Source of the DNA: Pseudoxanthomonas sp. CF385 | Lineage (GTDB): Bacteria > Pseudomonadota > Gammaproteobacteria > Xanthomonadales > Xanthomonadaceae | Direction: 5' to 3' | DNA length: 64,000 bases | NCBI RefSeq assembly: GCF_900104255.1 | Contig: NZ_FNKZ01000001.1 | Coordinates: 2,138,001-2,202,000, forward strand | Shown: in pieces, positions 1 to 64,000 of the stretch | Layout: each line of letters opens with the position of its first letter | Numbering within the stretch: the stretch's first letter is position 1 | Translations under genes and position numbers: made by a program | Notes under the pieces: model-generated | Database searches by the model: none | The model's input: the letters and a program-made list of their open reading frames with translations, nothing else | Told to the model about the DNA's origin: nothing

Positions 1-674
1 ACCAGCGCGGCGTGGTCCGGCCCCAGCGCGATCGCGCTGTCAGGGTTGTGGGTGAGCACCAGCGTGGGCAGCGGGGAGGGCGTCGCATGCAGGAAGGCCG
101 GATCGTCGTTGTGGGCCCAGCGATCCCCCAGGCCGGCGAGGCGGAAGCCTTTCAGCGTTACCGACCGGCCTTCGATGACCTGCACCGCATGCGTGGCCAG
201 GGCCGCGCGCAGTTCCGCGTCCACATCCGGACCCGGCGCCTGCTGGTCATGATTGCCGAGCACGGCGTAGGTCGGCATCTGCAGCCTTCCAAGCGGCGCG
301 AACATCGGTGCCAGCGGTCGCCCGTCCGGCTCGTAGGTGAAGTCGCCGGCGATCACCACGGCATCCGCCTGCACCGTGTTGATGCGGTCGACCAGCCGCT
401 GGAGATAGGCGCTGTCCTTGTAGACCCCCAGGTGGATGTCGCTGATCAGCACCACGCGCAACTGCCCACCGGTGCCCGCGAGCACGGTTTCCTGCACGCG
501 GATGCGCTGCGGCTCGACGAAGCGCGCCCAGGCGAAGACCAGGCAGCCCACCAACAGCGTTGCGACCAGCCAGCGCCGTTCGCGCTGGCGCAGCCGCCAG
601 ACCAGCCAGGCCATGAACGGCCAGACCAGCCAGCTGCCGTAGTAGATGCAGTACTTGAGTTGGAGCTTGTCCAT
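1..674 (-). CDS. Metallophosphoesterase, membrane-anchored (partial, C-terminus off window)
   Basis: Calcineurin-like phosphoesterase. I translated the minus strand from the ATG at 674 and the frame stays open to the window edge, giving about 224 residues. Two hydrophobic segments (about residues 12-29 and 36-52) anchor it in the inner membrane. The catalytic domain shows the metal-binding motifs in order: D79-x-H81 (SDIHLG), G110-D111 (AGDFTYE), G140-N-H-D143, then a later THNPD. The closest known type is YaeI/YkuE-like membrane phosphodiesterases, but the substrate cannot be read from sequence. It lies 24 bp downstream of trxB on the same strand and is probably co-transcribed with it. Confidence 0.85.
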   Translation of the reverse strand, partial: MDKLQLKYCIYYGSWLVWPFMAWLVWRLRQRERRWLVATLLVGCLVFAWARFVEPQRIRVQETVLAGTGGQLRVVLISDIHLGVYKDSAYLQRLVDRINTVQADAVVIAGDFTYEPDGRPLAPMFAPLGRLQMPTYAVLGNHDQQAPGPDVDAELRAALATHAVQVIEGRSVTLKGFRLAGLGDRWAHNDDPAFLHATPSPLPTLVLTHNPDSAIALGPDHAAL

Positions 675-698
675 CCGTGGAAGCCGTCGTGCCCGGGA

Positions 699-1742
<1,044 letters not shown>

Positions 1743-1941
1743 TCAAGGCGCGCAGATGGAAAGCGGTGATGCAGGGCCGGACTCCCGAGGGATCGAATGA
1801 AGACGCTGCGCGACCGCGCGGCGTTTTTGCTATCCAGCCTCCGGCCAGGCGCGGTGCCTGTGGGAAAGACCGGCTGTTGCAGCGCACACGATTCGTTTAC
1901 TATCAATCACTAACAGAAATTTCCTAAGGTCTGGTCCAAAG

Positions 1942-4305
<2,364 letters not shown>

Positions 4306-4405
4306 CCCGCCGACTGAACGAATCCGTCCGGGAACCGATCAGGTCTGCAGCCTGTTCAGTTTCGTCCCGGCACACTCCGCACCACGTCCCCAATCCGGAA
4401 CGCCC

Positions 4406-5029
4406 ATGCTCCGCACCGCACGCTATGCCGTCCTCGCCACCGCCTTGTTCGCATCCACGGCGTTCGCCGGCGCACGCGACGAACTGAAGACGTTCACCAC
4501 CGGCCTGAAGGGCCTGGATGGCCAGTTCACCCAGAAGGTCTACGACGGCGGCGGCAAGCTCAAGGAAACCTCGAGCGGCCGCGTGGCCCTGTCCGCGCCG
4601 CGCCTGTTCCGTTGGGAATACAACAAGCCGTACGAACAGCTAATCGTCGCCGACGGCAAGAAGGTGTGGGTCTACGACCCTGACCTGCAGCAGGTGACGG
4701 TGCGCGAGCAGGGCATCGAAGAAGAGAACAGCCCGCTTGCCGCGCTGATCGACCCGGGCAAGCTCGACCAGCAGTTCAAGGTCGCCGAGGCCGCAGGGCA
4801 GGGAGGGGTGCAGTGGCTGACGCTTACGCCCAAGCAGGAAGGCGATGCCAGCTTCCAGACCGCGCGCCTGGCTTTCACCAACGGCACGCTGGTCAAGATG
4901 GAAGTGAAGGACGCCGTGGGCCAGCGCACCGAGATCAGCTTCACCGGATGGAAGCGCAATCCGGCCTTCGCGGCGGGCACTTTCAAGTACGCGCCGGGCA
5001 AGGGCGTGGATGTCGTGGGCGGCCCCTAA
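4406..5029 (+). CDS. lolA: Outer-membrane lipoprotein carrier protein LolA
   Basis: Periplasmic chaperone that takes lipoproteins from LolCDE to LolB. The product is 207 aa with a clear signal peptide ending AFA-GA near residue 22, followed by a single LolA fold (LKGLDGQFTQ, then LSAPRLFRWEY, typical of the family). The gene follows ftsK by 100 bp and precedes rarA by 47 bp; this ftsK-lolA-rarA order is conserved in many proteobacteria. Confidence 0.95.
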   Translation: MLRTARYAVLATALFASTAFAGARDELKTFTTGLKGLDGQFTQKVYDGGGKLKETSSGRVALSAPRLFRWEYNKPYEQLIVADGKKVWVYDPDLQQVTVREQGIEEENSPLAALIDPGKLDQQFKVAEAAGQGGVQWLTLTPKQEGDASFQTARLAFTNGTLVKMEVKDAVGQRTEISFTGWKRNPAFAAGTFKYAPGKGVDVVGGP

Positions 5030-5076
5030 TCCCATCCTCCCGGCCAAGCGGCTGGGCTGCGACGTTACAATGACGG

Positions 5077-6444
5077 GTGGCCAGGACCCGCACTCCCATT
5101 GAACCGCCGGCCGACCTGCTGAGTGTCGATACCGAGACGCTGCGCCCGCTTGCCGAGCGCATGCGCCCGCGCACCCTCGACGACATGGTCGGGCAGCGAC
5201 GGCTGCTCGCGCCGGGCAGCGCGCTGCGCCGCGCCGTGGAAAGCGGACGCGTCCACTCGATGATCCTGTGGGGCCCACCGGGCTGCGGCAAGACGACCTT
5301 GTCGCTGCTGTTGGCCCGCTACGCCGATGCCGAGTTCAAGGCGATTTCCGCGGTGTTGTCCGGCCTGCCGGAGGTGCGCCAGGTGCTGGCGGAAGCGGCG
5401 CAGCGGTTCGCGGGTGGACGGCGTACCGTGTTGTTCGTGGACGAGGTGCACCGGTTCAACAAGGCGCAGCAGGATGCGTTCCTGCCGCATATCGAGCGCG
5501 GCACGATCATCTTCGTCGGTGCCACCACCGAGAACCCGTCGTTCGAACTAAACTCCGCGTTGCTGTCGCGATGCCGCGTGCACGTGATGGAAGCGGTCTC
5601 GCCGGACGACATCCGCCAGGCATTGCAGGCCGCTCTCGACGACCCAGAACATGGCCTGGGCGGGCAGGGGCTGCAGATCGATGATGCGGCCCTGCTCGAA
5701 ATCGCGGGCGCGGCCGACGGCGACGTGCGGCGCGCGCTCACGCTGCTGGAAATCGCGGCGGAACTGGCCGTCGACGAGGGTGGACGCATCACCCCACAGA
5801 CGCTGGTGCAGGTGCTCGCCGACCGCACGCGCCGCTTCGACAAGGGCGGCGAACAGTTCTACGACCAGATTTCCGCCCTCCACAAGTCGGTGCGCAGCTC
5901 CAATCCCGACGGTGCGGTGTATTGGCTGGCGCGCATGCTCGACGGGGGCTGCGACCCGGCTTACCTGGCGCGCCGCATGACCCGGATGGCGGTGGAAGAC
6001 ATCGGCCTGGCCGACCCGCGCGCCCTGCAGATGGCGATCGATGCGTGGGATACCTACGAACGCTTGGGCAGTCCTGAAGGCGACCTGGCGCTGGCCCAAC
6101 TGGTGATCTACCTCGCGAGCACCGCCAAGTCGAACGCCGGCTACATGGCCTTCAATGCGGCCAAGGCGGACGTGCGCGAACACGGCACGCAGGACGTGCC
6201 GATGCACCTGCGCAACGCACCGACCAAGCTGATGAAGTCGCTGGGTTACGGCACCGGCTACCAGTACGACCACGATGCCGAGGGCGGCATCGCGCTCGAC
6301 CAGACTGCGTTCCCCGACGCGATGGGCGAGCGTGTGTACTACCAGCCCGTCGAGCGCGGGCTGGAAATCAAGCTGAAGGAAAAGCTCGACCGCCTGCGTG
6401 ACGCACGCCGCCAGGCGCGCCCGCAGGCAGGCCGCGACGACTGA
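5077..6444 (+). CDS. rarA: Replication-associated recombination protein A (RarA/MgsA)
   Basis: AAA+ ATPase of the clamp-loader/RuvB clade that acts at stalled replication forks. The 455-aa product has Walker A GPPGCGKTT near residue 67, Walker B VLFVDEVHRF near 125, sensor GATTENPSF, and the C-terminal MgsA tetramerisation domain (GYGTGYQYDHD region). The start is GTG at 5077. The alternative of a much later start would remove part of the conserved N-terminus (RPRTLDDMVGQ), so 5077 is preferred. It sits 16 bp before crcB. Confidence 0.95.
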   Translation: MARTRTPIEPPADLLSVDTETLRPLAERMRPRTLDDMVGQRRLLAPGSALRRAVESGRVHSMILWGPPGCGKTTLSLLLARYADAEFKAISAVLSGLPEVRQVLAEAAQRFAGGRRTVLFVDEVHRFNKAQQDAFLPHIERGTIIFVGATTENPSFELNSALLSRCRVHVMEAVSPDDIRQALQAALDDPEHGLGGQGLQIDDAALLEIAGAADGDVRRALTLLEIAAELAVDEGGRITPQTLVQVLADRTRRFDKGGEQFYDQISALHKSVRSSNPDGAVYWLARMLDGGCDPAYLARRMTRMAVEDIGLADPRALQMAIDAWDTYERLGSPEGDLALAQLVIYLASTAKSNAGYMAFNAAKADVREHGTQDVPMHLRNAPTKLMKSLGYGTGYQYDHDAEGGIALDQTAFPDAMGERVYYQPVERGLEIKLKEKLDRLRDARRQARPQAGRDD

Positions 6445-6460
6445 TCACGAGGAGCCCCGC

Positions 6461-6871
6461 ATGCCGGTGAACGCAATGGTGTGGTGGCAGCAACTGGCGC
6501 TGGTGATGGCCGGCGGCGCGTTGGGCGCAGCCGGGCGGTTCGCACTCGGTGGCCTGTTGCTTAGGCATCTCGGCAGCGGATTTCCGTGGGGCACGTTCGC
6601 GGTGAACATGATCGGTTCGTTCGCCGCCGGTTTCCTCGTTATCTGGCTCGAGGCGCGCGGCGCGTCGGCGATCTACTGGCGCGCCTTCCTCGTCGTCGGC
6701 GTGCTGGGCGCGTTGACCACCTATTCGGCACTGATGGTCGAGTGCCTGCTGTTCGCCCGCAGCGGTCGTCCGCCGATGATGGTCGGCTATCTCGCCATCA
6801 CCCTGGTCGCCGGACTGATGCTGGTCTGGATGGGCGCGCGCCTGGCCGAGGCCGTATCGCTGCCTTCCTGA
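6461..6871 (+). CDS. crcB: Fluoride ion channel CrcB/Fluc
   Basis: Small inner-membrane channel that exports fluoride as a dual-topology dimer. The 136-aa product has four hydrophobic helices and the family motifs GAxGRF (N-terminal), GTFAVNMIGSF and TTYSAL. The ATG at 6461 follows an ACGAGGAG ribosome-binding site. No fluoride riboswitch could be recognised upstream; the gene is probably read through from rarA. In Xanthomonas serS is, from memory, usually the next gene; here the amyloid-like operon occupies that place. Confidence 0.93.
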   Translation: MPVNAMVWWQQLALVMAGGALGAAGRFALGGLLLRHLGSGFPWGTFAVNMIGSFAAGFLVIWLEARGASAIYWRAFLVVGVLGALTTYSALMVECLLFARSGRPPMMVGYLAITLVAGLMLVWMGARLAEAVSLPS

Positions 6872-7080
6872 GAGGGCCGGGCGGAACGGAAGCGCCCGCG
6901 GGTTACGGCCACGGCAACTCCCTATATTTCAGTCACATGCGGCGTGCGGACGAGCGGCACGCGGGTAAACGAAAATTTAACGTCCGTGCCGGAAACGGCT
7001 AACGAATGCTGTGGGAGTGTGACCCCCGTCGCTTTTCAGGGCTTCCCCTGGGCTCCGGAGCGGCCACAAGGAGAACCACT

Positions 7081-8610
7081 ATGTGCATTCGCAAGACACT
7101 GATCGCATCAGCCGTATTGCTGGCGCTCGGAATGACGGGACAGGCGTTCGCCCAGCAGACCAACACGGAGAATGGAACCGGAGACGACATCCTCGTCAAT
7201 CTCTCCGCCGACCTGAGCAACAACAGCACCAACACCGATAGCTCGGACAATTCCGACAACAGCGACAACTCCGACAATTCGGACAACAGCGACAACAGCA
7301 CGCACGACGGCGACAACCGCAACAACCGCGGGCGCGCCAATGCCGAGGGTTACGGATCGACCGCCGCCAACAACGGCAGCACCGCGACTTCGACCTTCTC
7401 CAACTCCTTCAACCACAGCAAGGCCGTGGCCGAAACGCGGCTCGAAGGCAGCGTTTCGGGCGTGACCGTGTATGGCATCGGCAACGTCGCCCAGAATTGG
7501 GGCAATGCGAACGGCGGTGACGGCGGACGTGGTGGCGCGGGTTACGGCGGGCGTGGCGACGGCGGCTCCGCGGCCGGCGGTACCGGCAACGGTGGCGACG
7601 GTGGCGATGGCGGCAACGGCGGAAGCGGCGGAAGCGGCGGCGACGCCAACAACGGCAGCGCGACCGCAGGCGATTCCTCCAACGGCAGCGCGACGATCGG
7701 CGATGCGACGGCCGGCAACGGCGGACGCGGCGGCAACACCGACGACACGCGCGGCGCGAACGGCGGCGACGCCGGTGGCTGGGGCGGCGACGGCAACTCC
7801 ACGGCCGGCAACGGTCGCGGTCGCGGCGGCGACGCCGGCGGCTGGGGCGGCGACGGTGGTGGCGCCAGTGGCGCATCCGGCGGCGACGCCGGCAGCGCGA
7901 GCGGCGACACGGGCTCGATCGCGGGCGCATCCGGCGGCGACGCGGGTGCCGGCAGCGGCAACGTGCGTGAACGCGGTGCCGGCGACGGCACGAGCGGCGA
8001 CGGCACGGCGACCGGTGGCGCAGGCACGTCGGGTGACGCGACCTCGACCGGCGGTGCGAGCACCGCGACGGCAGGAGCAGGCACGTCCGGCGACGGCACC
8101 GGCACCGGTGGTGACGGTTCCGGCACGGGCGGCGCGGGCAGTGGCACGGGCGGCGACGCCACGTCCACGGGCGGCGCAGGCTCCGGTACCGGCGGCGCAG
8201 GCGGCACGCTGACCGCGACCGCAGGCAACGGCGGCGATGGCGGCGCGGCCACCAACGGCGACGCCACCAACGGCGGCGCATCGTCGAGCGCCAGCAATGG
8301 CGATGCGACGGCCGGCGACGGCGCGAGCGGCGCGATCGGCGCAACCGGTGGTGCGGGCGGCGTCGGCAACGGCGGCGACGGCAACGGCGGCGACGGCAAC
8401 GGAGGCGTCGGCAATGGCGCAACCGGCGGTGCGGGCGGTACGGGCGGTGCGCTCACCGTCGACGCCGGCACGTTCGACATGTCCAACAACATGACGAGCG
8501 TCGGTCAGTCCGCAGCCGGCATCATGGTGGCCGCGCAGAACAGCGGCATGGCCTCGCTGATCCAGCAGGGCATCACCGTGCAGGCCAACCTGTCCGTAGG
8601 CGGTCCATAA
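7081..8610 (+). CDS. Secreted Gly/Asn/Asp/Ser-rich low-complexity protein, candidate fibre (amyloid-like) subunit
   Basis: The product is 509 aa. The ATG at 7081 follows an AAGGAGA site; an in-frame extension to 7006 precedes the signal peptide and is discounted. A Sec signal peptide ends QAFA-QQ near residue 24. Then come a short Asn/Ser/Asp segment with six DNS tripeptides in tandem, a segment with ordinary composition (AEGYGSTAANN to IGNVAQNWGNAN), about 330 residues dominated by Gly, Asp, Ala, Asn, Thr and Ser (GGDGGxGG, GTGGAGS units), and a distinct C-terminal 45 residues with the pattern QNSGMASLIQQG and a final GGP. This C-terminus resembles that of the protein at 8725-9147. From its operon partners (C39 peptidase, FapF-like barrel) I infer an exported structural fibre protein playing the part of FapC, but the central repeat is unlike Pseudomonas FapC. 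An RTX-like or silk-like surface protein is the alternative. Confidence 0.75.
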   Translation: MCIRKTLIASAVLLALGMTGQAFAQQTNTENGTGDDILVNLSADLSNNSTNTDSSDNSDNSDNSDNSDNSDNSTHDGDNRNNRGRANAEGYGSTAANNGSTATSTFSNSFNHSKAVAETRLEGSVSGVTVYGIGNVAQNWGNANGGDGGRGGAGYGGRGDGGSAAGGTGNGGDGGDGGNGGSGGSGGDANNGSATAGDSSNGSATIGDATAGNGGRGGNTDDTRGANGGDAGGWGGDGNSTAGNGRGRGGDAGGWGGDGGGASGASGGDAGSASGDTGSIAGASGGDAGAGSGNVRERGAGDGTSGDGTATGGAGTSGDATSTGGASTATAGAGTSGDGTGTGGDGSGTGGAGSGTGGDATSTGGAGSGTGGAGGTLTATAGNGGDGGAATNGDATNGGASSSASNGDATAGDGASGAIGATGGAGGVGNGGDGNGGDGNGGVGNGATGGAGGTGGALTVDAGTFDMSNNMTSVGQSAAGIMVAAQNSGMASLIQQGITVQANLSVGGP

Positions 8611-8619
8611 GCGCTCCAA

Positions 8620-8650
8620 GGATGCCCTGGCCCTCGTGGCCGGGGCATCC
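8620..8650 (+). terminator. Intercistronic hairpin after the major subunit gene
   Basis: Ten bases after the stop codon, GGATGCCC (8620-8627) pairs with GGGCATCC (8643-8650), and inside it GGCC (8629-8632) pairs with GGCC (8638-8641), leaving a 5-base loop. There is no T-run, so it is more likely an mRNA-protecting or partial-termination hairpin that lowers expression of the downstream genes relative to the major subunit gene than a full terminator. Confidence 0.55.
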
Positions 8651-8724
8651 GGCGCGGACGCCCGCGTCCCCCATGACGGGACGCTGCCTGACTGCGCGGG
8701 AACGCATGGCAAGGGAGATTGACC

Positions 8725-9147
8725 ATGCTTACGCATCAACGAGCAAGACTGTGCCTGGTGGTTGCGGGCGCATGCGCCATCGCACCCGCGGCGTGGGCCG
8801 CGGACATCGCGGTGAAAACCGCGCCGCTGCAGCCGCCCGTCATCGAACCCGCACCGTTGCAGGTGCCGTTCAAACCGGTCAGTGAACTGGGACGCACGAT
8901 CGATCCGGGACGGCTGGCAGGCCTCCGCGGGGGCGACGGCACGCAGGTGGAGAACCTGGTCGACGTCGACGGTTCCGTGGACGGCAACACGGCGCATCAC
9001 GTGACGACCGGCACCAACAGCGTCGCCGATGGCGCGTTCAACAACGCCAGCGGCATCAACACCGTCATCCAGAACACCGGCAACAACGTGCTGATCCAGA
9101 ACGCGATGATCGTCACCGTCGATTTCACCGGCGGCGGTCCGCCGTGA
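8725..9147 (+). CDS. Small secreted protein with double-glycine motif, candidate minor fibre subunit/nucleator
   Basis: The product is 140 aa. The ATG at 8725 follows AAGGGAG; the TTG two codons upstream is ignored. A signal peptide ends AWA-AD near residue 26. A proline-rich stretch follows, then DPGRLAGLRGG (residues 60-70), which matches DPARLAQMRGG in the protein at 9844-10347 and looks like a C39 double-glycine leader. The mature part contains QNTGNNVLIQN and ends GGGPP, like the C-terminus of the 7081-8610 protein. It overlaps the C39 peptidase gene by 4 bp. I infer a peptidase-processed minor component (FapB-like role); no family name is claimed. Confidence 0.72.
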   Translation: MLTHQRARLCLVVAGACAIAPAAWAADIAVKTAPLQPPVIEPAPLQVPFKPVSELGRTIDPGRLAGLRGGDGTQVENLVDVDGSVDGNTAHHVTTGTNSVADGAFNNASGINTVIQNTGNNVLIQNAMIVTVDFTGGGPP

Positions 9148-9842
9148 AGGTACGACCACGCCATGGGCTGCGATGCCTCGCCCTGGCATGCGCCTTCGTG
9201 GTGCTGGGCGGCGCGTCGGCGGCCAACACCGACCTGCGCATTCCCTACGGCGGCTACCAGATACGCCTGACCAGCCTGAAGGAAGCACGGTTCAAGACCA
9301 CGCTGCCGCAGCAGTACGACTTCAGCTGCGGCTCGGCCGCGACCGCGACCCTGCTGACGCACCAGTACGGCCACCCCGTCAGCGAGGTGGATGTCTTCGT
9401 GCAGATGTACAACAACGGCGACCAGGCGAGGATCCGCAAGGAAGGCTTCTCCCTGCTCGACATGCGTCGCTACCTGCGCTCCAAGGGCTACGAGGCCGAT
9501 GGTTTCGAGTTGCCGCTGGACAAGCTGCAGGAGGAGAACGTCCCGGCGATCGTACTGCTCAACGATCGCGGCTACCGCCACTTCGTCGTCGTGAAGGGGC
9601 TGCGCGATGGTCGCGTGCTGCTCGGCGATCCCGCGCGGGGCACGCGGGCCATGCCGCGCTCGCGCTTCGAGGCGCTGTGGGACAACCGGGTGATGTTCGT
9701 CGTCCACAACCGGCGGGAAGAAGCCCGCTTCAACCAGGCCCGCGACTGGCAGACCGCACCTCCGGCGCCGCTCGACATGGGAATCCAGCGCGACGGCCTG
9801 CGCAACATCACCGTGCCCCGGCGCGGACCAGGAGACATCTGA
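9144..9842 (+). CDS. Periplasmic C39-family cysteine peptidase (FapD-like)
   Basis: The product is 232 aa. The GTG start at 9144 overlaps the previous stop (GTGA), implying translational coupling. A signal peptide (about 1-27) puts the enzyme outside the cytoplasm, unlike C39 domains of bacteriocin ABC exporters. The catalytic pattern is intact: oxyanion Gln (Q56/Q57) and Cys62 in QQYDFSCGSAA, His146 in YRHFVVVKG and Asp162 in LGDPARG. Stand-alone exported C39 peptidases of this kind are known as FapD in Pseudomonas functional-amyloid operons. The two neighbouring small proteins with RGG motifs are the likely substrates. Confidence 0.88.
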   Translation: MKVRPRHGLRCLALACAFVVLGGASAANTDLRIPYGGYQIRLTSLKEARFKTTLPQQYDFSCGSAATATLLTHQYGHPVSEVDVFVQMYNNGDQARIRKEGFSLLDMRRYLRSKGYEADGFELPLDKLQEENVPAIVLLNDRGYRHFVVVKGLRDGRVLLGDPARGTRAMPRSRFEALWDNRVMFVVHNRREEARFNQARDWQTAPPAPLDMGIQRDGLRNITVPRRGPGDI

Positions 9843-9843
9843 C

Positions 9844-10347
9844 ATGGACAGGATCCGACACCCCGCATGGCGGGTCGCGCTGCTGGCGGCCGTGCTGCTC
9901 GCGCCGTCCGGTGCGCGGGGGCAGGGCGGCGAGCTCGGCGTGGAATGGCGTCCGGTGGACCCGGCACGCCTGGCGCAGATGCGCGGCGGCTTCCAGATGC
10001 CCTCGGGCATGATGCTGTCGTTCGGCATCGAGCGCGTGGTCTATCTCAACGGCGAGGTCACCGCGCGCATCGCCGTGCACGTGCCCGACGTGGCCCGCAT
10101 CACCCCCGCGCAGGCCCAGTCGCTGGCCGACTTCAACCGCGGACTGGTGGTGCAGATCGGGGAGGGCAACCGCTTCGACCCCGCGCAGATCGCCGGCGGC
10201 ATCGTCATCCAGAACTCGCTCGACGACCAGGACATCCGCACGCTCACGCGGGTGGAAGTGGGCACCGACACGCTGGGTGCATACCAGGACCTGAACGCCA
10301 ACGGCGCGCTGACCGACGCGTTGCTGCGCGCACCCGGCGGGCCGTGA
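9844..10347 (+). CDS. Small secreted protein with double-glycine motif, second candidate minor subunit
   Basis: The product is 167 aa, starting 2 bp after the peptidase gene behind a GGAGA site. A signal peptide ends near residue 26 (ARG-QGG). DPARLAQMRGG occupies residues 39-49 and matches the motif in the 140-aa protein. The mature part starts FQMPSGMMLSF, contains GGIVIQNSLDDQDIRTLTRVEV and ends GGP, echoing the tails of the two other secreted proteins of the operon. Role inferred: exported accessory or minor fibre component (FapE-like position in the operon). No known family recognised. Confidence 0.7.
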   Translation: MDRIRHPAWRVALLAAVLLAPSGARGQGGELGVEWRPVDPARLAQMRGGFQMPSGMMLSFGIERVVYLNGEVTARIAVHVPDVARITPAQAQSLADFNRGLVVQIGEGNRFDPAQIAGGIVIQNSLDDQDIRTLTRVEVGTDTLGAYQDLNANGALTDALLRAPGGP

Positions 10348-10396
10348 ACGGCGCGCGCTTCACCCAGGCAGGACTCACCCATACAAGGGGAACACC

Positions 10397-11911
10397 ATGA
10401 AAGGGACGTCGTTGATCGAGGTGGCACCGCTCGCACTGGCCGTAGGATTGGGCGTGGCGGGGCAGGCGAGGGCACAGGAGCCGCTCGGCGTCGTGCCGAT
10501 ACCGGTGGCGGAATCGCCGCCCGTTCCCCTGCAACCGTACGAGATCACCGCCGACGCCCGCCTGGACGCGTTGCAGCGGCAGCTCAACGAGCAGACGCAG
10601 CGCCTGGAACAGATGCGCACGCTGATGCAGGCGCAGGAGCAGCAGATCTTCAACCTGCAGAATGCGCTCAACGATGAGGTGCTCGCCAACGCGCGCGCGC
10701 GCGGTGCTCCGGCACCGGTGATCGTGCCTTCGCTCAACCAGGCACCCACCTTCCGCGACGTTCCACCCTCGCAGCCGTATGTCGTCGTGGGCCCGGCGCC
10801 GCAAGCGGTCATGCAAGCGCAGGACACTCCGTCTGCGCAGGTCTACGCACAGTCCGCAGCCCCGCAGCCACACCAGGCGACGCAATCCCAGGGTGCGCAG
10901 ACCGCACAGGCGCAAGCGCCCGAGCGCGTCGGCCAGGCGCCGGAAAGCGACTCCCGGCCACCGGAAGTGGCGCAGATCTTCGACCAGCCCGGCGTGCTGA
11001 CGCCCAAGGGCAAACTCGTGCTGGAGCCCTCGCTGCAGTACGGCTACTCGGCCAACGACCGCGTGGCGTTGGTGGGCTACACGATCATCCCGGCCATCCT
11101 GATCGGCCTGATCGACGTGCGCCAGGTGAAAACGACCACCGCGGTCGCGACGCTGACTGGCCGCTATGGCGTCAGCCGGCGGATGGAAGTGGAAGCCAAG
11201 CTGCCCTACGTCTACATCCACAGCGACACGGTGAGCCGCGAGATCTTCACCGGCTCGGCGCAGGACCGCGTGTTCAACGCACGCGGCAGCGGCATCGGCG
11301 ACGTTGAAATCACTGGACGCTACCAGCTCAACCGCGGCGGCCCCGACAAACCCTTCTACATCGCATGGCTGCGCTACAAGAGCCGCACCGGAAAGGACCT
11401 GTTCGAAGTGACGACGGACTGCGTGACGCGCTGCGTCGCGAACACCACCGGTACGGGCCTGCCGTTGGACCTGCCCACCGGCAGCGGCTTCAATGCCGTG
11501 CAGCCGGGCCTCACCTGGCTGTACCCGTCCGACCCGGTCGTGTTCTTCGGCAGCCTGAGCTACCTGCACAACTTCAAGCGCAGCGACGTATCGCGGCGCG
11601 TGCTGGGCGGGCAGACGGAATTCCTCGGGGACATCAAGGCCGGCGATATCCTGGGCTTCAACCTCGGCATGGGCCTGGCCCTCAATGAGAAGGCTGCCAT
11701 CAGCATCGGCTACGACCAGAGCATCGTCGACAAGACCAAGCAGGACGGGCGGGAAGTCGCCGGCGCCGTGCGCACCACCCTGGGCACGCTGTTGCTGGGC
11801 GGCACGTACCGCTTCAGCGACCGCACGTCGCTCAACGTTGCGTTGGGTGTCGGCGTCACCCGCGACACGCCGGACCTGACGTTCACCGCGCGGCTGCCGA
11901 TCAGCTTCTGA
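10397..11911 (+). CDS. Outer-membrane beta-barrel transporter with N-terminal coiled coil (FapF-like)
   Basis: The product is 504 aa, with the ATG at 10397 behind AAGGGGA. A signal peptide ends near residue 26 (ARA-QE). Residues about 52-90 form a heptad-like coiled coil (LDALQRQLNEQTQRLEQMR and onward), followed by a Gln/Ala/Pro-rich linker (about 90-190) and then a barrel domain opening with GVLTPKGKLVLEPSLQYGY and ending in Phe (ARLPISF), the usual outer-membrane assembly signal. Coiled coil plus linker plus about 300-residue barrel is the architecture of FapF, the Pseudomonas amyloid exporter. As last gene of the operon it is the predicted secretion pore for the fibre proteins. Confidence 0.82.
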   Translation: MKGTSLIEVAPLALAVGLGVAGQARAQEPLGVVPIPVAESPPVPLQPYEITADARLDALQRQLNEQTQRLEQMRTLMQAQEQQIFNLQNALNDEVLANARARGAPAPVIVPSLNQAPTFRDVPPSQPYVVVGPAPQAVMQAQDTPSAQVYAQSAAPQPHQATQSQGAQTAQAQAPERVGQAPESDSRPPEVAQIFDQPGVLTPKGKLVLEPSLQYGYSANDRVALVGYTIIPAILIGLIDVRQVKTTTAVATLTGRYGVSRRMEVEAKLPYVYIHSDTVSREIFTGSAQDRVFNARGSGIGDVEITGRYQLNRGGPDKPFYIAWLRYKSRTGKDLFEVTTDCVTRCVANTTGTGLPLDLPTGSGFNAVQPGLTWLYPSDPVVFFGSLSYLHNFKRSDVSRRVLGGQTEFLGDIKAGDILGFNLGMGLALNEKAAISIGYDQSIVDKTKQDGREVAGAVRTTLGTLLLGGTYRFSDRTSLNVALGVGVTRDTPDLTFTARLPISF

Positions 11912-11924
11912 GCGCGGTGGAAGC

Positions 11925-11943
11925 GCCCCGCTTCAGGCGGGGC
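11925..11943. terminator. Hairpin between convergent genes
   Basis: GCCCCGC (11925-11931) pairs with GCGGGGC (11937-11943) around a 5-base loop. It lies 13 bp beyond the barrel-gene stop and contains the stop codon of the convergent gene at 11933. There is no T-run; possible bidirectional termination. Confidence 0.4.
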
Positions 11944-12307
11944 GGCCCTGCCACCACAGCCACAACGCCGCGGCGAGCATCAGCCACTCGGTGGCGGCCA
12001 GCAGCAGGGTGGTCGGCTCGACCGGCCACCAACGCAACAGGCCGATGCTGCGGTAGAGCACGATGGGCAGGTACACCGCCAGCGCGAGCACCAGCCCCGT
12101 ACGCATCTGCTGGGTCCATGCGAACCAGGCGAACAGGAAGGCCAGCCCCAGTTGCAGGCCGCCGTAGATCGTCAGGTACTCGCTTTGCCCGGAACGGCTG
12201 AGCGTGGTGTAGCCGAGGGCCGCTGCGGTGCGCGCCGGTGCGAACGTGCACCAGCCTGCAAGCAACAGATAAAGCACCGCATTGAGATAGAGGTAGGCGG
12301 TCGTCAT
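11933..12307 (-). CDS. Four-helix integral membrane protein (DUF4345-like)
   Basis: The product is 124 aa with four hydrophobic helices. I use the ATG at 12307 (MTTAYLYLN) because the upstream in-frame extension is Arg/Pro-rich shadow sequence. The central R-x-x-YLTIYGGLQLGLAFLF stretch resembles small DUF4345-type membrane proteins. Function unknown. It stands alone, convergent with the amyloid-like operon. Confidence 0.65.
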   Translation of the reverse strand: MTTAYLYLNAVLYLLLAGWCTFAPARTAAALGYTTLSRSGQSEYLTIYGGLQLGLAFLFAWFAWTQQMRTGLVLALAVYLPIVLYRSIGLLRWWPVEPTTLLLAATEWLMLAAALWLWWQGRPA

Positions 12308-12462
12308 GGCGAAGTTCACGGACGGGACGCCGCCATCTCGCACCGCGACGGGTGACGATCCGGTGAACGGCTGGGAAACCCTGACAGCGAGCCGCGGCCT
12401 GCGCCGATTCCATGCCACGCGATGAGGCGGGATCCTGCGCACTCCGTTCGACAGTGCACGCT

Positions 12463-12894
12463 ATGCCTCAATCTTTCTCATGCGGGTGGCGCATCGTGCT
12501 AGCGTGCTTCCTCGTCAGCGTTGGCACGTCCACCTGGGCGGACGATCCCGTCCACAAGTGCCGCGACAAGAACGGGGCCGCCGTGTATCAGGCCGCGCCC
12601 TGTGCTGCGACACAACGCACGGAGTGGGTGCGCGACTATCCGCCGGACCCGCCATCACCCGTCGCCTCAACAGCAGCGAACACGATACCCAGCAGTGGCG
12701 CCGCGATGCCACGAAGCAAGCCGCCACCCCGGAAGCCTTCGGCGCACGGCGCAATGATCTCGATCCATCGCGACCCCAATGCCTGCGAACGCGCGAAGGA
12801 AGCGCGTGATCGCGCTTATGCGCGCCTGGGGCTGAAACGCGATTTCGCGACGAGCCGCCGCTTCGACGACCGCGTCGCCGATGCCTGTCGTTGA
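12463..12894 (+). CDS. Secreted DUF4124-like small protein
   Basis: The product is 143 aa. A signal peptide ends TWA-DD near residue 27. The next segment, VHKCRDKNGAAVYQAAPC, is the typical DUF4124 pattern (a cysteine-paired small beta domain, K-C-x-D-x-x-G-x-x-x-Y-x-x-x-P-C). A Pro/Ser linker and a basic C-terminal helix with two further Cys follow. DUF4124 proteins are very common in this family and have no assigned role. The start at 12463 (MPQSF) places the signal peptide at the N-terminus. Confidence 0.72.
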   Translation: MPQSFSCGWRIVLACFLVSVGTSTWADDPVHKCRDKNGAAVYQAAPCAATQRTEWVRDYPPDPPSPVASTAANTIPSSGAAMPRSKPPPRKPSAHGAMISIHRDPNACERAKEARDRAYARLGLKRDFATSRRFDDRVADACR

Positions 12895-12897
12895 TGC

Positions 12898-14304
12898 TCA
12901 GATGGTGCGCGAGAAGCGTGGCGCATCCTGTGTCGGCGGCGCCTGCAGGTAGCGGTCGAAACACATCGCAATCACCCGCAGCAGCAACCTGCCGCGTGGT
13001 GTCGCCCGGAGGCCGGCCTTGGTGAATTCCACCAGACCATCGTCTCGAAGACCCTCCAGCCGCGGCAACGCGTCGGCGAAGTACTCGCCGAAATCGATGC
13101 CGTGGCGGCGTCCTAGCCGCGCGAAATCCAGCCGGCCATGGCACATGAGTTCCTGGATGACGTCGGCACGCACCACGTCGTCGCGATCCAGCGGCATGCC
13201 ACGCCAGACGGGCAGGCGACCATCGTCGATGGCGCGCTCCCAACTGGCGATGTCACGCGGGTTCTGGCTGAAGCTGTCGCCGATATGGCTGATGGCGCTG
13301 ACGCCGAACCCGATCAGGTCGCTTTCGGCGTGCGTCGTGTAGCCCATGAAGTTCCGGTGCAGGTCGCCGCGTGCCTGCGCGCGGGCCAGGTCGTCCTCCG
13401 GCAGCGCGAAATGATCCATGCCGATGTAGACATACCCGGCCTCGACCAGCCGCGCGATCGCGCATTCCAGCAGGCCGAGCTTGGCTTCAGCGTCGGGCAG
13501 GTCCTCCAGGGCGATGCGCTGCTGCGGCTTGAACAGCTGCGGCAGGTGCGCATAGCTGTAGACCGCGATGCGGTCCGGCCGCGCCTCCAGCACCACATCG
13601 AGCGTGCGCTCGAACCCCTGCCGGGTCTGCTTCGGCAGTCCGTAGATCAGGTCGATGTTTACCGAGCGCATGCCATGCGCGCGGCAGGCATCGAGGACGG
13701 CCAGCGTCTCTTCGACGCTCTGCACGCGGTTCACCGCTTTCTGCACGACCGGGTCGAAATCCTGCACGCCCAGGCTGGCCCGGTTGAAACCGATGCGGGC
13801 GAGCTCGGCGACGTCGTCCGGCGTGACAGAACGCGGATCCAGCTCGATCGAGAAGTCCATCCGCTCCGGCGAAAAGAAGCTGAACTGGCTCCGCAATTCG
13901 GCCACGCAATCGGCGAGCTGGGCGGGCGTCAGGAAGTTCGGCGTGCCGCCGCCGAAGTGCAGCTGGGTGACCGGGCGTCCGCTCTCGAACAACGGCGCCA
14001 TGCGCGCGATCTCGCGGTACAGGTAATCCAGGTATAGCTCGCCGCGCCCCTTGTCGCGGGTGATCACCCGATTGCACCCGCAGTAGAAGCAGGGGCTGGC
14101 GCAGAAGGGTACATGCACGTAGAGGGACAGCGGCCGCGCACGTCCGGCCTGGTTGCTGGCATCGGCGTGTTCGCGAAGCTGCTGCGCGCCGAATGTCGCG
14201 CTGAACTGCGGAGCGGTCGGGTAGGAGGTATAGCGCGGGCCCGGCGTGTCGTAGCGCCGCAGCAGGTCCGCATCGAACAGGGGGGAAGGAGAGACGGTGC
14301 CCAT
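12898..14304 (-). CDS. hemN: Oxygen-independent coproporphyrinogen III oxidase HemN
   Basis: Radical-SAM enzyme that oxidatively decarboxylates coproporphyrinogen III to protoporphyrinogen IX without oxygen. The 468-aa product has the cluster motif C68-x3-C72-x2-C75 (FCASPCFYCGC), GGGTPNFL, and the N-terminal GPRYTSYPT shared with E. coli HemN; the HemN C-terminal domain is present. I set the start at 14304 (MGTVSPSP), which aligns with E. coli HemN; the extension to 14340 has no support. No ribosome-binding site is visible before this ATG. A perfect FNR-type box lies 36-49 bp upstream, so anaerobic induction is expected. Confidence 0.95.
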   Translation of the reverse strand: MGTVSPSPLFDADLLRRYDTPGPRYTSYPTAPQFSATFGAQQLREHADASNQAGRARPLSLYVHVPFCASPCFYCGCNRVITRDKGRGELYLDYLYREIARMAPLFESGRPVTQLHFGGGTPNFLTPAQLADCVAELRSQFSFFSPERMDFSIELDPRSVTPDDVAELARIGFNRASLGVQDFDPVVQKAVNRVQSVEETLAVLDACRAHGMRSVNIDLIYGLPKQTRQGFERTLDVVLEARPDRIAVYSYAHLPQLFKPQQRIALEDLPDAEAKLGLLECAIARLVEAGYVYIGMDHFALPEDDLARAQARGDLHRNFMGYTTHAESDLIGFGVSAISHIGDSFSQNPRDIASWERAIDDGRLPVWRGMPLDRDDVVRADVIQELMCHGRLDFARLGRRHGIDFGEYFADALPRLEGLRDDGLVEFTKAGLRATPRGRLLLRVIAMCFDRYLQAPPTQDAPRFSRTI

Positions 14305-14339
14305 GTCGCACAGGCTAGGGCGGCACCCGGTCTGCCGCA

Positions 14340-14353
14340 TTGATCGGGATCAA
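14340..14353. promoter_or_regulatory. FNR/ANR box upstream of hemN
   Basis: TTGAT (14340-14344), four bases, ATCAA (14349-14353): an exact match to the FNR/ANR consensus. Its centre is about 42 bp before the hemN ATG, so a class II FNR promoter (centre at -41.5) would start transcription at or next to the start codon. It also overlaps the stop codon of the upstream MFS gene. Confidence 0.82.
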
Positions 14354-15624
14354 TCCGGACGAAGGTGACCGGCACGCGATTCGGGCGCGTCCGGGATCTC
14401 CGGCAGCATCTCAAGCGCCACCGGGGTCGTGCGGACCATCGGGTGGAACCGTGCGGGGTGCAGCAGGTCGCGTGCCTTCAGCAGGCGCCGCCCGCCCGCC
14501 ACCAGCGCCAACGACGCCAGGGTGATCGCGAAGAAGGCCGGCAGGGCCGCCGGCCCTCCGCGTTCCATCACCACACCCGCGGCAGCCGGACCGATCGCCG
14601 CGCCGATGCCGTTGAGCAGCAGGAGGGCGCTGCAGCCGGCGAGCAGGTGTTCGGCCGGAAGGCGGTCCAGCAGATGGGCCACCGCCAAGGGATAGAGCGC
14701 GAACGCCAGCCCGCCGAACAGGAAGAACACCGCATGCACGCCCGCATGCGCGTCCGCGTCGAAACGCAGCGCGAATCCGGCCGTCACCGCGCCCAGCGCC
14801 GCGACGGCCGCCAGCATGCTGCGGCGATCGCCCCGGTCCGAAAGCCGTCCGATGGGCAATTGCAACGCGGCACCGCCGAGGATGGTAGCCGCCATGAACA
14901 GGCCGATGCCCGCACGATCCAGTCCCAGCGATCCGGCATACACCGCGCCCATGCCCCAGAACGCACCAAGCGCCATCCCGGCCAGCAGCGCGCCTGCGGC
15001 CGCACTCGGCGCGGCGCGGCATATCTCCAGGATGCGGGCGCGAGGCGCGGCCGTGATCGGCGGAGGAGCCAAGCGGGTCAGGCTGACCGGCAGGATCGCG
15101 AGTGCGAACAGGATCGCCACGACGCTGAAAAGGACCGGACTGCGCGGCGGCTGAAGATCGAGCAGCAACTGCCCTGCCGCCAACGCGAGCAGCGACACCA
15201 CCATGTAGACGCCGAACACCCGACTGCGATGCGCCGGTGCCGCCTGCGCGTTCAACCAACTCTCTATCACCGTGCAAAGGCCCACGAGCGCGATGCCGGT
15301 GACGATGCGCAGCGCCATCCACGCAACGGGATCCGTCCAGAGCGGAAACACGAGCACAGCTGCCGCGGCCAGCGCCGCATGGAACGCGAACGCGCGGATA
15401 TGGCCCACGCGCCGTATCAGCGGTGGCGCTGTGAACGTACCGAGGAAGAACCCCACGAAGTATCCCGACATGACCAGGCCGGTCGTGCGCTCGCTCCAGC
15501 CTTCGGTCTGGCTGCGGACCGCGAGCAGCGTGCCGAGCAAGCCGTTGCCCCCGAGGAGAAGGGCGACACTGGCCAGTAACGCGGTGAGGGGAAGCAGCAG
15601 ACGGAGCACGGAAGCGCGGCGCAT
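14350..15624 (-). CDS. MFS transporter (YcaD/UhpC-like drug or metabolite exporter)
   Basis: The product is 424 aa with twelve predicted helices. The signature between helices 2 and 3 is weak; the line GLVMSGYFVGFFLGTFTAPPLIRRVGHIRAFA is typical of YcaD-type major facilitators. I use the ATG at 15624 (MRRASVLRLLLPL), since the longer in-frame extension is shadow sequence. Substrate unknown. The gene lies upstream of hemN on the same strand but the FNR box at its 3' end suggests hemN has its own promoter. Divergent from the molybdoenzyme gene at 15770. Confidence 0.85.
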   Translation of the reverse strand: MRRASVLRLLLPLTALLASVALLLGGNGLLGTLLAVRSQTEGWSERTTGLVMSGYFVGFFLGTFTAPPLIRRVGHIRAFAFHAALAAAAVLVFPLWTDPVAWMALRIVTGIALVGLCTVIESWLNAQAAPAHRSRVFGVYMVVSLLALAAGQLLLDLQPPRSPVLFSVVAILFALAILPVSLTRLAPPPITAAPRARILEICRAAPSAAAGALLAGMALGAFWGMGAVYAGSLGLDRAGIGLFMAATILGGAALQLPIGRLSDRGDRRSMLAAVAALGAVTAGFALRFDADAHAGVHAVFFLFGGLAFALYPLAVAHLLDRLPAEHLLAGCSALLLLNGIGAAIGPAAAGVVMERGGPAALPAFFAITLASLALVAGGRRLLKARDLLHPARFHPMVRTTPVALEMLPEIPDAPESRAGHLRPD

Positions 15625-15769
15625 CTCGCAAGAGGTCTGAAGGCATGCTAGCAACCCCATCCTGAGCGTGCGGTTCACACGCGGCGAAGCCGAGGTGGAG
15701 ACCACGCTGCAGGGGGCATTGGAGTATCCTCGCGCGATATCAGAAACAAGATGCCGCAGGAGTTCCCCG

Positions 15770-18079
15770 ATGGCTGAGCGCAAGGTTCCGGGCATCGATG
15801 AGTACGACGGCGCCGCAGGCGGATGGGGCGCGTTGGCCGCCGTCGCACGGGCCGTGAAGGGCCAGATGGCCGTCGGCCGCGAGACCGCCGCGCTGCGTCG
15901 CGTCAACCAGCCTGCGGGCTTCGATTGCCCCGGTTGCGCCTGGCCGGATCCGCGCCACACGTCCTCGTTCGAGTTCTGCGAAAACGGCGCCAAGGCGGTG
16001 TCGTGGGAAGCGACGGGAAAGCGGGCGACACCAGAATTCTTTTCCGACCACACGGTGTCTGAGCTGTGGGAGTGGAGCGACCACGCGCTGGAGGACGAGG
16101 GCCGGCTCACCCACCCGATGGCGTACGACGCGGTGTCGGATCGGTACGTTCCCATCAGCTGGGAGGACGCGTTCGCTCGCATCGGTGAAGCACTGCGTGC
16201 CTTGCCGGATCCGGACATGGCCGAGTTCTACACCTCGGGGCGTACGTCCAACGAAGCCGCGTTCCTCTACCAGCTGATGGTGCGCGAATACGGCACCAAC
16301 AACTTCCCGGACTGCTCGAACATGTGCCACGAGGCGACGAGCGTCGGGCTGCCCGAGTCCATCGGGGTGGGGAAGGGCACCGTGACGCTCGAGGACTTCG
16401 AGCATTGCGACGCGCTCTTCAGTTTCGGCCACAATCCGGGCACCAATCATCCGCGCATGCTCGGCACGCTGCGCGAGGTGTCGCGCCGTGGTGTGCCGAT
16501 CGTCGCGGTGAACCCGCTGCGCGAGCGCGGCCTGGAACGGTTCACGTCGCCGCAGGACCCGGCCGAGATGCTGACCAACCGCGCGACGCCGATCGCGCAG
16601 ACCTACTATCAGGTCAGGATCGGCGGTGACATCGCGCTCCTCAAGGGCATGATGAAGTGGCTGGTCGACGCCGACGCCGACGATCTGGCGGCGGGCGGAA
16701 CGGGCGTGCTCGACCACGCATTCATCGCCGAGCACACGCAGGGGCTGGAGGCGCTGCGCGAAGACCTCGCCCACACATCGTGGGACGACATCGTCGAGCA
16801 GTCCGGACTGTCGCGCGACGACATCACGGCGGCCGCGCAGCTTTACGCCCACGCCGAGCGCGTGATCATCTGCTACGGCATGGGCATGACCCAGCACCGG
16901 CGCGGCACCCAGAACGTCCAGCAGATGGCCAATCTGCTGCTGTTGCGCGGCAACATCGGACGCAAGGGCGCTGGCATCGCACCCATCCGCGGACATTCCA
17001 ACGTGCAGGGCGACCGCACGGTGGGCATCACCGAGAAACCCACGCAGGCACTGGTCGACGCGATCAAGCGGCGGTTCGGCTTCGCGTTCCCGCTGACCCA
17101 CGGCCATGATGCGGTGGAAGCGGTACGCGCGATCCGAGACGGTCGGTCGCGTGCGCTCGTCTGCATGGGCGGCAACCTGGCCGTGGCGATGCCCGACCCC
17201 GATACCACCCTCCCGGCCATGCGCAACCTCGACCTGGGCGTGCATATCGCCACCAAGTTGAATCGTTCGCACCTCATCACGGCGAAACAGATGTTCCTGC
17301 TGCCCTGCCTGGGCCGTACCGAGCGCGACGTGCAGGCGGGCGGCCTGCAGTCGGTGACGGTGGAGGATTCGATGTCGATGGTGCACGCCTCGCAGGGCGG
17401 GTTGGCACCCGCCTCCGAGCACCTGCTCTCCGAACCGGCCATCGTGGCCGGCATGGCGCGGGCGACGTTGCCGCAGACCAAGGTGGACTGGAACTGGCTG
17501 GTGGAGGATTACGATCGTATCCGCGACGCGATCGAAGCGGTGTTTCCCATGTTCGGGGACTACAACGCGCGCGTGCGCAGACCCGGTGGATTCAGGTTGT
17601 ACATCGGCGCGTCGGAGCGCGACTGGGGCGCGGTGGGCAAGGCGCGTTTCCTGGTGGCGCCGGGGCTCGGCGAAGACCCGTCGACACGCGCGCACGACCT
17701 GCTGACCTTGACCACCGTCCGCTCGCACGATCAGTACAACACGACCATCTACGGCTTCGATGATCGCTACCGGGGCGTGAGCGGACGCCGGGACGTGGTG
17801 TTCATGAACGCAGAGGATCTGGAAGCGCGTGGCCTGCAGCATGGCGACCGCATCGATATCGTGTCGCATGTGCCGGGTGGCGATGGCACTGCACGGCACG
17901 TTCACGGCTTCACCGCAGTCAAGTACGACCTGCCGCGCGGATCGGCCGCGATGTATTACCCCGAAGGCAACCGGTTGGTACCACTGGATAGTCACGATCC
18001 CCGGTCGGGAACCCCCGCGTACAAGTCGATTCCCGTGCGGATCACGAAATCGCATGACGCGGGTGGCCATGTCGACTGA
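15770..18079 (+). CDS. ydeP: YdeP/FdhF-like molybdopterin oxidoreductase
   Basis: The product is 769 aa, with the ATG at 15770 behind GCAGGAG. It belongs to the formate-dehydrogenase-alpha-like family that includes E. coli YdeP (acid-resistance associated). Cys53 and Cys56 (CPGCAWP) are the start of a reduced Fe-S motif. Cys186 in SNMCHEATSVGL aligns with the selenocysteine/cysteine molybdenum ligand of FdhF. Molybdopterin-guanine-dinucleotide binding regions (GNIGRKGAGIAPIRGHSNVQGD; TLTTVRSHDQYNTTIYG) are intact. It overlaps fdhD by 11 bp, fitting an enzyme that needs FdhD to sulfurate its cofactor. Physiological substrate unknown; formate is not certain. Confidence 0.88.
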   Translation: MAERKVPGIDEYDGAAGGWGALAAVARAVKGQMAVGRETAALRRVNQPAGFDCPGCAWPDPRHTSSFEFCENGAKAVSWEATGKRATPEFFSDHTVSELWEWSDHALEDEGRLTHPMAYDAVSDRYVPISWEDAFARIGEALRALPDPDMAEFYTSGRTSNEAAFLYQLMVREYGTNNFPDCSNMCHEATSVGLPESIGVGKGTVTLEDFEHCDALFSFGHNPGTNHPRMLGTLREVSRRGVPIVAVNPLRERGLERFTSPQDPAEMLTNRATPIAQTYYQVRIGGDIALLKGMMKWLVDADADDLAAGGTGVLDHAFIAEHTQGLEALREDLAHTSWDDIVEQSGLSRDDITAAAQLYAHAERVIICYGMGMTQHRRGTQNVQQMANLLLLRGNIGRKGAGIAPIRGHSNVQGDRTVGITEKPTQALVDAIKRRFGFAFPLTHGHDAVEAVRAIRDGRSRALVCMGGNLAVAMPDPDTTLPAMRNLDLGVHIATKLNRSHLITAKQMFLLPCLGRTERDVQAGGLQSVTVEDSMSMVHASQGGLAPASEHLLSEPAIVAGMARATLPQTKVDWNWLVEDYDRIRDAIEAVFPMFGDYNARVRRPGGFRLYIGASERDWGAVGKARFLVAPGLGEDPSTRAHDLLTLTTVRSHDQYNTTIYGFDDRYRGVSGRRDVVFMNAEDLEARGLQHGDRIDIVSHVPGGDGTARHVHGFTAVKYDLPRGSAAMYYPEGNRLVPLDSHDPRSGTPAYKSIPVRITKSHDAGGHVD

Positions 18080-18905
18080 CGACGGCGATCGCACGCCCGG
18101 CCTCGCGCGCCGCGATGTGCTGGAGATCCGCGACGGCGTGGCGTCACCCTTGCACGACCGGCTAGCGGAAGAGGTGCCGGTAGCCATCCGCTGCAACGGT
18201 GAAGAGGTCGCCGTGATGATGGCGAGCCCCGCCGATCTGGAGGATTTCGCCCACGGCTTCGCGCTGACCGAATTGGGCGTCGGGATCGGCGGGCTGGCTT
18301 CCGTCGACGTGCAGGCTTTGCTCGAAGGCATCCAGCTCGATATGCACACTCGGGAACCGTTGCCCACGCGCGCGCCGGACGACCGTGCGCGCGCGCTTCC
18401 TGGCCGTAGCGGTTGCGGCATCTGCGGCCATCGGCGACTCGAAGACGTCATCAGGCGGCCCACCGAGGTGGGGCAGGGCGCCGTCATCGAGGTGGGCGCG
18501 CTGGACGCGGCCTTGCGTGCCCTTGAGAAGCGGCAGCCTTTGAATGCGGCAACGGGCGCCATCCATGCCGCGGGCTGGGCGGACCGCACGGGTGGCATGC
18601 GCCTGGTGCGGGAAGACGTGGGGCGCCACAACGCGCTGGACAAACTGATCGGTGCCATGGGACGCGCGGGAATCGAAGCTGCGGACGGCTTTGTCCTCGT
18701 CACCAGCCGCGCCAGCTATGAGATGGTCGCCAAGACCGCGGTCGCCGGTATCCCCATGCTGGCCGCCATGTCCGCACCGACGGCGCTCGCCGTCGACCTG
18801 TCCCGGCGTTCGGGGATGACGCTGGTGGGTTTCACGCGGGTCGGGCGGCACGTCGTCTACAGCCATCCGCACCGGCTCGAGCACGCGATGACGGACCAGT
18901 CCTGA
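18069..18905 (+). CDS. fdhD: Molybdenum-cofactor sulfurtransferase FdhD
   Basis: Transfers sulfur from IscS to the bis-MGD cofactor of formate-dehydrogenase-type enzymes. The product is 278 aa. The essential CGICG motif (Cys-x-x-Cys loop) is present near residue 116, as are the conserved GGMRLVREDVGRHNALDKL and TSRASYEMVAK segments of the cytidine-deaminase-like fold. The start at ATG 18069 lies inside the end of the molybdoenzyme gene, indicating translational coupling; longer in-frame versions are shadow sequence. Confidence 0.93.
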   Translation: MSTDDGDRTPGLARRDVLEIRDGVASPLHDRLAEEVPVAIRCNGEEVAVMMASPADLEDFAHGFALTELGVGIGGLASVDVQALLEGIQLDMHTREPLPTRAPDDRARALPGRSGCGICGHRRLEDVIRRPTEVGQGAVIEVGALDAALRALEKRQPLNAATGAIHAAGWADRTGGMRLVREDVGRHNALDKLIGAMGRAGIEAADGFVLVTSRASYEMVAKTAVAGIPMLAAMSAPTALAVDLSRRSGMTLVGFTRVGRHVVYSHPHRLEHAMTDQS

Positions 18906-18950
18906 GTTGGTGATGTGTCCGCACGTCGGCAGCCCTGTTCAGGCTGCTTG

Positions 18951-18969
18951 CAAAATGACAATCATTCGC
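18951..18969. promoter_or_regulatory. Fur box upstream of the siderophore receptor
   Basis: The stretch containing AAATGACAATCATTCGC matches 14 of 19 positions of the GATAATGATAATCATTATC consensus. It lies about 120 bp before the receptor ATG in the fdhD-receptor intergenic region. Predicts iron-starvation induction of the 19090-23624 cluster. Confidence 0.7.
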
Positions 18970-19089
18970 ATTTAATAGGGGCATCAAGTGCCTCGCCACT
19001 TGCGCTGAAGACGCGACGCTTCCAAGTGACGCGGCTCCGGCGCGCGTGAGCGTGCGCCTTCCCCTCCCCACGTCTCCGAAACCCCATCC

Positions 19090-21270
19090 ATGAGCCTTCC
19101 GCGTCCGTACCCGCTCCGTGCCCACCCGGCAACTTCTCCCCTGACTGCCCGCAACGCCCTGCGCGTCGCCATCTGCCTGGCGCTGGCCAGCGGGTCGGCC
19201 ATCGCGCTGGCGGCGCCGCAGGACGCGGCAGGCGGACAGGGTGCCGACGTGACCGCAACGGATCTGGACACCGTCCTGGTCCGCGGTCAGCGCGCCAACC
19301 GCGTCAGCAACGGCGCGACCAACCTCGATCTCGCCATCAAGGAAACCCCGCAGTCCATCAGCGTGGTGAGCAATGAGCAGATGGTCCAGTTCGGCGCCGA
19401 CAGCCTCAACGACGCGCTGCGGCTGGCTACCGGCATCCAGGTGGAGGAGTGGGAAACCAACCGCACCAACTATCTGGCCCGCGGCTTCGAGATCAAGAGC
19501 ACCCAGATCGACGGCGTCGGCATGCCCAACGACTGGGGCATCGCCACAGGTGCGATGGACGCGTTCGGCTACGAGAAGCTGGAAGTGATCCGCGGTGCCA
19601 ACGGCCTGCTCACCGGCGTCGGCAACTCGGCCGGCACGATCAACTATGTGCGCAAGCGTCCGAAGAACGATGCCGAAGGCAAGGTCGGGGTGAAGATCGG
19701 CTCCTGGGGCGAGCGCCGCGTGGAGTTCGACTACTCCATGCCGTTCAACGACGCCGGCACCTGGGCCGGCCGCGTGGTCGTGGCGCGCGAGGAAGGCGAC
19801 TCCTACCTGCGCGACTTCGAAACCGAGCGCACCTTCGGCTACGCGGTCATCGACGGCCAGGTCGGCGAGAACGGCACGCTCGCATTCGGCTATTCGTGGC
19901 AGCAGGCCGATACCACCGGCAACATGTGGGGCGCGCTGCCGTTCGTGAACGCGGACGGCACGCAGCCGTCGTGGGACGTCGGCGCTTCCACCACGGTCGA
20001 CTGGACCTACTGGGACACCAACACCCAGACCGCCTTCGTCGAGTACACCCACCAGCTCGGCGACAACTGGCAGCTGAAGGCGACCTACAACCATCGCAAG
20101 GGCGACAACGACGACGCGCTGTTCTTCGCCTACTCGATGACCGGCCTCGATCCGGCCACGGGCACCGGCCTGGTGGGCTGGGCCTACAAGGGCCAGGACG
20201 AACTGACGTCGGACCTCGTCGACCTGACCCTCAACGGCCGCTTCCAGCTGTTCGGACGCGAGCATGAGGCGATGTTCGGTATCAGCCAAGCGGAGAGCGA
20301 GCAAGGCTACTGGTTCAATCCGGCGCCGTCCGATTCGCCGGCGTTCGGCCTGCTTCCCGGTTTCCCGTACGCGGGTAACGCCGTGCCCGAGCCCGTGTGG
20401 GGCGCGCAGGTGCCGTCGAGCGAGTTCAACCAGCGCCTGAAGCGCGCATTCGGCGCCACCCGCATCGCGCTGACCGAGGACTTCAAGGCGATCGTCGGTG
20501 TCAACTTCGCCGAGTATCACCGCGATGGCAACAATGACGGCGTGCCGTTCGCCGAGTCCGAAAGCAACACCAGCCCGTACGCGGGCCTGACCTACGACTT
20601 CAACGAGAACATCCTCGGCTATGTCAGCTACTCGGACATCTACCAGCCGCAGGACCAGCGCGACTTCGACGGTTTCTATCTGGCGCCCTCGAAGGGCGTG
20701 AACTACGAAGCTGGCGTGAAGGCGGAATGGCTGGACGGTCGACTGCTGACCACGCTGGCGTACTTCACTGCCGAACAGGAAGGCTTGGCGACGTACCAGG
20801 GCTACAACCCCGATACCCTGATGAACTACTACGTCGCCAAGGACGTGGAGTCCAAGGGCTGGGAGTTCGAAGCCACCGGCAAGCTCACCGACCATCTCGA
20901 CCTGGTGTTCGGCTATACGCACCTGAAGATGGATGGCGACGAAGGCACGCTGACCTACAACTGGGTGCCGCGCCGTACCGCCAACCTGATGCTGAGCGCA
21001 CGCCTGCCGAGCTACGAGGCCTTCTCGTTCGGCGTCGGCGGCCGCTGGCAGAGCGACATCTCCAACGTCGAGAGCTACACGCAGCAGACCGTGCGCCAGG
21101 GCAGCTATACGGTGCTGAACGCGTTCGCAGCGTGGGATTTCCTGGAGAATGCGACCCTGCGCGCCAACGTCGGCAACCTGACCGACGAGAAGTACATCAA
21201 CACGCTGTACCAGATCGGCTACTACGGCGCCCCGCGCCACTGGTCGCTGAGCCTGGAATACCGGTTCTGA
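19090..21270 (+). CDS. TonB-dependent siderophore receptor
   Basis: Outer-membrane ferric-siderophore importer. The product is 726 aa, with a signal peptide ending ALA-AP near residue 42 (unusually long, basic N-terminus). A TonB-box-like LDTVLV region is followed by the plug domain with KETPQSISVVSNEQM and YLARGFEIKSTQIDGVG, then a 22-strand barrel ending in LSLEYRF. The NYVRKRP and EVIRGANGLLTG signatures place it with the FhuE/FoxA/FpvA type, i.e. a xenosiderophore or hydroxamate receptor. The Fur box upstream and the three inner-membrane genes downstream fit iron uptake. Confidence 0.92.
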   Translation: MSLPRPYPLRAHPATSPLTARNALRVAICLALASGSAIALAAPQDAAGGQGADVTATDLDTVLVRGQRANRVSNGATNLDLAIKETPQSISVVSNEQMVQFGADSLNDALRLATGIQVEEWETNRTNYLARGFEIKSTQIDGVGMPNDWGIATGAMDAFGYEKLEVIRGANGLLTGVGNSAGTINYVRKRPKNDAEGKVGVKIGSWGERRVEFDYSMPFNDAGTWAGRVVVAREEGDSYLRDFETERTFGYAVIDGQVGENGTLAFGYSWQQADTTGNMWGALPFVNADGTQPSWDVGASTTVDWTYWDTNTQTAFVEYTHQLGDNWQLKATYNHRKGDNDDALFFAYSMTGLDPATGTGLVGWAYKGQDELTSDLVDLTLNGRFQLFGREHEAMFGISQAESEQGYWFNPAPSDSPAFGLLPGFPYAGNAVPEPVWGAQVPSSEFNQRLKRAFGATRIALTEDFKAIVGVNFAEYHRDGNNDGVPFAESESNTSPYAGLTYDFNENILGYVSYSDIYQPQDQRDFDGFYLAPSKGVNYEAGVKAEWLDGRLLTTLAYFTAEQEGLATYQGYNPDTLMNYYVAKDVESKGWEFEATGKLTDHLDLVFGYTHLKMDGDEGTLTYNWVPRRTANLMLSARLPSYEAFSFGVGGRWQSDISNVESYTQQTVRQGSYTVLNAFAAWDFLENATLRANVGNLTDEKYINTLYQIGYYGAPRHWSLSLEYRF

Positions 21271-21310
21271 TCCGAACCGGCCCGTACGCAAGAGGGTAGC
21301 CGACGCCACC

Positions 21311-21619
21311 ATGAGCACCACCACGATGCCATCCCGTTCGCAGCGCCCGCAGGTGGTCGCCCGCGTGGCGGCCGCCATGCTCGGCGGTTATGCCTTCGCC
21401 TGGGGCATCGTCGCCACCGGCGCCAGCCTGATGGTGGCCGCGGGCATGGATTTCCATGACGCCGAGTTCCTCGGCAGCATGATCGGCGTGCTGGCGTTCC
21501 TCGGCGTGTTCCTGTGGGCCATCGCCGCGCGTCGGCTGCGCTGGGTGTGGCTGGTGACGGTGGTCGGTGGTGGCGCGCTCGCGGCCACCGGCTCGTTCGT
21601 GCAATCGCTGCTGGTCTGA
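21311..21619 (+). CDS. Small iron-uptake membrane protein (DUF3649-like)
   Basis: The product is 102 aa with three hydrophobic helices (around residues 20-40, 50-75, 80-100). It sits 40 bp after the receptor and 15 bp before the PepSY protein. Receptor/DUF3649/PepSY/DUF3325 is a recurrent gene set in Xanthomonas and Pseudomonas, usually Fur-controlled. Molecular role is not established; perhaps part of a siderophore-iron reductase in the inner membrane. Confidence 0.75.
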   Translation: MSTTTMPSRSQRPQVVARVAAAMLGGYAFAWGIVATGASLMVAAGMDFHDAEFLGSMIGVLAFLGVFLWAIAARRLRWVWLVTVVGGGALAATGSFVQSLLV

Positions 21620-21634
21620 GGCGGGGAGAGCATC

Positions 21635-23305
21635 ATGTTCCAGAGCTTCCGACAGGCCATGGCCTGGCTTCACACCTGGTTCGGCCTGGTGCTGGGTTTC
21701 GTACTGATGGCGGCATTCTTCTTCGGCGCGTTGTCGGTCTTCGACCGCGAGATCGATCGTTGGGCGATCCCCAGCACGCGCATCGAGCCGCAACCCATGC
21801 CGTCGTTCGAGAACGTGCTGCGGCCGGCGTTCGAACGCATGCATCCCACGCAGCAGGCCATCGATGCGATGGCGCCGCGCGTCAACGGCGCGATGCCGGA
21901 ACGGTTCGACACGGTGGTGAGCTGGAGCGCGTACACCACCCACCGGGACCCGGTGCTGGCGCTGTTCGCCGGCTACCAGGTGCCGAACGCGAAGGATCCC
22001 GAAGAGGCGATCTGGGCGGACACGACCATCGACCCGCGCGACGGCACGCCGCTGCCGAACGACCGCCTCAAGATCGGTAGCGGTTTCTTCTATCCGATGC
22101 ACTACAGCCTGACGCTGGACTGGAAGAACCTGGGCATCTTCATCGTCGGCCTGTCCGCGCTGGTGATGCTGGCCGCACTGGTGAGCGGCGTGGTCATGCA
22201 CCGCAAGATCTTCCGCGAGTTCTTCACCTTCCGCCCGGGCAAGGCGCGCCTGCGCAGCGTGCTGGACCTGCACAACCTCACCGGCGTGGTGGCGTTGCCG
22301 TTCCATTTCTTCTTCGCGTTGACCGGCCTGCTGATCTTCGCGGCGACGTACTACTTCCCGCTGGGCCACACGCAGTTGCATGAACTGCACGATCTGCATG
22401 CCGAGGTGGAAGCACGCGAAACCGGCCTGCCGCACCAGCGCGCTGGCGTAGCCGCGGGCCTGGCGAATGTCGATGCGATGGTCGCCGATGCCCAGCGGCG
22501 ATGGAAAGCGAACGACAAGGCGGGCGACGTGGGCTTCCTGGTGCTCCAGCATCTCGGCGACGAGAATGGGTATGTCAGCGTCTACCGCGCGGGCACCGAC
22601 CGCATCGCCCTGGTCGGCGACGGCATCCACTACAAGGCCTCCACCGGCCAGCTGATCCGCGAAGATCCTGCTGCCACGCCCGTGGGCCGCATGGCCGAAT
22701 TCCTCACCGGCCTGCACCTGCAGCATTTCCGCCACTGGCTGCTGCGCTGGCTGTACGTGCTGGGCGGGCTCGCGGGCGCGGTGTGCATCGCGACCGGCTT
22801 CGTCTTCTTCGTCGAGAAGCGCAAGCGCCAGCACGCCCAGATGGGCAGCCAGGGGGCACGGATCGTCGACGCGCTGGCGGTCACCACGGTGACCGGCATG
22901 GTGCTGGCGACGCTGGGCATCCTCGTCGCCAACCGTCTGTTGCCGGAAGACCTGCCGGCGCGCGGCGACTGGGAGCGCTATGCGTTCTGGGGCACGTGGG
23001 CGCTGGCGTTCCTGCATGCCGGCCTGCGTAGCGCCCCCGTGGCGCGGGGACTCGCGAATCCCGCCTGGCGCGAGCAGTGCTGGGCCATCGCGGTGCTCGC
23101 GGTTTCCGTCGTTGCCTTGAACTGGGCGACCACCGGCGACCACCTGCTTGCCACGCTCTCGCGCGGCTACTGGCCGGTTGCGGGCGTCGATCTCTTCATT
23201 CTCGCGGGCGGCACGATCGCCGTGCTCGCGGCCGTCCGGTTGCGTCGGCGTGCGCAGCAGGCGGGGCAGGAACGTGCGGCTTCGCAGGAGGCGGCGCGTG
23301 CCTGA
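21635..23305 (+). CDS. PepSY-associated transmembrane protein, putative ferric-siderophore reductase
   Basis: The product is 556 aa. The first helix (MAWLHTWFGLVLGFVLMAAFFFGALSVF), periplasmic PepSY domains, and the pattern of helices bearing histidines (LHNLTGVVALPFHFFFALTGL, LTGLHLQHFRHWLLRWLYVLGG) are typical of PepSY_TM proteins such as FoxB/FsrB-like and PiuB-like reductases. Those members reduce ferric siderophores in the periplasm with heme-bearing helices. The C-terminal third adds four extra helices. It is translationally linked to the next gene by an 8-bp overlap. Confidence 0.82.
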   Translation: MFQSFRQAMAWLHTWFGLVLGFVLMAAFFFGALSVFDREIDRWAIPSTRIEPQPMPSFENVLRPAFERMHPTQQAIDAMAPRVNGAMPERFDTVVSWSAYTTHRDPVLALFAGYQVPNAKDPEEAIWADTTIDPRDGTPLPNDRLKIGSGFFYPMHYSLTLDWKNLGIFIVGLSALVMLAALVSGVVMHRKIFREFFTFRPGKARLRSVLDLHNLTGVVALPFHFFFALTGLLIFAATYYFPLGHTQLHELHDLHAEVEARETGLPHQRAGVAAGLANVDAMVADAQRRWKANDKAGDVGFLVLQHLGDENGYVSVYRAGTDRIALVGDGIHYKASTGQLIREDPAATPVGRMAEFLTGLHLQHFRHWLLRWLYVLGGLAGAVCIATGFVFFVEKRKRQHAQMGSQGARIVDALAVTTVTGMVLATLGILVANRLLPEDLPARGDWERYAFWGTWALAFLHAGLRSAPVARGLANPAWREQCWAIAVLAVSVVALNWATTGDHLLATLSRGYWPVAGVDLFILAGGTIAVLAAVRLRRRAQQAGQERAASQEAARA

Positions 23306-23624
23306 TCCCGCCTCCCACGACAGCCTGCTGTCGTTGGCCCTGATCGCCAGCGTGGCCGGCATGGGCTGGCTGGCACTTTCGATGCAGGTGCACGCGCAGC
23401 AGGCCTGGAACCGCGCGCCTTCGCCGACGGCACTGAAGGTCCTGCGGTGGATGGGCAGCGCCGCGCTGCTCGCCGCCTTCGTGCTGTGCCTCTGCGCCGA
23501 CCACGCCACGATGGCGGTACTGGTCTGGTTCATGGCGCTCGCCGGCGCGGCGCTCACCGTCGCGTTCACCTTGAGTTGGCGCCCGCGGTGGCTGCGCGTC
23601 CTCGCGCCGTGGATCAGGGTATAG
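23298..23624 (+). CDS. DUF3325-like inner-membrane protein
   Basis: The product is 108 aa; the GTG start at 23298 overlaps the PepSY gene end. Three hydrophobic helices; the segment LALIASVAGMGWLALSMQVHAQQ is the usual opening of DUF3325 proteins found last in receptor/PepSY iron-uptake clusters. Function unknown beyond that association. It ends 10 bp before the convergent XRE regulator gene. Confidence 0.75.
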   Translation: MPDPASHDSLLSLALIASVAGMGWLALSMQVHAQQAWNRAPSPTALKVLRWMGSAALLAAFVLCLCADHATMAVLVWFMALAGAALTVAFTLSWRPRWLRVLAPWIRV

Positions 23625-23634
23625 GCGCGCGGCG

Positions 23635-23997
23635 CTATCGCTTGCGGGTCAGCTCGTCCAGCAGCTTGCAGATCACGGTCTGCTTGCGCGCCGGTACTCT
23701 GCGCAGCGCGTCGAGGCACCCGGCTTCGAGTTCATTGGCGGCGTAGACCCTGGCGTCGTGCGCCGGCTGCGCGGGTGCGTGCTCCGCGCCCCGGCCGGTA
23801 GCGAGCCACTCGAAAGCGACCTTCGTGGCCACGGCGATCTGGGACAAGTGACCGACACTGGGGTGCGTACCGCCGGGCTCGCGCTCCCACTGGGGGACGG
23901 CACTCCGGTGCACGTCGAGTTGATCGGCCAGCTGTGTCTGCGTCAACGAAGCACCGACGCGTGCGCGTCTGATGCGTATTGCCATGGTGGCTTTCAT
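23635..23997 (-). CDS. XRE-family helix-turn-helix regulator (paralogue A)
   Basis: The product is 120 aa. The N-terminal HTH_3 domain (about residues 5-65) contains SLTQTQLADQLDVHRSAVPQWERE, followed by the shared FEWLATGRG junction and a C-terminal tail ending with PARKQTVICKLLDEL. It is closely related to the proteins at 38373 and 38806. It lies 113 bp downstream of, and on the same strand as, the outer-membrane protein gene that ends the giant surface operon. Targets unknown; control of that operon is the obvious candidate. Confidence 0.88.
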   Translation of the reverse strand: MKATMAIRIRRARVGASLTQTQLADQLDVHRSAVPQWEREPGGTHPSVGHLSQIAVATKVAFEWLATGRGAEHAPAQPAHDARVYAANELEAGCLDALRRVPARKQTVICKLLDELTRKR

Positions 23998-24110
23998 GCG
24001 GTCTTCACCAGGCGAGGGGCTCCGACGCTACTCCTCCTGTCCGTGGCACGATGTGACGAGGTGCGGGGCGCTACGGAAGCGTTCATCTCCATCAGGATGG
24101 GCCAGCCGGC

Positions 24111-27100
24111 CTAGTAGTAACCGGCGACATTGAGGAACCACCCCTGGTAGTCGTAGTCGAGCTGGGTCAGGTCGCCGCTGAAGTCGGTGAAGTTGTAGCC
24201 CGCGCCGACCTTGAAGTGCTCGCTGATCTGGCGGTCCACGCCCACCAGCCAACCGCTGCGGTCGCCACCGTCGCGTACCCGCAGCCAACGATGTTCGGCC
24301 AGCGCGTCCCAACGGCGTATCAGGTGGTAGCGCACCTGCAGGGCCGCGAAGTCGGTGCGGCTGTCCAACCATGCGCCTTCGCCCCGGCCCAATCGGTACT
24401 CACCCCAGCGACCCGCGAGTTTGCCCGCCATCTGCCAGCGATCCGCGATCTGCCAGGTGCCCTCCAACGAAAGCACATGCGAGCGCTGGTCGTGTTGGTC
24501 CGCGTCGACCTGTCCTGCGGAAACCCGATCGTAGAGGTAGGTGTATTTCCCGAACGCGGCCCAGCGCGTGCTGTCGTGCGGACGCCAGGCGAAGCCCAGG
24601 CTGGCTTCCGCGAGGCGCGCGCCCGCCGCGGGATTCAGATCGTCCTGGGTGTCGGCGTAGTTCGCCCGCAGTGCGATGCGCCAGTCTTCGTCGAGACGGT
24701 GCAGCAGTCGGTGCGTCGTGACCCACTGTTCGCGCTGCTCGGCGCCCGTGTCGCGACGATACTCCAGCTTGCTCGACCAGTCCGTGCGCGCATCGGTTCG
24801 ACCACCCGTGACACTGTAGGCACGTCGGTCCACGCGACCGGTGATGGCGTCCAGCGTACCGTCCATGACGGTGAAGCCGAGATTCCACGAAGGGGCAGGG
24901 CGGAAGTCCATGCCCAACGTATGCACCAGCCCCTCGGTCTCACGCTGGCGCTCCTGGATGAACTGGCTCTCGTTGTAGACGTTGACCTGCGAGTTGAGCT
25001 GCCAGCGCTGACCCAGCGTCCAGCCGGTCTGCAGGCTGCGGTCGAACAGTGCATCGCGCGTGGTGCGGTCCGTGCTGTAGCTGTAGGCGCCGTACACGGT
25101 GTGGTCCGGGCCGAAGCGGTACTCCGCATCCATCTTCGCGCCCTGGCCGCGACTGCCGCTGCTGGCCTCGAGCCCTACGCTGGAACGGTCGCCGAACAGA
25201 TACTTGCCGCCCAGTGTCAGCAGATCGTTGCGCGGATAGCGGCCGCCATCGTCGTCCAGGGTGTACTGGCCGACCCCGTAGAGCTCCCAGGTCGCCCCGA
25301 TCCGTTGCCGGTAGCTCAGTGCGAGCAAGGTGGCGTCGGTTCCGATACCCGCGGATGTTTCGGACAGCTGCCGTACTTCGCCGCCGAGACGGCCATTCGG
25401 CGTGATCTGCCAGTCCGCCGTGAGCTGGGTCTGCTCCAGGCGTGCGCTGCCACGTTCGGCGCGCGTGTAGCGGCCGTACAGGCTGAAGTCGTCGCTCAGG
25501 TAGCCCAGGAACTCGGCGCCGTGCTCCTCGATCGCTTCGCCCGAATCCTGCCGGCTGATGGAGAAGCCCGCATCCACGTCTCGCCGCCATGCGCCCATCG
25601 ACCATTCGCGCTCGGTCCATCCCAATTCCTGCAGGTTGGCGCGTGCCTCGATCAGGCGTGCACTGCCGGACCGCGCATCCGTCGCCGGATTGCGCTGGAC
25701 GAAGCTCAAGCCGCCATTGTCGGAATAGAAGACCGGCGCCACGGTCGCTTCCGTGCGGCTGTGCTCCACACGCACGTAGGTACCGCGACCGGCCTGGAGG
25801 GTCACGTCCGCACCGCGCAGCGAATAGTCGTCGCCTCCGCGGTCCTCGTCGACATAGGTCCCACCCACCGCCACGTGGTCGCCGAACCAGTGGCGTCCGC
25901 GCAGGCCGACCGTGGTGTCGTCGCCGTCGAATCCCGCCGGGACGTACTCGTAGTCGACGAGCAGCAGATTCCGCCAGCCGTCGAGCGGCGCGTCGCGGGT
26001 CAGCGTGCGGATGTTCTCGCGGGTGATCTGGCCCAGCGGACGCGTCAGGATCAGGCGGCCCTGGAGATCGTCCAGTTCGTAGTCGACGCCCGGCTGCAGG
26101 TTCACCCGCGTTTCCACGCGACCCGTGGTGGGATCGCGCACTTCCAGCACCACCTGCTCGGAGCCGGGCAGCACGTCCGTATGGCGCAGGTAGTAGAGAC
26201 TGCCGCCGGTCCCCAGGAACTCGGTATGCCCCATCGCGGTCTGCGCTTCCGAACCGAACACCTTCAGCAGGCTGCGCGGATCGCCCAGCGGCGTCGCCGC
26301 GCGCGAGCGCCAATCCAGCGCGGCGCCATACAACGCACGGGGATACTGTGCGTACTCCGTACCGTCGAAGCCGGTGAGGAAATTGCCCCAGACCGCGCGA
26401 TTCTGGTCCCACTCCGCGCGCACGTACAGCTTTCCCTGGCTATCCACGTCGCGGTACGTGCGCGAGTCGTCGCCGTAGACAGGGTAGTACTGGTCGGGAT
26501 CCAGGCGGCGGAAGATGTCGTACGGCTGCGCATCGAAGAAGCCGTCGAACAGGTTGCCCAGCTCGCTCTCGTAGGTATCTGCCTGGGCGGTGATCAGGTA
26601 CTTGCCGCGCCATTTCCCTTTCGCATAGAAGGCCAGGCGCCCCTCGCTGAGGAAGCCGTCGTCGCGCTGGATGTCGTCGGCGAGCGCATCGGTGGAACCG
26701 CTGGCCTCGCTGCGGGACAGGGTGAGGTCGGCCAGCGCGGTGACGAAGACGTATCGCCCGGTGACGTCGACATCGAGCGCGGTTTCGGTGACGACGTCCT
26801 TGCCGGCCGTGACTCTCACGTCATAGCGATGCGGGCCCACCGGCTGCAGGAACTCGGCGACGAACTCGCGCTCCTGGTCGATCGGGAAGATCTGTCCATC
26901 GATGGTGACCTGCATGGACGCGGGAATCTGCTGGCCCAGGATGCGGACCCGCGATCCGTAGACCGGGATGTTGCGCAGACGCAGGTTGCTGGTGCCGTAG
27001 ATGGCATCGCTCACCTGCACGGATTCTGCACCCATCGTGTCGATCCGCTCGGGACGTTCGCGCTGCAGTTGGTCGCGCAGGACCTGTACGCCGCGCGCAT

Positions 27101-27650
27101 GGTCGGCCGGCGTCACCAGTTGGATCGACTGCGCGGCGGTTTCGTCGAAGCTGCCGTCCGCGGCATAGGCGCGCGCGACGTACTGCAGCGTATCGCCGAC
27201 CTGCGCGCGCACCTCGTCCGGCAGCAGGCCATCCCACTTCGCCTGCGTCACCGCGCCGACCGGCAGCTCGAACGTCGCGATCGGGCGCACGCGATCCGCA
27301 TCGTTCCCGCGGTAGACGCGCACTTCCAGGCGCTCGTAGAACGCAGCGTAGTTGCTGTACCCATGGAAGCGCACCGGCTGGGTGATGCGCCCGTCTTCGA
27401 AAGGCACCATCGACGCGGCCTGCACGTTGAGCACGGGCTCGCCGAGCGTAGGGTCTTCGATCGCCCACAGCGTTCCGCCTTGCGGCAGGTCCACGACGAA
27501 ACGTCCCAGACTGCCGGAAGGTCCCTGGAATGCCGGATCGCCTGCACTCGGCGCGTCCGCGGGCGGTTCGACCGGCTGCGCGCGCGCCATGCCGGTGTTC
27601 AGCAGCAAGACCAGGCCGATGGCCGTCATCAGGGGAGAGGCTCGCATCAT
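24111..27650 (-). CDS. Large outer-membrane barrel protein with N-terminal periplasmic/extracellular domains
   Basis: The product is 1179 aa. A signal peptide ends ARA-QP near residue 25. Residues about 30-310 are soluble beta-type domains (VRFHGYSNYAAFYERLEVRVYRG; an OmpA/PEGA-like VPVYGSRVRILGQQIPASMQVTIDGQ segment). From about 320 onward the sequence alternates short amphipathic strands in long, Tyr/Trp/Arg-rich hairpins and ends QGWFLNVAGYY, an aromatic outer-membrane signal. This predicts a barrel of many strands. Its ATG overlaps the stop of the giant repeat gene (TGATG), so the two are co-translated. Likely role: surface anchor or export pore for the repeat protein. Such proteins are usually annotated only as hypothetical or OmpA-like; no firm family name given. 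Confidence 0.75.
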   Translation of the reverse strand: MMRASPLMTAIGLVLLLNTGMARAQPVEPPADAPSAGDPAFQGPSGSLGRFVVDLPQGGTLWAIEDPTLGEPVLNVQAASMVPFEDGRITQPVRFHGYSNYAAFYERLEVRVYRGNDADRVRPIATFELPVGAVTQAKWDGLLPDEVRAQVGDTLQYVARAYAADGSFDETAAQSIQLVTPADHARGVQVLRDQLQRERPERIDTMGAESVQVSDAIYGTSNLRLRNIPVYGSRVRILGQQIPASMQVTIDGQIFPIDQEREFVAEFLQPVGPHRYDVRVTAGKDVVTETALDVDVTGRYVFVTALADLTLSRSEASGSTDALADDIQRDDGFLSEGRLAFYAKGKWRGKYLITAQADTYESELGNLFDGFFDAQPYDIFRRLDPDQYYPVYGDDSRTYRDVDSQGKLYVRAEWDQNRAVWGNFLTGFDGTEYAQYPRALYGAALDWRSRAATPLGDPRSLLKVFGSEAQTAMGHTEFLGTGGSLYYLRHTDVLPGSEQVVLEVRDPTTGRVETRVNLQPGVDYELDDLQGRLILTRPLGQITRENIRTLTRDAPLDGWRNLLLVDYEYVPAGFDGDDTTVGLRGRHWFGDHVAVGGTYVDEDRGGDDYSLRGADVTLQAGRGTYVRVEHSRTEATVAPVFYSDNGGLSFVQRNPATDARSGSARLIEARANLQELGWTEREWSMGAWRRDVDAGFSISRQDSGEAIEEHGAEFLGYLSDDFSLYGRYTRAERGSARLEQTQLTADWQITPNGRLGGEVRQLSETSAGIGTDATLLALSYRQRIGATWELYGVGQYTLDDDGGRYPRNDLLTLGGKYLFGDRSSVGLEASSGSRGQGAKMDAEYRFGPDHTVYGAYSYSTDRTTRDALFDRSLQTGWTLGQRWQLNSQVNVYNESQFIQERQRETEGLVHTLGMDFRPAPSWNLGFTVMDGTLDAITGRVDRRAYSVTGGRTDARTDWSSKLEYRRDTGAEQREQWVTTHRLLHRLDEDWRIALRANYADTQDDLNPAAGARLAEASLGFAWRPHDSTRWAAFGKYTYLYDRVSAGQVDADQHDQRSHVLSLEGTWQIADRWQMAGKLAGRWGEYRLGRGEGAWLDSRTDFAALQVRYHLIRRWDALAEHRWLRVRDGGDRSGWLVGVDRQISEHFKVGAGYNFTDFSGDLTQLDYDYQGWFLNVAGYY

Positions 27651-30600
27651 CAGGGCTCTCCACAGGGGCTGTCAGGGCAGGCGGCGGCGGGCGCCTCTTG
27701 CGGGGGTGGCAAGGGCGCCTGCACCCCGAAGTCGAACCTCGCCGGCACGCCGGGCGTGATGCGCAGGACGCGCGGGTTCTCGGTGGTAAAGCGACTGCCA
27801 GGCGGCAGCGTGGCGACGTCGACCTTCAGCAGGAAGTTGCGCCCCCGCGCCCAGCGACCGCCGCCGATACCGGTGATATGGAAGCGCCCGTACGGGTCGG
27901 TTTCGGTGATCAGGCCTTCGACCGACACCACGCGCACGCCGGCCAGGCCGCGTTCGCCCGGATCCTGGAGGCCGTCGCCATCGACGTCGTGGAAGACCGT
28001 GCCGATGATCAGGCTGTCCTCGAGCAACGGATCGCCCATTACCTGGACATCGGCAGTGGCTTCGTTGCTGATCGTCGCTCCGTCGGCGTCACGCATCACC
28101 GCACGGTTGGTGTGCACGCCTGGGCCGACGCCGGCCCCCACGCGCAGGGCATAAGTCACCGTCGCCCGCTCACCGATCGGGATGTCGAGCGCGTCGATGC
28201 GGAACGGCCGCGCGATCGCCGGTGCGCCGGTGGCGTCGGCATCGCCGACCTGGATCGAGCCCGCCACTACGGCGAAACCCGGCGGCAGGCTGTCGATCAG
28301 CGTCACCTGCATCGCATCGACGTCGCCGACATTGTCGATGACGATGGTGTAGCGGACGATGTCGCCGATGCGCGCCGTGCGCTGCGCCGCGGTCTTGGCC
28401 ACGCGCAACACCGCGGGCGCGGCTTCCACGTCGATCACCACGTCGGCTTCGGCGCAGACGGCGTTCGGCACCGACACATCGCAGACGCGATAGCCGAATC
28501 GGTCCTGGCCGGCGAAGCCGTCCGCGGCGACGTAGGTGCACGTACCCTCGGCGCAGGTCGCCTCGCCGTGTGCGGGCGGACGGACGACCGAGAGCGACGC
28601 CGGATCGAGGGGCGCATGGCTGACGGTGTCGTTCGCCAATACGGGGATGACGGTGATGCGCGTGCGCGTGCGCATCTGGTCGTCCGTCGCGGTCACCGTG
28701 TTCGGCAGCACGGTGACGGTCACCGTCGCGGTGGCGCAGTTGTCGGGGGCCGCCAGTTCGCACACCGTGTACTGGAAGCCGTCCTGGCCGCTGAAATACT
28801 GGGCCGGCGTGTAGAGCAGGCTGCCGTCCGGCTGCACGACCACGGTGCCGTTGGCGGGCGGCTGCGAGACCGCCACGACGACCCGTGCCGGATCGGGCGC
28901 GGTCCCGGCGAACGTATCGTTGGCGAGCACCGCGAGCGACAGGGATTCACCCTGCGGCGTCTGCGCCGTGTCGTCCGCCACCGCGAGGGTCGTGGCGAGA
29001 ACGACGACCGTGACGGTCGCGGTGTCGCAGTGACCGGGAGTCAGGGCATCGCAGAGGCTGTAGACCAGCGTGTAGGTACCGCCCGGTGTTCCCGCCGCGA
29101 CGTCGACGGTACCGTCCGCCTGCAGGCTCAGCGGCCCCGCCGTGACCGGCGCCAGCACGATGCGCTCCGGCACGACCGGCGCGCCGTCGTAGAGATCGTT
29201 GGCGAGCACGTTGACGACGTCCGGCACGCCCACTCCGCCCGGCAGGGGAGCCGGGGCATCGTCGACGGCATCCAGGCTCGGCAGGGCGACCGTGACCGTG
29301 GCGTTGGCGTCATCGCAGTTGCCGCTGTTGAGCCGTTCGCACAGGCGATAGACCAGCGTGTAGGTGCCGCCGGGCGTATTCGGTGCGACGTTGACGGCAC
29401 CGCTGGCTGGATCGAGCTGCACATTCGCATGCGTACTCGATACCTGGCTCAGCACGATCTGGCCCGGCTGCACCGCGGCACCCGCCAACGTGTCGTTGGC
29501 AGCGACGTTGGCGATGGCCTGGCCGCCCGACGCGGTGCCCACCGGTGCGGACGCGGTATCGTCGACGGCATCGATCGCCGCCGCAGCGACGGTGACGGTG
29601 ACCGTCGCCTGATCGCAGTTGGCAGGATTCAATGCTTCGCAGATGCGATAGGTCGCGCTGTACGTCCCGGCCATGGTCCCGGCCACCACGTCCACGCGAC
29701 CGTCGGCGTGCACGATCAGGACCGGGGAGGCGTTGACCACGGACAGTGTCACCTGGCCTGCACTCGGCGCCAGGCCGGCCAGCGTGTCGTTGTCCAGCAC
29801 GTTCACCACCGACGGCGCGCCGGTGATGCCATCGACGGGGCCGGCCGTGTCGTCCATCGCATCGATGGCCGCCGCCGTGATCGCGACGATCGCCAGCGCT
29901 TCCACGCAGTTCGCCGGCTCCGCCTGTTCGCAAGCCCGGTAGCGCAGCGAATAGTTGTTGGCCGCCGTGCCGGGCGCCACGTTCACCGCGCCCGAGCCGA
30001 GATCGAGCACCACACCGGCGCTCGCCGACGGCGTGACCACGGACAGCGAGACCTGCGCCGTGGTGGGGGGAGCCCCCGCAAGGGTGTCGTTGGCCAGCAC
30101 GCTGGCGATGGCGACGCCGCCGCTGCGCCCATCCGCGCTGCCGGTATCGTTGGCCGCAGCGAGGGGACTGGGACCGCTCGCCACGGCGACCGTCACCGAG
30201 GCGGTGTCGCAGATCGACGGCGCGGCGCGCGCGCAGACCGTGTAGTTGCCCGTGTACGTACCGGCAGGCGTGCCGGCGAGTACGCGCAGGTCGCCATTCG
30301 GTTCGAGCGCCAGATGGCTGTCGAACACGCCGCCCCAGAAGGCGGTGACGACATTCGGCGCGCCGCCATTGAGCGTGTCGTTGCCGAGCACATTGCCGAC
30401 CAGGGCGCCTGCCATGCCGCTGGCCAGGCTGAAGGTGTCGTCCTGGGCGTCCACGCGCACGACCTGCACGGCGACGGTGGCCGTATCGCAGTTGCCCGGA
30501 TCGCCGGCGTCGCACAGCGTGTAGGTGGCGGAGTAGGTACCGGCGGACGCATTGGGGGCGATCGACACCACGCCGGCGGGGGAGATCGAAAGCGGGGCGG

Positions 30601-33600
30601 CCGCCGTGCTCGCCAGGGTGAAGGCCGCGGCGTTGATCGGTGCACCGTTCACCGTATCGTTGCCGAGCACGTTACCGAGGTTGGCATTGCCGGCGGCGCC
30701 ATCGACCGGACCGAAGGCATCGTCCACCGCATTCAATGCCGCGGTGACGGTGACGCTGACCGAGATGCCGGCCCCGTCGCAGGAGGAAGGCAGCGACACC
30801 TGGCAGATCTGGTAGCTGGCGGTGTAGGTACCTGCAGGCGTGCCCGCCGCGACGGTGACCGTGCCGTCCGTACCGATGCTCAACGGTCCGCTGCTGGTCG
30901 GCGTCAGCGTCACCGCACCGGCGGCGAACGGCGCACCGTCCAGGCGATCGTTGGTGAGCACGTTGCCGGCCACGCCCCCCAGACCGCCGTTGACCGGGCC
31001 GAGTGCGTCGTCATCGGCGACCAGCGTGGTGACCGCGATGACGACCTGGGCGCTGTCGCAATTCGCGGGGTTCAACACTTCGCACAGCTGGTAGCCGGCG
31101 ACGTAGGAACCGGCCGCGGTGCCTGCCGCCACGCTGACACTGCCGTCGGCCGCGATGGTGACCGGTCCGGCATTGGCCGGCGTCAGCACGACCTGGCCGG
31201 CGGTGACCGCTGCCCCGTTGAGGGTGTCGTTGGCGAGCACGTTGCCGGAGGCGGTGCCACCGGCGGCGCCGTCGACCGGGCCGAGCGCATCGTCGTTGGC
31301 GGCCAGTGCGCCTGCGCCGACGGTGATGCTGACGGTGGCGGTATCGCAGATCGTCGGCTGTGCGACCTGGCAGGCCTGGTAGCCGCCGGTGAGCGTGCCG
31401 GCCGGCGTACCGGGCGCGATGCTGATGCTGCCGTCGGGCGCGATGACGAAGCCGGGCGCACCGCCGGTCTGGGTGACCGTGACCGTGGTGGCCGTCGCCG
31501 GCGAACCATCGACGACGTCGTTCGCCAGCACATTGCCTGCCAGGCCGCCCGGTGCGGACGGGCCCAAGGTGTCGTCGCTGGCCAGCATCGACGCCACCAC
31601 GACGGTCAAGGTGGCGCTGTCGCAGTTGCCCGGGTTAGCTGTTTCGCAGAGTTGATAGCTGCCGCCGTAGACGCCGGCTGCCGTGCCCGCAGGTACCGAC
31701 ACGGTGCCATCGGCCGCGATGACGAGCGGCGCACCGGCCGTGCTGGTGAGCGTCACGCTGCCGGGCACGACGGCCACGCCATCGAGCGTATCGTTGCCGA
31801 GCACGTTACCGAGATTGGCGTTGCCGGCGGCGCCATCGACCGGACCGAAGGCGTCGTCCACCGCATTCAGTGCCGCGGTGACGGTGACGCTGACCGAGAT
31901 GCCGGCCCCGTCGCAAGAGGAAGGCAGCGACACCTGGCAGATCTGGTAGCTGGCGGTGTAGGTACCTGCAGGCGTGCCCGCCGCGACGGTGACCGTGCCG
32001 TCAGCACCGATGCTCAACGGTCCGCTGCTGGTCGGCGTCAGCGTCACCGTACCGGCGGCGAAGGGCGCACCGTCCAGACGATCGTTGGTGAGCACGTTGC
32101 CGGCCACGCCCCCCAGACCGCCGTTGACCGGGCCGAGTGCGTCGTCATCGGCGACCAGCGTGGTGACCGCGATGACGACCTGGGCGCTGTCGCAATTCGC
32201 GGGGTTCAACACTTCGCACAGCTGGTAGCCGGCGACGTAGGAACCGGCCGCGGTGCCTGCCGCCACGCTGACACTGCCGTCGGCCGCGATGGTGACCGGT
32301 CCGGCATTGGCCGGCGTCAGCACGACCTGGCCGGCGGTGACCGCTGCCCCGTTGAGGGTGTCGTTGGCGAGCACGTTGCCGGAGGCGGTGCCACCGGCGG
32401 CGCCGTCGACCGGGCCGAGCGCATCGTCGTTGGCGGCCAGTGCGCCTGCGCCGACGGTGATGCTGACGGTGGCGGTATCGCAGATCGTCGGCTGTGCGAC
32501 CTGACAGGCCTGATAACCGCCGGTGAGCGTGCCGGCCGGCGTACCAGGCGCGATGCTGATGCTGCCGTCGGGCGCGATGACGAAGCCGGGCGCCCCGCCG
32601 GTCTGGGTGACCGTGACCGTGGTGGCCGTCGCCGGCGAACCATCGACGACGTCGTTCGCCAGCACATTGCCTGCCGGGCCGCCCGGTGCGGACGGGCCCA
32701 AGGTGTCGTCGATCGCACCCATCGTCGCCACGCGCACATTGACCACGGCGGCATCGCAGTTGTCCGGTGCTGCGGTTTCGCAGATCTGGTAGCCCGCGAG
32801 ATACGTCCCGGGCACGGCATTGGCCGCGATGCCGATCGTGCCGTCGGCCGCGATCGTCACCGGTGCGGTCGCCGCGCTGAGGACGATCACGCTGCCAGGC
32901 GCGACCGCCGCACCATTGAACGTATCGTTGGTCAGCGCGTTGCCCGCATTGGCGCTCCCCGCCGTGCCGTCGACGAGAAGGGGACCATCGTCGTTCGCCG
33001 CCAGTGTGGCCGCGACGCGGACGTTGACCGTCAGGGTCGCGACATCGCAGTTCGCCGGGTTGGCGGTTTCGCAGATCTGGTAGCTGCCGCCGTAGATGCC
33101 GGCGGGCGTGCCGGCCGGTATCGAGAGCGTGCCATCGGCCGCCAGCGCGATCGGTGCGGCGGACTGGTTGATCAGGGTGACGCTGCCGGCGGCGACGGCC
33201 ATGCCGTCCATCGTGTCGTTGCTCAGGACGTTGCCGACGTTCGTGCTGCCGGCGGCACCGTCGATGGGGCCGAAGGTGTCGTCCACCGCATTGAGCGCCG
33301 CGTTGACGATGACGATCACCGACACGCTCGCGCCGTTGCAGACGGTCGGCGACGCCGTCTGGCAGATCTGGTAGGTGGCGGTGTAGGTGCCGGCGGGGGT
33401 ACCTGCCGCGACATGCACGTTGCCATCGGCGCCGATGGTCAGCGGCCCGGTGTTGGCCGCCGACAGCACCACCTCCGTCGAGGAGGGCGGCGCGCCGTCG
33501 AGACGGTCGTTGGCGAGGACATTGCCCGCCACGCCGCCGGTGTCGCCATTGACCGGCCCGAGGTTGTCGTCGGCCGCCGTCAGCGTGGTCACTTCCACCG

Positions 33601-35911
33601 TGACCTGGGCGGCGTCGCAGTTGGCCGGGTTCAGGGCTTCGCAGACCTGATAACCCGCCACATAGGTGCCGGCGGGCGTAGTCGCGGCAACGGCCACACT
33701 GCCATCGGTGGCGATGGAGATCGGGCCCGCGTTGGCGGGCACCAGCACGACATCGCCACCGGCGACAGCCGCACCGTTGAGCGTGTCATTGGCCAGCACG
33801 TTGCCCGTGGCGGTACCGCCGCTGACGCCATTCACCGGGCCGAGCGCGTCGTCCGCGGCGATCAGCGTGCCCGCGGCGACCGTGATGCTGACGGTGGCGG
33901 TATCGCAGATCGTCGGCTGTGCGATCTGGCAGGCCTGGTAACTGCCGGTGAGCGTGCCCGCGGCCGTGCCGGCGGCGATGCTCACGCTGCCATCCACGGC
34001 GATCACGAAGCCGGGGGTGCCTGCGGTCTGGGTGACGACCGTGGTGCCCGCGGTCGCCGGCGCGCCGTCGACGAAGTCGTTCGCCAGCACATTGCCCCCG
34101 ACCGTGCCGGGCAGGGCAGGGCCCAGCGTATCCGCGGAGGCGGCGAGCGTGGCCACGGCGACCGTCACGGTGGCCGTCGCGCAGTTGTCCGGCATGGCGG
34201 TTTCGCATATCCGGTAGGCCGGCGTATAGCTGCCGGCGGGCGTGCCCGCCGCGACCGCCACCGTGCCATCGGTGCCGATCGTCACCGGCCCCGCATTGGT
34301 CGGCGTCAGGATGACCTGTCCCGCGGTGATGCCGCCGCCATTGAGCGTGTCGTTGCCGAGTACGTTGCCGATGTTGGCCGCGCCGGTGGCGCCGTTCACT
34401 CCACCGTAGGCGTCATCGTTGGCGGCGAGCGCGCCGGGCGCCACCACGGTGACCTGCACCGTCGCGCTGTCGCAGACCGTGGGCGCATCGGCATAGCACA
34501 GCGTGTAGGACGCGCTGTGCACGCCGGCCGCGGTGGCGGGCGGCACGGTGACGCTGCCATCGGCGGCGAACACGACCTGCGCGGTGCTGCCACCCGTGAA
34601 CGTCACCACGCCGGGCGCGGGCGGCGAACCACCGCCTGCGTCATCGTTGTCCAGCACATTGATCACGGCGACCGCGCCGGTACTGCCGTTGACCGGCCCG
34701 GCGCTATCGTCGTTGGCCAGGAGCGCGGGCAACACGCGCACGCTGGCGCTGGCCGTATCGCAGTTCGTCGGTTGTGCGGTTTCGCAGATCTGGTAACCCG
34801 CGCTGTACACCCCGGCGGGCGTGCCCGGTGCCAGCGTGGCGCTGCCGTCGGCGGCGATCTGCAGCGGCCCCGTGTTGGCAGCGGTCAAGGTGACCGTTCC
34901 CACGGCAGGCGCGCCATTGAGGCTGTCGTTCGCCAATACGTTAAAACCGGGCGAAGCGGCACCGCTGGCGCGGGGCGGCAATACGTCGTCGAGAGCATCG
35001 ACGGTAGCGGACGCGTTGACGGATACGGTCACCTGCGCCGTCGCGCAGTTGGCGGGATCGGCGCTCTCGCAAATCTGGTAACTGGCGGTGTAGGTGCCGG
35101 TCGGCGTGCCGGCGGCGACATCGACGGCGCCGTTGGGCTGGATGATCAACGGCAAGGCCGGCGGTGCCGTCAGGACGACCTGGGCCGGCGTCACCGCGAC
35201 GCCGGCCAGCGTGTCGTTGCTGAGCACATTGACGACGTCGGCCTGGCCGGGGGTGCCGTCGATGGGGCCGGCAGTGTCGTCGAACGCGACGAGGGCACGC
35301 GGAACCACGGGGATGCCGGGCGTGGTCGCGCTGTTGTCGCCAGGCGTGGGATCGCTCGTCCCCGCGGGTGGCGTGATCGTCGCGGTATTGGCACCGATGG
35401 TCGCAGGCGTGAGTGAGGGTGCCACGGCCGTGATCTGCACCACGAGCGATCCGCCCGCGGCGATGTTCGCGTTCAACGCGACATTGCCGCTGCCGCTTGC
35501 GACACCGCAGGAAGATCCTGCGCTGGCCGTACATGTCCAGCTCGCGCCCGTCAGTTGGGCCGGGACGATATCGGCGATCGTGGCACCGAGCGCAGCGGAT
35601 GGCCCCGCGTTCGCGACATCGATGCGGTAGCTCACGGTGCCGCCCGCAGTCACCGGCGACGCGCCGGTCACGGACTTCTGCACGCTCAACGCCGCGACGG
35701 CGGCGAGCGTGTTGGTATCCGTACCGCTGTTGTTGCCGGTATCCGGATCCGTCACGCCACTGGCGGGCGTCGCGGTCGCCGTGTTGCCGAGGCTGCCGGG
35801 ATAGCTCTGCGACCATGCGGGCACGGCCCCGGCCAGCAGCACCATCATCCCCACACCCCGGAGGAGGTGATGGAGGGATGTACGTGCGGCAGTCGCGGCG
35901 GTGTCGTCCAT
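27650..35911 (-). CDS. Giant secreted protein of 24 Cys-paired Ig-like repeats with DUF11 and SdrD-B-like domains
   Basis: The product is 2753 aa. A signal peptide ends AWS-QS near residue 35. A DUF11 domain (about 70-190) precedes 24 repeats of about 85-95 residues, each with the pattern DD-x-x-GP-x-x-G, NVLANDTLNG, a V-x-L-T strand, ADGSVSVAAGTPAGTY, and YQICE-x(5)-NCD-x-A. The two cysteines per repeat probably form a disulfide. A second DUF11 domain (about 2480-2590) follows, then one SdrD-B-like domain (VFHDVDGDGLQDPGE; calcium-type DxDxDG) and a Pro-rich tail with two Cys. No RTX or LPXTG signal is visible. Inferred to be a long stalk-like adhesin displayed through the barrel protein encoded next. 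The repeat region carries a 1134-bp internal duplication. Confidence 0.85.
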   Translation of the reverse strand: MDDTAATAARTSLHHLLRGVGMMVLLAGAVPAWSQSYPGSLGNTATATPASGVTDPDTGNNSGTDTNTLAAVAALSVQKSVTGASPVTAGGTVSYRIDVANAGPSAALGATIADIVPAQLTGASWTCTASAGSSCGVASGSGNVALNANIAAGGSLVVQITAVAPSLTPATIGANTATITPPAGTSDPTPGDNSATTPGIPVVPRALVAFDDTAGPIDGTPGQADVVNVLSNDTLAGVAVTPAQVVLTAPPALPLIIQPNGAVDVAAGTPTGTYTASYQICESADPANCATAQVTVSVNASATVDALDDVLPPRASGAASPGFNVLANDSLNGAPAVGTVTLTAANTGPLQIAADGSATLAPGTPAGVYSAGYQICETAQPTNCDTASASVRVLPALLANDDSAGPVNGSTGAVAVINVLDNDDAGGGSPPAPGVVTFTGGSTAQVVFAADGSVTVPPATAAGVHSASYTLCYADAPTVCDSATVQVTVVAPGALAANDDAYGGVNGATGAANIGNVLGNDTLNGGGITAGQVILTPTNAGPVTIGTDGTVAVAAGTPAGSYTPAYRICETAMPDNCATATVTVAVATLAASADTLGPALPGTVGGNVLANDFVDGAPATAGTTVVTQTAGTPGFVIAVDGSVSIAAGTAAGTLTGSYQACQIAQPTICDTATVSITVAAGTLIAADDALGPVNGVSGGTATGNVLANDTLNGAAVAGGDVVLVPANAGPISIATDGSVAVAATTPAGTYVAGYQVCEALNPANCDAAQVTVEVTTLTAADDNLGPVNGDTGGVAGNVLANDRLDGAPPSSTEVVLSAANTGPLTIGADGNVHVAAGTPAGTYTATYQICQTASPTVCNGASVSVIVIVNAALNAVDDTFGPIDGAAGSTNVGNVLSNDTMDGMAVAAGSVTLINQSAAPIALAADGTLSIPAGTPAGIYGGSYQICETANPANCDVATLTVNVRVAATLAANDDGPLLVDGTAGSANAGNALTNDTFNGAAVAPGSVIVLSAATAPVTIAADGTIGIAANAVPGTYLAGYQICETAAPDNCDAAVVNVRVATMGAIDDTLGPSAPGGPAGNVLANDVVDGSPATATTVTVTQTGGAPGFVIAPDGSISIAPGTPAGTLTGGYQACQVAQPTICDTATVSITVGAGALAANDDALGPVDGAAGGTASGNVLANDTLNGAAVTAGQVVLTPANAGPVTIAADGSVSVAAGTAAGSYVAGYQLCEVLNPANCDSAQVVIAVTTLVADDDALGPVNGGLGGVAGNVLTNDRLDGAPFAAGTVTLTPTSSGPLSIGADGTVTVAAGTPAGTYTASYQICQVSLPSSCDGAGISVSVTVTAALNAVDDAFGPVDGAAGNANLGNVLGNDTLDGVAVVPGSVTLTSTAGAPLVIAADGTVSVPAGTAAGVYGGSYQLCETANPGNCDSATLTVVVASMLASDDTLGPSAPGGLAGNVLANDVVDGSPATATTVTVTQTGGAPGFVIAPDGSISIAPGTPAGTLTGGYQACQVAQPTICDTATVSITVGAGALAANDDALGPVDGAAGGTASGNVLANDTLNGAAVTAGQVVLTPANAGPVTIAADGSVSVAAGTAAGSYVAGYQLCEVLNPANCDSAQVVIAVTTLVADDDALGPVNGGLGGVAGNVLTNDRLDGAPFAAGAVTLTPTSSGPLSIGTDGTVTVAAGTPAGTYTASYQICQVSLPSSCDGAGISVSVTVTAALNAVDDAFGPVDGAAGNANLGNVLGNDTVNGAPINAAAFTLASTAAAPLSISPAGVVSIAPNASAGTYSATYTLCDAGDPGNCDTATVAVQVVRVDAQDDTFSLASGMAGALVGNVLGNDTLNGGAPNVVTAFWGGVFDSHLALEPNGDLRVLAGTPAGTYTGNYTVCARAAPSICDTASVTVAVASGPSPLAAANDTGSADGRSGGVAIASVLANDTLAGAPPTTAQVSLSVVTPSASAGVVLDLGSGAVNVAPGTAANNYSLRYRACEQAEPANCVEALAIVAITAAAIDAMDDTAGPVDGITGAPSVVNVLDNDTLAGLAPSAGQVTLSVVNASPVLIVHADGRVDVVAGTMAGTYSATYRICEALNPANCDQATVTVTVAAAAIDAVDDTASAPVGTASGGQAIANVAANDTLAGAAVQPGQIVLSQVSSTHANVQLDPASGAVNVAPNTPGGTYTLVYRLCERLNSGNCDDANATVTVALPSLDAVDDAPAPLPGGVGVPDVVNVLANDLYDGAPVVPERIVLAPVTAGPLSLQADGTVDVAAGTPGGTYTLVYSLCDALTPGHCDTATVTVVVLATTLAVADDTAQTPQGESLSLAVLANDTFAGTAPDPARVVVAVSQPPANGTVVVQPDGSLLYTPAQYFSGQDGFQYTVCELAAPDNCATATVTVTVLPNTVTATDDQMRTRTRITVIPVLANDTVSHAPLDPASLSVVRPPAHGEATCAEGTCTYVAADGFAGQDRFGYRVCDVSVPNAVCAEADVVIDVEAAPAVLRVAKTAAQRTARIGDIVRYTIVIDNVGDVDAMQVTLIDSLPPGFAVVAGSIQVGDADATGAPAIARPFRIDALDIPIGERATVTYALRVGAGVGPGVHTNRAVMRDADGATISNEATADVQVMGDPLLEDSLIIGTVFHDVDGDGLQDPGERGLAGVRVVSVEGLITETDPYGRFHITGIGGGRWARGRNFLLKVDVATLPPGSRFTTENPRVLRITPGVPARFDFGVQAPLPPPQEAPAAACPDSPCGEP
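30652..31577 (-). repeat. Internal duplication, copy 2 in gene order
   Basis: About 926 bp almost identical to 31786-32711, at a constant offset of 1134 bp (378 codons, four Ig-like repeats). Differences are scattered single bases, for example in the codons around 30700 versus 31834. Together with 31578-31785 it forms one four-repeat unit of the giant gene. Confidence 0.9.
31786..32711 (-). repeat. Internal duplication, copy 1 in gene order
   Basis: Partner of 30652-31577, same strand, same reading frame, offset exactly 1134 bp at both ends, so no frameshift resulted. Covers repeats 10-13 of the giant protein while the other copy covers 14-17. Confidence 0.9.
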
Positions 35912-35940
35912 GCAGAGCCTCGCGATGACGGGAAAGTCGA

Positions 35941-38073
35941 TCAGTACGCAGCGGGATCGGCGCTGTACACGACGGGGAGAGTGATCGTGGCGCTACCTGC
36001 GGCGTCGACATTGACGCTGAGGCTGACGGTCGAATCGCCCGCTGCGCCGCCGCCTGCCGGGCAACTTCCCCCGCCGCTGGCGACGCAGGTCCATGCGCCG
36101 GACAGGCGCATGCCCGGCGGCAGGGTGTCGGTGACCGCGACGCCACTGGCGGCATCGGGCCCCGCGTTCGATACGGTGATGACATAGGTGCCGGTGGCGC
36201 CCGGTGTGTAGTTCGCCGCACTGTCGGTCTTGGCGATCGACACGTCCGAACGCAGCGCACGCGTGTTGGTCACGCTGCAGGTGATCGCCACGGCATTGGC
36301 GCCGGCGGCGGGTGCGGTGAGCGAAAAACTGGTGCCGGTGCCCGAACTGACGGCAGTGCCATCCTGGTCCACGCAGGCCCAGGCGGTGGTGTAGCGGTCG
36401 AGCTGGGTGCCGGTGCCCGCGGTTTCACCGAGGGTGTAGCTGAGCCCCGGCGTGGTGACCGCGGGTGCCGTGGCGCCACCGTTGCCGACGTTGTTCGCGC
36501 TCGCCACGGGCGTGGCGCCCTGGGTGATCGCCAGGGTGAAGCGTCCCGGATCGGCGGCCGGCTGCAGGACCTTGGCCAGCGTGAGGGTCGCGGCGCAAGA
36601 ACGGGCGACGCCTTCGACCGTGAACACGGCATTGCCGATGCGGATGCCCAACAACCCCAGCAGGTTGTCGGTCAGGTCGCGCAGCAGCAGGTTGAACACC
36701 GGTTGCAGCACGGCATTGGACACGCCGCGCAGCGTCGTTTCGACGAGGTTGAGTACGCTGTTGAGAAGCGGCGTGAGCGCATCGGGCGCCAGGATGATCA
36801 GCCCCAACAGCGTCACCTCCGGCGACCCGCTGACGACGTGCAGATCCAGGTTGCCCAGCAGGCTGGTCACCAGGTTGCCGGCGCTGACGGTGCCGCTGCT
36901 GGCGGTGCGCGTTTGCGGGAAGGGCACATTGACGCTGAAGTTCTGCAGCGCAGGCGAACCCGTCGCGGCCGCGCGCGCGGTCAGTTGCAGAGGAACGCGG
37001 ACATTGATCAGCCCGATCCCCAACAGACCGACGTTGAAACGCAGGTCGAGGTTGTTGATCGTCACGGGCGTGACATCGGCTGGCGTCAGCACGCGCGAGC
37101 GATTGAAGAACAGGCTGTCGGACACGGTGCCGACATACAGGTTCACCAGGCCGGGACGGGCCTGGAAACCCACTGCGCCGGCCACGTAGTCCACGGCGGT
37201 GATCGTGCCTTCCGCTCGCGCGACATCGGCGTACACCTGCAGCTTCAGCACATCGGCGGTCAGGGAGAGATTGACCAGGCCCAGGCCTGCGGCATTCAGC
37301 GCATTGATCACGGCCTGGAGGTTGAGGCCTTGCACGACGTCCAGATTGAGCTTCAGCCGGATGGCGCCGGTATGGAACGACGTGCCCTGTCCGCCGCAGG
37401 CATACACCGGCGGTTCCACCACCTGCAGCCACGCCTGCACGTTCGCGACACCGCTCAGGCCGAGCGCCGCGGTGTTCAGCGTGATGGGCGTCGGCGTGGT
37501 CAGCACGTTGCGGAAGTTGTAGAGCTGCGCTGACCCCGTCACCAGGTCGAGCAGGTCCAGCCGCACGCTGGTCAGCGCGCCGGGCGGCAGATCGATGCGC
37601 AGCAGCTGCGAGAGCCGGATCGAGCCGGTGAGCCCGGCGGCATTCAACGGCAGGATGTTGAGCGCGTTGGCGGCGAGGGTCTGCCCGTCCGCCTGCAGCA
37701 CCTGCACCATCGCCAGGCGCAACTGGGCGAGGGTGATGTCGGTGTTGAGGACCTGCGAGGTATCGCTGATGCCCAAGTTCGCGCCGAGGCGAACGATCAG
37801 CGCATTGAGGTTGATGTCGGAGCCTGCCAGCGCATTCCAGTCGAGGACGCTGAGGTTGACGGTGGTGCCCGGCAACAAGGCCTGGAAAAGCAGATTGAGG
37901 ACCGGCCCCTGGGTACTGTCGATGGAGACCAAGCGCGGCCCCGCGGATACGCAGGCGCCCGTGGTGCATCCGCTCTGCGCTCGCGAGGGCAATCCCCACG
38001 ACAGCGCGATCATCGCGAGTACCGCGAGCAATGCCGCACGCAGCCGTGCCATGTTCCTTGCTTGCCAGTGCAT
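35941..38073 (-). CDS. Secreted protein with C-terminal DUF11 domain, first gene of giant surface operon
   Basis: The product is 710 aa. I choose the ATG at 38073 (MHWQARNM) because AGGGG sits 7 bp before it; ATGs at 38079 and 38052 are alternatives. A signal peptide ends SRAQS. Residues about 40-480 are Leu/Asn/Val-rich with many short alternating strands (LNLLFQALLPGTTVNLSVLDWNAL, VNLYVGTVSDSLFF), a beta-helix or barrel-like composition with one Cys pair. Then come a Cys-containing domain, TLTLAKVLQ to AITCSVTNT, and a DUF11 domain (DVSIAKTDSAANYTPGATGTY, residues about 590-705). It is 29 bp upstream of the giant repeat gene. Function unknown; shares DUF11 with its neighbour, so the two may bind each other. 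Confidence 0.78.
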   Translation of the reverse strand: MHWQARNMARLRAALLAVLAMIALSWGLPSRAQSGCTTGACVSAGPRLVSIDSTQGPVLNLLFQALLPGTTVNLSVLDWNALAGSDINLNALIVRLGANLGISDTSQVLNTDITLAQLRLAMVQVLQADGQTLAANALNILPLNAAGLTGSIRLSQLLRIDLPPGALTSVRLDLLDLVTGSAQLYNFRNVLTTPTPITLNTAALGLSGVANVQAWLQVVEPPVYACGGQGTSFHTGAIRLKLNLDVVQGLNLQAVINALNAAGLGLVNLSLTADVLKLQVYADVARAEGTITAVDYVAGAVGFQARPGLVNLYVGTVSDSLFFNRSRVLTPADVTPVTINNLDLRFNVGLLGIGLINVRVPLQLTARAAATGSPALQNFSVNVPFPQTRTASSGTVSAGNLVTSLLGNLDLHVVSGSPEVTLLGLIILAPDALTPLLNSVLNLVETTLRGVSNAVLQPVFNLLLRDLTDNLLGLLGIRIGNAVFTVEGVARSCAATLTLAKVLQPAADPGRFTLAITQGATPVASANNVGNGGATAPAVTTPGLSYTLGETAGTGTQLDRYTTAWACVDQDGTAVSSGTGTSFSLTAPAAGANAVAITCSVTNTRALRSDVSIAKTDSAANYTPGATGTYVITVSNAGPDAASGVAVTDTLPPGMRLSGAWTCVASGGGSCPAGGGAAGDSTVSLSVNVDAAGSATITLPVVYSADPAAY

Positions 38074-38372
38074 CCACATACCCCTGAGTAGTCGATGTAC
38101 GAAAACCGATACCGCTCCTGAGCGTCGGACGATCCCAAGTAAATCCAGTTACCAAACGAGGGACTTGCGTGACGCTGGTTGCGTTACTAATGTGATTCGA
38201 GAGGGGCCGCAATGACGCGACGCAACGAATCTGCTTAGCCGTCCTCAACATCACGTCGTGATCACACGGTTTTTCTGGGGAAAAAAGCGGGACCGTTAGA
38301 GCCTGCGGACAAGTTGGCGTTAGAAATGCTTCCGCGTGAGAAGCGCTTACTCCAAGGACTGAAGAAACGCCG
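38074..38372. other. Divergent intergenic control region
   Basis: About 300 bp without a gene between the giant surface operon (leftward) and the XRE gene at 38373 (rightward). It is visibly less GC-rich than its flanks and must hold both promoters. Inside it lies a perfect 13-bp palindrome listed separately. No confident -35/-10 pairs were assigned. Confidence 0.6.
38250..38262. promoter_or_regulatory. Perfect palindrome, candidate XRE operator
   Basis: ATCACG, one base, CGTGAT. It lies 111 bp before the XRE start codon and 177 bp before the surface-operon start codon. XRE dimers bind such short dyads, but no second copy was found upstream of the other two paralogues, so this is only a candidate. 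Confidence 0.35.
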
Positions 38373-38729
38373 ATGACGACCATTGCCATGCGTATCCGTC
38401 GTGCCCGTGCACTGGCCCGACTCTCGCAAAGCCAGCTGGCGCACTTCGTGGGGGTCAACCGAAGCGCGGTCGCCCAGTGGGAACGGGAAGCCGGCACGCG
38501 GCCGAGCGTCGAGCACCTCGCCGCGGTTGCGATCGCCACCAAGACGCCCTTCGAGTGGCTGGCGACCGGACGCGGTGGCCCGGCGACCCTGATGGATGCC
38601 GCATCCCCGTCGGTCGAGTACGCGATGGACGATGTGGAAGCGAGGGTGCTCGAAGCCGTGCGTCACTTGCCCGCCAGAAAGCGGGTCGCCATCTGCAAGC
38701 TGCTGGAGGAACTTGCCTCGCAGCCGTGA
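38373..38729 (+). CDS. XRE-family helix-turn-helix regulator (paralogue B)
   Basis: The product is 118 aa. HTH_3 domain with LSQSQLAHFVGVNRSAVAQWERE, then FEWLATGRG and the tail HLPARKRVAICKLLEEL. Divergently transcribed from the giant surface operon, the usual arrangement for a direct regulator. Strongly similar along its full length to the 38806 and 23997 products, so the three arose by duplication. Confidence 0.9.
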   Translation: MTTIAMRIRRARALARLSQSQLAHFVGVNRSAVAQWEREAGTRPSVEHLAAVAIATKTPFEWLATGRGGPATLMDAASPSVEYAMDDVEARVLEAVRHLPARKRVAICKLLEELASQP

Positions 38730-38805
38730 GAGCCTCCTGCGGCACTCACATGCACTTCACCCGCGCGTCCTCTATGTTCCCGCCAACGCAACGACGGAAC
38801 GGAAT

Positions 38806-39168
38806 ATGCGATCGTCCATGGCAGTGCGCATACGACAGGCGAGGGCGAACGCAGCGCTCACCCAACTGCAGCTGGCCGCCTGTCTCGGCGTCAACAGGAG
38901 CGCGATCGCACAATGGGAGCGGGAGTGCGGCGGTACGCATCCCAGCATGGGGCGCCTGACCGCCATCGCACTGGCGACCGGCGTGACCTTCGAATGGCTG
39001 GCCACGGGACGGGGCGCCATGCGGGAGGCGCCGGACATCGCCACCCCCATGCCCACGCTTGCCTATACGGAGGACGCCCTGGAGATGCGCTGCCTGAAAG
39101 CGGTGCGGAAGCTGCCGCAGCAGAAGAGGGCGTCCATCAGCCTGCTGCTGGCGCAACTCGCGCTTTAG
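38806..39168 (+). CDS. XRE-family helix-turn-helix regulator (paralogue C)
   Basis: The product is 120 aa. I set the start at ATG 38806 (MRSSMAVRI), 76 bp after paralogue B; a longer in-frame version would overlap that gene in another frame and is rejected. HTH_3 with ALTQLQLAACLGVNRSAIAQWERE, FEWLATGRG and a diverged tail (KLPQQKRASISLLLAQL). Tandem with paralogue B and probably co-transcribed. Confidence 0.88.
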   Translation: MRSSMAVRIRQARANAALTQLQLAACLGVNRSAIAQWERECGGTHPSMGRLTAIALATGVTFEWLATGRGAMREAPDIATPMPTLAYTEDALEMRCLKAVRKLPQQKRASISLLLAQLAL

Positions 39169-39183
39169 TCCTGCTCGCCGGAG

Positions 39184-39199
39184 GGGTCCGAGCGGACCC
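39184..39199. terminator. Short hairpin between convergent genes
   Basis: GGGTCC (39184-39189) pairs with GGACCC (39194-39199) around a 4-base loop, between the convergent stops at 39168 and 39209. No T-run; weak call. Confidence 0.3.
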
Positions 39200-39208
39200 G
39201 GGCACGCG

Positions 39209-39454
39209 TCAGACGACGCGATTGTCCCAGGCGGAATAGCCGGCGAGCATGATGCCCGCGACCTGCTCGTCCATCAGTACCGCACCGTTCGTGCGCATGT
39301 GGTCCTCGATGAACTTTCGGCCCGCGGTGTCGCGCGACAGGAAGACCATGTCGGGGCCGCGGCCTTCCAGTTCCGACGCGTGCGAGTCAGGTATGTCCAC
39401 GCCGGCGGGACAGACGAAGTAGCCTCCGTCCACGCGATAGAGATGCAGTTTCAT
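39209..39454 (-). CDS. Hypothetical small protein, 81 aa
   Basis: Acidic, no signal peptide or membrane helix. Opens MKLHLYRVDGGYFVCPAGVD and contains DMVFLSRDTAGRKFIEDHM. Codon use resembles neighbouring real genes and the reading frame is uninterrupted. No family recognised. It begins the run of small minus-strand genes at 39209-40226 that borders the stress block. Confidence 0.55.
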   Translation of the reverse strand: MKLHLYRVDGGYFVCPAGVDIPDSHASELEGRGPDMVFLSRDTAGRKFIEDHMRTNGAVLMDEQVAGIMLAGYSAWDNRVV

Positions 39455-39547
39455 GGTCGGATCCGTGCGGTTCCGACCGCGTCAGGGCTGCAGGCAGCAG
39501 CAGAGTCCCGACACTAGCACGCGGCTGATCCGTGCTGTCTGAATCGT

Positions 39548-39772
39548 TCAGCTGGCTCCCCAACCATTCCTTCGGGCCAGCGCAACGGCGGCGCTTTCGG
39601 CGTTCTCCCGACTGCCATGACGCGCCATGGTGACCACGTCGGCGCGCGCGCGACCTTCCGCGATACGGAACATGGCGCGCCCCTGCCAATACGTCGCGCC
39701 CAGTGCATCGGTTTTCTCGACCGTCTGGACCGTCAACTGGTATCCACCTTCCGTTATCGTCCTTACGCTCAT
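39548..39772 (-). CDS. Hypothetical small protein, 74 aa
   Basis: Opens MSVRTITEGGYQLTVQTVEK, contains YWQGRAMFRIAEGRARADVV and an Ala/Arg-rich helix. It looks like a small alpha/beta single domain. No signal peptide. No family recognised; reality supported by protein-like composition and placement in a run of similar small genes. Confidence 0.5.
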   Translation of the reverse strand: MSVRTITEGGYQLTVQTVEKTDALGATYWQGRAMFRIAEGRARADVVTMARHGSRENAESAAVALARRNGWGAS

Positions 39773-39832
39773 CCGCCCGCCGCCTTGTCGTCAGCGGAGC
39801 GTACTCCTTACAACGGGTACGTGCAGAACGGC

Positions 39833-40033
39833 TCAGGATGGATCGCGCGCCGTCGAAGCCTGCAATGCGGCCGCCAACCCTGCATCGCCCGACACGATGT
39901 CCTTCCATTGGAGCTCGACCCCATTGCGCCGTCCTTTCTCGACCAGTTTGAGGCCCAGCGGATCGAGGGTAAGGGTGTACGCCTTGCCGTCGATGTCGAC
40001 TTCGCGGCGAAGTGGCTTGTCGAGTGGCGTCAT
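39833..40033 (-). CDS. Hypothetical small protein, 66 aa
   Basis: The ATG at 40033 is preceded by a strong GAGGAAGA ribosome-binding site, which decides against the longer Pro/Ser-rich in-frame extension. Sequence: MTPLDKPLRREVDIDGKAY, then TLTLDPLGLKLVEKGRRNG, a beta-rich small domain ending in a polar tail. No family recognised. Confidence 0.65.
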   Translation of the reverse strand: MTPLDKPLRREVDIDGKAYTLTLDPLGLKLVEKGRRNGVELQWKDIVSGDAGLAAALQASTARDPS

Positions 40034-40043
40034 GCGTTCTTCC

Positions 40044-40226
40044 TCAGATCTGCGCGGGATGATCACGGGGCTGCCCGTCGGCGGCGCCGGGCTCACGTTC
40101 GGGATCGTTCCGCTCGTCATTGGTGCGCTTCCCCGGATCCTCGCCCGGCACCGCAGGCCCGTCCGGGCGCCGCCGCTGTTCGAATGCGTTGGGGAGGGGT
40201 GATGCGTGCGGCTCATGCTTGTTCAT
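40044..40226 (-). CDS. Hypothetical very hydrophilic protein, 60 aa
   Basis: Starts MNKHEPHASPLPNAFEQRR and is rich in Pro, Asp, Glu, Arg and Gly throughout, so likely disordered. It ends 10 bp before the next gene (66-aa protein) on the same strand. Its composition resembles the 60-aa protein at 48115-48297. Ribosome-binding site weak; moderate doubt that it is translated. Confidence 0.45.
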   Translation of the reverse strand: MNKHEPHASPLPNAFEQRRRPDGPAVPGEDPGKRTNDERNDPEREPGAADGQPRDHPAQI

Positions 40227-40439
40227 GGGGTGCGCTCTCTGCGGGTTCGCTGCACCATCGTCCCGGGTGCGTAAATGCACGGTGACGCATGCGTAAAGCG
40301 ACGCGAAGCGGAACCGCGTCCCGGGCATGCGACCCGGACGTGGCTGATACGCGCTGCACAACGCAATCGCAACGTCCGCTTCGCATGGCGTTGATCCACC
40401 GGGTGAGACGATCAATCGGCTATACCTTGGAGAACGACC

Positions 40440-40853
40440 ATGAAAGTCGGCGAAATGATGAGTGGAAATGTATGTCTGGTCGCGCCCGACGACACGTTGG
40501 CGCGCGCCGCCATGCTGATGGCCGAGCACGATGTCGGTAGCCTGCCGGTCGGCCAGGATGATCGCCTCGTCGGGTTCCTCACCGACCGGGACATCGCGAT
40601 CCGCGCGGTCGCCCAGGGGCTCGGATCCGAAGCGCGTGTCCGCCAGGTCATGTCCAGCGAAGTGAAGTACTGCTTCGACGACGATGATGTGGAGGCCGTG
40701 GCCCTGAACATGGCCGACCTCGAGCTGCGTCGCATGCCGGTGGTGAATCGGGACAAGCGGCTCGTCGGCATCGTGTCGCTGGGCAACTTCGCCCAATGCG
40801 GGGCGCCGCGTGCTTCGCGCGAGTTGCTTGAAGGTGTTGCGGCCCGCCATTGA
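40440..40853 (+). CDS. CBS-domain-pair protein
   Basis: The product is 137 aa with two tandem CBS motifs and nothing else: MKVGEMMSGNVCLVAPDDTL then GFLTDRDIAIR, and VRQVMSSEVKYCFDDDD then RLVGIVSLGNFA. Such stand-alone pairs bind adenine nucleotides and act as energy or stress sensors. The ATG follows a GGAGA site. Placed in the stress block with no obvious partner enzyme. Confidence 0.88.
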   Translation: MKVGEMMSGNVCLVAPDDTLARAAMLMAEHDVGSLPVGQDDRLVGFLTDRDIAIRAVAQGLGSEARVRQVMSSEVKYCFDDDDVEAVALNMADLELRRMPVVNRDKRLVGIVSLGNFAQCGAPRASRELLEGVAARH

Positions 40854-41030
40854 CCCGCGCGCCCTGCGGGACATCACTGATCGTGTGTTCGTGCGACGAC
40901 GCGGACGGCGACGCCTAGGCCGCGCGAAGACGTATCCATGCGCCCGCATCACGCCGGGACGACATGCCGCGGCGTAAACAGGCCTCCGATTGCCGCGATC
41001 GTCGCGCGACCCAAGGGCTGGGGAAAACGC

Positions 41031-41195
41031 ATGTCGTCACTGCTCCATCCCGTGCTGCTGGGCAGTGTCCTCTACGGGTTCGTGCTGGCCACGGTCACCT
41101 ATCTGGCGGGGGCGGGAACGCGTACGCGCGTGCGGTGGCTGGCTACGATCGGCGCGTTCTCGGTCGCCATCGGGGCCGGCGCCCAGTTCATGTGA
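41031..41195 (+). CDS. Small membrane protein, 54 aa
   Basis: Two hydrophobic segments (PVLLGSVLYGFVLATVTYLAG and WLATIGAFSVAIGAGAQF) separated by a basic loop (TRTRVRW). ATG at 41031; the in-frame extension upstream is not protein-like. Ribosome-binding site weak (GGGGAA). Function unknown. Confidence 0.5.
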   Translation: MSSLLHPVLLGSVLYGFVLATVTYLAGAGTRTRVRWLATIGAFSVAIGAGAQFM

Positions 41196-41312
41196 GGGCT
41201 GCGACTGGGTATCCGTCGTCAGGCGAACGGACGGGGATGGGCCGTAATCGCGCTTTCACGAAACCTGAACGCCACGCATCGGACTTTTGACGCAATCGAC
41301 CTGGAGACCGGC

Positions 41313-42335
41313 ATGGCTGCCGTACCTGCATTCCCGCCGGAGGACCCGGCGGCGCGTACCCGATTGTATGAGGCCGTGTTGCAGGCGACGCCGGACCTGG
41401 TTTACGTCTTCGATCTCCAGCATCGCTTCATCTACGCCAACCACGCCTTGCTGTCGATGTGGGGCCGCAGCTGGGACGACGCGATCGGCAAGACATGCCT
41501 GGAGCTCGGCTACGAGCCGTGGCATGCGGCCATGCACGACGAGGAGATCGAACGGGTCATCGCCACCGGCGGACCGGTGCGCGGCGACGTTCCGTTCCCG
41601 CACGTCACGCAGGGCGTGCGCATCTACGACTACATCTTCACCCCCGTGTTCGGGCCCGACGGCAAGGTGGAAGCCATCGCCGGCAGCACGCGCGACGTGA
41701 CCGAGCGCAGGCAGCACGAGCAGCACATGCGCCTGCTGGTCAACGAGCTGAACCATCGGGTCAAGAACACCCTGTCGCTGGTGCAGTCCATGACCGCGCA
41801 GACGCTGCGGGGGTGTACGGACACCGGCGAAGCGCAGGACCGGATCGAGCAGCGCCTGATGGCGTTGTCGGAAGCGCACGACATCCTGACCCGCAAGCAC
41901 TGGCGCGGCGCTCCGATGGACGAGATCGTCCGCGCGGCGGTCGCCCATTGCCAGACCAGCGAAGGCGAGCGTTTCGACGTCGAGGGACCGATCGTCATCC
42001 TCGATCCGCGCCGCGCGGTCGCGCTGGCCATGGCGCTGCACGAGCTGTGCACCAACGCCATCAAGTACGGGGCGCTCTCGGTGCCCGATGGCCGCGTCGG
42101 CATTCGATGGCAAGTGGAGGCCGGCGACGCGCATCCGACATTGAGCCTGCGCTGGCAGGAGCAGGGCGGGCCACCCATCGTCCAGGCGCCCGAGCGTCGT
42201 GGATTCGGGACGCGCCTGGTGGAACGCGGTCTCCGCCACGACCTGGGCGGCGACTCGCGCCTGTCCTTTGCGCCGGAAGGCGTGAGCTGCATCATCGACA
42301 TTCCCCTGACCAACGCCGAACCGGTGGCCGCATGA
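41313..42335 (+). CDS. PAS-domain HWE-type sensor histidine kinase
   Basis: The product is 340 aa and soluble. A PAS domain spans about residues 15-130 (ATPDLVYVFDLQHRFIYANH to GSTRDVTERR). The dimerisation helix holds the phospho-acceptor His148 in ELNHRVKNTLSLVQSM, the HWE/HisKA_2 form. The ATPase domain has N-box LHELCTNAIKYGAL, the WQEQGG segment replacing the W-x-E of the family, and RRGFGTRLVERGL. It overlaps the response-regulator gene by 4 bp, so the two form a pair. The signal sensed by PAS is unknown. Confidence 0.9.
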   Translation: MAAVPAFPPEDPAARTRLYEAVLQATPDLVYVFDLQHRFIYANHALLSMWGRSWDDAIGKTCLELGYEPWHAAMHDEEIERVIATGGPVRGDVPFPHVTQGVRIYDYIFTPVFGPDGKVEAIAGSTRDVTERRQHEQHMRLLVNELNHRVKNTLSLVQSMTAQTLRGCTDTGEAQDRIEQRLMALSEAHDILTRKHWRGAPMDEIVRAAVAHCQTSEGERFDVEGPIVILDPRRAVALAMALHELCTNAIKYGALSVPDGRVGIRWQVEAGDAHPTLSLRWQEQGGPPIVQAPERRGFGTRLVERGLRHDLGGDSRLSFAPEGVSCIIDIPLTNAEPVAA

Positions 42336-42694
42336 CCCGACGCATCCTCATCGTGGAAGACGAATCGCTGATCGCCATGCTGCTGGAGGACCTGCTGGCC
42401 GACATCGGCTACACGGTCGTGGCGGCCGTCCCGAACGTCGACCAGGCGCTGACGATGCTCGCTGCCGAAGACGTGGACCTGGCGATCGTCGACGTCAATC
42501 TCGGCGGCACGCCTTCGTTTCCCGTGGCCGAAGCGCTGGCGAAGCGGGGCATCCCGTTCCTGTTCACCACCGGCTACGGGCAACGCGGCTTGCCCGAGCA
42601 CTTCGCGACGCGGCCCGTGCTGCAGAAGCCTTTCCGGCGGGTCGACCTGGAGGCGGCGCTCGCACCCCTCGCCGCGGATCTGCCCAACGACTGA
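42332..42694 (+). CDS. Single-domain response regulator
   Basis: The product is 120 aa, one receiver domain and no output domain. Acidic pocket E9-D10, phospho-acceptor Asp54 (AIVDVNLGG), and the KPF lysine near residue 104. ATG inside the kinase stop (ATGA). It must act by protein interaction, as do receivers paired with HWE kinases in general stress systems. Confidence 0.9.
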   Translation: MTRRILIVEDESLIAMLLEDLLADIGYTVVAAVPNVDQALTMLAAEDVDLAIVDVNLGGTPSFPVAEALAKRGIPFLFTTGYGQRGLPEHFATRPVLQKPFRRVDLEAALAPLAADLPND

Positions 42695-42767
42695 GCGGGA
42701 GGGAGCGAACACGGTATCTGCACACACGGCGAACGATCCTGTCCAGGAGAGGGATCCGGAGCCGCTG

Positions 42768-43112
42768 ATGAAATCGAGACACCTGCGCATGGGTCTGGGC
42801 TTCCTGCCGCTGTTCGAGTGCAATGGCGTGCAGGCGGCGCAGATGGTCATCAAACCCGGCGGAAGCGAGGGTGGGCCCGATAATCGCCACCAGGGCGCGG
42901 ATCAATGGCTGTTCGTGGCGGCGGGCACCGGCGTGGCGATCGTGGAGGGCGTTCGGCGTGTCCTGCGACCCGGAAGCCTCCTATTGATCGAGCGTGGCGA
43001 GCGTCACGAGATCCGCGCGTCGGGCCGCCAACCGCTGAAGACGATCAACTTCTATTCACCGCCAGCGTATACCGCCGACGGCGACGAACGACGCGCGGGC
43101 AAGGCGTCGTAG
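42768..43112 (+). CDS. Cupin-domain protein
   Basis: The product is 114 aa, a single small beta-barrel cupin: MVIKPGGSEGG, then HQGADQWLFVAAGTGVAIVEG, and RPGSLLLIERGERHEI. Metal ligands: His in NRHQGADQW and His in GERHEI; the glutamate of the classical motif is replaced (Q-W), so metal binding is uncertain. Ribosome-binding site CCGGAG. Function unknown; convergent with the ferritin-like gene. Confidence 0.8.
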   Translation: MKSRHLRMGLGFLPLFECNGVQAAQMVIKPGGSEGGPDNRHQGADQWLFVAAGTGVAIVEGVRRVLRPGSLLLIERGERHEIRASGRQPLKTINFYSPPAYTADGDERRAGKAS

Positions 43113-43122
43113 ACGATGCAAG

Positions 43123-43148
43123 AAAAAGCCCGGGCAGGCGCCCGGGCT
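43123..43148 (-). terminator. Rho-independent terminator of the ferritin-like gene
   Basis: AGCCCGGG (43127-43134) pairs with CCCGGGCT (43141-43148); read on the minus strand it is followed by a run of five T (43123-43127). It lies 24 bp past the stop at 43172. Confidence 0.8.
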
Positions 43149-43171
43149 CTCGTTCCACCGATCCTGACGGA

Positions 43172-43795
43172 TCAGTGCTTGTTGCGACCCAGCATCTCCT
43201 CGCGGCTCTGCTCGGCGCGGGACGCGCCGATGGCGGTCTCGACCTGCTTGACCTCTTCCGGCGGGGGCAGCACCGCCGGCATGCCCAGCGACTGGATCCA
43301 GAGTTCGCGGCACCAGCCCATGGTGTGATAGAGGTGATGATCCTCATCGCTCTCGACCGCCTTGTAGGCCGGCTCGAGCACCTTGGCGAGCGGGCCACCC
43401 TGTTCGACGACCTTGCCGATCAGCTCCCAGTTCTGGTGGTCCTTGGTTTCCGCCAGTACGACGCACTCGGCGGCCACCAGCTCGGCGGCGGCCGGCTCGC
43501 CGTCCTTCATCGCCATGTCGATCGCCTTGACCAGCGACGCGCCGAGGTGGGCCACCACGGCGCGACCCGGTGAGGCTTCTTCCGTATCCAGACCCAGTTG
43601 TTCGAACACGCGCGTCAGGATCTGCTCGTGCGTGCGTGTCTCATCGAGATACTCGCCCCATTCCTTCTTCAGGTCCTTGTTCACCGCCGCCTTGATGGCC
43701 GCGGTGTACACCTGGATGCCGCCGCGCTCGGTTTCCAGCGCCTGCAGCAGCAGCTCATGCACTTGTTCGGTATCGATCTTTGCGGAACGCGCCAT
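43172..43795 (-). CDS. Ferritin-like domain protein
   Basis: The product is 207 aa; the ATG at 43795 follows GGAGG, so the longer in-frame version (to 43969) is rejected. All-helical, with iron-ligand-type motifs ALETERGG, DETRTHEQI, VLAETKDHQNWELI and ESDEDHHLYHTM, giving the four-helix E-x(n)-ExxH pattern of ferritin-like proteins. Probable role in iron or peroxide handling, fitting the nearby catalase. Followed by a good terminator. Confidence 0.78.
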   Translation of the reverse strand: MARSAKIDTEQVHELLLQALETERGGIQVYTAAIKAAVNKDLKKEWGEYLDETRTHEQILTRVFEQLGLDTEEASPGRAVVAHLGASLVKAIDMAMKDGEPAAAELVAAECVVLAETKDHQNWELIGKVVEQGGPLAKVLEPAYKAVESDEDHHLYHTMGWCRELWIQSLGMPAVLPPPEEVKQVETAIGASRAEQSREEMLGRNKH

Positions 43796-44070
43796 GGCGA
43801 CCTCCGTGGGTGGGTGATGCGCTGCATTACAGGTGCGCCCGCGCGAATCCGGCGTGATGGATCCGTATGCATGGATTTCACGCGAGCGTCGACATCCGCG
43901 TCCGTCCCCGATCGCGTCGAACGCCAATACCTGTTGCATCTTCATCGACGACATTGTGTTCACCAACATGACCTGCGGTGCACGTGATGGTCACGCCGCG
44001 TGTGGAACAACAGAGCCACGTACCGGATGTGCGAATGGCGCGCATCGGACGACTGACGAGGACTTTGCAC

Positions 44071-44823
44071 ATGACACGCGACACTTCGCATCGAGACGCA
44101 AACAAGGATCCCATCACCGGCGCACCGGGCTCGCACCCGGTCGGTGTGGGCGTAGGAGGCGTAGCGGGCGGCGTGGCCGCAGGCGCGTTGGCCGGCACGG
44201 TGTTCGGGCCCATCGGCACGCTCATCGGCGCTGCGGCGGGCACGATCGCGGGCGCCGCTGCCGGGAAGGGCGTGGCGGAGCGTATCGACCCCACCGGTGA
44301 AGTCGACTACTGGCGCGATAACGCGCCGACGCGTCCGTACTACTCCGGCGAGCACGACTTCCAGCGCGACTACGCCGGTGTCTACCAGGCGGGCGCGGTC
44401 GCCCGTGGCGAGTATCCCGACGAATCTTGGGACGCCGCCGAACGCCGCCTGCAGGCGAGCTGGGATTCGCAGCGTGGCGACTCGCGCCTGGATTGGGAAC
44501 GCGCGCGGCCCGCCGCCCAGGATGCCTGGGAACGCGCCGACCGGACCTACAGCGCGTACGCCTGGAGCGACGACACCTACGCACGCCGCTTCGAGAACGC
44601 CGAGTACAAGGAAGACGGCGATGCGTTCGACGACTACCGTCCCGCTTACCGCTACGGCACGTATGCACGCAGCGAGTATGCGGATCGCGAATGGGACGAC
44701 AGCCTGGCGTCCGACCTGGAGCAGGGCTGGGACCGCTTCAAGGGTGCGTCGCGCCTGGGCTGGGAACGCGCCAAGCACGCGGTCGCGGACGCGTTCACGC
44801 TGGACCGCCAGCGTCCGCACTGA
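44071..44823 (+). CDS. Glycine-zipper protein with repeated SRLxWERA motif
   Basis: The product is 250 aa. Residues about 25-65 are a glycine zipper (GVGVGGVAGGVAAGALAGT, GTIAGAAAGKG), two membrane-inserting helices. The rest is acidic and aromatic (Tyr/Trp/Asp/Arg), with the motif SRLDWERA repeated as SRLGWERA near the end and DWxxAERRLQASW related. No signal peptide. Such zipper proteins are commonly stress-induced membrane proteins. Ribosome-binding site GAGGA. Confidence 0.72.
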   Translation: MTRDTSHRDANKDPITGAPGSHPVGVGVGGVAGGVAAGALAGTVFGPIGTLIGAAAGTIAGAAAGKGVAERIDPTGEVDYWRDNAPTRPYYSGEHDFQRDYAGVYQAGAVARGEYPDESWDAAERRLQASWDSQRGDSRLDWERARPAAQDAWERADRTYSAYAWSDDTYARRFENAEYKEDGDAFDDYRPAYRYGTYARSEYADREWDDSLASDLEQGWDRFKGASRLGWERAKHAVADAFTLDRQRPH

Positions 44824-44833
44824 TTCGCCAGGA

Positions 44834-44862
44834 CGCGTGCCGCCTTCGGAGGGTGGCACGCG
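44834..44862 (+). terminator. Intercistronic hairpin
   Basis: CGCGTGCC (44834-44841) pairs with GGCACGCG (44855-44862), with an inner CCT/AGG pair closing a TCGG loop. It lies just after the glycine-zipper stop and before the ribosome-binding site of the next gene. No T-run; may attenuate or protect mRNA. Confidence 0.5.
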
Positions 44863-44880
44863 CCGGACAAGGAGGAAACC

Positions 44881-45282
44881 ATGACAGCACTGCCCGAAGA
44901 TGCCCTGGTCGTCGTTGCCGATGGCGAAGGGGCGCGCGTTTTCCGCAATCGCGGGGAGAAGGGGGCCATCTCCCTTCACCAGTACGAGTTGCTCGAACTT
45001 GTGAACCTCAACGACGATGGCCCCGCGGGCAGCATGCCCGGGGAGTCCACCAGCCGACAGCTGGATGAAGCGACGTTCGCGAAGCAACTGGCGAAAGGGC
45101 TCAATGACGCGGCGCTCAAGCAGCAGTACGCACACCTGATTCTCGTTGCCGATCCGAAGACGCTCGGACGCGTGCGTCCGTTGCTGCACAAGGAAGCCAC
45201 GCAGCGCATCGTCGCGGAAGTCGGCAAGGATCTCACCAACGTGCCGCTGGAAGACATCGAGCGCACCTTGGCCGCGGCATGA
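44881..45282 (+). CDS. Host-attachment-family protein (PF10116-like)
   Basis: The product is 133 aa. It opens with VVVADGEGARVFRNRGEKG, the characteristic first strand of the family named after a Rhizobium attachment protein, and has the C-terminal AHLILVADPKTLGRVRPLL and VGKDLTNVPLEDIERTL. The fold is related to eRF1 domains; the biochemical role is not settled. The strong GGAGG site starts it at 44881. It overlaps the thioredoxin-like gene by 4 bp. Confidence 0.82.
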   Translation: MTALPEDALVVVADGEGARVFRNRGEKGAISLHQYELLELVNLNDDGPAGSMPGESTSRQLDEATFAKQLAKGLNDAALKQQYAHLILVADPKTLGRVRPLLHKEATQRIVAEVGKDLTNVPLEDIERTLAAA

Positions 45283-45626
45283 GCTACCAGGCGCGCTACG
45301 CCGTCACGGATCCCCTGCGTTCCAACGTGGACCGTATGGGCGGTGTCGTCGTGCTCGAGTTCGGCGCGCCATGGTGCGGGCACTGCCAGGCGGCGCAGCC
45401 CGCGTTGCGCGACGCGCTGCAGGCGCATCCCGACATCACCCACATCAAGATCGAAGACGGCAAGGGCAAACCACTGGGCCGCTCCTTCGGCGTCCGGCTC
45501 TGGCCGACGGTCATCGTCCTGGAGCAGGGCACCGAGATCGCACGCGCGGTGCGCCCGGTGGGCGAGCAGGACCTCTCGCCGGTGACCCGCGCGCTTTCGG
45601 CGCAGGCCGGCATCGCGCCGGTCTGA
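45279..45626 (+). CDS. Thioredoxin-like protein
   Basis: The product is 115 aa. The redox site WCGHC lies in EFGAPWCGHCQAAQP (residues about 32-36), with cis-proline WPTVIVL downstream. The CGHC dipeptide is the more oxidising, PDI-like version rather than the CGPC of housekeeping thioredoxins. Cytoplasmic (no signal peptide). Coupled to the preceding gene by an ATGA overlap. Confidence 0.88.
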   Translation: MSYQARYAVTDPLRSNVDRMGGVVVLEFGAPWCGHCQAAQPALRDALQAHPDITHIKIEDGKGKPLGRSFGVRLWPTVIVLEQGTEIARAVRPVGEQDLSPVTRALSAQAGIAPV

Positions 45627-45640
45627 CGCCTCCCCTCCGT

Positions 45641-45659
45641 CCGCGCGGCTTGCGCGCGG
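45641..45659 (+). terminator. GC-rich hairpin before katE
   Basis: CCGCGCG (45641-45647) pairs with CGCGCGG (45653-45659) around a 5-base loop, between the thioredoxin-like stop and the catalase ATG. No T-run. Confidence 0.4.
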
Positions 45660-45690
45660 GCACCCGAACACCTGAGCACAGGGATGCACG

Positions 45691-47787
45691 ATGGCCACAC
45701 AGAAGAAGCCCGCCAAACCCTCGAAGAAGCCCGGCGCGCCGACATCGCCGCGGGGGGCTGGAGACGAGCGCCATGACATGGCCGGAGGCAGCCACCCGCC
45801 ACTGACCACCAACCAGGGCATCCCGGTTGCGGACAATCAGAATTCCCTGCGTGCGGCCGCAGGTGGCCCGACGTTGCTCGAGGACTTCATCCTCCGGGAA
45901 AAGATCACCCACTTCGACCATGAGCGCATCCCGGAGCGGATCGTCCATGCCCGCGGCACCGCGGCGCACGGATACTTCGAGCTGAAGAAATCGCTAGGCA
46001 AGTACACCACCGCCAAGGTGCTCACCGAGGTGGGTGTACGCACGCCGGTGTTCACCCGGTTCTCGACCGTCGCCGGCGGCGCCGGATCGGTGGACACGCC
46101 GCGCGACGTGCGCGGCTTCGCGGTCAAGTTCTACACCAGCGAGGGGAACTGGGACCTGGTCGGCAACAACATCCCCGTGTTCTTCATCCAGGACGCGATG
46201 AAGTTCCCCGACGTCGTCCACTCGGTGAAGATGGAGCCCGACCGCGCGTTTCCGCAGGCCGCGAGCGCGCACGACACGTTCTGGGACTTCGTGTCGCTGA
46301 CGCCGGAAACGATGCACATGATCATGTGGGCGATGAGCGATCGCACGCTGCCGCGGTCGCTGCGGACCATCGAAGGCTTCGGTGTGCACAGCTTCCGTCT
46401 GCTGGACGGGGCAGGGCGGTCGACATTCGTCAAGTTCCATTGGCGTCCCGTGCTCGGCATCCAATCGACGGTATGGGACGAGGCGCTGAAGCTCCAGGCC
46501 GCCGACAACGATTTCCACCGCCGGGATCTGTTCGAAGCCATCGAAGCCGGCGCGTTCCCGGCCTGGGACCTCGGCGTGCAGGTGTTCACGGAAGAACAGG
46601 CCGCGGAGTTCCCGTTCGATCACCTCGACCCGACCAAACTGATCCCCGAAGAGACGATCCCGCTGACGATCATCGGCCGCATGGTGCTGGATCGCTGGCC
46701 GGACAATTTCTTCGCCGAGACCGAACAGGTCGCGTACTGTCCCGCCAACATCGTGCCCGGCATCGACTTCAGCGACGATCCGCTGCTGCAGGGCAGGCTG
46801 TTCTCCTATCTGGACACGCAGCTCTCGCGACTGGGCGGGCCCAACTTCCACCAGATTCCGATCAACGCGCCGAAGTGCCCGTTCGCCAACCTCCAGCGCG
46901 ACGGACACATGCAGATGGCCGTACCGAAGGGCCGGGTGAACTACGAACCCAGTTCGCTGCAGGCGGATTCCCCCCGCGAGACGCCACGCGGCTTCAGGAG
47001 CCATGCCACACCGGTGGACGCCGGCGGCAAACAGCGGATCCGGCCCGAATCCTTCGCCGATCACTACAGCCAGGCACGCCTGTTCTTCCGCAGCCAGAGC
47101 AAGCACGAGCAGGCGCATATCGCCTCCGCGCTGGTGTTCGAGCTGTCCAAGGTGCAGACGCCCCATGTGCGCGACGCGATCGTGGGTCACCTCCGTCACG
47201 TGGACATGGCGCTGGCGGAGCGGGTGGCCAACGGACTCGGCATGGCGCAGCTGCCCGAGGCGCCGCCCGCGTCCGTCGCACCGAAGGACATGCCCCCTTC
47301 ACCCGCGTTGCGCATCATCGACCGGATGCGCGACACCCTCGAGGGTCGCGTCGTCGGCCTCCTGGTCGATGAAGATTCCGACGCGGCCGTCATCAAGGCG
47401 TTGCGCAAGGCCATCGAACGCGAAGGGGCCACGGCCAAGATCGTAGCGCCGCGCGTCGGCGGGGCCACGCTCGACGATGGCACGTTGCTGCCGGCCGATG
47501 GCCAGCTGGCCGGAACGCCATCGGTGGTGTTCGACGCCATCGCCCTCCTGCTGGCCGACGATGCCGGCAAGCGCCTGGCGAAGGAGGCCGCCGCGGTCGA
47601 CTTCGTACGCGATGCGTTCGGTCACCTCAAGGCGATCGCGGCCGACACCGGCGCGCAGGCCGTGCTCAAGGCGGCCGGCATCGGGCGCGATGCCGGCGTG
47701 ATCGACGCCGACCTGACCGAGGCCTTCCTCACGGCGGCACGGACCCGCCAGTGGGACCGGGAGAAAAAGATCCGGACGCTCGCCTGA
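45691..47787 (+). CDS. katE: Large-subunit catalase (HPII/KatE type)
   Basis: Heme hydroperoxidase converting hydrogen peroxide to water and oxygen. The 698-aa product is the large-subunit form: a lysine/proline-rich N-terminal arm, catalytic His86 ([13 protein letters not shown]), the distal Asn in GNWDLVGNN, proximal heme ligand Tyr373 ([14 protein letters not shown]), and a C-terminal DJ-1/PfpI-like flavodoxin-fold domain (about 545-695: [19 protein letters not shown]). In this family such catalases are stationary-phase or stress-induced, which suits the surrounding block. Confidence 0.96.
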
Positions 47788-47832
47788 CGGGCACAGCACA
47801 GCGAACACCCCCTTCGACATCGTGAGGACCGC

Positions 47833-48090
47833 ATGGACAATCTGACCGCCGGCTACACCTTCCTCGGCTTCTTCCTGTTCGCCCTGGGCCTCGTGCTCTC
47901 CGTCCTCTGGATCCTGGTGCCGTTCGCGGTGTTCGGGATCAAGGGTCTGCTGCGGCGGCAGATCGAGGAGCAGCGCAGGACCAACGAGCTGCTGGCCACC
48001 GTGGCGCAGCGGCAGCAGATCGTGGCCGACCACTATGCCGCCGCGCCCGCGACGGTGATCCGCGAACGGCCCGTGGTGCCGCCGCTCTGA
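47833..48090 (+). CDS. Small membrane protein with cytoplasmic coiled coil, 85 aa
   Basis: One long or two short hydrophobic helices (TFLGFFLFALGLVLSVLW, ILVPFAVFGIKGLL), followed by a Gln/Arg/Glu-rich helix (RRQIEEQRRTNELLATVAQ) and a Pro-ended tail. 45 bp after katE on the same strand, perhaps co-expressed. No family recognised. Confidence 0.65.
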   Translation: MDNLTAGYTFLGFFLFALGLVLSVLWILVPFAVFGIKGLLRRQIEEQRRTNELLATVAQRQQIVADHYAAAPATVIRERPVVPPL

Positions 48091-48114
48091 GTCTGGTTCC
48101 TGTTGAAGGACGCT

Positions 48115-48297
48115 TTACTTCGGCACGCTTTCGCGCGCGCCCGGATAGTCCTTCTCGGGATCCGGCCGATCGGTCCGGGGTTCATCGGGCTGGTCGTGAT
48201 CCTTCCATTGCGCCTTGTCGTTGCGGTGCTTGTCCGGCGTGTGCGCCTTCTGGCCGTCGCTATGCGGGTTGGGCTTGTGGGTGAGAGGCTGGCTCAT
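48115..48297 (-). CDS. Very hydrophilic small protein, 60 aa
   Basis: Starts MSQPLTHKPNPHSDGQK and is almost entirely Asp, Lys, Pro, His, Glu, Gln and Arg (HDQPDEPRTDRPDPEKDYPG). Predicted fully disordered, hydrophilin-like. ATG at 48297 behind AGGTGAT. Antisense-oriented between two plus-strand genes. Composition like the 60-aa protein at 40044-40226. Function inferred only loosely as stress-related. Confidence 0.55.
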   Translation of the reverse strand: MSQPLTHKPNPHSDGQKAHTPDKHRNDKAQWKDHDQPDEPRTDRPDPEKDYPGARESVPK

Positions 48298-48434
48298 GGT
48301 GATCACCTGTGCGTGTCGACGCCTCGATTGCAGCGCCGGACCGGTGATCAGGGCGTGAGGCGAGGCGCGTTCCATTCACTCCGTGCTCACCCGCTGCGCG
48401 CGAAAACCATCGCCATCGAAGCGAGGATGCATGC

Positions 48435-50117
48435 ATGACGACGACGTCTCCAGGCGCGGGGGAGGGCAAGCTGCCACGCCGTGCGGCGATCCTGCGGTTC
48501 CTGTTCCGCTACCGGAAATCCGGGGTGTTCAACGGCCTGTCGCTGGAACCGACGATGCTGGACGAGGACGTGGTCGAAGAGGGGAGCCCCGAAAAGTTCG
48601 CCGACGAACTGGAAGCGCTCGGCCCGACCTTCGTGAAGCTGGGCCAGATGCTGTCCACGCGCCCCGACCTCGTACCCGGCCCCTATGCGGTAGCGCTGGA
48701 GCGCATGCAGGAAGACGTCACGCCGGTCCCGTTCGAGGTGATCCGCGAGCAGGTCGAAGACGCGCTGGGGGTCCGCATCAGCAAGGCGTACGCAAGTTTC
48801 GATGAAACGCCGCTCGGATCGGCGTCGCTCGCGCAGGTCCATCGCGCGACCTTGCGGGATGGTCGTGAGGTCGCGGTCAAGGTGCAACGCCCCGGCGTGG
48901 CCCAGCAGCTGATGGCGGACCTCGAGTTGCTGCGGGGCATCACCGGCACGGCGGATCGGTTCACCGACGTCGGCCGGCATGTGCGGTTCTCGGAATGGCT
49001 GAGCGAGTTCTCGCGCTCGCTCACCGCGGAGCTGGACTACGTCGCCGAGGCGGAGAACCTGGAGCGCTTCAGGACACATCTGGCGCCGTTCCGCCAGCTG
49101 TGGGTCCCGTCGCCCGTCTGGGATTACACGGGCAAGCGCGTATTGACGATGGAATTGGCCAACGGGCGGCGCGTCGACCAGATCTCCGGCCTGCGCCGGA
49201 CGGAGCAGGGCATGACGCCGCTGGCGGAGGACCTGCTGCGCGGCTACCTGGATCAGGTATTCGTGCACGGCGAAATCCACGCCGACCCGCACCCCGGCAA
49301 CCTGCGGGTGACCGAGGACGGGCGCCTGGCCATCTTCGACCTGGGCATGGTGGCCAACGTGCCACCGCGCCAGCGCGACCGCTTGCTCAAGCTGCTGTTC
49401 GCCGCCGTCGATGGCCGCGGCGAGCAGGTCGCCGAGGAGTGCATCGCGCTGGGCATCCGGCTGGAGGATTACGACGAGCCGCGGTTCCTGCGCGAAGTCG
49501 GCCAGCTGATCGCCCGCTACGGCGCCCATCAGGCCTCGATGTCGGAGGGCAGGGTAGTGCTGGACCTGGTCCGGATCGCCACCCAATGCGGGCTGCGTCC
49601 GCCGCCGGAGCTCAGCCTGCTGGGCAAGACGTTGCTCAACCTGGATTCGGCCTGCCAGTTGCTGGCACCGGACCTCGACACGCAGCGCGTGGTCGAAGAC
49701 CAGTTGCAGCATGTGATGCGCGCACGCCTGCGCAAGTCGCTGTCCTCGCCGAGCCTCGCCAGCGAACTGATGGAGGTGCAGGCGCTGTTGCGCGATGGAC
49801 CCCGCAAACTGTCCGACATCCTGTCGCTGGTGGCCGAGAACCGCTTCCAGATGCGCGTCACCGGGCTGGAGGAATCCCGGCTGATGGAGAATCTGCAGAA
49901 GATCGCCAACCGCATTTCGGTGGGCGTGATCACGGCGTCGCTGATCCTCGCGTCGGCAATGATGATGCGGGTGCCGTCTTCCCATACGGTCTGGGGTTAC
50001 CCGGTCGTGGCCCTGGTGCTGTTCCTGCTGGGCGTGGCCCTGGGCGCCAGCATCATCGTCAGCTCGCTGCTCAGCGACCACCGGGCAAGAGCCCGCGAGG
50101 AGCGGGGCCCGCGCTGA
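48435..50117 (+). CDS. UbiB/ABC1-family atypical kinase
   Basis: The product is 560 aa. Hallmarks: KxGQ motif (FVKLGQMLSTRPDLVP), the Ala-rich loop of the family (PLGSASLAQVH), ATP-binding lysine in REVAVKVQRPG, HADPHPGNLRV catalytic loop and FDLGMV metal motif. Two C-terminal transmembrane helices (VGVITASLILASAMMM and VVALVLFLLGVALGASIIV) anchor it in the membrane. UbiB proteins support ubiquinone biosynthesis by ATPase activity, but no other ubi gene is near and this may be a paralogue with a lipid-handling role, so no gene symbol is given. Confidence 0.9.
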   Translation: MTTTSPGAGEGKLPRRAAILRFLFRYRKSGVFNGLSLEPTMLDEDVVEEGSPEKFADELEALGPTFVKLGQMLSTRPDLVPGPYAVALERMQEDVTPVPFEVIREQVEDALGVRISKAYASFDETPLGSASLAQVHRATLRDGREVAVKVQRPGVAQQLMADLELLRGITGTADRFTDVGRHVRFSEWLSEFSRSLTAELDYVAEAENLERFRTHLAPFRQLWVPSPVWDYTGKRVLTMELANGRRVDQISGLRRTEQGMTPLAEDLLRGYLDQVFVHGEIHADPHPGNLRVTEDGRLAIFDLGMVANVPPRQRDRLLKLLFAAVDGRGEQVAEECIALGIRLEDYDEPRFLREVGQLIARYGAHQASMSEGRVVLDLVRIATQCGLRPPPELSLLGKTLLNLDSACQLLAPDLDTQRVVEDQLQHVMRARLRKSLSSPSLASELMEVQALLRDGPRKLSDILSLVAENRFQMRVTGLEESRLMENLQKIANRISVGVITASLILASAMMMRVPSSHTVWGYPVVALVLFLLGVALGASIIVSSLLSDHRARAREERGPR

Positions 50118-50218
50118 CGCCGGCCCTATTCGTTCCCCACAAGTGTAGGCGCCGTTTCACGCGGCCGTGACGCGTCGTGCGGCAGTTTCCCCTCATGACT
50201 TGCATGCAGGGGCCGGTG

Positions 50219-50959
50219 ATGTCCGTTTCAGCGATTATCCTGATCATCGAAGACAACCGAGGCCTGGCCGAGACGGTCGGCACCTATCTCGAGACGCGCG
50301 GCATGGAGGTCGACTACGCCGCAGACGGCGAAGAAGGCTACCGGCTGGCCGCCGAAAACCGCTACGACGCGATCGTCCTCGATGGCCACTTGCCGCGCAT
50401 GGATGGACTGGACGTGGTGCGCACGCTGCGCAACGTGGCGCGCGTGGCGACGCCGATCATCATGGTCACCGGGCGGGACACGCTGGAGGACAAGCTGGCC
50501 GGGCTGGACCAGGGCGTGGACGACTACCTGACCAAGCCGTTCGCCACGCAGGAGCTCGAGGCCCGCTTGACCGCCGTGATCCGGCGCAACAGGAAAGAAC
50601 TGGGGCGCGAGGTGTTGAAGGTCGGCGACCTGTCGTTCGATCCGTCATGCCACCGCATGCGCCGTGGCGACCGGGAACTCGAACTCTCGCCGGTAGCGAC
50701 GAAGCTGCTGAACATCCTCATGCGGGAATCGCCCCGTGTGGTCACCCGGCGCGAGATCGAGCGCGAGATCTGGGGCGACGATCTTCCCGATTCCGACACG
50801 CTGCGCAGCCATCTCTACAACCTGCGCAAGGCCATCGACCGCGGATTCGACGAGCCGCTGCTGCACACCGTGCAGAGTGCGGGCTACCGGCTCGCGGAAA
50901 TCGGCCCGTCCCGCAAGGCGGGGCATGCGGGCGAGTCAGTGGAATCCGCGGCGGCTTGA
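50219..50959 (+). CDS. OmpR-family response regulator without adjacent kinase
   Basis: The product is 246 aa. Receiver domain with acidic pair E11-D12, phospho-acceptor Asp55 (AIVLDGHLPRMDG) and KPF lysine; C-terminal winged-helix DNA-binding domain (about 145-235: SPVATKLLNILMRESPRVV, then SHLYNLRKAIDRGF). I set the start at ATG 50219 behind AGGGG; upstream in-frame ATGs exist. No histidine kinase gene lies beside it, so it is an orphan in this window. It is the last gene before the dif-like site. Confidence 0.92.
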   Translation: MSVSAIILIIEDNRGLAETVGTYLETRGMEVDYAADGEEGYRLAAENRYDAIVLDGHLPRMDGLDVVRTLRNVARVATPIIMVTGRDTLEDKLAGLDQGVDDYLTKPFATQELEARLTAVIRRNRKELGREVLKVGDLSFDPSCHRMRRGDRELELSPVATKLLNILMRESPRVVTRREIEREIWGDDLPDSDTLRSHLYNLRKAIDRGFDEPLLHTVQSAGYRLAEIGPSRKAGHAGESVESAAA

Positions 50960-50988
50960 GGGCGGATTTGAAGCAGGTTTGGAGAGAG

Positions 50989-51015
50989 AAGAGCTGGGCC
51001 TGAGGCCTGGCTCTT
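50989..51015 (+). terminator. Terminator after the OmpR-type gene
   Basis: AAGAGC (50989-50994) pairs with GCTCTT (51010-51015) and GGCC (50997-51000) with GGCC (51004-51007), with a 3-base loop and a TG/TG internal mismatch; a T-rich TCTTCCTATATT follows. Lies 30 bp past the stop. Confidence 0.6.
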
Positions 51016-51025
51016 CCTATATTCA

Positions 51026-51053
51026 ATTTCGCATAATGCCTATTATGTCAAAG
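51026..51053 (+). other. dif: dif-like XerCD recombination site
   Basis: The 28-bp site has a left arm ATTTCGCATAA (E. coli XerC arm GGTGCGCATAA), a 6-bp centre TGCCTA (E. coli TGTATA) and a right arm TTATGTCAAAG (E. coli XerD arm TTATGTTAAAT). The palindromic core GCATAA / TTATG is exact. Genes to its left run mostly rightward and genes to its right all leftward, as expected where replication forks meet. It may be the chromosomal dif or an attachment site left by a dif-integrating element; the adjacent islet favours at least one past integration. Confidence 0.78.
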
Positions 51054-51151
51054 CTCATCCCGGGGGACTGGGGCTGGTGGGCCCAATTGGCCCGTTGGCG
51101 GCTTGCATGGCGATTGAAAGGTTCCCGGTTCATGACATGTAGTCCCACCGC

Positions 51152-51472
51152 ATGCAGCGCCGCCTGAAGCCGGACACCCCGGCCATCATCGAAATCCGTA
51201 CAGATGTTCCGCCGTCCTGGGCGGGCTGGTCGTTCTCGGCCAACGGTCGCCATCTCGTCAGCCCAGATCGGGATCGAATTACGCCAGAACGCCTGGCCGG
51301 ACTTCTATGGCGCAACAGCATGGAACTGCGCCGCGCTGGACTGCGCTCGCGACGCGAAGCGGAGAAGCTGGTTCGACGTGGAACGGTCAAAGTAGTGATC
51401 GTTGACCTGGCCGACTGGCATCTGCGCCACTTCGGAAAAAGGCTGGCTAGAGAACGTTACTCAATCTCTTGA
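51152..51472 (+). CDS. DUF3653-like phage-type protein
   Basis: The product is 106 aa, Arg-rich. The segment WAGWSFSANGRHLVSPDRDRI, then TPERLAGLLWRNSMELRR, matches the W-x-GW-x-F / L-x-SP pattern of DUF3653 proteins known from Xanthomonas filamentous phages (from memory, not searched). No ribosome-binding site is evident. It starts 99 bp from the dif-like site, where such phages integrate, and overlaps the convergent gene by 16 bp. Likely a remnant of an integrated element; a regulatory role is plausible but unproven. Confidence 0.55.
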   Translation: MQRRLKPDTPAIIEIRTDVPPSWAGWSFSANGRHLVSPDRDRITPERLAGLLWRNSMELRRAGLRSRREAEKLVRRGTVKVVIVDLADWHLRHFGKRLARERYSIS

Positions 51473-51951
51473 GCCTTGCGCCAAGCCAAGATGTAGCTCA
51501 ACTGATCTTGCCTCAGATACCTTGGCTTGGCATTCAACTCGTAAGCGCCATCGGCTAGCGCCGCCTCAAATGAAGGTCTTGCCTGCTCATAGCCTGGCAC
51601 GTGGAGACGCTTGATAAGCTCAAGCACTTCCTCCGGCTCAACGAAGCGCTTGTCCGAAAGAAACTCCAGTAGCAGCACCAAACCGTCAGGCCCGATGAAA
51701 CTGTCTAACGGAAGATCTGCCACCGTCGCTTCGTACTTAGCAAAGTAAGCATCTTCATCGTGATAACAAGCATTCTTGGTGCTGGCCCTCGGAGACGCCT
51801 GTCGATGATGTACAAGCCTCAAATTGCTATAAGAACCCTCGACTCTACGAGTAACGGGATCGAGTCGATTGAGCCATTCAACCCAACCATCCTCCACGGA
51901 TGCAATATCTTTGCCACAGGCATCGCATATCCAAGGCGCAATTACTTCCAT
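51457..51951 (-). CDS. Hypothetical protein with N-terminal zinc-ribbon-like CxxC
   Basis: The product is 164 aa. It starts MEVIAPWICDACGKDI with one C-x-x-C pair and a later LRLVHHRQASP and NACYHDED that could complete a metal site. The C-terminal half is helical and acidic. Base composition is clearly more AT-rich than the surrounding genes, a sign of transfer. No family recognised; lies in the dif-adjacent islet. Confidence 0.65.
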   Translation of the reverse strand: MEVIAPWICDACGKDIASVEDGWVEWLNRLDPVTRRVEGSYSNLRLVHHRQASPRASTKNACYHDEDAYFAKYEATVADLPLDSFIGPDGLVLLLEFLSDKRFVEPEEVLELIKRLHVPGYEQARPSFEAALADGAYELNAKPRYLRQDQLSYILAWRKAQEIE

Positions 51952-51979
51952 TGTTTACTCCAATGTAGAAAGAGACTGA

Positions 51980-52393
51980 CTAACCACCACGACAGCGCTG
52001 CCAACCATCGGAGCCCCAAATCTGCTCCCAACCATTCGGAATCTTCCGCATCGCCTGACCACCAATGCATACGATGCCCAAGCGCTTACCCTCGGCGGAC
52101 CCTAGTGGCGGAAGATCAATAACCCTTGTAGACGGCCCAGGCCTGCCGGCAAGGCGAGCTTCGGATCGAATGTGATCGCTTTCGATCTGGTCGCACAACG
52201 ACTTCATCGCCGGATAAGGGTGATTACGAAGCGTCTCGCACTGAAAAGGCGTTGTGTCTTTAGCTGTCGAGTTGAAGTGTGCCTTCGGGGCAGGTCCAAC
52301 TCTAGGCGCGCCCTTCCCTTGTGCAGCTCGCGTTTGCGCGAAGCTCGGCGCCATAACGGCAACCAATATCAATACTGCTATCCCCTTCCCCAT
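51980..52393 (-). CDS. Secreted hypothetical protein, 137 aa
   Basis: The ATG at 52393 is chosen because GGAGG lies 7 bp before it. A signal peptide ends SFAQT near residue 20. The mature part has four Cys (FQCETLRNHPYPAMKSLCDQ; GIVCIGG; WQRCRGG at the end), so probably two disulfides; spacing resembles small DUF4124-type relatives but without the signature. 28 bp upstream of the zinc-ribbon-like gene on the same strand and equally AT-rich. Confidence 0.65.
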   Translation of the reverse strand: MGKGIAVLILVAVMAPSFAQTRAAQGKGAPRVGPAPKAHFNSTAKDTTPFQCETLRNHPYPAMKSLCDQIESDHIRSEARLAGRPGPSTRVIDLPPLGSAEGKRLGIVCIGGQAMRKIPNGWEQIWGSDGWQRCRGG

Positions 52394-52569
52394 TGCCATC
52401 CCTCCATGACGACGGGGCGAGGCTAGCACAGCCCTTTGGCAAGGTGGCAACCATCCTTCGGATCGGCACCCAAAGTGAGCATGACCCTCCGAAGCTCGCT
52501 TTCAACCAGAAAGCGCACGAAGCGTTTCGCGTAGGAGCTATACCTCTACTGGCGTGGACGCATCGGGTG

Positions 52570-53412
52570 CTACGTCACCAAGCCCCACGCCAGGTCGAAC
52601 GTCAGGTCCAATCGCTGGCCAGGCGCCAGGACGTGGGGCGCGAGGTTGAAGGCGTCCGGCGGGCCGGTCTGCGGCTCCACGCATGTCGCGACCGGTGCGC
52701 CGTCGTAGACCACCCAATGCGACGTGTCGGCGCGGAGATGCAGGCGTTGGTGCTCGCGTTCGAGCACGATGTCATCGTGGGAGATGAAGCAGTCGTCCCA
52801 GGGCCCCGGCCCGGGCGGTACGAGCGGCAGCGTCGCCATTTCCGCGTCGTCGCGCGGATACATCGCCTCCGGCGTGAATAGCACCTGCTCGGGTTTGCGG
52901 AACCAGGGATGCCAACCCAAGACGGCCGGCATCGCGGCATCGTCCGCCTCCACCGACAGCACCAGGCGCAGCGTATCCGTGCCGAGAGTCGCCGACTGCC
53001 GCGCGACGCCACCGAACGGCCAGTATCCGTCACGCGGCAAGGCCAGCGACAACGTGGCGTGCGATGGCCCGAGCGTATCGACATTCCACCGCCGGGAAAA
53101 ACCGACTCCATGAATCGCATGCGCACCGAAGTTGCGTGGCAGCCGGTACGTACGTCCATCCACATCGAAGCGCCCTGCCCTCACCCGGCCTGCCCACGGC
53201 ACCATGGGATAGCAACCCCACGCGATGGTGGCGGGTTCCTCCTCGTGACCGAGCAACCACTCCACGCCGGCGAATCTGATCTGCGCCAGACGGCCGCCTG
53301 CTTCGGGCGCCAATGCCACTTCCAAGGCGCCCTGCCGCAACCAGTGCAACGGACCCGGAGGCATCGGCGCCAGCGCATCGTCCCAGGTGGCGCGAAGCGG
53401 ATCAGCCGCCAT
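52570..53412 (-). CDS. Aldose 1-epimerase
   Basis: Interconverts alpha and beta anomers of free sugars; here probably xylose or arabinose released by the operon's enzymes. The product is 280 aa and cytoplasmic. Substrate-binding histidines in GAHAIHGVGFSRRW and VLGWHPWFRKP, and the catalytic-type glutamate in CVEPQTGPPDAFN, fit the GalM/YeaD superfamily. It overlaps the upstream GH43 gene by 11 bp and is the last gene of the xylan operon. Confidence 0.88.
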   Translation of the reverse strand: MAADPLRATWDDALAPMPPGPLHWLRQGALEVALAPEAGGRLAQIRFAGVEWLLGHEEEPATIAWGCYPMVPWAGRVRAGRFDVDGRTYRLPRNFGAHAIHGVGFSRRWNVDTLGPSHATLSLALPRDGYWPFGGVARQSATLGTDTLRLVLSVEADDAAMPAVLGWHPWFRKPEQVLFTPEAMYPRDDAEMATLPLVPPGPGPWDDCFISHDDIVLEREHQRLHLRADTSHWVVYDGAPVATCVEPQTGPPDAFNLAPHVLAPGQRLDLTFDLAWGLVT

Positions 53413-54460
53413 AGGGATCGATCGTGCGAATGCGGCCGTCCGCTTCGTGGTGAAGCACCGTGCACTTCGCCGTGCGCAGATGCGTCACGCCCCCGGAATG
53501 CAATGCGTCATGGTAGAAGAGGTACCACTGCCCCCCGAACGCGCAGATCGAATGGTGGGTGGTCCAGCCCACGACCGGCCTGAGGACGACGCCCGAATAG
53601 GTGAAGGGCCCATAGGGATTGTCGCTCACGGCATAGCACAGCAGATGCGTATTGCCGGTGGAGTACGACAGGTAGTACCTGCCTTCGTACTTGTGCAGCC
53701 ACGGGCCTTCGAAGAATCGACGCGCATGATCATCGGCGCGCAAGGGGATTCCCTGTTCGTCGACGATCAGGATCTCGCGTGTCGGCTCCGCCAGCGCCGT
53801 CATGCCGGCGTCCAGCCGTGCGACACGCGGCCCCAGCGCGGGCGTGCCGCCGACAGGTTCCTCGTGGGCGGGGTCATGACGGTTGTCCCGGTAGTTCTGC
53901 AGCTGGCCGCCCCAGATGCCACCGAAATAGAGATAGTGAGTGCCGTCGTCATCCTCGAACACGGCCGGATCGATCGAATAGGTGCCTTCCATCGGCCGCG
54001 GCTCGGCACGGAACGGCCCCTCGGGGCGCTCCGCGATGGCCACGCCGATCCGGAACAGGCCCTGGGCATCCTTCGCGGGGAAGTACAGGTAGTAGCGTCC
54101 GTCGCGGCACGCGGCATCGGGCGCCCACATCTGCCGGTCCGCCCACGGCACATCGCGCACGTGAAGCGCGACGCCGCAATCGGTCACCTCGCCCTCCGGC
54201 GAATCCATCCGCAGCACATGGTAGTCCTCCATGCCGAAATGGCCGCCCTCGTCGTCGAACGGCGCGCCGGCATCGATGTCATGGGAGGGATAGATGTAGA
54301 GGCGCCCCTCGAACACATGCGCCGAGGGATCGGCCGTGTAGATGTGGGTGACCAGTGGCCTGGATATCGCGCGTTCGGTGAGATGTGCCAGATCGGCATC
54401 GTGTGCCGGGGTTTTGTCGTCGGTCTTGAGGTCTGTCATGTGCGGAATGCTTGTTTTCAC
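53402..54460 (-). CDS. Cytoplasmic glycoside hydrolase family 43
   Basis: The product is 352 aa from the GTG at 54460, which overlaps the symporter stop by 4 bp; an ATG 21 bp downstream (54439) is the alternative. Five-bladed propeller signature: catalytic base Asp44 (YTADPSAHVF), pKa-modulating Asp in YSIDPAVFEDDDG, and acid Glu in FFEGPWLHKYEGRYY. No signal peptide. Acts on arabinoxylo- or xylo-oligomers imported by the adjacent symporter; beta-xylosidase versus arabinofuranosidase cannot be settled by eye. Confidence 0.88.
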   Translation of the reverse strand: MKTSIPHMTDLKTDDKTPAHDADLAHLTERAISRPLVTHIYTADPSAHVFEGRLYIYPSHDIDAGAPFDDEGGHFGMEDYHVLRMDSPEGEVTDCGVALHVRDVPWADRQMWAPDAACRDGRYYLYFPAKDAQGLFRIGVAIAERPEGPFRAEPRPMEGTYSIDPAVFEDDDGTHYLYFGGIWGGQLQNYRDNRHDPAHEEPVGGTPALGPRVARLDAGMTALAEPTREILIVDEQGIPLRADDHARRFFEGPWLHKYEGRYYLSYSTGNTHLLCYAVSDNPYGPFTYSGVVLRPVVGWTTHHSICAFGGQWYLFYHDALHSGGVTHLRTAKCTVLHHEADGRIRTIDPYGG

Positions 54461-55941
54461 GCGTGGGCGCCGCCGGCGCGTCGACGCTGCTCGAGGTCAT
54501 GTTCGATCCGGGTCTCCATCCGCTTGTCGATCTCGTAGATGAAGAGCAGCGCCACCGCGATCAGGAACGGAATGGCGCAATAGAGGCTGATGGTGAGGCG
54601 GATGCCGTCCACCACGGCCGCGGGCTGATGCTCGGCGCCGGGCTGGTAGCCGTAGTGCGCCAGGATGCCGGCGACCAGGGCGCCGCCCACGCTGAGCCCG
54701 ATCTTCAGCCCGCACAGCATCGCGGAGAAGATGATGGCGGTGGCGCGGCGATCGTTCTTCCACTCGGAATAGTCCGCGACGTCGGCGATCATCGCCCAGA
54801 GCAACGGAATCGTGATTCCGTAGCAGAACCCGTGCAGCATGAAGGCGCCGAACACCATCGGCACCGCCGTCGGCGGGAACAGGTAGAACGCGAGCAGGAA
54901 GAGCGTGGACACCAACAAAGCCACGCCGAATACGTCGCGCTTTCCGTAGCGATCCGCCAGCCGGCGCGACACGCCGATGCCGAGGATCATGCAGAGGATG
55001 CCGCTGCCGTTGAACAGGCTGAAGGCCGAGGTGGCCGGGTCCTCGGGCCATTGGAAACCCGCCAGGCCCGCGCCCGTCAGCGCGGCATTGAGGCCGGCGA
55101 TGAACGTATTGAAGCCCGACGCCTTGAGGAACGACGCCAGCGCCGTCTCGCTCATGTAGTACTGGAAATAGTAGATGTAGGTGCCGCCCTTCAATGCCAG
55201 GTTCACGAAGACCAGCACGGTCAGCAGCAGCATCACCTGCCATGGCCGGTTGCGCACCAGGTCGGCCAGGTCCCGCAGGACGCCGGAGGACTGTTCCCTG
55301 GTCGGCACCACGCGCTCGCGCGTCGTCAGGAAGGTGATCAGGAAGAACACCGTGCCGACGATCGCGAAGACGGTCATCACCCGCTCGAATCCCTGGACGC
55401 GGTCGCCGTCGCCCAGGATCAGCACCAGCGGCATCAGCAGCACCTGGATGATGAACTGCGCGATCATCACCGCGACGAACCGGTACGCCGACAGGCTGTT
55501 GCGCTGGGCCATGCTGCCGGTGAGCACGCCGCTCAGCGCGGAGTACGGCAGGTTGTTGGCCGCGTACACGAGCACCAGCAGGCTGTACGTGGCCAACGCA
55601 TAGACGATCTTGCCCCGTTCGCTGAAGTCCGGCGTACTGAACGCCAGCAGCGACAGCACGCCGAACGGGATCGCCGTCCACAGGATCCAGGGCCGGAACT
55701 TGCCCCAGCGCGTCGCGGTGCGGTCGGCGGCGATGCCAATCAACGGCGTGAACAGGAACGCCCCCAGCAGCCCGACCACGAAGATGATCGTTGCCGCTGT
55801 CGCCGGTGGCAGCCGGTAGACATCGGTGTAAAAGAAGGCCAGGTAGGTGATCAGCGTCTGGAAGATCAGGTTCGCAGCCAGGTCGCCCAGGCTGTAACCG
55901 AGTTTTTCGCGGATCGAGAGGCGGTGTTCAGCGCTGGCCAT
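54457..55941 (-). CDS. GPH-family sugar/cation symporter
   Basis: The product is 494 aa with twelve helices. Glycoside-pentoside-hexuronide family: LSIREKLGYSLGDLAANLIFQ opening and RTATRWGKFRPWILW loop, with a charged cytoplasmic tail. ATG at 55941 (MASAEHRL) chosen over 55980 because the family begins there. Members such as XynB/XylP carry xylosides and isoprimeverose. Lies 60 bp downstream of the GH3 gene and between secreted and cytoplasmic hydrolases, so it imports their products. Confidence 0.9.
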   Translation of the reverse strand: MASAEHRLSIREKLGYSLGDLAANLIFQTLITYLAFFYTDVYRLPPATAATIIFVVGLLGAFLFTPLIGIAADRTATRWGKFRPWILWTAIPFGVLSLLAFSTPDFSERGKIVYALATYSLLVLVYAANNLPYSALSGVLTGSMAQRNSLSAYRFVAVMIAQFIIQVLLMPLVLILGDGDRVQGFERVMTVFAIVGTVFFLITFLTTRERVVPTREQSSGVLRDLADLVRNRPWQVMLLLTVLVFVNLALKGGTYIYYFQYYMSETALASFLKASGFNTFIAGLNAALTGAGLAGFQWPEDPATSAFSLFNGSGILCMILGIGVSRRLADRYGKRDVFGVALLVSTLFLLAFYLFPPTAVPMVFGAFMLHGFCYGITIPLLWAMIADVADYSEWKNDRRATAIIFSAMLCGLKIGLSVGGALVAGILAHYGYQPGAEHQPAAVVDGIRLTISLYCAIPFLIAVALLFIYEIDKRMETRIEHDLEQRRRAGGAHA

Positions 55942-56000
55942 GCGGCGGTGTTCCCGGGGTTGGAGAAGGCGGCGGATCAAGCTTACGGAGGCATGGCGGA

Positions 56001-58709
56001 TTACTCACGGCGCGCCTCCACGTCGAAGGTGGCGCGGGCCCGCACGTCCGCGCTCGAGGCCCCCACGCGCAATTCATAACGCCCGGGCTTCACGACATAG
56101 CCCTCGGCCGCGTCGTCATACCGGCGCAACGCGCTCGCGGGCGCGAGGTCGAACGACACCGTGCGCTTTTCGCCGGGCGAGAGCTGGATGCGCTGGAACC
56201 CGCGCAGGTCCTGCTGCGCGTCGCCAGGGCCGGCCTGCAGCGGGCGCACGTAGAGCTGCACGACCTCCTCGCCGGCACGCTGGCCCGTGTTGGCCACCTC
56301 CACCTCGACGCGCAGGCGTCCGTCGGCTGCCACCGAGGGAGCGTCGGTGCGCAATCCGCGATAGTCGAACCGCGTGTAGGAAAGACCGTGTCCGAACGGA
56401 TACAGCGGCGTGCCGCGGAAGTACCGATAGGTGCGCCCTTCCATCGTGTAATCGTCGAAGGCAGGCATCGCCTGGTCGGCCCGGTAGAACGTGACCGGTA
56501 GGCGGCCCGCCGGGTTGGCGTCGCCGAACAGCGCCTCACCCACCGCCGTGCCGCCGCGCTGCCCCGGATACCAGCTCATCAGGATGGCCGGCAGGTGCGC
56601 GTCGGCCCATTCCACCGCCAGCGCGGAGCCGCCGGTCAGCACCAGGACGACGGGCTTGCCGGTGCCATGCAGTGCCTCCAGCAGGGCACGCTGCGTGGCC
56701 GGCAGGCGCAGGTCGGTGCGGTCGCCGCCGGCGAAACCCGGGTAGTTGACCGTCATCTCCTCGCCTTCGACGTCGCCGGTCAGACCGCCGACGAAGACCA
56801 CCGCATCCGCCTTGCGCGCGATCTCCAGCGCTTCCTCGAATGGGGGCTTCGCACCCGGCATGCGCCATGCCAGGCGCACCGCCGCATCGCGCTCGGCGTC
56901 GTAGTACTCCAGGCGCAGGTCGTAGGCGCGCCCGGCCTGCAGATCGAGCTCCACGCCGTCGCTGCGGAGGCGATCGCTGTCCGTCCAGTGGTCGAGCACG
57001 CGCTTGCCGTCCAGGTACAGGCGGAACCCGTCATCCGCGGCCGCTTCTATCCGGTAACGCCCCGACACGGGCGGCACCAGTTGCCCACTCCAGCGGATGG
57101 CGAAACCGTCAGCGGGAATGCCCTGCCCCGGCCCCGCTTCGCCGCGGGCCTGCAGGTTGTCGGTCGGAGAGCCGCGGTCCCAGCGAAAGCCGATGTGCGC
57201 ATCGGTACGCACCAGGACCGGGGTACCGGAAAGATCGCGGTTGCGGAAGTACTCGCCACGCAGGCCACGCTCGGGCGAGTCGACCGACGGGCGGAGGTAG
57301 GCCGCTTCGATCAGCGGCGTCGCCGCAGGATCGTCCCGGCCTTCCACCAGGTCCACGCCCCGGGCGTAAGCGACCTCGACGCCTTTCGCGGCATCCCGGA
57401 TGCCCTGGAGGAGGGTGACCGGCGCGGCGGGCGTACCGTAGTAGTTGCCGAGCAGCGCCATGGTGTCGTCGGCCGTGGGACCGATCACGGCGATGCGCTT
57501 CAGCTCGCGCGAGAGCGGCAGGATGCCGTCGTTCTTCAGCAGCACGAGCGACGCGCGCGCTGCCTTCAGCGCCAGCGCGTCGTGCGCGGGCGCCTGGTTG
57601 GTCGTCGCCGGGATCCGGGCCCAGCGCACGCGCTCCGGTGGATCGAACATGCCGAGCCTCATCCGCGCGGCGAACAGCTGCGTCACGGCGGCGTCGATCT
57701 CCGCTTCGCGGATGAGGCCCTTGCGCACCGCCGCGGGCAGCGTGGCGTACTCTTCGCCGCATTCGAGTTCGGTGCCGTTCTTCACCGCCAGCGCGGCCGC
57801 CTCTTCGCGCGTGGCGACGATCTTGTGGTGCTTCCAGATGTCCACGATCGCCCAGCAGTCCGAGACCACGTACCCCTTGAAGCCCCAGTCGCGGCGGAGC
57901 ACGTCGCGCAGCAGGAACCTGCTGGCGCTGGCCGACTCGCCGTACACGCGGTTGTACGCGCCCATCACCGCGTCCACGTCGCCCTCCTTCACCAACGCTT
58001 CGAACGCCGGCAGGTAGGTGTCGTAGAGGTCCCGCTTGTGCGGACGGGCGTCGAAGTGATGGCGATCGGCCTCGGGGCCGCTGTGCACGGCGAAGTGCTT
58101 CGCGGTCGCGTCCAGCTTGCGGTACACGGGATCGTCGCCCTGCAGGCCACGCACGAACGCTACGCCCATGCGCGCGGTGAGGTACGGATCCTCGCCGTAG
58201 GTTTCCTGTCCCCTCCCCCACCGCGGGTCGCGGAAGATGTTGATGTTGGGCGACCAGAACGTCAGGCCCTGGTAGCGACCATGCGCACCCTCGCGGATGA
58301 ACTGATGGTGCTTGGCGCGGGCTTCGTCGCTGATGGTGGTCGCCACCTCGCCCATCAGCGGCACGTCGAAGGTGGCGGCCAAGCCGATCGCCTGCGGGAA
58401 CACCGTGGCCTGCCCGGCACGCGCCACACCGTGCAAGGCTTCGTTCCACCAGTCGTAGGCCGGCACGCCAAGCCGCTCGATGGCGGGGGCGGCGTTCTGC
58501 ATCTGCCCCGCTTTCTCCTCCAGCGTCATCTGCGCGACGAGCGAGGCGGCACGCGCTTCGAAACTTCGCGACGGGTCGAGCCACGGCCTTTCGTCCGCCG
58601 CGTGGGCGAACGTGGCCGTGGCCGAAAGCGCGAGGCCCACGGCAAGCACGCGCAGGCATGGCACCACTTGGCGCTTGCGCGAAACGGAAGACGTCATGGT
58701 CATCATCAT
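56001..58709 (-). CDS. Secreted GH3 beta-xylosidase/glucosidase with PA14 domain
   Basis: The product is 902 aa. A signal peptide ends AHA-AD near residue 38. Family-3 TIM-barrel domain with nucleophile Asp284 in GYVVSDCWAI (Trp after the Cys is typical of xylosidase-type members). The second domain is interrupted by a PA14 insertion (about 470-610: LRGEYFRNRDLSGTPVL, YRIEAAADDGFRLYLDG). Acid/base glutamate probably in the GGLTGDVEGEEM region. C-terminal fibronectin-III-like domain. It overlaps the upstream GH43 gene by 4 bp. Substrate best guess: xylo-oligosaccharides, because of context. Confidence 0.92.
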   Translation of the reverse strand: MMMTMTSSVSRKRQVVPCLRVLAVGLALSATATFAHAADERPWLDPSRSFEARAASLVAQMTLEEKAGQMQNAAPAIERLGVPAYDWWNEALHGVARAGQATVFPQAIGLAATFDVPLMGEVATTISDEARAKHHQFIREGAHGRYQGLTFWSPNINIFRDPRWGRGQETYGEDPYLTARMGVAFVRGLQGDDPVYRKLDATAKHFAVHSGPEADRHHFDARPHKRDLYDTYLPAFEALVKEGDVDAVMGAYNRVYGESASASRFLLRDVLRRDWGFKGYVVSDCWAIVDIWKHHKIVATREEAAALAVKNGTELECGEEYATLPAAVRKGLIREAEIDAAVTQLFAARMRLGMFDPPERVRWARIPATTNQAPAHDALALKAARASLVLLKNDGILPLSRELKRIAVIGPTADDTMALLGNYYGTPAAPVTLLQGIRDAAKGVEVAYARGVDLVEGRDDPAATPLIEAAYLRPSVDSPERGLRGEYFRNRDLSGTPVLVRTDAHIGFRWDRGSPTDNLQARGEAGPGQGIPADGFAIRWSGQLVPPVSGRYRIEAAADDGFRLYLDGKRVLDHWTDSDRLRSDGVELDLQAGRAYDLRLEYYDAERDAAVRLAWRMPGAKPPFEEALEIARKADAVVFVGGLTGDVEGEEMTVNYPGFAGGDRTDLRLPATQRALLEALHGTGKPVVLVLTGGSALAVEWADAHLPAILMSWYPGQRGGTAVGEALFGDANPAGRLPVTFYRADQAMPAFDDYTMEGRTYRYFRGTPLYPFGHGLSYTRFDYRGLRTDAPSVAADGRLRVEVEVANTGQRAGEEVVQLYVRPLQAGPGDAQQDLRGFQRIQLSPGEKRTVSFDLAPASALRRYDDAAEGYVVKPGRYELRVGASSADVRARATFDVEARRE

Positions 58710-60442
58710 GGGCTCCTTGAGGGACGTTCATCACGCGCAAAGGGGCCGAGCAAAGTGCCCACGAAGCCCCCTGCCCGGTCTGTGCTCAACACCGTGCCAT
58801 CGACCTTGTCGGCGACGGTCTGCCAACCGCGCCCGTCGCCGGCATCGAAGGCAAACCCGTAGTCGCCTTCGTCGCCGCTGATCTTCAGGCGGACCCTATC
58901 GGCGGCGGCGATCTGCCGCGTGGCCAGCGTGCGCGTGCTCCCGCTACCGTCGCGCCCTTCCAGGAACACCGACAGCTGTCCGCCGTCGATGCGGCGCACG
59001 CCGAGGAAGTACCAATAGGCCTCGCTCTGGAACGCGGCCAGGCCTGCGGCGACGCCCGGCACCGGCGCCGTCATTGCGGTGCTGGCGTCGAAACGCAGAT
59101 GCTGCTGGCGCCGCCCCAGGAACGCGGGGTTGCGCAACGTGTCCAGGTCTTCCGCCAGCGGGTGGACGGCGAGCGAGCCCGGGCGCGTCGCCAGCTCGGC
59201 CCACGCCCGCTTCGGCACGCGCACGCGCAGCCACTCGCTGGCCAGCGCCGTGCCGTCGAACTCGTCGCGGTGGACGAAGTTGCCGGTGGACAGCGCCTGC
59301 GCCGCTTCGCCCTGCATCCACGACGGCGCGCGCGCGAGGTAAGGAATGGTCTTGCCCGCCGGCAGAATCTCCGGCCATCCGTCACGCCACGCCACCGGCA
59401 AGAGGTACGTTTCCCGACCCGTGTTGTAGTGGCGCCCCTGGTAGTTGCGGCTCGCGAGGAACACCGCCCACCACGTGCCGTCCGGACCCTCCACCAGATC
59501 GGCGTGGCCGGCGTTGGTGATCGGCAACGGCCGGTCCGCCGGAAGATCGCGCTGGGTCAGGATGGGATTGCCCGCGTACGGCACGTACGGACCCCAGACT
59601 TCGCGGCTGCGCAGCACCACCTGCGAATGCTGGGGCCCGGTGCCGCCCTCCGCATCGGAGAGGTAGTACCCGCCCTCACGCTTGTAGAGATGCGGGCCTT
59701 CGATCCAGATCGGATTCTTCTCCGGTTCCACGCCGCCGTCGATCAGCACCTTGCGCGGACCGACCGGCTGGAAGCGCGCCAGGTCGATCTCCTGCATCCA
59801 GATGGCGCGGTGGCCGTCGTAGCGGGCCGGTCCCGCCGGCTCGTCGTTGTTGAGCAGGTAGACTTTGCCGTCGTCGTCGAAGAACAGCGATGGATCGATG
59901 CCGCCGATGCCCGGGAGCCAGTGGGGATCCGACCACGGTCCGGCGGGATCACGCGCGGTGGCGATGAAGTTGCCGCCGCTGTCGGTGGCGGTGGTGACCA
60001 CGTAGAACGTGCCTTCGTGGAATTCGATGGTCGGCGCGAAGATGCCGCGCGAGAAGCTCAGGCCGTCGAAGTCCAGTTGCGTGGGCCGGTCGATGACGTT
60101 GCCGATCTGCTTCCAGTGCACCAGGTCCGTGCTTTCGAACACGGGAATGCCCGGGAAGTAGGTGAAGCTGGAGTTCACCAGATAGAATTTGCCATTCGCT
60201 GCGACGACGCTGGGGTCGGCATGGAAGCCGGCCAACACCGGATTGCGGTAGTGCCCCGCGGGCAGCGGCGGTTCGAAGGCGGCATCGCGACCGACGTACT
60301 CGAACCAGTCGAAATAGACCGGCGCCGGCGACTGCGCCACTGCACTGGCGGGCAGAAGTGCGGCCACCAACGCGCCGCAGGCGATACCAACAAGAGCCCT
60401 GCGGCGACAGGCGGCGTGGAGACGATGCAGCGTCATGTTCAT
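58706..60442 (-). CDS. Secreted GH43 beta-xylosidase/arabinofuranosidase
   Basis: The product is 578 aa. The ATG at 60442 overlaps the acetylesterase stop (ATGA). A signal peptide ends AVAQS near residue 37. Propeller: base Asp76 (AGFHADPSVV), Asp in GGIDPSLFFDDD, acid Glu in IWIEGPHLYKREGGYY. A C-terminal concanavalin-like GH43_C2 module (about 395-570: HRDEFDGTALASEWLRV onward) is typical of beta-xylosidases. Together with the cytoplasmic GH43 it gives hydrolysis on both sides of the inner membrane. Confidence 0.92.
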   Translation of the reverse strand: MNMTLHRLHAACRRRALVGIACGALVAALLPASAVAQSPAPVYFDWFEYVGRDAAFEPPLPAGHYRNPVLAGFHADPSVVAANGKFYLVNSSFTYFPGIPVFESTDLVHWKQIGNVIDRPTQLDFDGLSFSRGIFAPTIEFHEGTFYVVTTATDSGGNFIATARDPAGPWSDPHWLPGIGGIDPSLFFDDDGKVYLLNNDEPAGPARYDGHRAIWMQEIDLARFQPVGPRKVLIDGGVEPEKNPIWIEGPHLYKREGGYYLSDAEGGTGPQHSQVVLRSREVWGPYVPYAGNPILTQRDLPADRPLPITNAGHADLVEGPDGTWWAVFLASRNYQGRHYNTGRETYLLPVAWRDGWPEILPAGKTIPYLARAPSWMQGEAAQALSTGNFVHRDEFDGTALASEWLRVRVPKRAWAELATRPGSLAVHPLAEDLDTLRNPAFLGRRQQHLRFDASTAMTAPVPGVAAGLAAFQSEAYWYFLGVRRIDGGQLSVFLEGRDGSGSTRTLATRQIAAADRVRLKISGDEGDYGFAFDAGDGRGWQTVADKVDGTVLSTDRAGGFVGTLLGPFARDERPSRSP

Positions 60443-62421
60443 CGGGGCGCTTCGGCAGGCGTGAGGGGAAGTTCGAAGGGACCGGCCGGCAGTCCGGCGG
60501 CATCGCGCAGCGTGCACACCGGGCCGTCGGCCCAGCAGTACCGCACCCGGTCGGCACGGACATCGGGGACACGGCGCAGGACGACGGCGTCGCCCTCGAG
60601 GGTGGCATCCGCATACGCGCAGCGGCGTTCGGCATCGCAGAGTTCGAAGCCGATCGGACCCTTCGCGCCGGTCGTTGCCAATGCGCCGGTGATGTCGTCG
60701 AAATCAATCCTCACCCCCGCCTCCATGCGCGACGCGGAGCGTGCGACCGGGCCGGACGGCGGCAATGTCCGCTCGCCATAGACGACGTGGCGTGCGGCGC
60801 GTGCAAGGCGACGGCCGAGTTCCTGCTTGTTGGGCGGATGGATGTCGTAGGCATCACCGATGTCGATGGCGACCACCAGACCGGAGTGCGCATCCTCTCC
60901 GGCCACGCGCCGCTGCGCGTCGCGTACCTGCGCCCAGCCGCTTTCGACGGGTGCGGTCGGCGGCATGCCATAGCCGGCCAACTGCACCACCAGCATCGGG
61001 ACATCGCGGCCGAATCGGCGCCGCCAGTCATTGCGCAAGGCGCGCAGACGCTCGGCGTAGACGGCGCCCTTCCCCGTGTTGGATTCGCCCTGGTACCACA
61101 GCACGCCGCGCAGTCCGTAGCGGCCCAGTGGTGCGATCATCCCGTTGTACAGCGTCGACAGGCCCGTCGTGGCCTGCCAGGGCGCATGCGGCGGCTCTCC
61201 CGCATCGGCCGCGCGACGATACTGCCAGCCGGCATCCAGCACGACGCGCGTGCCATCGTCGAAGCGCAACGCCTGCGCCTCGGCGGGTCCGGCCAAGCCG
61301 CCGTCGCGATACGTGTCCAGCACGTTGACCACCACGGTGTTGACGCCTGCCTTGAGCAGTCCGGCCGGCAACGCATACCGTCGCGCTTCGCCGGGACCGT
61401 AGCGGCTGCCCACGACCGTGCCGTTCACCCAGGTCATGTCCGTTTCATCCGCTGCGCCGAGTTCCAGCGTAGCGTTGCGGGCGGCTTGCGCTGCGGTCAG
61501 CGTCACCCGGGTGCGGTACCACACCATGCCGTTGTAGTCGGCCAGGTCGGGCACGCCCCAGCGCTCCCAGGCCCCGAGCTCGACAGGGGCCGCGCGCCAA
61601 CCGGCGGCGGACGCTTCGGCACGCCAGGGCATGTCGTCCAGCGCGGCGGCGGTGCGATGCGTCCACCAATGCTCCCAGTGGCGTCCCCAGCGAGCGACGG
61701 CAGCGGATGCATCGGTGGCATGGAGCGACAGCACGTCGAGGGCTTCGTCCAGGTCGCCCCCCGTACGCAGCGCGTCGGCGCTGGCCCATGCCTCGATGCG
61801 CGATCCGCCCCACGCCGCCTGGATCAGACCCATCGGCACATCGATCGTCTTGCGCAGCTCGCGCGCGAAGTACAGGCAGGCCGCCGAGAAATCCCGCGCG
61901 CTTTCGGGTGAAGCGGCTTGCCAGCGCACCTCGCCCGCGAAGCGCGATTGCGGCGTCACCGCACTGCCGTGCGGAACGACGAACAGGCGGATGTCCGGAT
62001 GCGTGGCTGACGCGATCTCGCTGCTCGCATCGAGCGCGCGCCACACCGGCAGTTCCATGTTGGACTGCCCGGCGCACAGCCACACATCGCCCAGGCGGAT
62101 ATCCCGCACCACCTGCGTGGTCCGGCCCGCCTTGACCACCAGCACATGCGGACCGCCGGCGGCCTGGGCAGGCAAGGTGGCTTCCCATCGCCCATCGGCA
62201 TCGGCATGTGCGGTGGCGGTCTGTCCCGCGAACGCGATCGAGACGCCGCTGCCCGCCTCGGCGTGGCCCCAGAGCCGGATCGGCGCTTCGCGCTGCAGGA
62301 CGGCATGATCCTGGAACAGCGGGTGCAGCAGCGCCGTCTCCGACGGTTCCTGCGCACGCGCCATGGCCGAGCCGAGCAGCAACAGCACGCAGGCGCTCCA
62401 GGTTGCCCGCCGACCGCTCAT
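60439..62421 (-). CDS. Sialate O-acetylesterase-type carbohydrate esterase (acetylxylan esterase role)
   Basis: The product is 660 aa with a signal peptide ending ARA-QE near residue 24. SGNH-type hydrolase: nucleophile Ser120 in LCAGQSNMELP, VLWYQGESN block, and the DIHPPNKQELG Asp-x-x-His pair. An inserted beta-galactosidase-like jelly-roll (WYRTRVTL, TWVNGTVVGSRYG) splits the catalytic domain, as usual in the family. In xylan loci it removes acetyl groups from xylo-oligomers. The ATG at 62421 overlaps the GH67 stop by 4 bp. Confidence 0.88.
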   Translation of the reverse strand: MSGRRATWSACVLLLLGSAMARAQEPSETALLHPLFQDHAVLQREAPIRLWGHAEAGSGVSIAFAGQTATAHADADGRWEATLPAQAAGGPHVLVVKAGRTTQVVRDIRLGDVWLCAGQSNMELPVWRALDASSEIASATHPDIRLFVVPHGSAVTPQSRFAGEVRWQAASPESARDFSAACLYFARELRKTIDVPMGLIQAAWGGSRIEAWASADALRTGGDLDEALDVLSLHATDASAAVARWGRHWEHWWTHRTAAALDDMPWRAEASAAGWRAAPVELGAWERWGVPDLADYNGMVWYRTRVTLTAAQAARNATLELGAADETDMTWVNGTVVGSRYGPGEARRYALPAGLLKAGVNTVVVNVLDTYRDGGLAGPAEAQALRFDDGTRVVLDAGWQYRRAADAGEPPHAPWQATTGLSTLYNGMIAPLGRYGLRGVLWYQGESNTGKGAVYAERLRALRNDWRRRFGRDVPMLVVQLAGYGMPPTAPVESGWAQVRDAQRRVAGEDAHSGLVVAIDIGDAYDIHPPNKQELGRRLARAARHVVYGERTLPPSGPVARSASRMEAGVRIDFDDITGALATTGAKGPIGFELCDAERRCAYADATLEGDAVVLRRVPDVRADRVRYCWADGPVCTLRDAAGLPAGPFELPLTPAEAPR

Positions 62422-64000
62422 CGTCCGTCTCCCGGCGCATACGGAAACTGCAGCGCCTGGTAGTACGCCCGCGGATGCGGCGGCGGCGTTTCGCCGGCAG
62501 GCAGCGGCAGGCCGTTGATCGATTGGAAGTAAGCCACGCTCGCATCCCGCCACCACTGCGCTTCGTCGCGCTGGATACGCAGGAACGCGGCGACGTGCCG
62601 GTGGCGCGGTTCGTCCACCTTGCCACGCAGGCCGCCCCAGGTGGACTGCATCGCCTCCACGTAACCCGCGCCGCGCCCGTAGCGGTGCACCAGTTCGGTC
62701 CACAGGGTTTGTCCCGAGCGCATGCGGTGTTGCCACGGCACGTGGTGGAACCAGAGCAGCAGATTCTCCGGCACCTGCCCGACATCATCGAAGGTTCGCG
62801 CCACCGCGGGCGCGTACTGGGATACGCCGTCGCTGCCGCGGGTGGTGCGGTCAAATCCGATGCCGTGGCGGTCTGCACGGTGGTAGTAGACCGAGGTCCA
62901 GTCTGCCCGCGGTCCCCCGGCCACCCAAGGTCCGGGGCCGTAGTGGTGGCCGCGCGCCATCAGGTGATGCAGCCCCAATGGCGTCATGTAGTCCACCGCC
63001 GCCTCGCGCGAGCCCATCATCATCGCGACCACGGGCGCCACCACGTCCGGCGCGCGGGAGAACGTCATCGTCACCCAGTCGGTCGCGATGTCGCGCGCGG
63101 ACTGGTCGGGATTCCAGGCCAGGCGGCCGAAGGCGTACCAGTTGGCCGGATCGAAGTGCGACCCGCTCCAGGTGCGATCGTCGCCGATGTTCGCCACGCC
63201 GGCGACCCCGCTGAGCGCATGGGCGTCCAGCGATCCATCCACCACGCGGGCCACCGTGGAGCCCGGACCGCGCACGTGCGTGTCCGCGCGCAGGACCTCT
63301 TCGTAGAGCGGCCCCAGATACACCAGATGGGTCGCGAAGCCCAGGTACTCCTTCGTGATCTGGAATTCCATCATCAGCGGCGTACGAGGCATCGCACCGA
63401 ACAACGGATGGAACGGCTCGCGCGGCTGGAAGTCGATGGGCCCGTTCTTGACCTGGACCATGACGTTGTCCCGGAAGGCGCCATCAAGGCCCACGAACTC
63501 GTTGTAGGCCTGCTTGGCCCGATCCTCGGGTACGTCGTGCGCGTACACGAAGGCCCGCCACATCACCACGCCGCCATGCGGGGCCAACGCGTCGGCGAGC
63601 AAATTCGCGCCGTCGGCGTGCGAGCGGCCGTAGTCCTGGGGCCCCGGTTGTCCCTCCGAGTTCGCCTTCACCAGGAATCCGCCGAAATCCGGGATGAGCG
63701 CGTGGATTTCGTCCGCCTTGCCGCGCCACCAGCGTTGGACGCCGGGGTCGAGCGGATCGGCCGTCGCCAGCCCGCCCAGTTCCATGGGCGCGCTGAAGCG
63801 CGCACTCAAGTAGACGCGGACACCGTACGGCCGGAAGACGTCCGCCAGCGCCGCCGCCTTGCGCAGGTATGCAGACGACAAGCTGACCGCGTTCGCATTG
63901 ACGTTGTTGAGGACGGCGCCATTGATGCCCAGCGATGCGTTCGCGCGGGCATAGTCCGTGTACCGCGGATCCAGCCACTCCGGGAGCGTATGCCAGTCCC
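62418..64000 (-). CDS. GH67 alpha-glucuronidase (partial, N-terminus off window)
   Basis: The open frame continues through position 63881 to the window edge (NNVNANAVSLSSAYLRKA), so the start lies outside; 527 codons are visible. Removes 4-O-methylglucuronic acid from xylo-oligomer ends. Active-site segments are intact: the acid-type Glu in FLVKANSEGQPGPQDYGR, Asp in VKNGPIDFQPREP and Glu in FQITKEYLG; their spacing (74 and 28 residues) nearly matches the catalytic E292/D365/E393 of the Cellvibrio enzyme as I recall it. First visible gene of the xylan operon. Confidence 0.93.
   Translation of the reverse strand, partial: DWHTLPEWLDPRYTDYARANASLGINGAVLNNVNANAVSLSSAYLRKAAALADVFRPYGVRVYLSARFSAPMELGGLATADPLDPGVQRWWRGKADEIHALIPDFGGFLVKANSEGQPGPQDYGRSHADGANLLADALAPHGGVVMWRAFVYAHDVPEDRAKQAYNEFVGLDGAFRDNVMVQVKNGPIDFQPREPFHPLFGAMPRTPLMMEFQITKEYLGFATHLVYLGPLYEEVLRADTHVRGPGSTVARVVDGSLDAHALSGVAGVANIGDDRTWSGSHFDPANWYAFGRLAWNPDQSARDIATDWVTMTFSRAPDVVAPVVAMMMGSREAAVDYMTPLGLHHLMARGHHYGPGPWVAGGPRADWTSVYYHRADRHGIGFDRTTRGSDGVSQYAPAVARTFDDVGQVPENLLLWFHHVPWQHRMRSGQTLWTELVHRYGRGAGYVEAMQSTWGGLRGKVDEPRHRHVAAFLRIQRDEAQWWRDASVAYFQSINGLPLPAGETPPPHPRAYYQALQFPYAPGDGR

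Follow-up and report, generated by a model that had tools for sequence, protein, structure and literature searches.

The operon at positions 7081 to 11911 of the window (the whole stretch of Pseudoxanthomonas sp. CF385 DNA that was analysed, 64,000 nucleotides) raises two questions: what it exports, and what its own exported peptidase cuts. It had been predicted to be a divergent relative of the Pseudomonas Fap functional-amyloid secretion system and, judged from its sequence, it does look like a sister branch of that system. Five co-directional ORFs in the order A-B-D-E-F were confirmed at the predicted site on the + strand (Table 1), with the ORFs of B and D overlapping by 4 bases. The start of gene A is taken as the ATG at 7081; a second in-frame ATG lies at 7006. 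By eye, all five products have a Sec-like signal at the N-terminus. The gene listing alone agrees with the prediction that there is no separate FapA-like gene, and a missing FapA is a common variant of Fap systems (PMC6173800, PMC3792158). Neither a σ70 promoter nor, on the strand of the operon, a terminator was found around it, both results being uninformative.

Table 1. Features of the operon, in positions of the window
Feature	Positions	Strand	Length	Description
Gene A	7081-8610	+	509 aa	Secreted Gly-rich main protein, candidate fibre subunit (FapC position)
A residues 141-455	7501-8445	+	315 residues	Low-complexity region, 43% Gly
A residues 466-504	8476-8592	+		Conserved C-terminal repeat, homologous to B repeat
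Gene B	8725-9147	+	140 aa	Small secreted protein, leader and one Fap-like repeat; candidate nucleator, FapB-like
B residues 59-70	8899-8934	+		Double-glycine leader IDPGRLAGLRGG; cleavage predicted after Gly70
B residues 100-132	9022-9120	+		Fap-like repeat
Gene D	9144-9842	+	232 aa	Exported C39 cysteine peptidase, FapD-like; GTG start
Gene E	9844-10347	+	167 aa	Small secreted protein, FapE position, FapE-type leader
E residues 38-49	9955-9990	+		Double-glycine leader VDPARLAQMRGG; cleavage predicted after Gly49
Gene F	10397-11911	+	504 aa	Outer-membrane barrel, FapF-like
F residues 52-101	10550-10699	+	50 residues	Predicted periplasmic helix (coiled coil)
F residues 207-499	11015-11893	+		Predicted beta-barrel strands matching FapF

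An orthologous barrel is present in 57 of 297 genomes searched in the window's family, its own genome counted. In the neighbourhoods fetched for 40 of the 56 other barrel-bearing genomes, BLAST found relatives of B, D, E and F in every case and a relative of A in 38. The five-gene arrangement is kept in relatives and its partners co-occur across genomes, as the original prediction had proposed, and with the barrel in this many genomes and its neighbours kept the operon is not a chance grouping. Both barrel types are found in 15 of the 297 genomes, as judged by identity alone.

The modelled structure of F, a helix followed by a beta-barrel, agrees with the coiled-coil-then-barrel layout originally proposed. 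FapF is the sole PDB match of F by sequence with E < 1 (4.6e-32, residues 183-503) and ranks first by fold (Foldseek 2e-22, target TM 0.83), with COG4313 behind at 6e-12. Scores against NCBIfam profiles are 161.6 bits for FapF (equivalog cut-off 700) and 51 for FilC (cut-off 630). The Pfam assignment is Phenol_MetA_deg, which at 23.4 bits barely exceeds the cut-off of 22 and would fit an unrelated uptake porin with coincidental neighbours. Such a porin is extremely unlikely, as FapF is much closer by profile, sequence and fold, and B, D and E are retained as its neighbours in all 40 loci. Neither of the findings named in advance as counting against the prediction was seen, the barrel being FapF-like and accompanied by its partners.

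Pfam places D among the C39 peptidases (74 bits), and its catalytic Gln56, Cys62, His146 and Asp162 do not vary in sets of 25 and of 32 sequences. Its best PDB relative by profile is 6mpz, a double-glycine motif protease, and in modelled fold it resembles ComA, 6mpz and substrate-bound PCAT1. A profile search bears out the predicted likeness to FapD, which scores best at 133.4 bits, though below the NCBIfam equivalog cut-off of 330; FilB follows with 118.6 (cut-off 475). Because both D and F fall below the FapD and FapF equivalog cut-offs, the operon is filed as a sister variant and not as Fap proper. The peptidase tree likewise supports the distinct branch that had been predicted, placing the clade of the operon (54 rows, spanning ten families) as sister to canonical Fap (49 rows), with both well supported. 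The putative pilus system Fil, from Acinetobacter, also combines a C39 peptidase with a FapF-related barrel (FilB and FilC in NCBIfam). Profile scores do not support it as the parent family, with FilB scoring lower than FapD and FilC lower than FapF. Two FilB-like genes turned up among 60 genomes searched, neither of them reaching the cut-off, and one of the two, G303 (L155), belongs to an outgroup of the peptidase tree that lacks a leader-bearing E gene.

The double-glycine leaders of B and E are the most informative feature of the operon and were absent from the original prediction. In both proteins the leader lies downstream of the Sec signal and has the consensus [VI]xxxxLxx[LM]RGG, with RGG invariant in 41 of 41 orthologues of each. 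The strict motif is found in 41/41 E and 39/41 B, against 6 of 1,857 control ORFs, 0/39 A, 0/41 D, 0/41 F, and 16 and 4 of 8,200 shuffles; the bare RGG tripeptide, out of register, is also present in 30/39 A and 30/41 F. E aligns with B on match columns, signal peptide included (hhalign 2.3e-8, 0/100 shuffles). A first shuffle control on all columns had given 2/100 odd high scores for each of the E-B and E-FapE comparisons, which were ascribed to gap-rich columns. The published C39 code is L(-12)xxxE(-8)L(-7)xxxxGG, with -4 as the specificity position (PMC6959990), and the register of the B and E leaders fits it, with hydrophobic residues at -12, -7 and -4 followed by GG. Since these are model cleavage signals for a protease of the kind that the operon itself encodes, B and E are putative substrates of D and suggest the target of the Fap protease. 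In the wider clade the B site is often not GG (SGR in L133 and L138, RGR in L137, RGT in L124, RAK in L134, RGM in L143).

Double-glycine leaders next to a C39 peptidase would also suit small secreted peptides, as B and E would be if the operon were a bacteriocin or microcin system, and models of bacteriocin ABC transporters do match D over their peptidase segment. The C39 domains of such transporters (ComA, LahT/6mpz, PCAT1) share the fold, catalytic residues and leader code seen here, whereas the peptidase of this operon is separate and Sec-exported, its substrates also have Sec signals, and the operon has no ABC permease or ATPase, profile searches having matched none of the five products to those parts of the models. 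As the exporter is FapF-like, E and partly B recur across families and B has a repeat in common with A, a bacteriocin system is very improbable.

The same leader is found in canonical FapE, including that of Pseudomonas, where it ends in Gly-Arg or Gly-Lys (LxxxELxxLRG[RK]|[FY], predicted cut at about 39). E aligns with canonical FapE over 31 columns, all within or around the leader (hhalign 3.5e-6; on match columns 2.3e-6 with 0/100 shuffles, signal peptide included), and hardly at all beyond it (0.018). E corresponds to FapE in position and in its homologous leader, and not in the rest of the protein. A leader was found by regex in the next gene at 155 of 180 peptidase loci. In all called cases its last residue in E (G or R/K) matches the clade of the peptidase, 20/20 held-out genes among them; L254, one of 21 candidates for that set, was dropped as identical to the training sequence L168. 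Since this is a single split of the tree, the switch from G to R/K reflects shared ancestry rather than co-evolution on several occasions. For C39 enzymes, a P1 Lys or Arg is unusual. The shared leader implies that canonical FapE is a putative FapD substrate in Pseudomonas too.

Alternatively, the leader-like helix may not be cut at all and may instead guide docking or targeting, either to F or to D in the role of a chaperone, with D acting elsewhere, such as on the F linker. Cutting of the FapF linker is discussed in PMC5557850, and the Arg or Lys that ends the canonical FapE leader and the variable Gly pair of B in the wider clade are in keeping with an uncut signal. Its probability is nevertheless small, because the invariance of GG in all 41 B and 41 E orthologues goes beyond the needs of docking alone, F lacks the strict motif, and the active-site Cys of FapD is required for FapC secretion (PMC5557850). 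Cleavage of the leader remains the preferred reading.

The secreted subunits also bear on the relationship to Fap. One C-terminal repeat was found in each of A and B, that of A being the only one picked out by the repeat pattern, and the two are clearly related (hhalign 1.5e-12, 0/100 shuffles). Against canonical Fap repeats, the clade-wide A repeats give a weak match (hhalign 4.1e-5, HH probability 70%, 0/100 shuffles), as does B (1.4e-4, HH probability only 53%, 0/100 shuffles), while A of the window's own family alone is not significant (0.15). The Fap-like repeat would qualify the earlier view that the main protein is unlike FapC. A had also been described as Gly/Asp/Ser-rich. Gly is indeed the leading residue (30.8%), but Ala (13.9%), Ser (10.8%), Thr (10.0%) and Asn (9.2%) all exceed Asp (8.3%). 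The length of A varies among orthologues. Nor is a Gly-rich main protein a mark of the branch, the candidate main proteins of the clade having 2-30% Gly outside the window's family; equally, it is not peculiar to that family, as Gly-rich candidates occur elsewhere in the clade (L136 28%, L251 30%, L252 26%, L253 23%). In common with Pseudomonas fapABCDEF, the operon has a FapD-like exported C39 peptidase, a FapF-like barrel with a long predicted periplasmic helix, a leader-bearing protein in the FapE position, secreted candidate subunits with weakly Fap-like repeats, and the order subunits-D-E-F. It differs in the GG end of the E leader, GR or GK in FapE, in the leader of the second subunit B, in the Gly-rich body of A, and in the one repeat found in A where FapC has three in most cases (PMC12392863).

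The operon is probably a Fap-type fibre-export system of the sister clade, in which D would cut the leaders of B and E and F would export the products. Sec would take all five proteins to the periplasm, where D, as a double-glycine peptidase, would dock on the RGG-ending helix of B and E, its groove taking up leader residues -12, -7 and -4, and cut after the second Gly. We infer that F forms a trimeric barrel that then releases the unfolded, matured subunits. Outside the cell A, Gly-rich and with its single C-terminal repeat, would form the main fibre, presumably amyloid, and B a minor or nucleating subunit of it, while E, like FapE, may license export or link the fibre to F. The long low-complexity region of A and its one repeat would also suit an exporter of Fap type whose cargo is a Gly-rich surface coat or adhesin and not an amyloid; this is somewhat unlikely, given that the Fap-like repeat is kept in both A and B and that the remaining machinery is Fap-like. 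For the Fap family as a whole, a periplasmic double-glycine 'safety catch' is proposed tentatively, at rather less than even confidence. FapD would be a free-standing leader peptidase, with FapE in both clades and B in the GG clade as pro-proteins whose leader blocks nucleation or pore engagement until it is cut.

Fap export depends on FapD, whose target was stated to be one that 'remains unclear' in 2017 (PMC5557850); a 2018 paper calls it 'yet to be determined' (PMC6173800), and according to a review of 2025 FapD is 'thought to process' both FapE and FapF (PMC12822426). The 2017 paper describes the Fap proteins as without canonical C39 sequences (PMC5557850). The sister clade carries the canonical C39 site in two proteins, exposing the same leader in Pseudomonas FapE, and the outcome is a residue-level, directly testable prediction of the Fap protease target. 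It also means that a second, widespread Fap-type clade exists. Searches confined to open-access papers brought up no description of this branch, and a survey that demanded the FapBC-repeat model (PMC12392863) may have overlooked it.

Under the safety-catch proposal, the canonical FapE site would have been overlooked because it ends in a residue other than Gly, one at which trypsin also cuts, which leaves tryptic MS unable to separate the cut from the digest. The loss of N-terminal FapE peptides in the published MS (PMC5557850) favours processing of FapE; the blank region, about the first 70 residues, reaches beyond the predicted site, which counts against a cut there. A looser mid-protein motif in Pseudomonas FapA (LSDSDFANITGG and variants) was considered as the source of the B leader; this origin is not claimed because FapA is unprocessed in the published MS (PMC5557850). 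The GG clade displays the C39 code openly. D differs between the clades at 119 D/R, 140 N/D, 64 S/A and 58 Y/T, positions that are no more than candidate pocket residues for the end of the leader.

The five ORFs that the original prediction had read as a divergent Fap-like operon were confirmed in an ORF listing of the window. They are lettered after Fap: A is the main Gly-rich protein, B a small subunit, D a C39 peptidase, E the protein in the FapE position and F a FapF-like barrel.

Positions of the five operon genes within the window
Gene	Position	Strand	Type	Spacing
A	7081-8610	+	ORF	
B	8725-9147	+	ORF	
D	9144-9842	+	ORF	overlaps B by 4 bases
E	9844-10347	+	ORF	1 base after D
F	10397-11911	+	ORF	

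F is the sole clear FapF relative in its genome, the next match having an E-value of 0.0014. Among 297 genomes of the same family, at least 120 have a barrel match, at least 57 (this genome included) an orthologue of 60% or more identity, at least 78 a distant relative of 25-33% identity and at least 15 both, these classes being split by identity alone and counted by hand among the matches listed. Neighbourhoods were taken for 40 of the 56 other orthologue loci and 20 of the 78 distant ones. By BLAST, relatives of B, D, E and F are present in all 40 orthologue neighbourhoods and a relative of A in 38 (missing at L067 and L085). At the 20 distant loci the relatives of D are 35-47% identical and those of F 24-32%. 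The distant loci, among those listed, resemble canonical fap operons, with FapA, FapB/C-repeat, FapD, FapE and FapF genes as named from their sequences.

D matches Pfam Peptidase_C39 at 74 bits. The proposed kinship of D with FapD and of F with FapF stands in profile searches, at NCBIfam scores of 133.4 and 161.6, respectively; full membership does not, these scores being under the cut-offs of 330 and 700. D also matches FilB at 118.6 (cut-off 475) and, more weakly, the peptidase segment of bacteriocin ABC-transporter models, while F matches FilC at 51 (cut-off 630). In a PDB sequence search with F, FapF alone lies below E 1 (4.6e-32). The predicted model of D (mean pLDDT 74.8, core about 90) retrieves ComA, 6mpz, a double-glycine protease with leader peptide, and PCAT1 in Foldseek. 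That of F (mean pLDDT 71.6; helix at 52-101, strands across 207-499) retrieves FapF chains at the top, with COG4313 next, a fold match that is not independent of homology because the alignment behind the model consists of FapF relatives.

The aligned B and E orthologues share a double-glycine leader downstream of the signal peptide, with the common consensus [VI]xxxxLxx[LM]RGG. RGG is present in 41/41 B and 41/41 E, window counted, and the -7 column, numbered from the last residue before the predicted cut (-1), is Leu in every one. The C39 leader code is L(-12)xxxE(-8)L(-7)xxxxG(-2)G(-1), with a helix from -10 to -4; positions -7 and -12 sit in a hydrophobic knot and -4 confers specificity (PMC6959990). 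A strict pattern, [VILMT]x4[LIM]xx[LMIV]RG[GRK], sought in residues 20-130, was found in 41/41 E and 39/41 B, in 6 of 1,857 Sec-like control ORFs (ORFs rather than verified genes, taken from the opposite strand or outside the operon) and in body shuffles of E (16/8,200) and B (4/8,200). In the same residues it was not found in A (0/39), D (0/41) or F (0/41), and F is therefore not favoured as the target of D. The bare RGG tripeptide occurs out of register in 30/39 A and 30/41 F.

The leader region of E aligns with that of canonical FapE over 31 columns (hhalign, 3.5e-6). On match columns, with the signal peptide included in both comparisons, E gives 2.3e-6 against FapE and 2.3e-8 against B, each with 0/100 column shuffles; in the unfiltered control 2/100 shuffles beat the observed score for each. 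Downstream of the leader, E aligns poorly with FapE (0.018).

A total of 180 loci with a FapD-family gene (the window, 60 family, 40 class and 79 named loci) were surveyed, the script favouring the motif-bearing ORF where several were candidates for E. The gene after D bears a leader by regex in 155, ending in RGR (82), RGG (52), RGK (11), SGK (6), TGK (2), SGR (1) or QGK (1). The regex has no match in 19 loci; in five of these (L142, L168, L170, L181 and L183), where position -4 is Gln or Thr, RGR or RGK is present. E is uncalled in the other 6, although the leader is visible in L190 and L143. The 53 mostly Pseudomonas loci L190-L242 have RGR in 49 and RGK in 2, with E uncalled in 2. In the FapE of these 49, selected for RGR, D30 is kept in 100%, E32 in 98%, L36 in 96% and L33 in 92% (L206 numbering). 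Pseudomonas FapE thus reads like LKDQELANLRGR|YVM, which is the C39 code ending in Arg.

GG and GA motifs in FapE have been noted in the available text of PMC5557850, where FapE is already suspected; the suspicion is therefore not new. New here are the leader as defined above and the sister clade described below; searches of the open-access literature found neither this branch nor these leaders described. The same text reports no peptides from about the first 70 residues of FapE in whole-cell tryptic MS. After the proposed site, L206-type FapE has a 6-residue tryptic peptide (40-45), with the next cut at Lys79-Pro80 or Lys89. The gap thus fits a cut at 39 in this L206-type (not UK4) sequence without proving it.

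In a tree of 117 peptidase cores, thinned from the 180 by hand by locus number, one clade of 54 rows (support 100/98) has GG in E for 52 and E uncalled for 2. Another of 49 rows (support 99/93), the canonical Fap clade, has R or K for 46 and E uncalled for 3. D of the window is placed in the GG clade. Among the uncalled rows, L143 (GG clade) shows RGG and L190 (R/K clade) RGR; a second look at L134 found no leader. Residues 58, 64, 119 and 140 of D differ near-completely between the clades, with Asp in the GG clade versus Arg in the R/K clade at 119 and Asn versus Asp at 140. The remaining 14 rows, which lack an E gene with a leader, fall outside both clades. FapD-family peptidases outside both clades are found at L149, L150 and L152-L158, the one at L155 being FilB-like, and at most of these loci a FapF-like barrel is next, without a leader-bearing E gene.

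A held-out set of 20 further regions in 18 genomes came from a phylum-wide search (38/398 genomes positive). The regions contain 21 complete D genes, from which L254 was dropped because it duplicates a sequence of the training set; the remaining 20 share 42-84% identity with the closest training sequence. Each D was put in a clade by profile score alone and E was read afterwards, motif-bearing ORFs being favoured. All 12 predicted as GG have RGG in E (10 directly, 2 on a second look), and in all 8 predicted as R/K the last residue is R or K (7 from the regex; MHGK of L260 by eye). The clade therefore predicts the last leader residue in 20/20 genes, which are not all independent because one locus contributes two tandem copies to the 12 and some genomes are congeneric. 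This agreement in sequence supports a matched peptidase-leader pair. It is co-inheritance along one deep split, rather than repeated co-evolution. B with RGG was found in 6 of 11 held-out GG loci (L250-L253, L264 and L267) and not picked up in the other 5; the order A-B-D-E also occurs in L252 and L264. The leader of B varies at its end in class-level loci, being RGG (L136), SGR (L133, L138), RGR (L137), RGT (L124), RAK (L134) or RGM (L143).

The C-termini of A and B align at 1.1e-6 within the family, and their clade-wide repeats at 1.5e-12. Against canonical Fap repeats, the B repeat aligns gap-free over 33/36 columns (1.4e-4, probability 53%; whole B 7.3e-4) and the clade-wide A repeats likewise align (4.1e-5, probability 70%); A of the family by itself gives no alignment of note (0.15). 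The A-B and A-Fap clade-wide comparisons and B-Fap each have 0/100 shuffles. Since a regex chose the repeats and each E-value refers to a single comparison, homology of the A, B and Fap repeats is likely but not proven. In 43/54 GG-clade loci a regex picks up an A-like protein upstream that has the repeat C-terminus, the six misses within the family being cut contigs or variant residues. Outside the family, Gly content spans 2 to 30% among candidates for A whose C-terminus is similar, the Gly-rich ones being at L136, L251, L252 and L253.

FapD is periplasmic, and FapC secretion needs its Cys (PMC5557850, available text). Beyond the genes, homology, leaders, conservation and clade rule, which are observed directly, we infer the mechanism from Fap. 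The operon proteins would be exported via Sec, D would cut B and E in the periplasm and F would export the processed subunits. A may form the fibre with B as minor subunit, and E could be an export-licensing or anchor factor.

Upstream of FapD, Halomonas, Methylotenera and others (L164, L165, L167, L171, L185, L187, L130, L139 and L151) have an additional small secreted protein with a like leader (for example LDDTALETIRGR or VEDSELHEISGK), which is possibly a further substrate. A VILWDE-like motif is present inside the additional upstream protein at L130, L139, L151, L164, L168 and L187. Pseudomonas FapA (L190, L193 and others) has a leader-like ELSDxD[FI]xxI[ST], then GG, GS or SG, mid-protein. 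What we take by eye to be a sigma-54 activator-like gene lies beside the barrel or operon at L128, L136, L137, L139 and L168. One compared genome, G341, has seven FapD-family peptidase matches.
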